Origin: Nitrosopumilus sp. LS_AOA
GTDB lineage: Archaea; Thermoproteota; Nitrososphaeria; Nitrososphaerales; Nitrosopumilaceae
Direction: 5' to 3'
Length of the DNA: 41,513 bases
Assembly (NCBI GenBank): GCA_001543015.1
Contig: LFLC01000066.1
Coordinates: 1-41,513 of the forward strand
Shown here: positions 1-41,513 of the stretch, in pieces
Numbering within the stretch: position 1 is the stretch's first letter
Layout: every line of letters starts with the position of its first letter
Translations under genes and position numbers: made by a program
Notes under the pieces: generated by a model
Database searches by the model: none
Seen by the model: only the letters and a program-made list of their open reading frames with translations
What the model was told of the DNA's origin: nothing

Positions 1-112
1 ATTAGTTTATTTATTAATTTGATATAATTTTAGATGGTCTCATTTGAAATGTCAAATCCTCACAAAATTAACGAATGGTTAATTAGGGCAAATTTTTGAA
101 TAATTTTATCTC

Positions 113-709
113 ATGGGTCGAAAAGAAAGAAGAGAGCGTGAAGTAAAACGTGAAAATTATGCTACTAAACATTCAGCAGAAAAAAGAAAACAAAATCTCA
201 TGGCACTTGGGGTTTTAGCAATAATTGTAGTAATTGTCGGATATTCGGTATTTGTATTCCTTAACATGACTGAAACTGCACCTGGAGGTCCAGAAAATGC
301 AGGTGCATTAGGTAGTGAGCACTCTCATGCTTCAATATTAGTAAAGATTTTTGGAGATAGTTTTGATTTTTCAGCACCTGCATATCAAATTAAATCAAGT
401 TGGATTCATTTTGAAGGAAGAGATGGAGGTACCGTTCACAAACATGCTACAGGAGTTACTTTAGGATATCTCTTTGATACATTGGCATTAACTCTTGATG
501 ATCAATGCTTTGTGTTCCAAGATGGAAGAAGTTTCTGTACAAATGAAGATTATACATTGAATTTCTTTGTTAATGGAGAAAAATCTAAAGACGTTAGAGA
601 TTTAGAAATTACTGAAAACGATAGAATTCTAATTACATATGGTGGCGAGACTCCAGAAGAACTTGAAATGCAATTAATAGAATTAGATAATCAAGAATTA
701 ATAAAATAA
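113..709 (+). CDS. Membrane-anchored His-rich extracytoplasmic protein, function unknown
   Basis: The 198-residue product starts with a very basic segment (residues 1-28), then one membrane helix (about 29-51), then an outward-facing domain of about 140 residues. That domain carries His70 and His72 just after the membrane, His99, and the pair His109/His111, plus two cysteines (Cys132, Cys142) ten residues apart that could form a disulfide. The clustered histidines suggest metal binding, possibly copper, but this is inference. I recall similar proteins as conserved in marine Thaumarchaeota, sometimes annotated as disulfide isomerases, but no thioredoxin CxxC is visible. The ATG start lies about 15 bases after the TTTTGAATAATTTTAT stretch. 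It converges with the next gene with a 4-base gap. Confidence 0.8.
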   Translation: MGRKERREREVKRENYATKHSAEKRKQNLMALGVLAIIVVIVGYSVFVFLNMTETAPGGPENAGALGSEHSHASILVKIFGDSFDFSAPAYQIKSSWIHFEGRDGGTVHKHATGVTLGYLFDTLALTLDDQCFVFQDGRSFCTNEDYTLNFFVNGEKSKDVRDLEITENDRILITYGGETPEELEMQLIELDNQELIK

Positions 710-718
710 AATTTTATT
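705..718. terminator. Possible shared terminator palindrome
   Basis: AATAAAATTTTATT is a perfect 14-base palindrome that spans the stop codons of the two convergent genes ending at 709 and 714. It is A+T only, so chance is a real alternative. Confidence 0.25.
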
Positions 719-920
719 CGTTTTTTGTTGTAAACTTTGCCTGTTTATCAAAGAACATGTAATATCCACATTTTACACATCGTAAAACAGTTAGTTCAGT
801 GGTAAGGAATTCCTTATCTTCAAATTTTCCACTTAATTTTACGTTTTCACCTGCAATCTCAGCTTTATTACTTTGACAAACAGGGCACGCTAATGCTTTT
901 TCTTCCACAGATAAATTCAA
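714..920 (-). CDS. Small zinc-ribbon protein
   Basis: The 68-residue product has CPVC near residues 12-15 and CVKC near residues 48-51, a classic two-knuckle zinc ribbon of about 35 residues between knuckles. No other domain is present. It is convergent with the membrane protein before it and divergent from the histidine kinase after it, so it is probably transcribed alone. The ligand pattern makes zinc binding likely; nucleic-acid or protein binding cannot be chosen between from sequence. Confidence 0.75.
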   Translation of the reverse strand: MNLSVEEKALACPVCQSNKAEIAGENVKLSGKFEDKEFLTTELTVLRCVKCGYYMFFDKQAKFTTKNE

Positions 921-1091
921 AATATTTACAATTTAAACTCAATGAAAATTTTAAAAATTCTATCAAGATTGATCATTTACATTAAAATCAAATAACAGGT
1001 AAAATAGCATCATAATATTATACAACCTATCAAATATTTGATTTTTAAAATAAGATCAATATTAAATAATTTAATATGTTTTTAAAATAGA

Positions 1092-2972
1092 ATGCTTTTA
1101 AAAACTAGGTTATTCATAGGATTTTTGCTTATTGGTATTTTCATTGCAGGAATTGGAGGTATTTCTATTTTAGAATTTGAAAAGTCAATTAATCATCTTA
1201 ATGTATTAGATGACAGCATAAAAAAACTAAATAAATCTCAGAATTTATTATCATATGCAGTCAACATAAAATATTATGATGAAGTATTGACTCAATCTGC
1301 AAGAAACTATGCATTTACTGAAAATGAAAAATGGAAATTAAGATATTTTGAAAATGAACCGTTACTTTCTAAAGAATTGTTAAATGCATTAGAACTTGGA
1401 AGCGAAATTGAAAAAGAATTTTTTCTTCAAATTGATGAAGCAAATAATAATCTAGTAGAAATGGAATCTAATGCAATTGAATTAATACAATCAGGAAAAC
1501 AAGATAAAGCCATTTCTATTTTAGAATCTCAAAAATATGAGAAGTATAAAAAAGATTATCAAAACAGTCTTGCAAATTATCTTGAAAGTAGAGATTTGGA
1601 ATATACAACATTAATGATGGAATCAACAAAAGAAGTGGATTCATCAATTAATTCAGTATTTGAAAATACAAATTCAGCTAAAATTATAATTGGAGTATCG
1701 GTAATAATAATAATAATCGGTTCACTTGTGTTAGGGTTTTTAATTTCAAAATCAATAATTAAACCAATTAAAAAACTTCAAAATGTATCTAAACAAATTA
1801 TTGAAGGAAATTTAAACGTAAAAGTAGAAATAAATTCAAAGGATGAGATTGGAGAATTATCTAATTCGTTTAATTATATGATAGAACATCTAAAAAAGAC
1901 AACAGATGTTGAAGCGCAATTAGCTCTGCAACAAAATTTGAGAAATGCTCTAGATGAATCATCTATTGTGAGTATTATTGATCCAAATAGAATAGTTACT
2001 TTTGTAAATGAAAAATTTTGTGAAATTTCACAATATTCCAAAGAGGAGATTATTGGTACTGATCAAAGCATAGTTAGATCTAATGTTCATTCTAAAGAGT
2101 TTTATGATAAATTATGGAATGTAATTAAAAATGGTAATGTGTGGCATGGTGAGATTTGTAATAAAGCTAAAGATGGAACTTTGTTTTGGAACGAAACTAC
2201 CATCGTGCCTTTTGCAGATAAAAATGGAATAATTTACGAGTATGTTGCAATTAGAAATGATATTACGCATCAAAAAGAGTTATCTAAAAAATTAATTGAA
2301 ATTGAAAGATTATCAGCAATTGGGGAATTAGCAGCAAGAATAGCACATGACATTAGAAACCCGCTTAGTGTGATTAAAAATTCTCTTGGAAATATACAAT
2401 TAATAAAAAATGATCCTGTAAAAATTAATGAAACTATTGAACGGTGTGATAGGGCAGTGGGTAGAATCGCTCATCAGATTGATGGGGTGATGGGTTTTCT
2501 AAAAGAATCACCATTAGAAATAAGTCGTTTATCATTTCTAGAAATTCTTCAATCAGCAATTTTAGGAATACCAAATCATAAAGGAATTAACATAATAGTT
2601 CCTACAAAAGATGTAATGATTTTAGGTGATAAAATAAAATTAGAATCATTATTTTATAATTTAATTATAAATGCTGTTCAAAAATTAAATAGTAATGGTG
2701 TAATTACAATTAAAGCAGAAGCAGATGACGCAGTCAATAAATCAAAAATTACAATTTCAGATGATGGAGAATCAATCCCTGAAGAATATTTATCAAAGAT
2801 TTTTGAGCCACTAATTACAACAAAACAACATGGAACAGGGTTGGGCCTTGCAAGTTGTAAAAAAATTATTAAACAACATAATGGGGTTATCTCAGTTAGC
2901 AATAATCCAGTTACATTTACAATAATATTACCGTCAAAAGAAGATGGAAATAATTTATCTAAAAATATTTAA
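1092..2972 (+). CDS. Membrane sensor histidine kinase (HAMP-PAS-HisKA-HATPase)
   Basis: This 626-residue protein has a membrane helix at 7-29, an extracytoplasmic helical sensor domain at 30-196, a second membrane helix at 197-219, a HAMP linker at about 220-270 and a PAS domain at about 285-395. The kinase core follows: the phospho-acceptor His419 in HDIRNP, the N box around 523-530 (NLIINAVQ), the G1 motif DDGE at 557-560, the F box at 571-574 and the G2 box GTGLGL at 581-586. All catalytic motifs are intact. No response regulator is adjacent; the stand-alone receivers at 11663 and 21169 are candidates but nothing links them. The gene is monocistronic by spacing, with ilvD starting 112 bases later. 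Confidence 0.93.
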   Translation: MLLKTRLFIGFLLIGIFIAGIGGISILEFEKSINHLNVLDDSIKKLNKSQNLLSYAVNIKYYDEVLTQSARNYAFTENEKWKLRYFENEPLLSKELLNALELGSEIEKEFFLQIDEANNNLVEMESNAIELIQSGKQDKAISILESQKYEKYKKDYQNSLANYLESRDLEYTTLMMESTKEVDSSINSVFENTNSAKIIIGVSVIIIIIGSLVLGFLISKSIIKPIKKLQNVSKQIIEGNLNVKVEINSKDEIGELSNSFNYMIEHLKKTTDVEAQLALQQNLRNALDESSIVSIIDPNRIVTFVNEKFCEISQYSKEEIIGTDQSIVRSNVHSKEFYDKLWNVIKNGNVWHGEICNKAKDGTLFWNETTIVPFADKNGIIYEYVAIRNDITHQKELSKKLIEIERLSAIGELAARIAHDIRNPLSVIKNSLGNIQLIKNDPVKINETIERCDRAVGRIAHQIDGVMGFLKESPLEISRLSFLEILQSAILGIPNHKGINIIVPTKDVMILGDKIKLESLFYNLIINAVQKLNSNGVITIKAEADDAVNKSKITISDDGESIPEEYLSKIFEPLITTKQHGTGLGLASCKKIIKQHNGVISVSNNPVTFTIILPSKEDGNNLSKNI

Positions 2973-3041
2973 TATTGAATTATGATTTATGTATCAAAAT
3001 CATGAATTTTTCAATAAAATGGAATCAGTTATGCTAGATAA

Positions 3042-3056
3042 TAGACAATATGTCTA
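3042..3056. promoter_or_regulatory. Palindrome upstream of the ilvD TATA box
   Basis: TAGACA-ATA-TGTCTA has perfect 6-base arms around a 3-base centre. It sits directly upstream of an A+T stretch at about 3057-3064 (AAATTATA) that fits a TATA box 25 bases before the ATG at 3085. The position suits an operator for ilvD, but no regulator is identified. Confidence 0.4.
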
Positions 3057-3084
3057 AATTATAGCAACAATGAATTCAATCATT

Positions 3085-4758
3085 ATGGAAATTTCTAGTA
3101 AAAATGTTGTAGAGGGAACAAACAGAGCTCCACAAAGAGCAATGTACAAAGCTATGGGGTTAAGTGATGAGGATTTATCAAAGCAGTTTATCGGTGTGTG
3201 CCACACAGGAAATGAGGCAACGCCTTGTAACATTCACCTTCCAAGATTAGCACTCAAAGCTAAAGAAGGGGTTTCTAATTCAGGTGCCACGCCTAGAGAA
3301 TTTTCAACAATTGCAGTAAGTGATGGTATCGCAATGGGTCATGAAGGAATGAAATCATCATTAATTTCTCGTGAAGTTATTGCTGATTCAATTGAATTAA
3401 TGGTGAGAGCACATCAGTATGATGGGCTAGTAGGAATTGCCGGATGTGACAAAAGTTTACCTGGAACTATGATGGCAATGGCCAGATTAAACATTCCATC
3501 AGTATTTGTTTATGGTGGAACCATTATGCCAGGGATGCTAGACGGTAAAGAATTAACTGTAGTTGATGTGTATGAGGCTGTTGGAGCATACGATGCAGGT
3601 CAATTAACTCTTGAAGGATTAAAAAATATAGAAAATACTGCATGTCCAAGTGAAGGGTCTTGTGGAGGAATGTTTACTGCAAATACAATGGCATCAATTT
3701 CAGAAGCAATAGGTCTTGCATTACCAGGAAGTGCTAGTCCACCTGCTGAAGATGATAGACGAGAAAAAATAGTATATGATTCAGGTGTAGCATGTGCCAA
3801 TTTATTGAAGATGAATATTAGACCTAAAGAAATTCTAACTTTTGAAGCATTTGAAAATGCAATTACAATGTTAAATTCTGTAGGAGGTTCAACTAATGGA
3901 ATTTTACACTTACTTGCACTAGCAAATGAGGTAAATATTGATTTAACATATGATGATTTTGAAAGAGTAAGGAAAAAAACGCCTCACTTGGCAGATATGA
4001 AACCGGGTGGAAATTATGTTATGAACTCCCTTGATAAGATTGGAGGAATTCCATTTGTCTTAAAAAAATTACTGGATAAAGGATTACTACATGGAGATTG
4101 TATGACAGTTACTGGAAAAACTATCCAAGAAAATCTCAATTCTTGGAATTTTCCACAAACAGAACAAAAAATTGTAAGATCAGTTGAAAATCCAATTCAC
4201 GCAGTTGGGACAGCAGTTATTCTCAAAGGAAGTCTTGCTCCTGAAGGTGCAGTAATTAAAACAGCAGGTGTAGAGATGACCAAATTTACTGGAAAAGCAC
4301 GTGTCTATGATAGAGAAGAATATGCATTTGATGCAGTAGCAAAGGGGGAAATTGATGAAGGTGATGTGATTGTAATTAGATATGAAGGTCCTAAAGGCGG
4401 TCCAGGTATGAGGGAGATGCTTGCAACTACTGCAGCACTTGTAGGACAAGGATTAGGTAAAAAAGTTGCAATGGTCACTGATGGCCGATTTTCAGGTGGA
4501 ACTCGAGGATTCATGGTAGGACATGTTGCACCAGAAGCTTATGTTGGTGGACCAATTGCACTTGTAAAAAATGATGATGAAATCACAATTGATACTGAAA
4601 CTAATTCAATTGATCTTCATGTATCAACTGAAGAATTAGAAAATAGAAAAAAACAGTGGAAAAAGCCTAAACCAAACTACTTGACAGGTGCTCTTGCAAA
4701 ATATGCAACACTTGTAGGTTCTGCAGCCAATGGTGCAATTACCATACCAAATCCATAG
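3085..4758 (+). CDS. ilvD: Dihydroxy-acid dehydratase
   Basis: IlvD dehydrates 2,3-dihydroxy-isovalerate and -methylvalerate to the 2-keto acids in valine and isoleucine synthesis, in the cytoplasm, with an Fe-S cluster. Family hallmarks are present: CNIHL (Cys48), GCDKSLPG (Cys121), [16 protein letters not shown] (Cys193 as third cluster ligand), PGSASPPA, and the C-terminal [10 protein letters not shown] with the catalytic serine. At 557 residues the length is normal. An upstream in-frame ATG at 3070 exists, but the TATA-like stretch at 3057-3064 and the usual family N-terminus favour 3085, giving a nearly leaderless transcript. No other branched-chain genes are in the window. Confidence 0.95.
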
Positions 4759-4780
4759 GAATGAACAATTCGTCCACAAG

Positions 4781-4814
4781 CTTTATAGATCTCGATCAGA
4801 GTTTATCTATAGAG
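4781..4814 (+). terminator. Hairpin downstream of ilvD
   Basis: Arms CTTTATAGAT (4781-4790) and ATCTATAGAG (4805-4814) pair over 10 bases with one G-T pair and a 14-base loop. The hairpin begins 22 bases after the ilvD stop. It could be an RNA 3' end structure; no T run follows, so it is not a classic terminator. Confidence 0.35.
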
Positions 4815-4902
4815 ATAACAGGAAAGAAAACAAATTATGATTATCAGATTACTGTTATCTACTAAAGGTTAATTCAAACTAATCTGTTTTGCCAAATATT
4901 TT

Positions 4903-5073
4903 TTATTTATACCCAACTCCGCAATTAGGACAACCCTTTAGTTTTTTGCTGTACTTTTTACGACAAATTCCACAGATCATAGTATCGCCAAGATGGTTTT
5001 TCTGGATATATGGGATGACTAGTTTGATAATAATTATCAAAACAATTGGGATAGCTAGAAGATACCAGGCCAT
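4903..5073 (-). CDS. Tiny membrane-anchored zinc-ribbon protein
   Basis: This reading frame encodes 56 residues: a membrane helix at about 3-24 (WYLLAIPIVLIIIIKLVI) followed by a zinc ribbon with CGIC at 34-37 and CPNC at 48-51. The opposite strand also has an open frame here, but only the minus frame yields a recognisable fold (helix plus two CxxC knuckles with a basic linker). A TATA-like ACTATATTTTC lies about 20 bases upstream on the minus strand. It belongs to the many small zinc proteins in this window. Confidence 0.8.
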   Translation of the reverse strand: MAWYLLAIPIVLIIIIKLVIPYIQKNHLGDTMICGICRKKYSKKLKGCPNCGVGYK

Positions 5074-5175
5074 GGATAATTAAAATTAAAGAAAATATAG
5101 TTCATAAAGTATTCTAAGTTTTTTGTTCGTATATTGAAATTGTGGTATCCAAAATAACATAACTATGACTCAACG

Positions 5176-6855
5176 TTAAAGATCATCCATACCTAAAACA
5201 TCATAGTATGCTTTTGGAATCATTTGTTGAGCCTTAAAAAAAACATTATTCACAGCAGTATCTAAAACATATGTTTTAGCCCAATCATCATTACTTCTAA
5301 TTGAGCGTCCAAATCCTTGTAATAATTTAGTCAATGTTTGTGAGGTATACCAAGTAGGAAATTTATCCATTTTTGCCTTTGTTCGTTTTTCTTTATAATT
5401 TGGGTATGGAACCTTGGCAATAATTTGAAATCGAGATAAATCATCCTTTAGATCAACACCCTCCCAAAGAGACGAGGATAGTAATACGCCTGTAGGATCA
5501 GATGCATGCTCAGAAATTACTTCATCCTGAGTTTTTCCATCCTTGTTTTTACTATGACATAGTCTAATACGTCTAGTATTTTTTGGAGAAAGATAACGAA
5601 TGATTTTTTGACAACGTGGAATAGATGATGTTAAAATTAAACCTCTTACAGTTGAATGCTCATCTAAAATTCTATCAATAGTTTTGATGACTTCAATTTC
5701 ATCCTCTTCAGTAGAACCATAGCTAAGTCGTTTAATATTTAGTAAATCAATAGTTCTATGATCAATTGGGAATGGGGATTTTGGAGTATCAACAAAAGCA
5801 ACGTCATCTTTTTCTAACCCCATATTTTCACAAAAACTTTGTTTGGCAATTGTGGCAGACATAAAAATTTGATATTCAGTATCAAAAAATGTTTTTGCAA
5901 ATTTGGAAATATCAATGGGTTTTACAGAAATTGTTCTAAAATTTCCATTCAAATCTCGTATAGGATCATTTACTACAAAATTATCTTTATCTGAAAGAAT
6001 ATCAATTTTTGCCTGAGCAGCTTTATCATAACGTCTTTCTAATTTTGAAATTAATTCATAATCAGGATTATTTTGAAATGCGGGGCTTTCTTTGATGTTT
6101 TTAATTTTATTTGCATACGAATATGCAATATCATCAGTGAGTTTAATCATAGAATCTAAATCTGAAAAATCATATTTTTCTGAATTAAGATTACATTCAT
6201 CAACTTGTCCTGCAAAAATATCAAATCCAACAAATTGAATTATTTGATCTTCAATTTTATGTGCCTCATCAAATACGGATACTTTTCTATCAAGATAATC
6301 TGCAAAAAGTTTTTTATTAAATTTCATGATTTGAAAAAATGCATGATAATTCCACAAAGAATGCTTTGCTACTAGAGCCTCATATTTTTGTAAATAATAA
6401 GAGCATGACTGAGAATCAGCAGAATTTTCTTCAACTTGCTTAATTGTAGGCTTGAATTTACACACCTCAACTACCTCTTTGCCATTTTTACTGACTCTTT
6501 CCTGACATACTCCTTTGTCACATGATAATCCCCATCTCATTGCTCTTCGGGTATTTTCAACTTTTTCTGAAGACATTAATTTGAGACATGGAAAATTTTG
6601 TTTTCCTTTAACTGGTTTTAAAAATGGAATGTCTTTGATATATTGATCCTGTAGATGTTTTGATGCAGTAACAGTAAATGAACTATCAAAATATCGAGAA
6701 ATTGTTGCACCAACTAAAGATTTTCCAACTCCTGTTGGAGCACATAAAACAATTTTTTTGTATCCTGATTTTAAATTCTCTTCAATTTCATTTAGAATAT
6801 CTTTTTGAATTTCTCTAGGATTAAAGTTGTCAGGGAATTTTTCTAAAAGAGACAG
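5176..6855 (-). CDS. XPD/DinG-type Fe-S DNA helicase, CTG start
   Basis: This superfamily 2 helicase probably unwinds DNA 5'-3' in repair. Motifs in the 559-residue reading are Walker A APTGVGKS (39-46), a cysteine-rich Fe-S region (Cys90, 112, 117, 132, 151), the DEAH box (196-199) and motif VI QGFGRSIRS near residue 520. The first ATG in frame is at 6576, but starting there would delete Walker A. The open frame continues upstream to a TGA and contains no ATG, GTG or TTG in that stretch. A CTG at 6855 lies 7 bases after AGGAG, so CTG is the most likely start. The gene is divergent from the one at 6954. A sequencing or assembly error at the start codon is the main alternative. Confidence 0.88.
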   Translation of the reverse strand: MSLLEKFPDNFNPREIQKDILNEIEENLKSGYKKIVLCAPTGVGKSLVGATISRYFDSSFTVTASKHLQDQYIKDIPFLKPVKGKQNFPCLKLMSSEKVENTRRAMRWGLSCDKGVCQERVSKNGKEVVEVCKFKPTIKQVEENSADSQSCSYYLQKYEALVAKHSLWNYHAFFQIMKFNKKLFADYLDRKVSVFDEAHKIEDQIIQFVGFDIFAGQVDECNLNSEKYDFSDLDSMIKLTDDIAYSYANKIKNIKESPAFQNNPDYELISKLERRYDKAAQAKIDILSDKDNFVVNDPIRDLNGNFRTISVKPIDISKFAKTFFDTEYQIFMSATIAKQSFCENMGLEKDDVAFVDTPKSPFPIDHRTIDLLNIKRLSYGSTEEDEIEVIKTIDRILDEHSTVRGLILTSSIPRCQKIIRYLSPKNTRRIRLCHSKNKDGKTQDEVISEHASDPTGVLLSSSLWEGVDLKDDLSRFQIIAKVPYPNYKEKRTKAKMDKFPTWYTSQTLTKLLQGFGRSIRSNDDWAKTYVLDTAVNNVFFKAQQMIPKAYYDVLGMDDL

Positions 6856-6953
6856 GGTTAATCTCCTATTTTCTCAATATTAAAAGCATGGAGGTTCTTA
6901 TAATATCAAAATAATTCATGCTAGTTTAATATCTAGTACAATATTCATCAATT

Positions 6954-7271
6954 ATGGAATTACTTGAAGATAAAATGAGGGTTTGGATGGGTAGTGCATC
7001 ATTTGTAAAACCTATGTCAGGAGTCTATGTGTTCTATAATAGAAAAAAAGAGGTAATTTACGTTGGTGATTCAAAAAATTTAGAGAGAACATTTTCAGAA
7101 TATCTTGATAAGGATTTTGATGGGGATGAATGTAAACAAAAAACACAATTTTATCAAAGAGAGTTTATTGAGAATCCTAAAGAACGTCGATTGCAATTAA
7201 TTGAAGAATTTAAAAATCAAACAGGGAATATGCCTGCATGTAATACTGAGATTCAAATAGAAACTCAGTAA
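6954..7271 (+). CDS. GIY-YIG nuclease-like small protein
   Basis: The 105-residue product resembles the single GIY-YIG domain of the UvrC N-terminus. GVY (23-25) and YVG (36-38) stand for the GIY and YIG strands, followed by KNLERTFSEYL with a possible catalytic Arg45, and a C-terminal helix LQLIEEFKNQTGN ending in a PACN-type turn, where the metal-binding glutamate sits in the family. No second domain is present. Whether it is an active nuclease cannot be told, since the region around the arginine is divergent. It is divergently transcribed from the helicase, with a shared promoter region at 6856-6953, which hints at a repair role. Confidence 0.65.
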   Translation: MELLEDKMRVWMGSASFVKPMSGVYVFYNRKKEVIYVGDSKNLERTFSEYLDKDFDGDECKQKTQFYQREFIENPKERRLQLIEEFKNQTGNMPACNTEIQIETQ

Positions 7272-7634
7272 TTTATTCACTTTATTACAATGTGATTTAA
7301 TTAATATCAAAAAATAATTTCATAATTATTACGGATGTAAAAATTTCTGTATGAATTTTACTAAATATTACAACAATAATAAAAATATTTTTTGGGTAAG
7401 AGTAACTATCAAAACGTTGTCCCATAAGATACAAAGTTACCCCCAACTACAAAATAAGTCAAACTCCAAAAAAACAGAAATAATTTAGTTTAAAGTAAAT
7501 TCCATTTTTTATAATCAATTTTTAAGTATAATATCTTAAAACATAACACAAAAAATCAATTATTTCATCTAAAATTATTCATTTATCAAGAAAAAAGGGG
7601 AAAATTATTAATCAATGATTTGTATACAGGAATA
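7272..7634 (+). other. Intergenic region of 363 bases with one inverted repeat
   Basis: No convincing gene is seen on either strand. GTAACT (7402-7407) pairs with AGTTAC (7435-7440), and the adjacent GGGTAA (7394-7399) could compete for the same right arm with TTACCC (7437-7442), so the sequence can form two mutually exclusive hairpins. The rest is A+T-rich filler and the promoter of the zinc-finger gene that follows. Confidence 0.4.
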
Positions 7635-7766
7635 ATGCATCAGTGTTATTACTGTGAACAATTATTTGATTCAAAAGAACAGTTATTCGAGCATGTGGAA
7701 GTTCATTCAGATATTGAAAGAAATAATGAAATTATGAATAGAAAAAAACAAGCAAGAAAAAAATAG
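7635..7766 (+). CDS. Single C2H2 zinc-finger protein, 43 residues
   Basis: The short frame encodes a complete C2H2 finger, CYYC...H-x4-H: Cys4, Cys7, His20 and His25 with hydrophobic residues at the usual finger positions, followed by a basic tail rich in Lys and Arg (RKKQARKK). This layout suggests a stand-alone nucleic-acid binding finger. The spacing between second cysteine and first histidine is 12, as in classical fingers. No RBS stands out. Confidence 0.75.
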   Translation: MHQCYYCEQLFDSKEQLFEHVEVHSDIERNNEIMNRKKQARKK

Positions 7767-7854
7767 TTGTTTTGGTCTAAATTAAAAAAAATAGAGTAAA
7801 GGTCAGAATAAATCCAATTCATGGACGGATATAACAATTCAGCCACATAGATTA

Positions 7855-8124
7855 ATGGATTGGGTTGAGGCATTATTAAAAAAATCATGTAACAATACAC
7901 TCACTAAAAGTGAGGTTTTACACAGTTTATTTCACATGATTGAAGTAAATGAGGATACCCTAAACCACATTGAGTCAGATAAGAGAGAATTTGGTCCAGA
8001 GTTAGAAGAGTTAAAAAAAACAGAAATAAAAGATTTGAATTTTCATTTAAAGTATTATCGAGGATTGGTTAATTACATTAATTCAGTATCTGAAAATAAA
8101 ATAATTGAAAAACACCTCTATTAA
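7855..8124 (+). CDS. Small acidic helical protein, unknown
   Basis: The 89-residue product is predicted mostly helical, with charged heptad-like stretches (ELEELKKTEIKDLNFHLKYY). No family recognised. The ATG at 7855 follows a TTAA-rich leader; no clear alternative start. It converges with the DUF922-like gene. Confidence 0.55.
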   Translation: MDWVEALLKKSCNNTLTKSEVLHSLFHMIEVNEDTLNHIESDKREFGPELEELKKTEIKDLNFHLKYYRGLVNYINSVSENKIIEKHLY

Positions 8125-8154
8125 TCACAAAAAATAATTATCAATATACATAAT

Positions 8155-8691
8155 TTACATTCTTAATTTTTTAAATAATAGATCATATTCAGATTGTTTT
8201 TCTTTATTATGACCATAATCTGTTTGTTCATGATAAATTTGACTCTGTTGTTCTAGTAAATCATTTAATTTTTCAATCTCAGATATAATCATTTTTCCAG
8301 AATCAACTTTTGCAAATTGTTTTCTTTGATCATCATTTTTTCCCCTAGTAGGGAATTGTTTTTCATAGAATTTATTTTGTAATTTTTTTAGATTATCTTG
8401 ATTTATTGATTCAGCAAGATCAAAATAACCTTGTTCATGTTTTAATAATTCATTATTTGCTTGTGATGGTCTAACCCAAGACAATGAAGGATGAAATTCG
8501 GTAATTAGTTGAATATTCTCAATAGAAAATAAAATATCATCATTAATTTCATCAGAATCAACAGTCCATGTGAATCTATATTTTACAACACCATGTGAAT
8601 CCTCATAAATTGCAGGATTATGTTCTGCTTTAAAATCAGACCAGTTTAAAAAAAAGTCAGATGACCATTCCAAAGTATTAGTGTCACTCAA
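8155..8691 (-). CDS. DUF922-like (Zn-protease-like) protein with altered HExxH
   Basis: The 178-residue product matches the layout of the DUF922 family: an N-terminal W-S-D-F strand region (WSDF at 17-20), a beta domain, SWVRP at 71-75, then LLKHEQGYFDLAE around the would-be metalloprotease motif, and a C-terminal helix ending YGHNKEKQSEYD. In the family, as I recall it, the motif is HEQxHFD, giving HExxH; here residue 89 is Tyr, so the second zinc-ligand position is lost (His85 and Glu86 remain). No signal peptide is visible although bacterial members are usually secreted. The fold assignment is fairly sure, activity is doubtful. Confidence 0.65.
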   Translation of the reverse strand: MSDTNTLEWSSDFFLNWSDFKAEHNPAIYEDSHGVVKYRFTWTVDSDEINDDILFSIENIQLITEFHPSLSWVRPSQANNELLKHEQGYFDLAESINQDNLKKLQNKFYEKQFPTRGKNDDQRKQFAKVDSGKMIISEIEKLNDLLEQQSQIYHEQTDYGHNKEKQSEYDLLFKKLRM

Positions 8692-8721
8692 TGTTTCATT
8701 TTTTTCTTAATTTGGTATTAA

Positions 8722-8985
8722 TTAATTCCTTTTTCCATCACGACCACTAAATGTCCCAAATGACTGAGGTATATCAAATCCAAGCCACAAATAATGATCA
8801 TTTTCTAGTAATTTATGATAATTCTGATGTTCAACTAATAATGAATCACCCCAATTCGCATCACAAAGAAATGGGCATTTTTCTAAATGATTGTCTTTTT
8901 GAATTCCCTTACAAATTATTATCAATAATATCATTAGTTTTTGGAATTGAAATGTTTTTTGATTAAAATAATGGTTTGACGGCAA
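8722..8985 (-). CDS. Possible small zinc-finger-like protein
   Basis: The 87-residue frame has a plausible C-terminal half with a Cys-x3-Cys and His-x3-His pattern (KCPFLC then EHQNYHK), spaced like a C2H2 finger. The N-terminal 30 residues look less protein-like and the true start may be internal. It ends 30 bases before the DUF922-like gene on the same strand, so they may be co-transcribed. An overlapping frame on the plus strand has no recognisable feature. Confidence 0.4.
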   Translation of the reverse strand: MPSNHYFNQKTFQFQKLMILLIIICKGIQKDNHLEKCPFLCDANWGDSLLVEHQNYHKLLENDHYLWLGFDIPQSFGTFSGRDGKRN

Positions 8986-9036
8986 AATGAATTCTAGGCA
9001 ATTGTCAGTTAAGCAAACGTGTGCACGCCGTCAAAC
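8974..9036. repeat. GC-rich inverted repeat, 10-base perfect arms
   Basis: GTTTGACGGC (8974-8983) and GCCGTCAAAC (9027-9036) are perfect inverted copies separated by 43 bases. They stand out as G+C-rich in an A+T-rich intergenic region. TATAAATA follows at about 9048-9055, so the element lies just upstream of a possible plus-strand promoter. Confidence 0.6.
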
Positions 9037-9390
9037 ATTTGACTCGGTATAAATAATTGAATTTAGATTAAAAGAAATTGTTTGTTTAATTTGAACACTA
9101 CAATTAGGATTATTAAATTGAATTTAGGCTCAAAATATTTGTGAAAAATGGATCGTTTTTTCAACCCATTTTGATTAAAATTCAAGACTCTTTTTATTTT
9201 AAGAATTTTTGAATATCTAAATTTAGAAATATTGGAAGCAAGATGATTGCGGATTTGATATTTGTACGTAACTCCCAAAGAGTCGATGCAATATAATATC
9301 AAATTTGCTTGCTTTTCAAATTCTAAGTTAATAATGTATCAAAAACAATTTCTTCCTTACATATTAATTTCAGAGAAATATAGTAATTTT
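9037..9390 (+). other. Intergenic region with possible promoter and no clear gene
   Basis: Open frames exist on both strands but none shows a recognisable composition or motif. A good TATA-like sequence (TATAAATA, about 9048-9055) points rightward. The stretch could be the leader of the peptide gene at 9391 or a non-coding RNA. Confidence 0.3.
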
Positions 9391-9474
9391 ATGATGGGTA
9401 AATTTTATCTCGCTATGGGAATGTCAGTTGCAGCATCAGCTGTTGGCTTCATGTTTCTATTCTGGGATTTTTGA
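9391..9474 (+). CDS. Tiny membrane peptide, 27 residues
   Basis: The frame encodes a short peptide with a basic/aromatic start (MMGKFYLAMG) and one membrane helix of about 18 residues ending FMFLFWDF. The clean amphipathic edge and helix-only design resemble single-span subunits of membrane complexes, but no family is recognised. The second ATG (9394) is an equally good start. Confidence 0.45.
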   Translation: MMGKFYLAMGMSVAASAVGFMFLFWDF

Positions 9475-9558
9475 TTAATATTTTTAATAACTTGAATCAA
9501 TTTTTACATTGTTTTTTTATTTTAAGAGAATTTTTTAATAAATAATATTGCCATAGGT

Positions 9559-9642
9559 TTGAAGGTGAATGCTGGTAATCCATTTACAAAAAATGACATT
9601 GATTACCACTTTATCTGTGGCCAAGAAATCTACAAGGAATGA
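9559..9642 (+). CDS. Possible 27-residue peptide, TTG start
   Basis: The frame reads with coding-like composition and ends HFICGQEIYKE, overlapping the convergent gene by 13 bases. No RBS or promoter is evident. It may be a gene remnant. Confidence 0.2.
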   Translation: MKVNAGNPFTKNDIDYHFICGQEIYKE

Positions 9643-9878
9643 GAATTTTCCAAATAATCTGATTGTTCTTTTTTTGAGAATAATCCATTATTGTTTTTCA
9701 ATAATAATTCTATATTTTGAAATGCAGGACATTTTTTATCGACTGTAAAGAGTTCTTCACATTTTGGACACTGGATTAAAGTGTGAATCCCCCAATTACA
9801 TTCCACATCATTAATAATTTCAAAAACTACAATATTATTACAAATACATTTTAAATTATTTTTGAATTTTTCAGCCAT
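9630..9878 (-). CDS. Small zinc-binding protein
   Basis: The 82-residue product holds CIC at 11-13, Cys27, CPKC at 37-40 and Cys50, with His32 between them: a cysteine-rich treble-clef or ribbon-like core followed by a polar tail. Zinc binding is likely; partner and role unknown. It is divergent from the next zinc-ribbon gene, with starts 67 bases apart and a shared A+T-rich promoter. Confidence 0.6.
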   Translation of the reverse strand: MAEKFKNNLKCICNNIVVFEIINDVECNWGIHTLIQCPKCEELFTVDKKCPAFQNIELLLKNNNGLFSKKEQSDYLENSHSL

Positions 9879-9945
9879 ACTAATATTAATGATAATTAAA
9901 AAATTAAATAAATTTTATTACTACTTTAATCGATCTAAAAATAAT

Positions 9946-10152
9946 ATGACTGAATGTCCCACATGTAAGCTTGCAATGGAATCACACTCTACAGCAGAAT
10001 TAATGGAGTGTTGTATGAAACAAGTGGGGGATGAATTTACAGAAGAACAAGCAGGATCATGTCCTAATTGTAAACATGAAATAAAAAAACACACAGATAA
10101 GGGATTAGCAGAATGCACCATAGAATTTCTAAAATCAGGTATCAATAATTAA
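9946..10152 (+). CDS. Small zinc-ribbon protein with two related halves
   Basis: The 68-residue product has CPTC (4-7), a second half with CPNC, and each CxxC is followed at a similar distance by a helix with cysteine (MECCMK in half one, AECTIEF in half two). The two halves look like an internal duplication: CPxC-K-x-H-(T/S), helix, E-C. An in-frame upstream ATG exists at 9862, but the segment before 9946 is not protein-like. Confidence 0.65.
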   Translation: MTECPTCKLAMESHSTAELMECCMKQVGDEFTEEQAGSCPNCKHEIKKHTDKGLAECTIEFLKSGINN

Positions 10153-10191
10153 TCAACAAGGGTTAAACAATAGATGAATTCAGGGTAATTC

Positions 10192-10782
10192 ATGAATTCT
10201 AAAACCAAAGAATTAATTGCAAAATTTTCACCAATGTGGACTAACAAACAGGTTTGGGAATTTGATCAATTAAATGAAGAGTTGAGTTTTGATTTAGTTT
10301 ATGCAGAGTCTGGGAATTATGATACTAGTTTATGGAAATCAAAAAATGCTCACCCTGACTCCTACATTAGAGATGTAATAGTTCGAACTTTTGATAATTT
10401 ATTGGATAATGAGGAATTGTGGATTGCAAACAAAGGTGAAATCAGCCTAGATGAAAAGCATGTTGTATATCTTATGGCTGTAGTAACTGATGTAATGATT
10501 GAAGAGGAAGTTTGTATAAATTTTAGAATTGATGAAGGATGTCTAGTAGTAACAATTGATAGAGCGGCTGATGTAATTGACTGTAAAGAGTTCTTTGAGG
10601 AATTTTATCATTTAGCAACAGGGTTCAATTATGATATCAATACGGGAATCCCAGAAGATGAAACAGAAGCTGAAATGTATCTCACAAGACTGCAAGAAGA
10701 GTTTGATGAAAAAATGAAATCAAATCTAGGAGAGTTGTATTTACCGGGAAATAATGATCCAGATACACTAAATGCCAAATAA
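10192..10782 (+). CDS. Conserved-looking acidic protein, unknown
   Basis: The 196-residue product is acidic and mixed alpha/beta, with no membrane segment, signal or recognised motif. An asparagine/aspartate-rich tail follows a long helix (DETEAEMYLTRLQEEFDEKM). The gene precedes the winged-helix-like gene by 35 bases, so both may form an operon. No function is assigned. Confidence 0.65.
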   Translation: MNSKTKELIAKFSPMWTNKQVWEFDQLNEELSFDLVYAESGNYDTSLWKSKNAHPDSYIRDVIVRTFDNLLDNEELWIANKGEISLDEKHVVYLMAVVTDVMIEEEVCINFRIDEGCLVVTIDRAADVIDCKEFFEEFYHLATGFNYDINTGIPEDETEAEMYLTRLQEEFDEKMKSNLGELYLPGNNDPDTLNAK

Positions 10783-10817
10783 CTTAGCTAAAATACTAGA
10801 AAATATTAAAAAAAACA

Positions 10818-11147
10818 TTGTCTGAGAGAAAACCATTTAGAAGATTCAAGAAAAGAGAACCATCCATATCAATTGAGCAAAAAATTGAAAGTTTTGTTTT
10901 AAGGAATTCAAAGAATGGTTATTTTACTAAAGTATCAACTATTTCATATAAATTTGAAATTTCAGAAAGTAAAGGATGGGATATTGTAGGAGAGTTACTG
11001 TCATCAGGCGCATTAGAATCAATTCATGATGATGTTACAGGAGAAATGAAACTATGTGAAACTGGAAAAACATACTATATCATGGATTTAGAAAAAAAAC
11101 GAAGTAGAGAAAAATTTTCAAAAAATAAAAAATCTAAAAATCATTAA
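10818..11147 (+). CDS. Winged-helix-like basic DNA-binding candidate, TTG start
   Basis: The 109-residue product has a basic N-terminus (RKPFRRFKKRE), a central domain of about 65 residues with the pattern helix, TKVSTISYKFEIS, second helix GWDIVGELLSSGALE and a wing-like hairpin, and a basic tail (KKRSREKFSKNKKSK). This fits a small winged-helix DNA binder, inferred from pattern only. The start is TTG at 10818, the only credible start; it lies 35 bases after the preceding gene. Confidence 0.6.
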   Translation: MSERKPFRRFKKREPSISIEQKIESFVLRNSKNGYFTKVSTISYKFEISESKGWDIVGELLSSGALESIHDDVTGEMKLCETGKTYYIMDLEKKRSREKFSKNKKSKNH

Positions 11148-11199
11148 TTACAAATTTAATAACAAAACTCTTAATTTGTATGATTTTGATTTAATTAAA

Positions 11200-11289
11200 A
11201 TGGATGATGATGAAAATTTCCCATCACAGTGTCATCCATTAATTAAAACAAAAAAGAAAAAGCAGGAGAAAAAAGATGAAACAGTGTAA
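11200..11289 (+). CDS. Possible 29-residue peptide before a zinc-finger gene
   Basis: The short frame (MDDDENFPSQCHPL then a lysine-rich end) overlaps the next gene by 14 bases. Its 3' part contains AGGAG, the likely ribosome binding site of the next gene, so it may be only leader sequence. Confidence 0.25.
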   Translation: MDDDENFPSQCHPLIKTKKKKQEKKDETV

Positions 11290-11425
11290 ATTGTGTGGCA
11301 CCCCACTTGGAAAAGAACCAAGTACAGAAGAATTAGAAACTCATTGGAAAAAACATCATAGTTGGCATTGGGAATCAAATAAAGAAAAAACGCCAGAAGA
11401 TGCAATATTAAAAAAACGAAATTAA
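11276..11425 (+). CDS. Single C2H2-type zinc-finger protein, 49 residues
   Basis: The product contains CKLCG (Cys4, Cys7) followed by a helix ending in His and a His-His pair (THWKKHHSWHW), which fits a short C2H2 finger with alternative histidine ligands. The ATG is 7 bases after CAGGAGAA, one of the clearest ribosome binding sites in this part of the window. A stable hairpin begins at the stop codon. Confidence 0.7.
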   Translation: MKQCKLCGTPLGKEPSTEELETHWKKHHSWHWESNKEKTPEDAILKKRN

Positions 11426-11449
11426 AACGGCTTGGAAGAGCAGTCGTTT
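11425..11449 (+). terminator. Hairpin at the end of the zinc-finger gene
   Basis: AAACGGCT (11425-11432) pairs with AGTCGTTT (11442-11449), 8 pairs with one G-T, around a 9-base loop. It begins at the last base of the stop codon and opens a G+C-richer island that runs to about 11480. It could end the upstream transcript or belong to a small RNA. Confidence 0.4.
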
Positions 11450-11454
11450 ATAGC

Positions 11455-11520
11455 ATGCCTAGACCACTAATCGAAGACGTTAATTATACTTCAGCCTCGA
11501 GATATAAAAGAAAATTGTAA
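11455..11520 (+). CDS. Possible 21-residue microprotein
   Basis: The frame begins in the G+C-rich island, reads MPRPLIEDVNYTSASRYKRK and stops. Basic end, no motif. Coding status is unproven; the same island could be non-coding RNA. Confidence 0.2.
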   Translation: MPRPLIEDVNYTSASRYKRKL

Positions 11521-11662
11521 TCAATATCAAACATCTGTTTAAAATAGATTAAAAAATAAAACTAATTTTTAGAATTCTTGTCATTTGAGTATTCCATATT
11601 GGAACCATTCATGTGTAATAACCGCCATTCAACTTAATATCACAATAATTCACAATTACAAT

Positions 11663-12019
11663 ATGACACAACAATGTACTGGAATAATTATTGATGATGA
11701 ACCAGATCAACTAGAAGTAATGTCAGAATATTTCACAATGAGAGGATTTAACATAATTGGTAGTGGTGCCAATGGTTGCCAGGCAGATAAGTTATTCAAA
11801 GAAAAACATCCTGATTTTGTAATATTGGATTTGAATATGCCTGACTATGATGGGGATTATGCAATTAAAAAAATCAAAGAGTGTGATCCTCAAGCTAAGA
11901 TCTTTATCGTAACAGGATGTTCCACATGTTCATTTGAAGAATCTAAAGTAGAGGCAGTTTTTAAGAAACCAGTACATATGACAGAACTAAAAGATATGAT
12001 TTGTAATTCTTGTATGTAA
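11663..12019 (+). CDS. Stand-alone response-regulator receiver with two CxxC pairs
   Basis: The 118-residue product is a CheY-type receiver: acidic pair Asp11-Asp12, phospho-acceptor Asp56 (ILDLNMPDYDG), Thr84 and Lys-Pro at 102-103. It has no output domain. Unusually it carries CSTC at 86-89, immediately after the switch Thr84, and CNSC at 114-117 at the C-terminus, which together could bind a metal or form redox-sensitive disulfides. An upstream in-frame ATG at 11585 would add 26 residues that do not fit a receiver. No kinase is adjacent. Confidence 0.85.
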   Translation: MTQQCTGIIIDDEPDQLEVMSEYFTMRGFNIIGSGANGCQADKLFKEKHPDFVILDLNMPDYDGDYAIKKIKECDPQAKIFIVTGCSTCSFEESKVEAVFKKPVHMTELKDMICNSCM

Positions 12020-12093
12020 TTCGTAATATCTACAAGGATTATGAAATTTGAGATAATTTAAGAAGTAAAAAATTGAACAAATTAATTCATCAT

Positions 12094-12774
12094 TTACCCA
12101 AGATCTACTATCGAAGATGATATGTTTGGAACTGTTCGCTCCATAGTCATTGGTGAACCATTTGGAAGAATTACCTCAATTCTAATGATATCAAGTGACT
12201 GTGGTCTTTCAGATTCTTCAAATGCTATTGCAAACATTCCATACTCAAACTGATCCAAGATAAAATTATTATTTCTATTTATGTTAAAGTAAAAGATAGC
12301 TTTGGTTTCAAGTGGAGTAGATGCATTTACAGGATTACTTGAGACATAACCTGCAGTAACTGCTGCTTGCATGGCACTAGCCAAAGTATCATGTACTCCA
12401 GAGGTTAATGCACCAGCATAGATATTTCCATGCTCTATAGTATCATCAATATATCGAATAGCAGTATTTGATGGATCAAGATTAACAGATGTCCCTCCAG
12501 AAATAATTTTTACAGGAAATACAGTTGCGTTAAGTTTACCTGCAGATACATGACCTGATCCTATAACTTTACCACCAATTTGCATTGAACTGCTAGATTC
12601 AGCAGTACTGGAAACTATGGCTTGTTTTGTCTTTTGTGTAGTAGAGAATCCCATGTTAAGTACAATAAATGCTAAAGCTGCAGCAACGATTACGAAGGCA
12701 ATCATAACTATTGCAGACTCTACACCGATGACTCCACGATGAGAATGTAACGTTCTCTTTTGTTGTAATTTCAT
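12094..12774 (-). CDS. Archaellin (archaeal flagellin)
   Basis: Archaellins form the archaellum filament. The 226-residue product starts with a basic leader and a class III prepilin-type cleavage site HRG followed by VIGVE, then a 20-residue hydrophobic helix (SAIVMIAFVIVAAALAFIVL) as in archaellins, and a beta-rich variable domain. Cleavage by the archaeal prepilin peptidase would fall after Gly14. None of the other archaellum genes is in the window, so it is an isolated filament gene, perhaps an extra copy or a type IV pilin-like filament. It is divergent from the gene at 12876. Confidence 0.85.
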   Translation of the reverse strand: MKLQQKRTLHSHRGVIGVESAIVMIAFVIVAAALAFIVLNMGFSTTQKTKQAIVSSTAESSSSMQIGGKVIGSGHVSAGKLNATVFPVKIISGGTSVNLDPSNTAIRYIDDTIEHGNIYAGALTSGVHDTLASAMQAAVTAGYVSSNPVNASTPLETKAIFYFNINRNNNFILDQFEYGMFAIAFEESERPQSLDIIRIEVILPNGSPMTMERTVPNISSSIVDLG

Positions 12775-12813
12775 TGATCACTAATGGTACTTTGTATTAA
12801 TAGTAAAAATGGC

Positions 12814-12826
12814 GTTCAGGGTGAAC
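12814..12826. promoter_or_regulatory. Small dyad between archaellin and its divergent neighbour
   Basis: GTTCA-GGG-TGAAC is a perfect 5+3+5 dyad placed about 40 bases upstream of the archaellin start, beyond the likely TATA (CTATTAATAC on the minus strand). It could be an activator site. Confidence 0.3.
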
Positions 12827-12875
12827 AAACCACGTTATAAGGTGGGTTTAATTTGATAATTTTTTAATAAAAAAC

Positions 12876-13349
12876 ATGTCTTTTGAAATTCATTGGTATA
12901 ATAATTTTTTTGGGGTTTCATGGATGCATGAAAAAGATAAACTAGTCATATCTACAGTGTTTGAAGATAAAAAAGAAGCCATTGCGATTGCTCATGAAAT
13001 TGATAATTGGAGTGAAAAATTTACCAGATTAACTATAATAGAAAAAGAGGATGATGAATTTGCAATTTGTTGTTTTGAGGATCCTCAAATATCAAAAAGT
13101 GACAAACATGTTGGGCTATTTAGAACAGGAATGAGAAGAAGTAGTGGGTTTGAGCAAATAAAGCCAATCATTGAGGGAAAAATGCCACACTTACAAATTG
13201 CATATGCAGAAGATGTTCGAGACATTAACACGTATGAACAAATTTCAAAATTAGTCCCTATGAGAAAATTTAGAATAATTTCTGAGAAAAATTTGAAAAA
13301 ACAAGAATACTATTATGAGAAATTAGCAAATAATTCTCCATCTGAGTAG
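12876..13349 (+). CDS. Cytoplasmic protein of unknown function
   Basis: The 157-residue product is mixed alpha/beta with two similar beta-rich segments (WYNNFFGVSWMHEKDKLVIS; FAICCFEDPQ) and no signal or membrane helix. No family recognised. It stands alone, divergent from archaellin; a TATA-like GTTATAAGG lies about 40 bases upstream. Confidence 0.6.
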   Translation: MSFEIHWYNNFFGVSWMHEKDKLVISTVFEDKKEAIAIAHEIDNWSEKFTRLTIIEKEDDEFAICCFEDPQISKSDKHVGLFRTGMRRSSGFEQIKPIIEGKMPHLQIAYAEDVRDINTYEQISKLVPMRKFRIISEKNLKKQEYYYEKLANNSPSE

Positions 13350-13409
13350 TAGGATTAATACTGATAAATCATTCATGTTTGTTAAATAGAGAATCTACCA
13401 ATTAGTAAT

Positions 13410-13481
13410 ATGAAAAATAACAATTACCAAGAATCATGGGAAGAAGTAATCGGAGTATCCTGGCTTATTTCTGATGAATGA
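13410..13481 (+). CDS. Possible 23-residue peptide
   Basis: The short frame (MKNNNYQESWEEVIGVSW...) has coding-like composition with two tryptophans. Nothing else supports it. Confidence 0.2.
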   Translation: MKNNNYQESWEEVIGVSWLISDE

Positions 13482-13565
13482 AATTAGAGAAGAATGATTA
13501 ATTTCTTAAAAAATGAAAAGTATTTTTAAGATTTTAAGAACACCTAAGTATTATTTTACCCTATT

Positions 13566-13964
13566 ATGGGTATGAATTTTGAAAATCTCTTAAAGAGAAT
13601 AATGGATTCAGACAGCAACATCAGACACAGCCTAATTACAGACATTGAAGGTGACATACTAGTTGTCAGTCATCGTGATGGAGTAACAAATTATCTATCA
13701 CCAGAAGAGACTGAAGCATCACTGAAAAGAGCTGCCAGCGCATGGAAAGGAAGAAAAGCACTTAGCCCAAAAATTGGAAATGGTTTGTATGCAGTTGCAG
13801 CATTTGAGAAAATTACAAGAATAACTTTTCCACTAGGAGATGAAAACTTAATCTTTGTGAGTTTGGGTTCAGATGCAGTACGGACTGACCTTGATGCAGG
13901 AGGTCAAAAACAGATCATTGAGCATGTGTTGAATATATTAAGTAGGGATCCAACAAAAGCATGA
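13566..13964 (+). CDS. DUF6659-like (roadblock-like) protein
   Basis: The 132-residue product has the profilin/roadblock-like alternation of helix, beta hairpin (SLITDIEGDILVVSHRDG), helices and a C-terminal beta sheet. I recall the pattern MNFExLxxxIxDxDSxIR... with a later K-x-G-x-x-Y-A-x-A from thaumarchaeal DUF6659 proteins. Such domains usually scaffold small GTPases or signalling proteins; function here is unknown. The second methionine (residue 3, MNFEN) is the likelier start. A strong hairpin follows the stop. Confidence 0.7.
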   Translation: MGMNFENLLKRIMDSDSNIRHSLITDIEGDILVVSHRDGVTNYLSPEETEASLKRAASAWKGRKALSPKIGNGLYAVAAFEKITRITFPLGDENLIFVSLGSDAVRTDLDAGGQKQIIEHVLNILSRDPTKA

Positions 13965-13968
13965 ATAA

Positions 13969-14000
13969 AAATTAGGATAAAAACCTAATTTATTTTTAAT
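13969..14000 (+). terminator. Hairpin terminator after the DUF6659-like gene
   Basis: AAATTAGG (13969-13976) and CCTAATTT (13984-13991) form an 8-base perfect stem with a 7-base loop, followed by a T-rich stretch, 5 bases after the stop codon. Confidence 0.6.
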
Positions 14001-14079
14001 TTTGAAAAAACTATTTTTACAAAAAGAATACATAATCTTTAAAAAATATTTTACAAACAAAAAATGGGTTGATTAAAAA

Positions 14080-14211
14080 ATGTCATACATAGAACATACA
14101 AAAGAATGCAAATATAGAAATGATAATGACATGCCACATACTAATTGTTATTGTAAATGCCACAAAATCATCATGGCTGAATCAGGGCACATGGAATCAA
14201 GAACTTTTTGA
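14080..14211 (+). CDS. Small Cys/His-rich protein, 43 residues
   Basis: The product has His6, Cys10, His20, Cys23, Cys25, Cys27 and His28 within 25 residues (TNCYCKCHK core), a dense metal-ligand cluster but no standard finger spacing. It overlaps the convergent gene by 15 bases. Zinc binding is likely; role unknown. Confidence 0.6.
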   Translation: MSYIEHTKECKYRNDNDMPHTNCYCKCHKIIMAESGHMESRTF

Positions 14212-14430
14212 TTTTTGAGGATCAAAATTCTTGATAATCTCAGAAATATTTGTAAGGATTGTTTCCTTGATTTGTGTTTTAGTCATTCCAGAGGTAGTCA
14301 TGAATTTCATTTGGTCAAGTAAAGCAAAATGTACACGTCCACTAAGATAATCTACTATTCCATAATTATTCTTGGGAAATTCTGTCACAAACAAATCATG
14401 ATTTGAAAATTTATCAGATTTTTCACTCAT
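14197..14430 (-). CDS. Small protein of unknown function
   Basis: The 77-residue product has a beta-rich first half and a helical second half (TKTQIKETILTNISEIIKNF). No family recognised. Stop codon region overlaps the convergent Cys/His-rich gene. Confidence 0.5.
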   Translation of the reverse strand: MSEKSDKFSNHDLFVTEFPKNNYGIVDYLSGRVHFALLDQMKFMTTSGMTKTQIKETILTNISEIIKNFDPQKSKSS

Positions 14431-14597
14431 TAAAATAATTCCTAAAAACTAGTTATAAGATTATTCTATTTTCACACCTATCTGCGTCCAGTTCTATCCC
14501 CAAAAGGGAAACTCAGATTTTTAATTTCATAACCCTTAGTGGGGTTGACAATATGGTAAACCATTAAATCAAATTGGGATAAATTAATTCTAGAAAA

Positions 14598-15776
14598 TTG
14601 TTAGTTGTTCTCTCTATATTGTCATTTCTCATATTGTCGGTATTCGCAGAAGAGGTTCCAGATTACTTTAATCCCTATGCTCCAATTTTTACAGATAAGC
14701 AAGTATACACTTGGACTGATAAAATATCCATAACAGTGGTTGCACCAAGTTGGAATGCAAACAAGTATGGTATTGATTCTATAGGTACTCAGGATGGTCA
14801 CTTGATCAAGATTTACACTGCGGAACATTCACTTGAACCATACAAATTAACAGAAACTGAACCAAACAGTGGTATATTTACAGGTGAGATAATTCTTACT
14901 GGTTTTTTACATGATGTTGATGATGACAGAAATTCGGATACTAATCCGCGTACAGTTGGAACTGGTCCAACTAATGGTTTCTTGGAGGTTAAACGAGATG
15001 GAGGAATAACAGTATCATTTGAATTTGCAGATGGTGTTGTTCTAACTCATTCTGTAATGATAAGTTGGAATATAGGACAAATAATTTTTGACAAATCAAT
15101 CTTTGTGATTGGAGATACTAGTAAAATTCAAGTAATCGATCTTGATATGAATCTTAATCCAGAGGCTATAGACAGAATTGAGGTAGAGGTTTCATCTGAT
15201 TCAGATATGGCAGGAATTCTTGTTAATGCAATAGAGACAGAGGATGATTCGGGATTGTTTGAAGCTGTAATTTCTTTTACACAAACTAGTGTCTCAAGTG
15301 GTAATAGATTATTTGCTGTTCCCAATGATTCAATTTATGCAACATACAAAGACAACACACTTCCTTCCCCGTATAGCATACAAGATGACTTGGATATTCA
15401 AATAGTATCCAAACTTGAATCCGAAGTTCCACCTCTTCAAAGAATTTCTATTGATGATGTTTTCTTTGCAAATAGTTTAGGCATTCCAATAGAACCAATA
15501 ATTGACGAACAGATTCAAGTTGTTGGCATGATTCGTAACAATCAAAATTATGATCAACCATTTGCATACATTACACAAATAAAAGATCCAGAAGGAAAGG
15601 TAGTTTCCTTGTCCTGGATTCTAGGTGAATTAACATCAAAACAGAGTCTAGCGTTGTCTCAATCATGGATTCCAACAGAATTTGGCAACTATACCGTTGA
15701 GACTTTTATTTGGAATTCACTAAAGGAGCAAACTAGTCTTTCACCACAGTACATTATGTCGTACTTTATTCAATAA
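14598..15776 (+). CDS. Secreted beta-rich surface protein, TTG start
   Basis: The 392-residue product begins with a Sec signal peptide (LVVLSILSFLILSVFA, cleavage near residue 17 before EEVPD), then several Ig-like beta domains with acidic loops resembling calcium-binding or cell-surface modules (DVDDDRNSDTNP). No C-terminal anchor or sorting motif is seen. Repeated phrases such as ETEPNSGIFTGE and ETEDDSGLFEA mark two related domains. The only start giving the signal peptide is TTG at 14598. Probably an extracellular or S-layer-associated protein; partners unknown. Confidence 0.8.
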   Translation: MLVVLSILSFLILSVFAEEVPDYFNPYAPIFTDKQVYTWTDKISITVVAPSWNANKYGIDSIGTQDGHLIKIYTAEHSLEPYKLTETEPNSGIFTGEIILTGFLHDVDDDRNSDTNPRTVGTGPTNGFLEVKRDGGITVSFEFADGVVLTHSVMISWNIGQIIFDKSIFVIGDTSKIQVIDLDMNLNPEAIDRIEVEVSSDSDMAGILVNAIETEDDSGLFEAVISFTQTSVSSGNRLFAVPNDSIYATYKDNTLPSPYSIQDDLDIQIVSKLESEVPPLQRISIDDVFFANSLGIPIEPIIDEQIQVVGMIRNNQNYDQPFAYITQIKDPEGKVVSLSWILGELTSKQSLALSQSWIPTEFGNYTVETFIWNSLKEQTSLSPQYIMSYFIQ

Positions 15777-15894
15777 TCTATACTGAATGAATCCACATGT
15801 ATTAAAATCCAAGTTTAGAATGGATTGGGTTACATTTAATGATAAAAATAAATTTTAGAAACTGTTATTACTTTATTTTCTAAAAATTAGCATT

Positions 15895-16038
15895 ATGAAA
15901 CATCTTGAAGAAAATAATACAACTTACAAATCTCATTGGTTAAGAGCAATGTCTATGAGTGTAACATTATTTATTCATGCCTGGATACCCTCTTTGTTTC
16001 CAACATATGCTTCTGATAAAATGAAATCAGAATCATAA
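15895..16038 (+). CDS. Small DUF6356-like membrane protein, 47 residues
   Basis: The product reads HLEENNTTYKSHWLRAM followed by a hydrophobic helix (SVTLFIHAWIPSLFPTYAS). This order, with H-x-x-E-x-x-x-T-Y ahead of a membrane helix containing IHAxxP, fits the DUF6356 pattern as I recall it. Function of that family is unknown. The gene stands alone in the interval between the secreted protein and a zinc-ribbon gene. Confidence 0.65.
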   Translation: MKHLEENNTTYKSHWLRAMSMSVTLFIHAWIPSLFPTYASDKMKSES

Positions 16039-16072
16039 TTAACTGCGTCGTATCACATTACAAAATGGAGAC

Positions 16073-16186
16073 ATGGAAATGGAAAATATTGCTAGAATTG
16101 TAAAATGTATTAGATGCAAAAGAGAATTTTCCAGTACTATGCAGATGCCTAGATGTAAGTGTGGATCTTATACTAGGAAAAAATGA
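16073..16186 (+). CDS. Zinc-ribbon peptide, 37 residues
   Basis: The product has CIRC (Cys12, Cys15) and CKC (Cys28, Cys30) with basic residues between and at the end (RKK), a minimal zinc ribbon. It starts 34 bases after the DUF6356-like gene, so co-transcription is possible. Confidence 0.65.
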   Translation: MEMENIARIVKCIRCKREFSSTMQMPRCKCGSYTRKK

Positions 16187-16217
16187 AAGTTGAGATCATA
16201 GAAAGACAGCATCAATT

Positions 16218-16235
16218 GTTGACGGGGTAGTCAAC
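16218..16235. promoter_or_regulatory. Palindrome upstream of the gene at 16286
   Basis: GTTGAC-GGGGTA-GTCAAC has perfect 6-base arms and a 6-base centre, and is flanked by two direct copies of ACGGGG. It lies 51 bases ahead of the downstream ATG, in the expected operator or upstream-activator zone. Confidence 0.4.
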
Positions 16236-16285
16236 GGGGGTAAATGTTACAAATACTCATTAAAGTCTTTAAAAAATTAATCATA

Positions 16286-16636
16286 ATGACTGAGTTTGCC
16301 CATAAGCCATATGAGAAAATTTACGTGCGGGACACGATAAAATTAAGCCTAGATGATCTCATAGGAATGATGTCTTCTCTAGAATCAGCAAATGCGTATT
16401 GGGTAGATGGGGTATTGTTTGCAAGTTTTGCTATGACTGAATCCGAAGAATTAGCTAAAAAAGAGATGCAAAATGAGATGTATTTAGATAAGATAATTTT
16501 TGCAAAATATGAAAAATATACAAAAACTGTCAAATCCTCAACTAATCTTGAAATTGGAATCCTAAACATGCAAAAAAGTAAATTATACAAAGACATGATT
16601 GCGTGGCTCAAAACACAATCAATTTGGGATGAATAA
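16286..16636 (+). CDS. Small protein of unknown function
   Basis: The 116-residue product has a beta-rich first half (YEKIYVRDTIKLSLDDL; AYWVDGVLFASFAM) and a helical end (KDMIAWLKTQSIWDE). An in-frame ATG at 16244 would add a hydrophobic 14-residue leader that also encodes promoter-like sequence, so 16286 (MTEF) is preferred. No family recognised. Confidence 0.6.
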   Translation: MTEFAHKPYEKIYVRDTIKLSLDDLIGMMSSLESANAYWVDGVLFASFAMTESEELAKKEMQNEMYLDKIIFAKYEKYTKTVKSSTNLEIGILNMQKSKLYKDMIAWLKTQSIWDE

Positions 16637-16674
16637 TAGAATTCAATGAATGTGTTTTGATTATTAATTAAAAA

Positions 16675-16851
16675 TTAATTTGAAGAAAGTAAAGCATGAT
16701 CCATACTAATCATTATACATTGAGAATGAATTTCTTCTTCTGTTTTATTTCCACATGAATTACAAATGAATTGTTTTACTTTTGAGCAAACATCACATTT
16801 TTTATAAACATCAATTTCATGACCACAATGTCTACAAGAGATAATTTTCAT
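16675..16851 (-). CDS. Double zinc-ribbon protein, 58 residues
   Basis: The minus-strand frame encodes CRHC (6-9), CDVC (19-22), CNSC (30-33) and Cys45, with a His-Glu after the first knuckle: two stacked CxxC pairs plus an extra knuckle, a rubredoxin-like or double-ribbon arrangement. The opposite strand has no competing gene. It is convergent with the gene before it. Confidence 0.75.
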   Translation of the reverse strand: MKIISCRHCGHEIDVYKKCDVCSKVKQFICNSCGNKTEEEIHSQCIMISMDHALLSSN

Positions 16852-17177
16852 ATTTTTAATACAAAAAATATCAATTTAAACGATTAGTAAATTAGATCAA
16901 ACTAATTAGTGAATCCTAAGAAAAATAATTATTGTTACGCAGACAAATTAGTTTTTTCTAATACGTTTCACCTTATGTTATGTTAGAATTATAATTTAGA
17001 AAAAAACCATTTCCCATTAATGGGATTTTCTATTAACTAAAAAGATTTTCAATTTAAAAATTAATAAAATTTTATGATACGTGTTATGGTATTATCAAAA
17101 AATAGATTGATTGTTAGCTATTACTTGATATGAATTAAAAAACGAGAGTTATGACATAGAAGATTTACCATACAGTG
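16852..17177. other. Intergenic region of about 330 bases with a perfect palindrome
   Basis: No convincing gene. CCCATTAATGGG (17013-17024) is a perfect 12-base palindrome in A+T-rich sequence and could be a protein-binding site. The remainder shows nothing recognisable. Confidence 0.35.
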
Positions 17178-17291
17178 ATGAAAACAGATAAAGAAATCAA
17201 AGCATTAAAAATTCAACTATTAAGTACACTAAGAACTGGAAATAATCCATATTTTGGATTATCACTAGAAACCCTAGTTGCAAATAATTAA
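17178..17291 (+). CDS. Possible 37-residue protein or gene remnant
   Basis: The frame reads MKTDKEIKALKIQLLSTLRT and on to LSLETLVANN, with a helix then a short tail, and looks coding in composition. No motif. It could be the start of a decayed longer gene. Confidence 0.35.
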   Translation: MKTDKEIKALKIQLLSTLRTGNNPYFGLSLETLVANN

Positions 17292-17379
17292 TTTTTGAGA
17301 CTAGATTAATGAATGAATTTTGAAAATGTGGTTTAGGGTAAACGTTGAGATGAACCCTATTTCATGACTAGAATAACTG

Positions 17380-17451
17380 TTAATCCAGTAATTCTATTTC
17401 ATCATAGATAGCTTTTGCAATTATTTTTACTTGCTCATGGCTGTATTCCAT
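17380..17451 (-). CDS. Possible 23-residue peptide
   Basis: The minus frame encodes an amphipathic helix (EQVKIIAKAIYDEIELLD) after MEYSH. Open sequence continues a few codons upstream without a start. It may be a fragment. Confidence 0.2.
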   Translation of the reverse strand: MEYSHEQVKIIAKAIYDEIELLD

Positions 17452-17570
17452 GATATAATCAACGTAATTCTGGCATTAGAAATGATGTATGTTATTATTT
17501 ACAAACACTTTTGATTTTGATCTACACTACCGAAATGAACATACACTAGTGAAATAGACTTGAAAATGGA

Positions 17571-17870
17571 ATGATTTCTTTTGAACATAGAGTTCTAAGT
17601 GAATATAGAATCAAAATTGCAAAAATTGAAACACTTGCAAAATCAATTTTGGTTCACAGAGAACCAAAAGGTGATGAGGCTAAAGGTGCTTCTGAATTCC
17701 TAGATGTTTTGATTAATGACACAGATAGGTTTTACAATGAAAATAGTGAGGTTCTTTCAAGTAACGGAAAAAGACCCCATGCTCGTTCAAGGTTACCTGA
17801 AGAAAAAAAATGGAATGAAAACGTAGAACAATATTATGAAAAGAATCCACGAAGAAGACCTAGAAAATAA
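17571..17870 (+). CDS. Small basic-tailed protein of unknown function
   Basis: The 99-residue product has two helices (residues 5-30 and 40-60) and a strongly basic end (KNPRRRPRK). The basic tail suggests nucleic-acid contact, by inference only. The ATG at 17571 directly follows a purine-rich GAAAATGGA context. Confidence 0.55.
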   Translation: MISFEHRVLSEYRIKIAKIETLAKSILVHREPKGDEAKGASEFLDVLINDTDRFYNENSEVLSSNGKRPHARSRLPEEKKWNENVEQYYEKNPRRRPRK

Positions 17871-17881
17871 TTCTAGTTTTA

Positions 17882-18064
17882 TTATTCTATAATTTCAAAC
17901 GAACTATCGTAACAATCTTTCTTTGCTTTTAATTGGGATTCAACAAGGGATTTTGGAAACTTGTGAACTTTGATTATATGCTCAGGAATGTCATCACATT
18001 TTGTATTACAAGTTCTACACAGGTATTTCATATCTAATTTTGATGTTTTTTCAAGCATATACAA
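17882..18064 (-). CDS. C2H2-like zinc-finger protein, 60 residues
   Basis: CRTC (16-19), a third cysteine at 23 and His29/His34 (PEHIIKVHKF) give a C2H2-type finger of near-classical spacing. The second in-frame ATG (Met12, MKYLCRTC) is the more natural start for a tiny finger protein. It is convergent with the basic-tailed gene, with 11 bases between stops. Confidence 0.7.
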   Translation of the reverse strand: MYMLEKTSKLDMKYLCRTCNTKCDDIPEHIIKVHKFPKSLVESQLKAKKDCYDSSFEIIE

Positions 18065-18103
18065 AGGTTGTTTTAAAAAATTATTTTGTAATTAGATATT
18101 TTT

Positions 18104-18769
18104 CTAGGCTAGATTATTCAAATAATATTTTTCTATCCTGCTAGTCATAGGCTCGATATAATCCTCACAGGATTTGATGAATTCCTGGCGTGTATTTTTT
18201 TCACTGCTAACAAGGATTACTACCTGGTTGATTTTGTGTCCTGTCACCTCATGGAACATTTGAGCATAGCATGTAGTTTGCAAATAATACTCATACATGT
18301 AATTATCAATCTGAGGTTTTCTTTTTGTTTTATAATCAATAATTGATAGTTCGCCATTATACTCTGCAATCAAGTCACTAGTTCCTGCAACCTTTAGTTT
18401 ATCAGAATACATTCTCTGTTCAATACATGCAACATTTGAAATATTTTCCAAATATGGTTTTAAATTATTAAAATGAGCTATTGGTAGCAAATCAAATTCT
18501 TCTAAAGATAATTGGTTGGATAGATAGTCCTCAATTATTTTATGGGATTGAGTTCCAATATGTTGAGATTGTGTAGTAATGTATTGATGGGCAGGTTCAT
18601 TTTCTCTCCAATTTTTTAGACCATTTTTTTTCTCATCTGAAGCAGTTGCAGATAAAATTGTACTAATTGATGGATAAACATCATCAAATTTTGTTTGGTA
18701 CCAATGTCCATCATCTCTATCAAGTAATGTCGGCTCCCTAGTCTTGAGTATTTGAGAATAGTTTCCCAT
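18104..18769 (-). CDS. PD-(D/E)XK exonuclease, MGME1/viral type
   Basis: The 221-residue product has the order of motifs seen in MGME1-like and phage single-strand-type exonucleases: an N-terminal PSISTILSAT helix start, GLKNWRE, IGTQSHKIIEDYL with His76, Glu118, GTSDLI with Asp132, IIDYKTK with Asp145 and Lys147, and QTTCYAQMF with Gln164 and Tyr168. All catalytic positions are kept, so it should be an active Mg2+-dependent nuclease. An upstream in-frame ATG at 18814 would add 15 hydrophobic residues not typical of the family, so 18769 is chosen. It follows the 138-residue gene on the same strand. Confidence 0.82.
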   Translation of the reverse strand: MGNYSQILKTREPTLLDRDDGHWYQTKFDDVYPSISTILSATASDEKKNGLKNWRENEPAHQYITTQSQHIGTQSHKIIEDYLSNQLSLEEFDLLPIAHFNNLKPYLENISNVACIEQRMYSDKLKVAGTSDLIAEYNGELSIIDYKTKRKPQIDNYMYEYYLQTTCYAQMFHEVTGHKINQVVILVSSEKNTRQEFIKSCEDYIEPMTSRIEKYYLNNLA

Positions 18770-18817
18770 AAGTAAAATCAATCCTAACAGTAATTTAATG
18801 ATTGTAACGTACATAGA

Positions 18818-19234
18818 TCACTTTATGATCTTTTGAAATTTTTCAAACTCTGATCTAGTTTTAACAAATTGATCAGTCATAATTTTCTGTAATGAAAATA
18901 AAATTTCTAATTTTTCATTTATTATAATAATTGATTCCTCAAAAATCACAGTATCAATGAATTGTTCATTAGGGTATACAGTATATTCAAAATAATCATC
19001 ATCAGTTTGAATTTTTAATTTGAATCCCATGAATAACCCCAATTCCTCATCTTTATTTAGAAATCCAACTAGACTTGCTCGAAGTGAAGAGTTTTTTTCA
19101 AGAGTATTATATCTTGATTTGTTTTGTAAAGTTTCATCAATGATACATGCTACAGGGGTTCCATGAACATGTAAAATTGTAGATTTGTGTGTGGGAATAA
19201 ATTCTTCAGAATTGGGCATTTTATCTAATGGCAT
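18818..19234 (-). CDS. Unknown protein paired with the exonuclease
   Basis: The 138-residue product is beta-rich in the first two thirds (HKSTILHVHGTPVACIIDE; FMGFKLKIQTDDDYFEYTVY) and ends in a helix (KTRSEFEKFQKIIK). No family recognised. It lies directly upstream of the exonuclease on the same strand, with 48 bases to the chosen nuclease start, so the two are probably one transcript. Confidence 0.6.
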   Translation of the reverse strand: MPLDKMPNSEEFIPTHKSTILHVHGTPVACIIDETLQNKSRYNTLEKNSSLRASLVGFLNKDEELGLFMGFKLKIQTDDDYFEYTVYPNEQFIDTVIFEESIIIINEKLEILFSLQKIMTDQFVKTRSEFEKFQKIIK

Positions 19235-19495
19235 TTTAGAAATTCAATTTTTATGTTTCAGGTATTTGATTAATTTGTTCTGATTGTAGGATATGCCATT
19301 AGCAAGTGAGGTCAAGTTCACATACTATCAGATACATTCCACGCTCAAAACCAGCATAATATGTCAAAATCATTAATTTTTCAAATTCTAAAGGAATGCA
19401 ACCCTTTTGATTTTTTGGAGTATGATTCACAATGAATCTACTTAATGGAATTAAAACAACATGTACAATTTACAAAAACTGAAATTCGGAGATAT
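19235..19495. other. Region without a supported gene
   Basis: No frame with recognisable composition on either strand. It includes the promoter of the minus-strand gene pair and otherwise shows nothing I can name. Confidence 0.4.
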
Positions 19496-19573
19496 TCATA
19501 TCAATCCACCAATTAATGCAATACCAACTAACATTGCAATAACACCAATTGAGATTTCAATAAATTTAGACAC
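19496..19573 (-). CDS. Possible 25-residue membrane peptide, GTG start
   Basis: The minus frame encodes SKFIEIS followed by one membrane helix (IGVIAMLVGIALIGGLI). The layout, a short charged head then a glycine-bearing helix, matches the other tiny membrane peptides of this window. The start codon is uncertain. Confidence 0.35.
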   Translation of the reverse strand: MSKFIEISIGVIAMLVGIALIGGLI

Positions 19574-19627
19574 TATTGATATGTAAATTACATAGTTATA
19601 ATATAGATTAATCAGAATTAGGTATCA

Positions 19628-19670
19628 TTCCAAAACGGAATTAGTATTTTTGAATAATACCAAAATGGTA
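19628..19670. promoter_or_regulatory. Two tandem dyads with compensating changes
   Basis: TTCC-AAAAC-GGAA (19628-19640) and TACC-AAAAT-GGTA (19658-19670) are related dyads exactly 30 bases apart, each followed by a TATTTTT(TT)GAATAA block. The second differs from the first at both arms in a way that keeps the symmetry. They precede the gene at 19728. Confidence 0.55.
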
Positions 19671-19727
19671 GGATATTTTTTTGAATAATTCCCAGATAAA
19701 TATTATAGATAAAATTATAGAATTATT

Positions 19728-19970
19728 ATGAATAATCCAGAAATAATACATGTAGATACGTTATGGAAAAAATTGGATCCAATGACCCATAAAGAGGGCA
19801 TAGTATGGGGTCTTGAACATCTACATCAAACAAAATTAAAACTAGAAGATCTAGAACAGCGAGCAATTGCTGAGGATAATGCAGAATTACATAATGAAGT
19901 ACGGGCTTCATTAATTCATGCAAAAGTTGTTGAAAGAGAATTACACGATAAACTAAAAGAAACAAATTAG
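19728..19970 (+). CDS. Small helical protein, unknown
   Basis: The 80-residue product is almost entirely helical and charged, with coiled-coil-like stretches (LEDLEQRAIAEDNAELHNEV). No family recognised. It has a likely operator pair upstream and a strong terminator downstream, so it is its own transcription unit. Confidence 0.65.
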   Translation: MNNPEIIHVDTLWKKLDPMTHKEGIVWGLEHLHQTKLKLEDLEQRAIAEDNAELHNEVRASLIHAKVVERELHDKLKETN

Positions 19971-19974
19971 TTTA

Positions 19975-20010
19975 AAAATTGTAAATCTCTACAATTTTTT
20001 TTATTTTTTA
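19975..20010 (+). terminator. Strong hairpin plus T-run terminator
   Basis: AAAATTGTA (19975-19983) and TACAATTTT (19990-19998) form a 9-base perfect stem with a 6-base loop, followed directly by a long T run, 4 bases after the stop codon. Confidence 0.75.
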
Positions 20011-20075
20011 TAACAAATTCTTATATCATGATCATTTCTTAGATTCATAAATAGTTAGAAATTAAAACAATATTC

Positions 20076-20378
20076 ATGAGATTTTGTCACAAATGTAATT
20101 CCATGCTTACACAAAATTCATGGGAGAGGATTGCCAGTATTTGTCCAAGATGTAATCCTGAAAAACTTGTGATAAAAAAACCAGTTCTTGGGGTGAATTA
20201 TTCTGGGAAAACAAAACTCTGTTCAAAAGGATGTGGTGCTAAAATCTATTGGGATGAAGATTTTAAATCGACTAGTGGGAAATTTATCCCCATGGATTCA
20301 AGTACAGATCAACCACACAAATGCAAAGGTCCAAAAAATTCAAACGAATTATTTTATCCTGATCAGATTAATGAATAG
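20076..20378 (+). CDS. Two-part zinc-binding protein
   Basis: The 100-residue product has an N-terminal ribbon (CHKC at 4-7, CPRC at 23-26) and a second domain with a CSKGCG knuckle near 48-53, IYWDEDF, GKFIPMD and a final PHKC. The second half matches a common small phage/bacterial zinc domain pattern, C-x3-CG-x-x-I-x-W then G-K-x-x-P then P-H-x-C, of unknown function. It lies between a terminator and a convergent gene. Confidence 0.75.
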   Translation: MRFCHKCNSMLTQNSWERIASICPRCNPEKLVIKKPVLGVNYSGKTKLCSKGCGAKIYWDEDFKSTSGKFIPMDSSTDQPHKCKGPKNSNELFYPDQINE

Positions 20379-20402
20379 TTATTAAAAATATAAAACAGTT
20401 CT

Positions 20403-20603
20403 TCATTCTTTATCGATATTATTGTTGTACTCATCTATTTTACGATTGTATTCATCAATTTCTGCATTTTCAGCATCAATTGAATTCTCAAATAATTCAG
20501 GGTGGTCATCTTGAGCCTTTTTCATTATTTTTTTAAAAGTGTCAGGATCCTCTTTTTGTAAATCCATGAGAATTTTTCCTATAGAATCATCCAAATTACT
20601 CAT
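20403..20603 (-). CDS. Small acidic helical protein
   Basis: The 66-residue product is rich in Asp and Glu with helical repeats of the I-D-E-Y-N type at its C-terminus (RKIDEYNNNIDKE). No family recognised. Convergent with the zinc protein before it. Confidence 0.55.
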   Translation of the reverse strand: MSNLDDSIGKILMDLQKEDPDTFKKIMKKAQDDHPELFENSIDAENAEIDEYNRKIDEYNNNIDKE

Positions 20604-20681
20604 AAATGACTCAATGTTTTAGAGTATTTTATTATTCCAAAAGGTGGTACTAAATTATAAAATTAATCAAACGAGAATACA

Positions 20682-20731
20682 TGGAAAACACGCTTAAACA
20701 CAGAACGTGTCATAACATGAAGTGTTTTCCA
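20682..20731. repeat. Inverted repeat with 10-base perfect arms
   Basis: TGGAAAACAC (20682-20691) and GTGTTTTCCA (20722-20731) are perfect inverted copies around a 30-base loop. The left arm also overlaps ACACG (20688-20692), which can pair with CGTGT (20706-20710), so two hairpins compete. A weak plus-strand reading frame crosses it but looks non-coding. Confidence 0.55.
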
Positions 20732-20838
20732 AACCTATCATCCTACTACGCAGGAAAATGGATTACTCGTTATATTCTATACGTCAAAATCATATTTAAC
20801 ATTGATCCCAATTATCATGAAAAAATATTAATCAGTTT

Positions 20839-21030
20839 TCAAGTCCTTGAGCAGCCACATTTTACATAAACTACTTTGAATTCCCCATCTGTTTTGATAT
20901 TGTGAGATAGGGGTTTCTGACAATATTGACATTCCACAAATCCATGATATTCTTCAACTTGGACAATCTCATATTTCCATGATTTGCTTTTTTCATCCCA
21001 ATAAACAGAATTAATTTCAGTTGGATTCAT
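20839..21030 (-). CDS. Zinc-ribbon protein, 63 residues
   Basis: The C-terminal half has CQYC and, 20 residues later, CGC (VKCGCSRT), a compact zinc ribbon; the first half is beta-rich with aromatic residues (VYWDEKSKSWKYEI). The frame extends upstream to an ATG at 21150, but that extension is unusually rich in Ile and Phe with no domain, so MNPTEIN at 21030 is preferred. Divergent from the receiver gene. Confidence 0.6.
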   Translation of the reverse strand: MNPTEINSVYWDEKSKSWKYEIVQVEEYHGFVECQYCQKPLSHNIKTDGEFKVVYVKCGCSRT

Positions 21031-21168
21031 GTTAATATGAAATGTAATTTCACTAATAATTTTTGGTTTGTGAATAAAATTAGTAATATGTATGAAAAAA
21101 TGAATGTAATTTTGTATGATTAAAAAATACAAACAAATATTCAATATCATTTGAAAGATAAAAAAAAT

Positions 21169-21531
21169 ATGAGTCTTAATGTGCTTGTAGTTGATGATTC
21201 CTCATTTATGAGGTCATTACTAACAAAAATTTTCAAAAAGTCACCAAATATTGATGGCGTAATTGAAGCAATAGATGGACAGTCAGCAATAGACCAATAT
21301 CAAAAAGAACGACCAAGTCTGGTAACTATGGATATAGACATGCCAGGTATGAATGGATTAGATGCTGCAAGAAAAATTAAATCAATAGATCCAAATGCAA
21401 AAATTGTGATGGTCACATCAGCAAATAAACCAGAAATGAGAAATGAGGCTGAGAAAATTGGTACAGTTGGATATATTACAAAGCCATTTGATGCGGAAAA
21501 AATTAATGAAGTGATTAATGCATTAGCATAA
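21169..21531 (+). CDS. CheY-like stand-alone receiver
   Basis: The 120-residue product is a canonical receiver domain: Asp9-Asp10, phospho-acceptor Asp55 (TMDIDMPGMNG), Thr84 in MVTSAN and Lys in the YITKPFDA motif near residue 106. The sequence closely follows archaeal and bacterial CheY. No output domain and no kinase nearby. An upstream in-frame TTG is possible but MSLNVLVVDD is the natural start. It may serve the archaellum motor if this strain has one, but that is inference. Confidence 0.9.
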   Translation: MSLNVLVVDDSSFMRSLLTKIFKKSPNIDGVIEAIDGQSAIDQYQKERPSLVTMDIDMPGMNGLDAARKIKSIDPNAKIVMVTSANKPEMRNEAEKIGTVGYITKPFDAEKINEVINALA

Positions 21532-21554
21532 TTAATTACAAAAATTTTAATTTT

Positions 21555-21965
21555 TTATTTTAATGTAAATGCAGATATCCAATATTGCATGATTTTTTGA
21601 TTCAAATCAACAAATGTAGTGGCATTATCATTCCAGACTTTGATATTCTCTTTTCCAGTTTCAATTGATTTTATGATATTTTTATTATACAATGATCTAA
21701 ACTTGTAATGCTCATTATTCATGGATTCTAACATTTTTTGGATGGGATCAGGTAGTTTTGAATTTAGTCCAGATTTTGTAGTAAATTCTTTTTGCAATAA
21801 AATATTTGCATTAATTGTGTTTTTCCATGTTTTATAGAATTCATTTTGAAAATCAAATAATGTTTGCTGTAAATGAGGTATGGTATGTTCAATCTCAAGA
21901 AAGTATTTTTTACTCAATCTTTCAATTACATCTAAATTATTTTTTGGATTCTCTTTTTCACTCAT
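21555..21965 (-). CDS. Helical protein, possibly phasin-like
   Basis: The 136-residue product is entirely helical and amphipathic, with regular Phe/Trp/Leu spacing (LQQTLFDFQNEFYKTWKNT) and a second long helix near the end (NDNATTFVDLNQKIMQYW). This resembles phasins, which coat polyhydroxyalkanoate granules, and some thaumarchaea carry polyhydroxyalkanoate synthase genes. The match is by shape only. Convergent with the receiver gene. Confidence 0.5.
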   Translation of the reverse strand: MSEKENPKNNLDVIERLSKKYFLEIEHTIPHLQQTLFDFQNEFYKTWKNTINANILLQKEFTTKSGLNSKLPDPIQKMLESMNNEHYKFRSLYNKNIIKSIETGKENIKVWNDNATTFVDLNQKIMQYWISAFTLK

Positions 21966-22032
21966 AATTTTTGTAAAATATCAATTAATTTAAACAAATC
22001 GTGCTTGAATGAAATTAAGATTTACTGTAAAT

Positions 22033-24414
22033 CTAATTTACTTGAATAATTCCAGTTTTTACTAAAAATTCTATTCCATCAACAAATGTTTGCTCATCTA
22101 TTTGACCATCAGCCCACCATCCAGCATTACTTTTTACCCATGAGGGGATTTCAGAGGATTCAGATTCATCAACTATAATTTTCGGTACTGAAATGATTCC
22201 CTCATTAATCAAATATTTTATTGCTCCAACAAATGTTTCATCATCTATTTGGCCATCAGCCCACCATGCAGAATTACTCTTTATCCATTCAGGAATAACA
22301 GTTTGCTCAACATTAGATATAGAAGCAAATTTTTGGATTCTATTACCTGAATCTGCAACCCAAATATCACCATTTGAATCAACATCGATTCCTGTCATCT
22401 GATTAAATTGTCCTAACCCATTACCAAATGTTCCCCATTTTGCAACATATTCCCCAGCAGTGTTTAGTACAAGGACTCGATTGTTTTGTGAATCTGCAAC
22501 ATAGAGATTATTATCATCAGCAAATTCCAAGGAAGTCGGATTTTGTAGTTGTTTATTGCCATCACCTGCAGTACCAAATGATTTTAAAAATCCACCAGTA
22601 TTAAGAAAATGTAAAATTCTGTTATTTTCAGTAGATAGTAAAAATACATCATCATCAAGAGTAGTGATGGATTCAATTGATGAGAATTTAGCTGACGCAG
22701 TTAAAATCGAGTTAATTTCACCAATGTAGGTACCATTTGAATTAAATTTCAAAATTTTATTTTGATTTCCATCAGATACATAGTAAACTCCTAAATCATC
22801 AACTGCTATATCTGTAGGATTTTGAACTGATTGATAATTAATTCCAGAATTCCCCCAATCATAAAGAAAATTCCCGTCATTATCAAAAGTGACAATTCTT
22901 GAATTTCCTGCATCAGAAATATGAACAAGTGATTTTTCAGCAAGAATAGATGTAGGATTATTTAGTTGACCATCAGCATTACCAAAAGCCCCCCATGATT
23001 TTTTCAAATTCCCTTCAATATCAAATACACTGATTTTTGATGTGTCAGAATCAAGAACAAATAATTCAAGATTAGAAGAAACGGAAATGTCAGCAATATT
23101 TCCAAAATTAACTTGGCTATTATCTATAGTTAGTAGAATTTCAGGGCCAGTATAAGAAATTATTTCAGGAGTAGCAGAAGGGATTACTGCATCACCAAAT
23201 ACAAAGAAGATTGCAAAAGTTTCAGTAGAGCCATATTTTACATGAAGTTTTGATGGGCCTTGAAGAAAATCAACTGAGAGGATATGCGGGATGGTAAATG
23301 TTCCAGATGTAGGGTTTACAAAAGAAAATTGTTGTCCTTGATTTGCTAATGAATCCTCAAACCAGTAAATTATTTGATCCTCCGCTAACCTGTTTGTACT
23401 AATTGTTGCCTGAATTGTTTCACCAGGTCTAAACTGTGATTTGTTTAATGAAATTGTAATTTCTAAACTAGAGACATCATTGTTTTCTAGATTTTCATCA
23501 AATACCTCAAAAGAACCAATAGTACTACTAGTACCATATTGAAATTCAAGTGAGTATAATCCAATTTTTGATGTATCAATATCATCAAGAATAATGCGTG
23601 TAAGAGAACTAGTTATGGAGACATCTTTTGTGATTAGTTGCCCTGATGGTAGATTAATAGATAATATTCCAGAATTAGAAATTATTTCAGGCATTACAAT
23701 ATTTATTTCCACAATTTCATTTGGAGAATATGATTTTTTATTACTACTCAAAAATATCGAAGTATCAGTATCAGGATTTGCCAATTCAAAAGGAACATCA
23801 ATTTGAATATCATAATAAGTTACAATTGCACGATACACCCCAAATGGATTAGTACTTAGTAATTCATTAATTGAGAATTGTTGTATAATTACTGGTTGAT
23901 AGACTTTAATTTTTACATCATTAACTAAATTTGCAGGTAATCCATCTTCATCAAATATTTCAATAGTCATAGTTTCAGCTTTTGCGGCACTAGGATTATA
24001 AAAGTTGGTAGAAATTTGAACAGTTGCAGTATCCCCTGGAAGATAAGATAATTTATCAGTGGTAATTGAAATCACTATTGGTTCTACATTAACATCAATA
24101 ATCTTTACATCATCATTATAGTAATATTGAATTTTCCACATTCCAAATTGTCCATCAAATGCATTACGAATAATGGTATGAGTTGTTTTCGAGGCTTTAA
24201 GACTAGAAAGAATACCATCAATACTTGTTCCATCAGGTAACGTGGCATTCCAAGAGACATCCCCTCCAGAATATCCATCAATTTCTATGAGAACTTTGAT
24301 CCACTCATTTGGATCAAATAGAATTTTTTCAGGTTCAGCTATAATTTCAGAACCATATGCTACTTGTGGTATTAATAAAAATAAAAATAGACTCAAAAAA
24401 ATAATGATTTTCAT
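22033..24414 (-). CDS. Secreted NHL-repeat surface protein with two thaumarchaeal C-terminal motifs
   Basis: The 793-residue product starts with a signal peptide (IIFLSLFLFLLIPQVAYG, about residues 3-21). Residues 25-420 are a run of Ig/macroglobulin-like beta domains. Residues about 430-690 are NHL beta-propeller repeats, visible in phrases like VADSQNNRVLVLNTAGEYV and the recurrent WG-x-x-G-x-x-x-x-Q-x-x-x-P pattern. The end has two copies of a motif with WWADGQID, each about 38 residues (IPEWIKSNSAWW..., IPSWVKSNAGWW...), a known ending of thaumarchaeal exported proteins. Probably extracellular; the propeller suggests ligand or protein binding. No membrane anchor is seen. Confidence 0.9.
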   Translation of the reverse strand: MKIIIFLSLFLFLLIPQVAYGSEIIAEPEKILFDPNEWIKVLIEIDGYSGGDVSWNATLPDGTSIDGILSSLKASKTTHTIIRNAFDGQFGMWKIQYYYNDDVKIIDVNVEPIVISITTDKLSYLPGDTATVQISTNFYNPSAAKAETMTIEIFDEDGLPANLVNDVKIKVYQPVIIQQFSINELLSTNPFGVYRAIVTYYDIQIDVPFELANPDTDTSIFLSSNKKSYSPNEIVEINIVMPEIISNSGILSINLPSGQLITKDVSITSSLTRIILDDIDTSKIGLYSLEFQYGTSSTIGSFEVFDENLENNDVSSLEITISLNKSQFRPGETIQATISTNRLAEDQIIYWFEDSLANQGQQFSFVNPTSGTFTIPHILSVDFLQGPSKLHVKYGSTETFAIFFVFGDAVIPSATPEIISYTGPEILLTIDNSQVNFGNIADISVSSNLELFVLDSDTSKISVFDIEGNLKKSWGAFGNADGQLNNPTSILAEKSLVHISDAGNSRIVTFDNDGNFLYDWGNSGINYQSVQNPTDIAVDDLGVYYVSDGNQNKILKFNSNGTYIGEINSILTASAKFSSIESITTLDDDVFLLSTENNRILHFLNTGGFLKSFGTAGDGNKQLQNPTSLEFADDNNLYVADSQNNRVLVLNTAGEYVAKWGTFGNGLGQFNQMTGIDVDSNGDIWVADSGNRIQKFASISNVEQTVIPEWIKSNSAWWADGQIDDETFVGAIKYLINEGIISVPKIIVDESESSEIPSWVKSNAGWWADGQIDEQTFVDGIEFLVKTGIIQVN

Positions 24415-24565
24415 ATCCCTTCAAAAAATAAATAAACTATTTCAAAATTAAAGATTAATAATTTTAAATAAAAGATGAAATTATTCCACACATATTATAT
24501 CATGATTTTTCTGTAGAAATACATAATTATTGTTGGATTCTAGGCATAAATAATTAAAAAATAGG

Positions 24566-25249
24566 TTAAGGAGATAAATCAGCACTTCCAAACAAAACAC
24601 TAAATGATTTACACCAAATCAGAACTTTACCATATTTGTCAAGATCAGTGTCATCTGGAATTTCATAGTTTTGATTTCCATTATTTGCTTTTAATGCTCC
24701 AAGATTGATAAACTCTAATGCATTTTCATCTGTTGCCAAGTAAACAAACAAGTCAGGACCATTAGTTGATTGAAAGTTCTCCAATCTTAAGACATTACTC
24801 CCATCATCAATTGGTATAGTATATGCAGTTCCTTGTGCATCATGAATTCCATCACCTGCGCCGATAAATTCACCAGAATATGAAATGAGTAGCATTTCAT
24901 TCATTGTTTCTTCCATCATAGTATCATCTTTTTCCATCATTGTTTCTTCCATCATAGTATCATCTTTTTCCATCATTGTTTCTTCCATCATAGTATCATC
25001 TTTTTCCATCATTGTTTCTTCCATCATAGTATCATCTTTTTCCATCATTGTTTCTTCCATCATAGTATCATCTTTTTCCATCATTGTTTCTTCCATCATG
25101 GTGTCGTCTTTTTCCATCATCGGTTGCAAAAGAGCACCACTTGGTAAAGCCTCATCTACAGTAGATTCTGTAAAATACGGAGATATTGCAAATGCAGTAA
25201 CTGTTCCAAATATCAATACTGCCACAATTGCTAACAATGATTTATTCAT
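24566..25249 (-). CDS. Exported DM13-domain protein with six-fold repeat
   Basis: The 227-residue product has an N-terminal signal or membrane anchor (SLLAIVAVLIFGTVTAFA, residues 4-21), a repeat region at 44-115 made of six copies of the 12-mer MMEKDDTMMEET, and a C-terminal DM13 domain (about 118-227) with FIGAGDGIHDAQGTAYTI, the GPDLFVYL strand, NYEIP and a single conserved-looking Cys in VLIWCKSFSVLFG. DM13 domains are proposed electron-transfer or redox modules. The Met/Asp/Glu-rich repeat could bind metal (Met for copper) by inference. Start chosen at MNKSLLAI; an upstream ATG at 25351 would place hydrophobic residues ahead of the signal. Confidence 0.85.
   Translation of the reverse strand: MNKSLLAIVAVLIFGTVTAFAISPYFTESTVDEALPSGALLQPMMEKDDTMMEETMMEKDDTMMEETMMEKDDTMMEETMMEKDDTMMEETMMEKDDTMMEETMMEKDDTMMEETMNEMLLISYSGEFIGAGDGIHDAQGTAYTIPIDDGSNVLRLENFQSTNGPDLFVYLATDENALEFINLGALKANNGNQNYEIPDDTDLDKYGKVLIWCKSFSVLFGSADLSP
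24905..25120 (-). repeat. Six tandem copies of a 36-bp coding repeat
   Basis: The repeat encodes the 12-residue unit above. Five copies look identical in DNA; the one nearest the gene start differs at three third-position bases (GGTGTCGTC against AGTATCATC on the plus strand). Such identity implies recent expansion or homogenisation and easy copy-number change. Confidence 0.95.
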
Positions 25250-25376
25250 AATTACAGCACCAGAATTTAGTATAAAACCTATTATCCATTTCTTATCCAA
25301 ATCTTTGAGAATAAAATAGAGTGATAGTTTTATTGTAATGAAACAGATCATCTTTTTGACATTATTTTTTTAATTT

Positions 25377-25456
25377 AGGTATGATTTTAGGTATGATTTT
25401 AGGTATGATTTTAGGTATGATTTTAGGTATGATTTTAGGTATGATTTTAGGTATGA
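25377..25456. repeat. Seven tandem copies of a 12-bp intergenic repeat
   Basis: AGGTATGATTTT occurs seven times in a row (the last copy truncated after AGGTATGA), in the gap between the DM13 gene and the small membrane-protein gene. It is about 128 bases upstream of the DM13 start. On the minus strand the unit reads AAAATCATACCT. Confidence 0.95.
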
Positions 25457-25475
25457 ATCAAGTAAATGGGAATTT

Positions 25476-25583
25476 TTATGGACGATAATCTATAAAATTA
25501 ATTACTCCTGTAAATTCAAGTGCAACAAAAATTACAACAATAATTAATCCTATAACACTTGAAACAGTAAAAACTTTTTTCAT
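25476..25583 (-). CDS. Single-span membrane peptide, 35 residues
   Basis: The product is MKKVFTVSSV followed by a membrane helix (IGLIIVVIFVALEFTGVI) and a short tail. It starts 8 bases after the stop of the two-span membrane protein on the same strand, so the pair is very likely an operon. Function unknown; possibly a small subunit or partner of that protein. Confidence 0.6.
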   Translation of the reverse strand: MKKVFTVSSVIGLIIVVIFVALEFTGVINFIDYRP

Positions 25584-25591
25584 GTCTTTCT

Positions 25592-25999
25592 TTATTTCTT
25601 TTCAGGCAAGATAATTTTTTCCCATTTAGCTTTATTAAATTTATTATTTTTAGAAATGTAATACCATGTTTGGTCATCTGTGTCATAGTATAGTTGATCT
25701 TCAGGCCATTTAGACTCAATTTCCACTCTCTCTGAAGTTTTTCCTATACCATGATTTCCAAGGTTGTGTTTCATCTTATTTTTCTCTATCTCAGAATAAA
25801 TCTTTATCCAAAAAATGATACAAGAAATTACCAAAACTGCTATCAAAATTGTAATTGACAAAGCACCTACAACAATTCTTTCATGATATGCAGTGTCAGA
25901 AGTTGAATCAATCACAATCAACCAAACTAATAAGAATATTTCAGATATTGCCAGAACAGCGATTAAGAATAGAAAAGGTTTTTCTCTTAAACTAACCAT
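25592..25999 (-). CDS. Two-span membrane protein of unknown function
   Basis: The 135-residue product has membrane helices at about 9-30 and 43-66 and a soluble C-terminal part of about 65 residues with an aromatic beta stretch (LYYDTDDQTWYYISKNNKF). That tail resembles the short domain ending in YDxxxxTWYY-type sequences but no family is recognised. Operon with the 35-residue peptide. Confidence 0.7.
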   Translation of the reverse strand: MVSLREKPFLFLIAVLAISEIFLLVWLIVIDSTSDTAYHERIVVGALSITILIAVLVISCIIFWIKIYSEIEKNKMKHNLGNHGIGKTSERVEIESKWPEDQLYYDTDDQTWYYISKNNKFNKAKWEKIILPEKK

Positions 26000-26092
26000 T
26001 AGAATCTGAGATTATTCACAATATCAAAGTACATTAAAGTTACTTTCTAATTGAATAATTTTTCATTCTTTATTTTCTTATGTAATTTAGAT

Positions 26093-26287
26093 CTATGTTT
26101 GTAATGAATAATGAACATCACAAAATAAAGCAATTCCATTAGGTAATGTTTTGGCAGATATACTATGACCCTCTGCCAATCCTTTTCCACAGACATAGCA
26201 TTCCACAATACTAACAGAGCTCTGAATGTTTGGATTTTTTTTTAAAATTTGAATATCTTGAATTACTGATTGGTTTGAAGCCATCAT
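26093..26287 (-). CDS. Small zinc-binding protein
   Basis: The 64-residue product has CYVC (30-33) followed by GKGLAEGHSIS and, near the end, FCDVHY, giving Cys-x2-Cys...Cys-x2-His ligands, the pattern of a small treble-clef zinc domain. It is divergent from the trp operon and shares its promoter region. Confidence 0.65.
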   Translation of the reverse strand: MMASNQSVIQDIQILKKNPNIQSSVSIVECYVCGKGLAEGHSISAKTLPNGIALFCDVHYSLQT

Positions 26288-26312
26288 TTGAATGGTATAC
26301 GATCAACTTGAC

Positions 26313-26337
26313 TATAAAGGTACCGTACAGTACGGTA
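26313..26337 (+). promoter_or_regulatory. trp operon TATA box and palindromic operator
   Basis: TATAAA at 26313-26318 is followed after 2 bases by TACCGTACAGTACGGTA (26321-26337), 8-base perfect arms around one central A. The palindrome lies between TATA and the expected transcription start (about 26340), the classical position for a repressor operator. Its GTACAGTAC core resembles the TGTACA box bound by TrpY of Methanothermobacter, which is known from literature; whether a TrpY-like regulator acts here is inference. Confidence 0.7.
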
Positions 26338-26344
26338 ATTATTC

Positions 26345-26407
26345 ATGCCTGAGAAATCAATAATTTCAAACAAAAGTTGGTCTGGTGTAATCTTCTTATC
26401 ACTTTAA
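26345..26407 (+). CDS. Candidate trp leader peptide, 20 residues
   Basis: The frame reads MPEKSIISNKSWSGVIFLSL and stops 29 bases before the trpE start. Its ATG lies 30 bases after the TATA box, so the transcript would be almost leaderless with this as its first reading frame. It contains one Trp codon. Placement is suggestive; there is no proof of translation. Confidence 0.35.
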   Translation: MPEKSIISNKSWSGVIFLSL

Positions 26408-26436
26408 ATAATAAACCACCAGAAATTTGTCTATGG

Positions 26437-27786
26437 GTGGACACCTTTGGAAAAACCTCAGCAAAAGTAATACCCCTAGATTTATCTGAAAATCAATTTC
26501 AAATTTACAATAAAATTTCTAGAAACTATTCTCATTCATTTCTCTTTGAGTCACTAACAGGTCCAGAAGTATTAGCTGAAACATCTGTAATGGGTTTTGA
26601 TCCTAAAATCATTCTCAAAGGGTATTCAGATAAAGTTGAAATTATTAGCAATAACAAAACTCAGACCATACAAACAACAAATCCATTTGAAGAGCTAAAA
26701 AAACTTTTAGGAAAAAATGATGATCAAAGGTATAGATATCTTGGTGGTGCTGTAGGAGTTGTAAATTATGATGCAATTAGACTAGTAGAAGATATTTCAG
26801 ATACTCATAATTCACCAGAACCATTAATGGAATTTGGAATTTATGATGATGGAATAATTTACGACAATATAGATAAAAAACTCTTTTACTTTTATCATGA
26901 TGAGAATAGATTTGATAAACTAATCATGGGCGATGATTCTTTTGGAGAATTTTATTCTAGTGAGATTACACCAAATATGGATAAAGAAAAATTCTCAGAT
27001 ATAGTAACCAAGGCAAAAAAATTAATTCATGACGGAGATGTATTCCAAGTTGTATTATCTCGTAAATTTACATTTGATACAAATGGGGATAATCTAACAT
27101 TATACAAAACATTAAGAAAACTAAATCCATCACCATACATGTATCATCTAAAACAAGACTCAAAAACAATTATTGGTGCATCACCAGAAATGCTAGTTAG
27201 AATTACAGATGATAAAGTAGAGACATTTCCAATTGCTGGAACAAGAAAAGTCACTGATAATGAGGAGGAGAATGTCCAGTTAGCTGAGGAATTAATTAAT
27301 GATGAAAAAGAGCTTGCAGAACATACTATGCTAGTTGATTTAGGCAGAAATGATATTGGACGAGTTTGTAAATATGGAACAGTTCATCCAGAGTCATTAA
27401 TGCAGATTAAACGATTCAGTCATGTTCAGCACATAGTTAGTCATGTTGTTGGTAGTTTATCATCGAAAAACGATATGTTTGATGCGTTTCAAGCAGTATT
27501 TCCAGCTGGAACTGTTTCAGGTGCACCAAAGGTTAGAGCAATGCAAATAATTGATGAGTTGGAATCAGAAGCTCGCGGACCATATGCTGGGGCAGTGGGA
27601 TATTTTTCATACAATGGATGTTGCGATTTTGCAATAGCAATTAGAAGTATATTCATAGAAAATAACAAAGGCTTTGTTCAATCAGGTGCAGGAATTGTTT
27701 CTGATTCAATTGCAGAAAATGAATTCAAAGAAACAGAACACAAAGCAGGAGCAATGCTTCAAGCATTAAAGGAGGCAACAAATTGA
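26437..27786 (+). CDS. trpE: Anthranilate synthase component I
   Basis: TrpE makes anthranilate from chorismate with ammonia supplied by TrpG, the first step of tryptophan synthesis. The 449-residue product has the chorismate-binding core: [11 protein letters not shown], the region [63 protein letters not shown] and the Gly-rich end VQSGAGIV. The N-terminal SFLFESL-type stretch (residues about 34-40) is where tryptophan feedback inhibition binds in the family. A GTG at 26437 gives the normal N-terminus; an in-frame TTG at 26377 would add 20 odd residues and overlaps the leader frame. Overlaps trpG by 4 bases. Confidence 0.95.
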
Positions 27787-28385
27787 AATTTCTAATTATT
27801 GATAATTATGATTCATTTGTTTACAATATTGCACAATACCTGGGAGAGCTTGGAGTAGAATGCGATGTGATTCGAAATGATAAAATTTCAATTCAACAAA
27901 TTAAAGAAAACAACTATGATGCAATAATAATATCACCAGGCCCGGGTACTCCTGAGGATAAAAAATACTTTGGAGTATGTAATGATGTGATTTTAGATTT
28001 AGGGTCAACAACTCCAATTCTTGGAGTGTGTCTAGGACACCAGGGAATCATTGCAGCATTTGGGGGTAAAGTTACAAATGCTGGATGTGTAAGACATGGA
28101 AAAACTAGTCCAGTAAACCATACAAATTCAAAATTATTTTCAGGTGTAAAAAATCCATTTAGAGCTACTAGATATCACAGTCTAGTTGGAGATAAAACAA
28201 TAATTCCGGATGTTTTAGAAATTACAGCTACTGCAGGAGATGATGGAGAGATTATGGCAATACAGCACAAAGAGTATCTAATTCAAGGAGTGCAATTTCA
28301 TCCAGAATCAATAATGACTGAAGATGGTAAAAAAATACTTGGGAATTTTATCGCTCAAGTAGAGGAGAAAATAGGCACAAATTAG
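27783..28385 (+). CDS. trpG: Anthranilate synthase component II (glutamine amidotransferase)
   Basis: TrpG releases ammonia from glutamine for TrpE. The 200-residue class I amidotransferase has the catalytic triad: Cys83 in GVCLGHQ, His173 and Glu175 in QFHPES, plus the SPGPGTP oxyanion motif near residue 51. The gene starts with TTG inside the trpE stop (TTGA overlap), so translation is coupled. It could also serve folate (para-aminobenzoate) synthesis, as dual-use TrpG/PabA are common. Confidence 0.95.
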   Translation: MKFLIIDNYDSFVYNIAQYLGELGVECDVIRNDKISIQQIKENNYDAIIISPGPGTPEDKKYFGVCNDVILDLGSTTPILGVCLGHQGIIAAFGGKVTNAGCVRHGKTSPVNHTNSKLFSGVKNPFRATRYHSLVGDKTIIPDVLEITATAGDDGEIMAIQHKEYLIQGVQFHPESIMTEDGKKILGNFIAQVEEKIGTN

Positions 28386-28402
28386 AGGTAGATGGTGAGA
28401 AA

Positions 28403-28921
28403 ATGACTGAATTAACGAATAGAGAAAAACTAGTTGCAGTGTATGGGTATACAAAATACTATTCAGATGAAAATCTCCCAGATGACTTTATTGCATTACT
28501 TGTAGAAAAATGTCTTGAAAAAAATACCAATCTAAAATCAATAAATATACAAAAAGAAATAATTGGATTAGATAATTTTCTAACATTTACAATAGAGTCA
28601 ACAATGCAAAATGATGAAAAATCTATTCTATATCAAAGAGTTATTTCAAATGATCCAAAGCCTTACACAGTTGGAGAATATCTCAAAGAGTATCCAAAGG
28701 AGGCATTAATTTTCATTTATTCTGCAGGGAAAGGGATTGATGATTCATCAAAAGAAAATGATATTGCTTTTGATTTTAAAAATTATATGCAAAAGTTTGA
28801 TGACTGGGTATTTTATGAGAGTTTTTCAGAAACAGAAGTTCAGGAGATTCCTAAAGATACATCATTGTTTTTGGATTCAGTAATTGGCGAAATAAAGAAA
28901 AAATCAGGAGATAAAAAATGA
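28403..28921 (+). CDS. Unknown protein embedded in the trp operon
   Basis: The 172-residue product is mixed alpha/beta, acidic, without signal, membrane helix or recognised motif (phrases: AVYGYTKYYSDE, LIFIYSAGKGIDD, KFDDWVFYESF). It lies 17 bases after trpG and overlaps trpD by 4 bases (ATGA), so it is translated as part of the operon. It shows no phosphate-binding GxGSG loop and no TIM-barrel repeats, so it does not look like the missing TrpF. It may be a regulator or a partner of TrpG/TrpD; not assignable. Confidence 0.8.
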   Translation: MTELTNREKLVAVYGYTKYYSDENLPDDFIALLVEKCLEKNTNLKSINIQKEIIGLDNFLTFTIESTMQNDEKSILYQRVISNDPKPYTVGEYLKEYPKEALIFIYSAGKGIDDSSKENDIAFDFKNYMQKFDDWVFYESFSETEVQEIPKDTSLFLDSVIGEIKKKSGDKK

Positions 28922-29964
28922 TTTCAGATTTAATTTTAAAATTACAGGAAAAAACTAATCTAAGTTATGATGAGATTAATGAAATAACTACAGACATGCT
29001 ATCAGGTAAAACAACAGACATTGAAAATGTAGATTTTCTATCAAAACTTGCACAAAAAGGTGAAACTGATGATGAATTATTGGGAATGCTTGACAAAATG
29101 CAAGAGTTCTCATTAAAAGTTGATGTAAAAAATTCTGGAACAGTTATTGACATGTGTGGTACAGGTGGAGATTCATTACAGACATTTAATGTGTCAACTA
29201 CTGCATCATTTGTTGTTGCAGCAGCTGGTGGAATAGTAGCAAAGCATGGTAATCGTTCAAGTTCAGGAGTATCAGGTAGTGCAGATATTTTTGAGTATTT
29301 TGGATATGATTTAAGCCTAAAACCTGCAGAAATATCAGAAATTTTAGAAAAACACAATATTTGTTTCATGTTTGCACAAAAATTTCATCCTGCAATGAGA
29401 TATGTTTCTGCTGCAAGAAAACAATTAGCAACAAGAACTGCATTTAATTTACTTGGACCGTTATCAAATCCTGCAAATGTAAAAAATCAACTAGTTGGTG
29501 TTTTTTCAATTGAATTTTTAGATAGACTACCAGCATTACTCAAAAGAAAGGGAGCTGAAAATATAATGACTGTTCGTTCTGATGATGGAATGGATGAATT
29601 CTCTACTAGTGCAACTAATCGTGTTTGTATATTAAAAAATGATAAAGTGTTGATGAATACAATTGATCCTGAAGTAGTTGGGTTACACAAATCATCATTA
29701 AAAGATATTCAAATTAAAACAAAACAAGATGCCATAGAATCTTTTGTAGGTGTACTAAACAATACAGCAAACCAGGCAATGATTGAAACTACAGCACTTA
29801 ATGCTGCAGGAGGATTAATTGTTGCAAATATTGCAAATAATTTTGAGGAGGGAGTAGAGATTGCGCTAAAGACAATTAAAGATGGCAAGGCCATATCTCT
29901 ATTAGAGAATTTTGTTTCAGAAACAGGAGACATTACAAAATTAAAGGAGATAACTAATGGCTGA
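28918..29964 (+). CDS. trpD: Anthranilate phosphoribosyltransferase
   Basis: TrpD joins anthranilate to phosphoribosyl pyrophosphate. The 348-residue product shows CGTGGDSLQTFNVST (about 79-93) for pyrophosphate/Mg2+, KHGNRSSSG (about 106-114), the NLLGPLSNP segment and the RSDDGMDEFS stretch with the second metal-binding acidic pair. Length and motifs are normal. It overlaps the unknown gene upstream by 4 bases and trpC downstream by 8 bases. Confidence 0.96.
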   Translation: MISDLILKLQEKTNLSYDEINEITTDMLSGKTTDIENVDFLSKLAQKGETDDELLGMLDKMQEFSLKVDVKNSGTVIDMCGTGGDSLQTFNVSTTASFVVAAAGGIVAKHGNRSSSGVSGSADIFEYFGYDLSLKPAEISEILEKHNICFMFAQKFHPAMRYVSAARKQLATRTAFNLLGPLSNPANVKNQLVGVFSIEFLDRLPALLKRKGAENIMTVRSDDGMDEFSTSATNRVCILKNDKVLMNTIDPEVVGLHKSSLKDIQIKTKQDAIESFVGVLNNTANQAMIETTALNAAGGLIVANIANNFEEGVEIALKTIKDGKAISLLENFVSETGDITKLKEITNG

Positions 29965-30733
29965 AAATATTCTAAGAAAACTTGTAAACAACTCGCAAAT
30001 TGCAATTGATGATGGAGTGTATGAGGTTGAGGGAGATTTTGAGAAATCAAGTAAAGATTTCAAACAAATCATAAAAACAAATCAACATGCGACATTATTG
30101 ACTGAGATAAAATTTGCATCACCGTCACTTGGTAAAATTAGAACATTAACTGACCCAGCTAGCATTGCAAAGAGGATGGTTGCAGGAGGGGCTAGAGCAC
30201 TATCCGTATTGACTCAGCCTCATCTATTTCAGGGCTCGCCCCAATATTTCATGAAGGTGAGAAGTGCAGTAAATGTTCCATTACTAATGAAGGATATTAT
30301 GATTGATAAAATTCAAATCGATGCTGCAAGAAAAATGGGGGCAGACTATATGCTAGTGATACAATCAATATTTGATCAAAAGTTTGTTTCAGATATTGAT
30401 GGGTTTATTGAATATGGACATAAACAAGGATTAGAAATTCTACTTGAAGTACATACAAAAGATGAATTTGTAAATGCTCTAAAAACAAAAGCTGACATTA
30501 TAGGAATTAATAACAGAAATCTGGACACATTAGAAATTGATCTCAAAACAACAGAATTAGTTTTAGAGGGATATGAGAAATCAAGAATAATTCTATCAGA
30601 GAGTGGAATTAATACAGTTGAGGATATTCAATATTTAAAAAAGTGTGGGGCTGATGCATTTCTAATAGGATCAAGTATTATGAAAAGTGATAACATTGAA
30701 GAACAAGTAAAAAAATTGGTGAATGCATATTGA
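29957..30733 (+). CDS. trpC: Indole-3-glycerol-phosphate synthase
   Basis: TrpC closes the indole ring from carboxyphenylaminodeoxyribulose phosphate. The 258-residue TIM-barrel protein has [12 protein letters not shown] (family: E-x-K-x-x-SPS), [27 protein letters not shown] with the conserved Asn and ILSESGI. It contains no fused TrpF domain. TTGA overlap with trpB. Confidence 0.96.
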
Positions 30734-31917
30734 AATATCCTAAAGATGGTAGATTTGGAGAATTTGGTGGAAAGTATATTCCAGAAACACTAGTTCCAGC
30801 TATAGAAGAGTTAGAAGAGAATTATCTTAAATTTAAAAATGATAAAAAATTCAAAAAAGAACTTGATTATTATCTCAAAGTGTATGCAGGGCGACCAACA
30901 CCACTGTATTATGCAAAAAATTTATCAGAAAAAATTGGCGGGGGTAAAATTTACCTCAAACGAGAAGACTTGCTTCATGGTGGAGCTCACAAAATAAACA
31001 ATACACTAGGCCAAGCATTACTTGCAAAAAAAATGAACAAAAAAAGAATCATTGCAGAAACTGGTGCAGGACAACACGGAGTTGCAACTGCAATGGCTTG
31101 TGCAGCATTAGGAATGAAGGCTGAGGTATACATGGGAACCAAAGATACGATTCGGCAAAAACTAAATGTGTATAGAATGAATTTACTTGGCTGTATAGTT
31201 CACCCAGTTAATTCAGGCTCAAAAACTCTCAAAGATGCAATTAATGAGGCAATTCGTGACTGGATTACAAATGTAGAGGACACGTATTATTTGCTAGGTT
31301 CAGCAGTTGGCCCACATCCATATCCGGTGATGGTTCGAGACTTTCAAAGTGTAATTGGAAATGAAATAAAATCTCAATTAAAAAAGATTCACAAAACGCC
31401 AGACAGTATTATTGCATGTGTTGGTGGAGGATCTAATGCGATTGGAACATTTTATCCACTAGTTGATTCAAGTGCTGAAATTATTGGAGTAGAAGCTGCA
31501 GGTCTTGGATTAAAAACTAACAAACATTCAGCAACACTATCTGCTGGAAGTAAGGGTGTAATTCATGGCATGATGACATATCTTCTACAAGACAAAGAAG
31601 GTCAAGTTACAGAAACTCACAGTATTTCTGCAGGACTAGATTATCCAGGAGTTGGACCTGAGCATTCATACTATAAAGATACAAAACGCATAAAATATCA
31701 CTCAGCAACTGATGCTGAAGTAATTGATGCATTTTTACTACTAACTAAAACTGAAGGAATAATTCCTGCTTTGGAATCAGCTCATGCAATAGCTGAGGCA
31801 ATCAAAGTTGCAAGAAAGTCAAAGAAATCAGAAACAATTGTTGTCACACTATCAGGTAGAGGAGACAAAGACGTCGAAGAAGTACAAAATTATTTGAATA
31901 AACATGTCAAGAATTAA
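30730..31917 (+). CDS. trpB: Tryptophan synthase beta chain
   Basis: TrpB condenses indole with serine using pyridoxal phosphate. The 395-residue product carries [15 protein letters not shown] with the Schiff-base Lys88, the ETGAGQHG loop, the phosphate-binding [10 protein letters not shown] and the C-terminal SGRGDKD motif. It is the TrpB1 type that pairs with TrpA. The start is TTG within the trpC stop. Its 3' end overlaps trpA by 14 bases. Confidence 0.97.
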
Positions 31918-32704
31918 AGAAAAATTTACAGCACTTGAATCTCAAAATCAAAAAGCTTTGATTGCATACATTATGGCAGGATTTCCAAATGAAAAGGCAA
32001 CCATCTCAACTATCAGAGGGCTGGTAAAAGGTGGTGCAGATATTATTGAATTAGGTTTTCCATTCTCCGATCCTTTAGCTGATGGTCCTGTAATTCAAAA
32101 TGCAAGTACCATTTCGCTTCAAAATGGAACAAAGATTGTAAAATTTTTCTCACTAGTAAAAAAGATTAGAAAAGAAACAGAGATTCCACTCGTACTAATG
32201 ACTTACACCAATATCCTATACCACAAGGGATATGCCAAGTTTATCTCAGAGGCAACAAAAGCAGGAATTGATGGATTTATCCTACCGGATATGTCAATTG
32301 AGGAGTCAAAGGAATATCTTCAGGCAGCAAAAAACAAAGCAGATACGATTTTTCTAATATCTCCAAATACCAGTAAAACACGAATTTCAAAAATATCTAA
32401 AGTGACATCAGGATTTCTGTATCTTGTTGCAGTTTATGGAACTACAGGGGTAAAAACTGGAATTAAAAAATATTCAATTGATGCAATAAAAAAAGTCAAA
32501 AAACAAACCAAAGGGAAGATTCCAATTGGTGTTGGATTTGGAATATCGACTCCAGATGATGTAAAAAAATACATCAATGCAGGAGCTGATGCAGTAATTG
32601 TCGGCAGTGCATATTTAAAATTAATAGAGAAAACACCTCAAAGAAATCTTGAATCAAAAATTGCATCATTTACAAAAAGTCTCAAAAAACAAACTATAAA
32701 ATAA
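31904..32704 (+). CDS. trpA: Tryptophan synthase alpha chain
   Basis: TrpA cleaves indoleglycerol phosphate and channels indole to TrpB. The 266-residue TIM barrel has the catalytic Glu49 and Asp60 in [30 protein letters not shown] and the phosphate loop VGFGIS / VIVGSAYLK. It is the last gene of the operon, followed by a possible structured RNA. Confidence 0.96.
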
Positions 32705-32716
32705 AAACGTCAAAGA

Positions 32717-32790
32717 GAGGTGGTCTTTTAAAACTGGATAGAGGGGAGTCCACTCATTAGTCGACCACCAGACTAGAGGTTCTCAAGTTA
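32717..32790 (+). ncRNA. Possible structured RNA or 3' end after trpA
   Basis: A G+C-richer block of about 75 bases starts 15 bases after the trpA stop. GGTGGTC (32719-32725) pairs with GACCACC (32763-32769); inside, TGGA and TCCA and a short GAGT-CC-ACTC hairpin can add stems; GAG-GTT-CTC follows. No known RNA family was recognised and no T run ends it. Confidence 0.35.
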
Positions 32791-32886
32791 GTATACATAA
32801 AGAATAATAAAAAATGATTGACACAAACAACTAAAATTTGTTTAAAAATAAATGATTTTTTTTACAATTGTAAAGTTTGTTAAATT

Positions 32887-33696
32887 CTAAATTATTGATA
32901 ATTTACTTCGAGTTATTACCAATGTTGCGATTAATCCTACACTCAAAATACCCATTGCCAAAAATCCAAACTCCGGAATTACATATGCACCCATAATTTT
33001 AATTTCTTTAGAAAATGGCTCCATTTTAATAATTAATTTAGTTCCAGTGAAAACATCTTCAGATTTAAAAGTAGTTTCTTGACCATCAACCCAAACAACA
33101 GTAGGAGTTTCAATTAGTTTAACTGGTAAAACAATAATTAATTCTTCAAGTTCGGTACCACCTGCAATATGAAATGTAAGTGTCTTTTCATTAGAATCCA
33201 CATCAACTAGAGATTCCAGATTTGTGTCAAGGATGTATTTTATCTCAAAACCCAATCCATCATCAGTAAATCCTGATGCAACCTTGTCAATAGTTTGAAC
33301 ACTACCAAGATTATCAGTAACATGTACTACACCATTCATCCAAGGATGAAGATAACAATAGTAATAGAAATCACCTAAATCCTCAAATTGCCAGGTAAAG
33401 GATTCACCTGCATGAAAAAGTCCACTATCAAAAATACCATCTTCCTCCCCGGACTGCGTAACTGAAGTAACTGTATGTGCTGGGCCATCACCATTATGCC
33501 AGGAAACAGTATCACGAGGGTAGACTGTAATCTCACCAGTTGTTACACCAGTTGTTGACTCTGACCAAAAGAATGGAGCACCAGGATCTGATGCGCCTGA
33601 TGGTATATTGATATCATATTCAGTCACAGCAAAAGCCAGAATTGGTGAACCTACCATGAATACAACTAACAAAGGTAAAACAAAAAGAGATCTCAA
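32887..33696 (-). CDS. Blue copper protein (cupredoxin) with PEFG-CTERM tail
   Basis: Thaumarchaea use many cupredoxins as outer electron carriers. The 269-residue product has a signal peptide (about 1-23), a plastocyanin-type domain with copper ligands His74 (GPAHTVTS), Cys114, His117 and Met120 (YYYCYLHPWM), a second beta domain, and a C-terminal sorting signal: PEFG near residue 242, a membrane helix and a basic end (ITRSK). The PEFG-CTERM signal is a known thaumarchaeal substrate for archaeosortase, so the protein should be anchored to the surface. Transcribed toward trpA; divergent from pyrG. Confidence 0.93.
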   Translation of the reverse strand: MRSLFVLPLLVVFMVGSPILAFAVTEYDINIPSGASDPGAPFFWSESTTGVTTGEITVYPRDTVSWHNGDGPAHTVTSVTQSGEEDGIFDSGLFHAGESFTWQFEDLGDFYYYCYLHPWMNGVVHVTDNLGSVQTIDKVASGFTDDGLGFEIKYILDTNLESLVDVDSNEKTLTFHIAGGTELEELIIVLPVKLIETPTVVWVDGQETTFKSEDVFTGTKLIIKMEPFSKEIKIMGAYVIPEFGFLAMGILSVGLIATLVITRSKLSII

Positions 33697-33776
33697 TAAA
33701 TCAAATACTACAAACTGCTATTTCAACTATACGGGAATAACAAAACATACAAAAACCAGATACCCGTTTCATTAAT

Positions 33777-35375
33777 GTGCAGACGAAGTATATTTTTGTC
33801 ACAGGTGGTGTGATGTCTGGTCTTGGAAAAGGCGTTACTACATCCTCGATTGCAAAATTATTACAATTAGCTGATCAAAAGGTTTCATGTGTCAAAATAG
33901 ATCCATATCTAAATTATGATGCAGGAACAATGAATCCAGTAGCTCATGGTGAAGTCTTTGTCACTAATGATGGAGGTGAATGTGATATGGATATCGGAAA
34001 TTATGAGAGATTCTTAAATCAAGATATTCCAAAAAGCCACAACATTACAACTGCACAAGTGTATTCTTCAGTAATTAGTGCAGAAAGAAAAGGAGAATAC
34101 CTAGGTGCATGTGTTCAAATAATTCCACATGTCACAGATGAGATTAAAAATAGAATTAGAAAAATTGCTAAAGATGAGGATTTAGATTTTTTAATTGTAG
34201 AGTGTGGTGGGACAGTTGGCGATATTGAATCATTACCATTCTTAGAGGCACTCAGACAAATGAGAGTAGAGGAAGGCCCTCAAGGAGTAATCTTTGTCCA
34301 CGTTACACTAGCACCATCATTAGATGTTGTAGGGGAACAAAAAACAAAACCAACACAACACAGTGCCCAAGAATTAAGAAGAATAGGAATTCAGCCAGAC
34401 TTTTTGGCAGTAAGATGTACTTTACCACTAGAGGAAAAAACAAAAAATAAAATTGCAATGTTTACCAATGTAACTGCAAGTGATGTGCTATCATGCCATG
34501 ATGTAAAATCAATCTTTGAAGTACCGCAGATATTATACGATCAAGGAATAATGGATTCAATATTTACAAAGTTTGGTAAAGTTGGCATGGTTAATGCATC
34601 ATCTAATTGGGATAAATGGAATAAAATTGCACAAAATATGGTTAACCATGAAGATCAAAAAATAAAGATTGCAATGGTTGGAAAATATGTAACACTAGCT
34701 GATAGTTATGTTAGTGTAAATCACGCACTAAAACATGCAGGAGCAGAAATTGGAAAATCAATTGATATTGACTGGATAGATTCTGAATCAATAACAGACT
34801 ATAGCATTTTATCAAAATATAACGGAATTCTTGTCCCAGGAGGATTTGGGGTTAGAGGTTCTGAGGGGATAATTCAAACTGCAAACTATGCTCGTGAAAA
34901 TAACATTCCATATCTAGGGATTTGTTTTGGATTTCAGTTAGCAGCAATTGCATTTGGACGAAATGTGATGAAATTAGAGGATGGGAATTCAACTGAAATA
35001 AAACCAGATACTAAAAATCCAATTGTTGATTTACTTCCAGAACAAAAAGATATTTCCAATATGGGAGGATCATTAAGACTTGGTGCAAATAACATACAAA
35101 TCAAACAAAATACTAATGCACAAAAAATTTACAACACTGAAACAATCAGTAAACGACATAGACATAGATATGAAATCAATAAACAATACATTGCAGAATT
35201 TGAAAAAAATGGATTAATTTTTTCTGCTGAAAGCGATAATGGAAAAAGAATGGAGATGTTAGAAATTCCATCACACAAATTCTATCTCGGAGTTCAATTC
35301 CATCCAGAATTTAATAGTAGACCAGGATTTCCTGAAGAATCATTTGTAGCATTTATCAAAGCAGCTTCTGAATAA
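33777..35375 (+). CDS. pyrG: CTP synthase
   Basis: PyrG aminates UTP to CTP using glutamine and ATP. The 532-residue product has the synthase domain with [15 protein letters not shown] (residues 4-18) and [15 protein letters not shown], and the class I amidotransferase domain with Cys383 (GICFGFQ) and His509-Pro-Glu511 (QFHPEF). Length and motifs are normal. The start is GTG at 33777; an overlapping ATG at 33773 is out of frame. Confidence 0.97.
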
Positions 35376-35421
35376 TTAATTCCAGGCATAAAATTATCAT
35401 AATATCAATTACAATACAAAG

Positions 35422-36420
35422 TTATTCTATCTTTGATATTTCATAAATTTTTTGTCTTGCATCTCTGATTGATACTTTCTTTTTGACATATCCTTTTTTC
35501 AAAAGATGGCTTAATGCCAATCTAACTGTTCTATCAGGAAGTAGAGTTTTGTTTGCTAAATCTTTTTGAGTCAAAGACCCTTCATACTCTAATGTTTTTA
35601 GTAATAATTTGGAGCTTGGCGGCATACTAAGTAATTCTTCTGCCAAATGAACTTTTTTTGCAAGAGCAGAAATAGCAGTAGTATCTTTTTTGAGACGAAT
35701 TATTTTTGCAGGAGGAGAAAATTGTGTACACTCTACAATCTTGTTTACTTTGTATCTCTCCAATCCATCTAGTACAACTTCGCAATGTAGTCTTGCAGAA
35801 ATATCATCAATTTCAATCATGCTTTCATTTGATACAATAATTGGTCTTCGTGTTACATCCAAAGAATTTACAGAAATTATTTCAAAAACTGCAGAATCCT
35901 GAAACAATACAGGACCACCAGCAGACATTGAATAAGCTGATGAACCAATTGGAGTTGATACAATAATTCCATCACTGTTATCATGCCACACCTCATCTCC
36001 ATTAACTCGAAGTGTGTGCTCCATGAGTATTGCACTTTTTGATGAAAAAACTGCTACATCATTTAAAACAGGATATACATTTCGTCCATCAATTTTTACA
36101 CCAAGTCTTGGAACTTTTTCAACTATGTACTTTTGTTTTTTTAATACATTGACATATGATGCAAATTCTCTTAGATCAATTTGAGCTAAAAATCCACTAG
36201 CCTCACCCTCACTAATTCCTAAAATTGGCAATGTAGCATCAAATGTTCTATGAAAATAATTTCTTACCCCTTTATCCCCGCCTAAAACAATTACACAGTC
36301 AGCTTGTTTGCCCTTTGATTTTGTAAGAGGAAATGATTTGATATCAGAATCATCTAGTATTTTTTTCAGAGTTTTTGCTGCAGTCTCAGTTGCAGGAGTA
36401 CTATAAATTCCGATTTGCAC
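35422..36420 (-). CDS. NAD kinase-like protein fused to a winged-helix domain
   Basis: Residues 1-250 follow the NAD kinase (PpnK) fold: VIVLGGD at 43-49, GISEGEASGFLAQI, LNDVAVF, then DGIIVSTPIGSSAYSMSAGGP (150-170). The GGDGT motif, however, reads GGDKG, and the usual N-E before the substrate site is N-D (120-121). Residues about 254-332 form a winged helix (LLKTLEYEGSLTQKDLANKT then RTVRLALSHLLKKGYV), a DNA-binding type domain. The catalytic aspartate is kept, so activity is possible but not certain; it could instead be an NAD(P)-sensing regulator. Convergent with pyrG. Confidence 0.82.
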   Translation of the reverse strand: MQIGIYSTPATETAAKTLKKILDDSDIKSFPLTKSKGKQADCVIVLGGDKGVRNYFHRTFDATLPILGISEGEASGFLAQIDLREFASYVNVLKKQKYIVEKVPRLGVKIDGRNVYPVLNDVAVFSSKSAILMEHTLRVNGDEVWHDNSDGIIVSTPIGSSAYSMSAGGPVLFQDSAVFEIISVNSLDVTRRPIIVSNESMIEIDDISARLHCEVVLDGLERYKVNKIVECTQFSPPAKIIRLKKDTTAISALAKKVHLAEELLSMPPSSKLLLKTLEYEGSLTQKDLANKTLLPDRTVRLALSHLLKKGYVKKKVSIRDARQKIYEISKIE

Positions 36421-36496
36421 AGATGAGTGAAACTATTTGGTACAATAAAAGATATTTGCTCAATATTGGAGTGGGTGTAGGCGTTATAATAGAGAA

Positions 36497-36655
36497 TTAT
36501 TTTAAATTATTTTCCATTCCATTTCTAGTGTAATATTCAATAACATCTTTGATCGTTTCTAATCCTAATTTTTCTGCTTTTTTTGTTTTTAAGAATTTTT
36601 CACATGAAGTTACTAATTTATCAGATATCCTAATGGTACGAAATATTTTTGGCAT
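36497..36655 (-). CDS. Ribbon-helix-helix-like protein, 52 residues
   Basis: The minus frame encodes a short beta strand (FRTIRIS), helix (DKLVTSCEKFLKTKKAEKLG) and a second helix (ETIKDVIEYYTRNGM), the order of ribbon-helix-helix DNA binders, with the first helix longer than usual. It is divergent from the second ribbon-helix-helix gene at 36761. No toxin gene is adjacent. Confidence 0.6.
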   Translation of the reverse strand: MPKIFRTIRISDKLVTSCEKFLKTKKAEKLGLETIKDVIEYYTRNGMENNLK

Positions 36656-36689
36656 AAATTGAATTAATAACATATGAGTATAAACTATT

Positions 36690-36729
36690 CACAATTACTT
36701 ATAATCGTAATTTGTGTCTTATAAGACAC
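36690..36729. promoter_or_regulatory. Two overlapping operator-like palindromes with TATA cores
   Basis: GTGTCTTATAAGACAC (36714-36729) is a perfect 16-base palindrome centred on TTATAA. Just left, CACAATTAC (36690-36698) and GTAATTTGTG (36707-36716) flank TTATAATC, a second dyad with one unpaired base. Both contain a TATA-like core and lie 32-71 bases before the ATG at 36761, so a bound regulator would block the TATA box. Confidence 0.7.
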
Positions 36730-36760
36730 TTTAATAACACTAGAATTAGTGATTAAGAAT

Positions 36761-36904
36761 ATGACAAAAAGAATAACAATAATGTTAGATGAGGATTTGT
36801 TTAAAAAATTAAGAATATTACAATCAAAAAAAATAGTACAGACAGAAAAAAGTGTTAGTTTTTCAAAAATTATTAATTATACTTTACGAAAAGGTCTAAA
36901 ATAA
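36761..36904 (+). CDS. Ribbon-helix-helix DNA-binding protein, 47 residues
   Basis: The product matches the ribbon-helix-helix fold of CopG/Arc-type repressors: strand KRITIML, helix DEDLFKKLRILQSKK and helix SFSKIINYTLRKGL. It probably binds the nested palindromes in its own promoter. It ends 7 bases before the stop of the giant surface protein on the other strand. Confidence 0.75.
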   Translation: MTKRITIMLDEDLFKKLRILQSKKIVQTEKSVSFSKIINYTLRKGLK

Positions 36905-36911
36905 AATCAGC

Positions 36912-39900
36912 CTAGTCAGAATTTAATGATAAACCGACACATTCAAAAAATGTTCTATCTTTAATTTCTGAATCCCATTTTTGATGGAACTTGAAGGTTA
37001 AGAAACTATCATCTAAAAATAATTCATAATTACTTCGAGTACATTCTGAATAATTCCATTCTTGAATCAAAGAATTATTTCCTGTCAATACATTAACTGA
37101 AATATTAAATGGTTCAGGGGTTTTTCCAGGATTGATATATCGGCTTAACAGATCATAATACCAATCTTTGTCCTTGCTTGGTAATGATTCCAAATAGAAT
37201 GATTTAGTATCATCATCTAAGCTATTTGTAGGGCTCAAAAATCTTGATTCATCATTTGCAGGAACAAATTTTGAGAATGTATCTGAAGTTTTAGCAGGAG
37301 AAATGTCTGTTCCCTCAAATGTTATAGAAAAGGATATTGCACGTTCATCAAAAGTTGGAATTGGTTGGATTAAATTCTGAGAATATACATGGTCTGATGA
37401 GAACTTTGAGAGTAACCATCCTTTTTCCTCAAAAAGGGACAAATGTTCATCCTTAATGCATACTGCAATATCTTTTGGAGGTCTAATCATTACAGATTTC
37501 CCCTCATTACACACTGTTTGCTCATTTGGAATGTCAATTAGTCTCTGAGTTGATGGAGATAATTTTTTAAGATTTCCAGTATTATCAAATGTTGGATCTT
37601 TTAGTGGAGATACTATCAAATCCATGCCTATACAATCAAGGATTCCTTGAGAACGAATTTCAGGTTGTAGAGAGGGTACAAATTTTACATAAAAAATTTG
37701 ATCATTGTAAAATGTAGCAAAATCAGTTATTTTACAATCAGAATATTGTCCTGAAAACAAAACAGTGCCATCACCGGTAACTACATCATATCTAAAATCA
37801 AAATTCTCAGGGTCTTTACCAGTGTTTACATATTTTCCAACAAAATCATAAAAGTTTTCATTAATTACATTTGAGAGTCCAGTTAACATTAGATCATTTT
37901 CATCTAGTGTGTTTATTTTTTGAACTAGTGCAGTTGATTTTTGATTTTTAAATTCTCCACCGTCCACATGTGCCAAATAAAACATTGCTCTATCTGAATC
38001 ATCTAAAATAAAATTTACATTTTCATATTTTAAATTATTTTCATCAAAATCAACTGAAAAACCTACACAATCAAATGATGATTTATCTCTAATTTCAGAT
38101 GTTGCTTTTTTTCCATTCATGGTAAAATAAAGGAGGTTGTCTTGCATGTACGTATCAAAACTATCCAATTCGCATTTTGAGTATTCCCAAGATTGTAAAA
38201 TTGAACCATCACCAGTGACCAAGTCTACTGTAACATCAAATGGTTGAGGTTTTGCTATTCCAGGATTATAGTATTGACTTGCAAACTCGTAAAATTCTTC
38301 CTTGTCCTTGTTTGCCAAAGATTCCAAAGTGAATTGTAATGATTTTTGATGAGTGTTTGTTTGACTAATGGATAGATGTGGTTCATCTACTGCGACATAG
38401 TATGATGTACCAGGGGTTTCAGGAACTGGTTCAGGGGTAGGTTCATCAGGATCACAGTTAGGATTTTGTCCAGGATTGTCACAGGGTCCATTTCCAGGAT
38501 TGTCAGGATCACCAGGGTCTTCAGGATCAGTAGGTTCATCAGGATCACAGTTAGGATTTTGTCCAGGATTGTCACAGGGTCCATTTCTATTTCCATATAT
38601 TGTTGAAATATCATATTTTGAATTAGTAGATACAGTAGTACTTGTCGATGAACCCTCATCTTCAGTGGAATATACTGTAGCTTTACCCTCAACAAAACGA
38701 TATGAAGTCTCACCACGTTGCTCAATTGTTGGAATAAATTTTCCAACAGTATGCATGATTAGGGGTTTTGTAAAATCACCGTCAGACAATGTAACTACAA
38801 ATCTTTGAGTACGATCATCATTATTGGGGATAAAATCAGCATAACTTAATGCATGTTCTGGAGTATTCTGTTTAGTTTTAGTTGTTCCATCAAAAGCATA
38901 TCCATTACATTCAAAAATTGTTCTATCCCTAATCTCTGAATTAAATTCAGTTGTAAATTTTCGTTTGAATAATAAATCTTCCAAGAATGGTTTGTATTCT
39001 AAAACTTCACAATCAGTATACATCCATTCTTGAATAATTGTGTTATCACCAGTTACAACATTGATTGTAGTTGAAAAGGGTTCCGGGATAGAACCTGCAT
39101 TAATGTATCTGCTCATTAATTGATAATACCACTGATTATCTTTACTTGGAAGAGATTCCAAATAGAACTTTGGTTTTTCTCCATAAACATAATTTGGTAG
39201 TAATAGTGGTAGTTCTTCATTTGAAATTGGTGCGAATCTTGTAAAAGATGTTATAATTTTTTCAGGAGAAATATCGGGTCCTTCAAAAGATACAACAAAG
39301 AGTTGTGCTCGCTCAAAGTCATCAGGAATTATTGATTGAGTTTGTTTTGAATTTTCAGATTTTAAATCAAATTCTAATCCAGTACAATCAAAATTGGTTT
39401 TATCTCGAATTTCAGAACCAAATGTTTGTTTGAATTTAAAAAACAGTAAATTGTCAATAAAGAACGTAGAATAATTTGTTACAGAACATTCAGAATATTT
39501 CCAAGTTTGAATGATTTCTCCATCACCTGTAGCAAGATGAACAGATACATCAAATGGTTCAGGATCTTTTCCGGGAAGAATATACTTGCTAATTCCAACA
39601 TAGAGTTCTTCTTTGTCTTTACTTGGAAGGGATTGTAAGGAGAATGCAGGCTTTGCATCAATGGTGTATCCAGGCATAAAAATAGGCAAATTTCTAACTT
39701 GTTTGATTGGAGTAAATTTTGAAAAGGAGAGTGAAGGGATTGTATCCTCTAATGCCCCTCCTGAAAACTCTACAATGATTTGTTTTGCTTGAGTATTTTT
39801 AGGTGAAATAAAATCAGCAGTATCCAAAACTGAAGAACCATCATCTAGATTAAAATCGACTGTAAATCCTCCACAATCAAGTTTAGTTCTATCTCGAATT

Positions 39901-40547
39901 TCAGATGTCATTTCTCCTACAAATTTGAGTTTTGCAAGATTTTCATCAAGATATGGAAAATAATCAGTAACTACACAATCAGAGTAAAGCCATTTTTGAA
40001 GAGTCGATGTATCTCCAGTAATTATATCGACATCAACATCAAAGGGTTCAGGATCATCTCCAGAATTTATGTAACGTGAAATTATATTTTCATAAAACCA
40101 TCTATTTTCTGTACTCAATAGTGATTCAAGTTCTAGTCCTTTTTGAGATGATGAAGAATCACTATTTTGTAAATGGGTATATTTTTGAAAAGTTGTAAAG
40201 ATTTGTTTTTCTTTGATATCACCATTAGAAAAAGTCACTTTAAACACTAGTGCACGGTCATTATCTGAAACAATCACATCATCTGTAATGTATTTTGTAT
40301 CTTCATTGTATGCAGTAATGATTTCATTAATAGTAGAAGTATTATCAGTTACACCAGAAACAAGATATGGAGAAAAATCTCTTTCAAAGTATTGTAAGAT
40401 TCCAATTCCAAAATCATTTGCAGAGAAATAATATGGATCCCCCTCTACTGCAACAACAAATCCTGGAACTTGTTCTTCAGCATAAATTGTAGGAATCAAT
40501 ACTGTAGCAAAAATTATTGGTAAAATTAAATAAAATTTGAAATTCAT
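36912..40547 (-). CDS. Giant secreted protein with six copies of an unrecognised module
   Basis: The 1211-residue product starts with a signal peptide (about 1-23, ending IYAEEQ). Six related modules follow, five of them marked by a shared series: SLPSKDK-x-W/E-Y-Y, SRYINPGK-x-PEPF, VTGDGT, a W-x-YS-x-C cysteine, and SEIRD-x-T-x-F-x-C-x-G with a second cysteine; one further copy is more diverged. The paired cysteines per module suggest one disulfide each. A Pro/Asp/Asn-rich linker near the middle repeats the phrase GPCDNPGQNPNCDPDEPT. No membrane anchor is seen at the C-terminus. It is probably an extracellular adhesin or surface component; I recognise no family. Confidence 0.88.
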   Translation of the reverse strand: MNFKFYLILPIIFATVLIPTIYAEEQVPGFVVAVEGDPYYFSANDFGIGILQYFERDFSPYLVSGVTDNTSTINEIITAYNEDTKYITDDVIVSDNDRALVFKVTFSNGDIKEKQIFTTFQKYTHLQNSDSSSSQKGLELESLLSTENRWFYENIISRYINSGDDPEPFDVDVDIITGDTSTLQKWLYSDCVVTDYFPYLDENLAKLKFVGEMTSEIRDRTKLDCGGFTVDFNLDDGSSVLDTADFISPKNTQAKQIIVEFSGGALEDTIPSLSFSKFTPIKQVRNLPIFMPGYTIDAKPAFSLQSLPSKDKEELYVGISKYILPGKDPEPFDVSVHLATGDGEIIQTWKYSECSVTNYSTFFIDNLLFFKFKQTFGSEIRDKTNFDCTGLEFDLKSENSKQTQSIIPDDFERAQLFVVSFEGPDISPEKIITSFTRFAPISNEELPLLLPNYVYGEKPKFYLESLPSKDNQWYYQLMSRYINAGSIPEPFSTTINVVTGDNTIIQEWMYTDCEVLEYKPFLEDLLFKRKFTTEFNSEIRDRTIFECNGYAFDGTTKTKQNTPEHALSYADFIPNNDDRTQRFVVTLSDGDFTKPLIMHTVGKFIPTIEQRGETSYRFVEGKATVYSTEDEGSSTSTTVSTNSKYDISTIYGNRNGPCDNPGQNPNCDPDEPTDPEDPGDPDNPGNGPCDNPGQNPNCDPDEPTPEPVPETPGTSYYVAVDEPHLSISQTNTHQKSLQFTLESLANKDKEEFYEFASQYYNPGIAKPQPFDVTVDLVTGDGSILQSWEYSKCELDSFDTYMQDNLLYFTMNGKKATSEIRDKSSFDCVGFSVDFDENNLKYENVNFILDDSDRAMFYLAHVDGGEFKNQKSTALVQKINTLDENDLMLTGLSNVINENFYDFVGKYVNTGKDPENFDFRYDVVTGDGTVLFSGQYSDCKITDFATFYNDQIFYVKFVPSLQPEIRSQGILDCIGMDLIVSPLKDPTFDNTGNLKKLSPSTQRLIDIPNEQTVCNEGKSVMIRPPKDIAVCIKDEHLSLFEEKGWLLSKFSSDHVYSQNLIQPIPTFDERAISFSITFEGTDISPAKTSDTFSKFVPANDESRFLSPTNSLDDDTKSFYLESLPSKDKDWYYDLLSRYINPGKTPEPFNISVNVLTGNNSLIQEWNYSECTRSNYELFLDDSFLTFKFHQKWDSEIKDRTFFECVGLSLNSD
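38437..38587 (-). repeat. 58-bp exact direct repeat in the linker of the giant protein
   Basis: Bases 38437-38494 and 38530-38587 are identical over 58 bases and encode the duplicated GPCDNPGQNPNCDPDEPT phrase. This is a recent in-frame duplication within the Pro-rich linker. Confidence 0.9.
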
Positions 40548-40681
40548 TTATTTCATCTTTCTATTTTCTGAAATATCTTTAACTGTTTCTTAAACATCTA
40601 TTATTTTATCTAGAATTCTAGAGGAATTTTCCCTTTTTTTAATTTTTGATCTTTTTTATAATAATGATAAAAGAGTGGTTT

Positions 40682-41053
40682 ATGGGCATAAAGGAGAAAA
40701 TTTCAGGTACTGGTAGCACCATCAAAGACCAATTATCCCACATGAAAAAAGATACAGTTTGGCAAAAAGAACTCTTAGAATCAAAGGAAGCTATCTATAT
40801 CAAAACTCCTAGGTTTGCAGTACTAGTTAGAAAGAAGGGAAACGAAGTAGAATTTTTTGAAGCAGTAGATAAGATTACTGGTGAGGGTTACAGAATGATG
40901 CTTTACGAATTAATATCGGATCCGATCCCCATGGTAAAAGTGGATTTAATTAAAATCCGTGTCTATTATTTTCAAAATAAAAAATATATTTCATATATCT
41001 CAGAAGAAAAGAGTTCAGGTACAGTATTATGTACCAAATTACTATATTTGTAA
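40682..41053 (+). CDS. Small conserved-looking protein; C-terminus possibly chimeric
   Basis: The 123-residue product has a helical start and a beta-rich body (EAIYIKTPRFAVLVRKKGNEVEFFEAVD), with no signal. The TATA-like TTTTTATAATA lies 25 bases before the ATG at 40682, so the transcript is leaderless; the earlier in-frame ATGs at 40646 and 40664 fall on or before that box. From residue about 105 (after YYFQNKKY) the composition changes and the frame enters the foreign-looking end of the window, so the last 15-20 residues may not belong to the original protein. Confidence 0.6.
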   Translation: MGIKEKISGTGSTIKDQLSHMKKDTVWQKELLESKEAIYIKTPRFAVLVRKKGNEVEFFEAVDKITGEGYRMMLYELISDPIPMVKVDLIKIRVYYFQNKKYISYISEEKSSGTVLCTKLLYL

Positions 41054-41513
41054 ACTTATTCTGCATTGCGTAGAAATGAGTATGTGGGGCCAGTGGGACC
41101 CCAGGCTCCACTCATACTTCCAGGCCAAAATTATCAAAGATGGAATGGCTTTAGTAAATTTGATATTTAAATTGTCTCAGATGTGGCGAGACTCAGTTTC
41201 CTTTAATAGAATATACCGTATTTCTTCGAATAATCGCCCTCCCTCTAATAATCGCCTCCCTTCAACAGTCGCCCCCTTGAAAGTGGTCTGAAAATTGATA
41301 ATGGCTTAGTTTTGTATTTCGAATAAACGCCTCCCTCGAATAGCCCTCCCACTCCGAGAGGGTCTAAAAATTAATAATCGCTCCGGCTACTAATTGAAGA
41401 AATACGGTAATTCATAATAGATAATATAAACTTACTGTGTATTATTCAATGCTACAATAGTGCACTCTATACTACTGATATTAACAGCTACTCTGTCTAT
41501 ATTAGTACCGAAA
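41054..41513. other. Foreign-looking end segment, probably eukaryotic host DNA
   Basis: No archaeal gene is seen. The sequence has higher and patchier G+C, simple blocks such as CGCCTCCC, and a complete short inverted-repeat transposon of invertebrate type. A TGGGG...CCCCA hairpin lies at 41085-41103. An assembly join with host DNA is the best explanation; the exact boundary is somewhere between about 40970 and 41060. Confidence 0.7.
41216..41407. mobile_element. Short non-autonomous inverted-repeat transposon (MITE-like)
   Basis: The element is bounded by TA on both sides (41214-41215 and 41408-41409) and has terminal inverted repeats CCGTATTTCTTC and GAAGAAATACGG. Inside are repeated AATAATCGCC / CCTCCC phrases and no coding sequence. 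TA target duplication and this terminal sequence fit Tc1/mariner- or pogo-type MITEs, which I recall as common in cnidarian, sponge and other invertebrate genomes. About 192 bases. Confidence 0.75.

Follow-up and report, generated by a model that had tools for sequence, protein, structure and literature searches.

What is eukaryotic-type DNA with a transposon-like element doing at the end of an archaeal contig: did such DNA enter the genome, or did the assembly leave its true path? The window analyzed here is an entire contig of 41,513 bases (C22) from a draft archaeal genome (67 contigs, 98.6% complete, 1.93 Mb in total), and our own reading of its genes is that their content is that of an ammonia-oxidizing marine thaumarchaeon. 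The contig divides into an archaeal part (1–40995) and a foreign part of 518 bp (40996–41513, hereafter the tail). We consider it very probable that this right end is a misassembly, in which 518 bp of foreign, most likely eukaryotic, DNA follow the archaeal sequence, and that the true path lies in another contig of the same assembly (C6). Elsewhere in the archaeal part, a secreted-type protein at 24566–25351 carries a low-complexity repeat with many tandem copies of the unit MMEKDDTMMEET.

Composition of the tail and the gene that runs into it

The original prediction had described a change of base composition near 41 kb, and this was borne out: G+C content is 0.375 in the tail versus 0.314 genome-wide, and the tail fits an order-4 Markov model of the archaeal genome poorly (z = -3.8), with a worse fit in only 2 of 3,519 archaeal 518-bp windows (a set that excludes the masked contigs and contig C11, in which a 7–11 kb stretch has 46–54% G+C). 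Among the 134 contig ends of the assembly, it is the tail that fits the archaeal genome worst. Its 518 bp hold no convincing open reading frame, the longest open frame is without a Pfam match, and an imperfect hairpin, GAGTATGTGGGGCC...GGCTCCACTCATACTT, can be folded at 41077–41118; the loop region of this hairpin has no exact match in IMG/VR.

The last archaeal gene of the contig, on the forward strand, runs into this sequence. Its archaeal part (MGIKEK...QNKKYIS, 104 codons) spans 40682–40995, and after ...YYFQNKKYIS the frame of C22 continues for another 18–19 residues of unrelated sequence, the odd C-terminus noted at the outset. These residues lie past the stop position of the three relatives of this small protein in the genus, which end in ...YYYFQNKKYIK-stop, ...YYYFQKGSLIE-stop, and ...YYYFQHRNFIK-stop. 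Since the relatives stop at such ...YYYFQ-type ends while the C22 frame reads on, foreign DNA must start at most 1–2 codons from residue 104. The relatives were recovered by a whole-genome search, a contig-level search having returned none; just 3 of the 60 members of the genus have a protein of this kind (about 104 aa, ...GYxMxLxE...YYFQ...-stop), and a Pfam search with it found no family.

Contig C6 as the probable continuation of the archaeal path

When the 71 bases surrounding the join were searched against this genome, bases 1–17 of contig C6 (14,647 bases) proved identical to positions 40979–40995 of the window, in the same orientation. This exact overlap, AAAAAATATATTTCATA on the forward strand, marks the misjoin point and shifts the boundary, first placed at 40970, to 40995/40996. 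Past the 17 bases, C6 reads ATTATATG, which changes the ...ATT TCA TAT of the window to ...ATT TCA TAA; C6 thus completes a TAA stop codon, and in the joined reading of C22 and C6 the gene ends in ...QNKKYIS-stop, at the stop position of its relatives.

When both ends of all 67 contigs were compared pairwise, the only exact overlaps of at least ten bases were of 77, 72, 67, 19, and 17 bases, and none of 10–16 bases was found among the 134 ends, contigs C54 (2.6 kb) and C65 (2.9 kb), which are N throughout, being left out of the comparison. The overlaps elsewhere in the assembly are likely joinable as well (C58R–C14R, 77 bases; C55R–C20R, 72; C39R–C3R, 67; C30R–C4R, 19). In a simulation of 400,000 random contig starts against the 71-base join region, a 16-base match arose once and a 17-base match never. 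A 17-base overlap would be expected by chance over the 134 ends with a probability of about 3e-4 or less, a figure that serves as a guide only, as the cut site at 40995 was picked after C6 was known.

Reading frame, stop position, and paralogy are evidence independent of this overlap statistic. With regard to paralogy, the first gene of C6 (70–3471, minus strand, 1133 aa) encodes a protein that is 41% identical, across 924 aligned positions, to the product of the C22 gene at 36912–40547, which lies on the same strand and encodes a protein of 1211 aa with a secreted-type N-terminus and internal repeats; the two proteins have near-identical first 20 residues and almost the same signal sequence. 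The overlap, the restored stop, and the paralogous next gene together make C6 look like the natural neighbor of C22. Among relatives that match the C6 gene, the small gene was not found beside it; because no relative shows both flanking genes together, the case for the adjacency of C22 and C6 is built on overlap, frame, and paralogy.

The two large proteins belong to a secreted-type archaeal family with three members in this genome, of about 1100–1200 aa (window 36912–40547, C6 70–3471, and C20 9579–12908), whose close homologs occur in few relatives. They consist of tandemly arranged repeats, each about 150 aa long, that carry the motif SLPSKDKEWFY...RYINPG..PEPFDV...GD..LQ.W.Y..C, and these repeats show a weak, below-threshold likeness to the T4 gp19 tail tube (Pfam PF06841, E 0.0004–0.003).

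The inverted-repeat element and the source of the tail

The tail contains a MITE-like inverted-repeat element at 41214–41409 (196 bp in all), nonautonomous in that it encodes no transposase. Its ends, TACCGTATTTCTTC ... GAAGAAATACGGTA, form perfect 14-bp arms (41214–41227 and 41396–41409), or arms of 25 nt at 84% when mismatches are allowed. A complete 192-bp element with TA duplication had been proposed here: its length and its arms stand, 192 bp (41216–41407) lying between two TA dinucleotides, and the TA found at both ends doubles as the outer pair of the palindromic arms, so that a duplication is only a possible reading of it. Inside the element, 18-nt direct repeats of the TCGAATAATCGCCTCCC type extend over 41226–41350 on the forward strand, with copies at 41226, 41244, and 41319.

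When the tail was shuffled 1,000 times with its dinucleotides preserved, one shuffle contained a perfect inverted repeat of at least 14 bp, as did 3 of 600 archaeal windows, so that arms of this length are no more than moderately improbable when taken alone. By themselves, they are suggestive of a transposable element without proving one, and the internal direct repeats add to the case. The element resembles MITEs of the Tc1/mariner type in being short and noncoding, with terminal inverted repeats beside TA and with subterminal repeats, and it differs from them in that its perfect ends measure only 14 bp and that it is present as a single copy in this assembly. It may accordingly be a MITE formerly mobilized by a Tc1/mariner-like transposase. 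No description of this element was found in the literature, and an Rfam search returned nothing.

MITEs can occur in archaeal genomes and, as just seen, equally long inverted arms are met in archaeal windows, so that one might think of the tail as an intergenic stretch native to the archaeon, with a MITE of its own. This is barely conceivable: C6 provides the native continuation, which in the main refutes such a reading, and the composition of the tail departs from that of the genome to the extent given above, while a second copy is absent from both genome and family. Indeed, the tail has no match elsewhere in its own genome, and searches of 250 genomes of the family gave only short A+T-rich chance matches.

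Searches further afield yielded candidates that had to be set aside. Patterns for the element ends had 13 matches in GTDB, all single, the second arm being absent in each; two matches near contig ends in an archaeal MAG, Ods01, proved to be one short sequence present on two contigs, without the element; and three patterns run against IMG/VR gave 2, 8, and 0 matches, none of which extends past chance. In phages and plasmids, the tail had either no match or a chance match of 32 bases.

Animal genomes commonly contain short MITEs that are flanked by TA and have subterminal repeats, and it is for this reason that we favor a eukaryotic source. Our best guess is that the tail is eukaryotic DNA, as suggested by the MITE type and consistent with the negative searches in prokaryotes and viruses; the eukaryotic origin that had been proposed thereby fits all of these searches. 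As the searches covered prokaryotic, plasmid, and viral sequences only, and as prokaryotic collections are incomplete, the tail might instead be foreign DNA of a different prokaryote or of a virus present in the sample, a source we regard as unlikely given 518 bp with neither a Pfam match nor a convincing open reading frame, and pattern matches in GTDB and IMG/VR that are single, lack the second arm, and reveal no relative of the element. Such a source would leave the artifact itself unchanged. If the tail is eukaryotic, its carrier may have been a host, a passer-by in the water or sediment, or laboratory carry-over. A sponge or coral sample, or a symbiont lifestyle, does not follow from a tail of 518 bp, and the inference of a host exceeds the evidence.

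Probable misassembly, possible insertion, and the correction of the contig

Under the misassembly that we favor, an assembler or a chimeric read would have quit the archaeal path at the A+T-rich word AAAAAATATATTTCATA and run from there into an unrelated stretch of 518 bp, most likely eukaryotic DNA of the same sample. The misjoin may have arisen through an assembler walk across a shared word or through a chimeric read joined at a short shared word, the low complexity of the word being its presumed cause. The locus has in common with chimeric metagenome contig ends both a composition that shifts abruptly at a short word of low complexity and a truncated gene whose continuation starts another contig of the bin. 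Native sequence halts internally and its continuation is present elsewhere in the assembly, and the appended sequence is foreign to the genome in composition and in having no match in genome or family. An assembly chimera had been put forward as the most likely cause from the start, and the discovery of the true continuation at the start of C6 upholds this. Against misassembly, it must be said that the C22–C6 overlap is just 17 bases long, A+T-rich, and below usual assembly k-mers, and that relatives with matches to the C6 gene lack the small gene beside it.

A real insertion could likewise yield a branch in the assembly graph: were eukaryotic DNA with a MITE truly inserted at the gene end in part of the population, C6 would represent the empty-site allele, and the graph would be predicted to split at 40995 just the same, with C6 as the alternative route. 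We nonetheless hold this to be very improbable. The element sits 218 bp inside the tail, away from the junction, and, given this position, was not what brought about the join. Nothing tail-like occurs elsewhere in the genome or in the 250 relatives. Moreover, the foreign DNA does not have native DNA on both sides, as horizontal transfer would imply, since C22 ends inside it, and no contig end leads back to archaeal sequence by exact overlap.

With misassembly thus the preferred explanation, C22 is to be cut at 40995 and, given read support, joined to C6. Left untrimmed, the public genome shows this gene with a wrong terminus and wrongly suggests that an archaeon carries a eukaryotic-type element. 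Claims of this sort can be tested cheaply by looking through the remaining contig ends of the bin for the true continuation.
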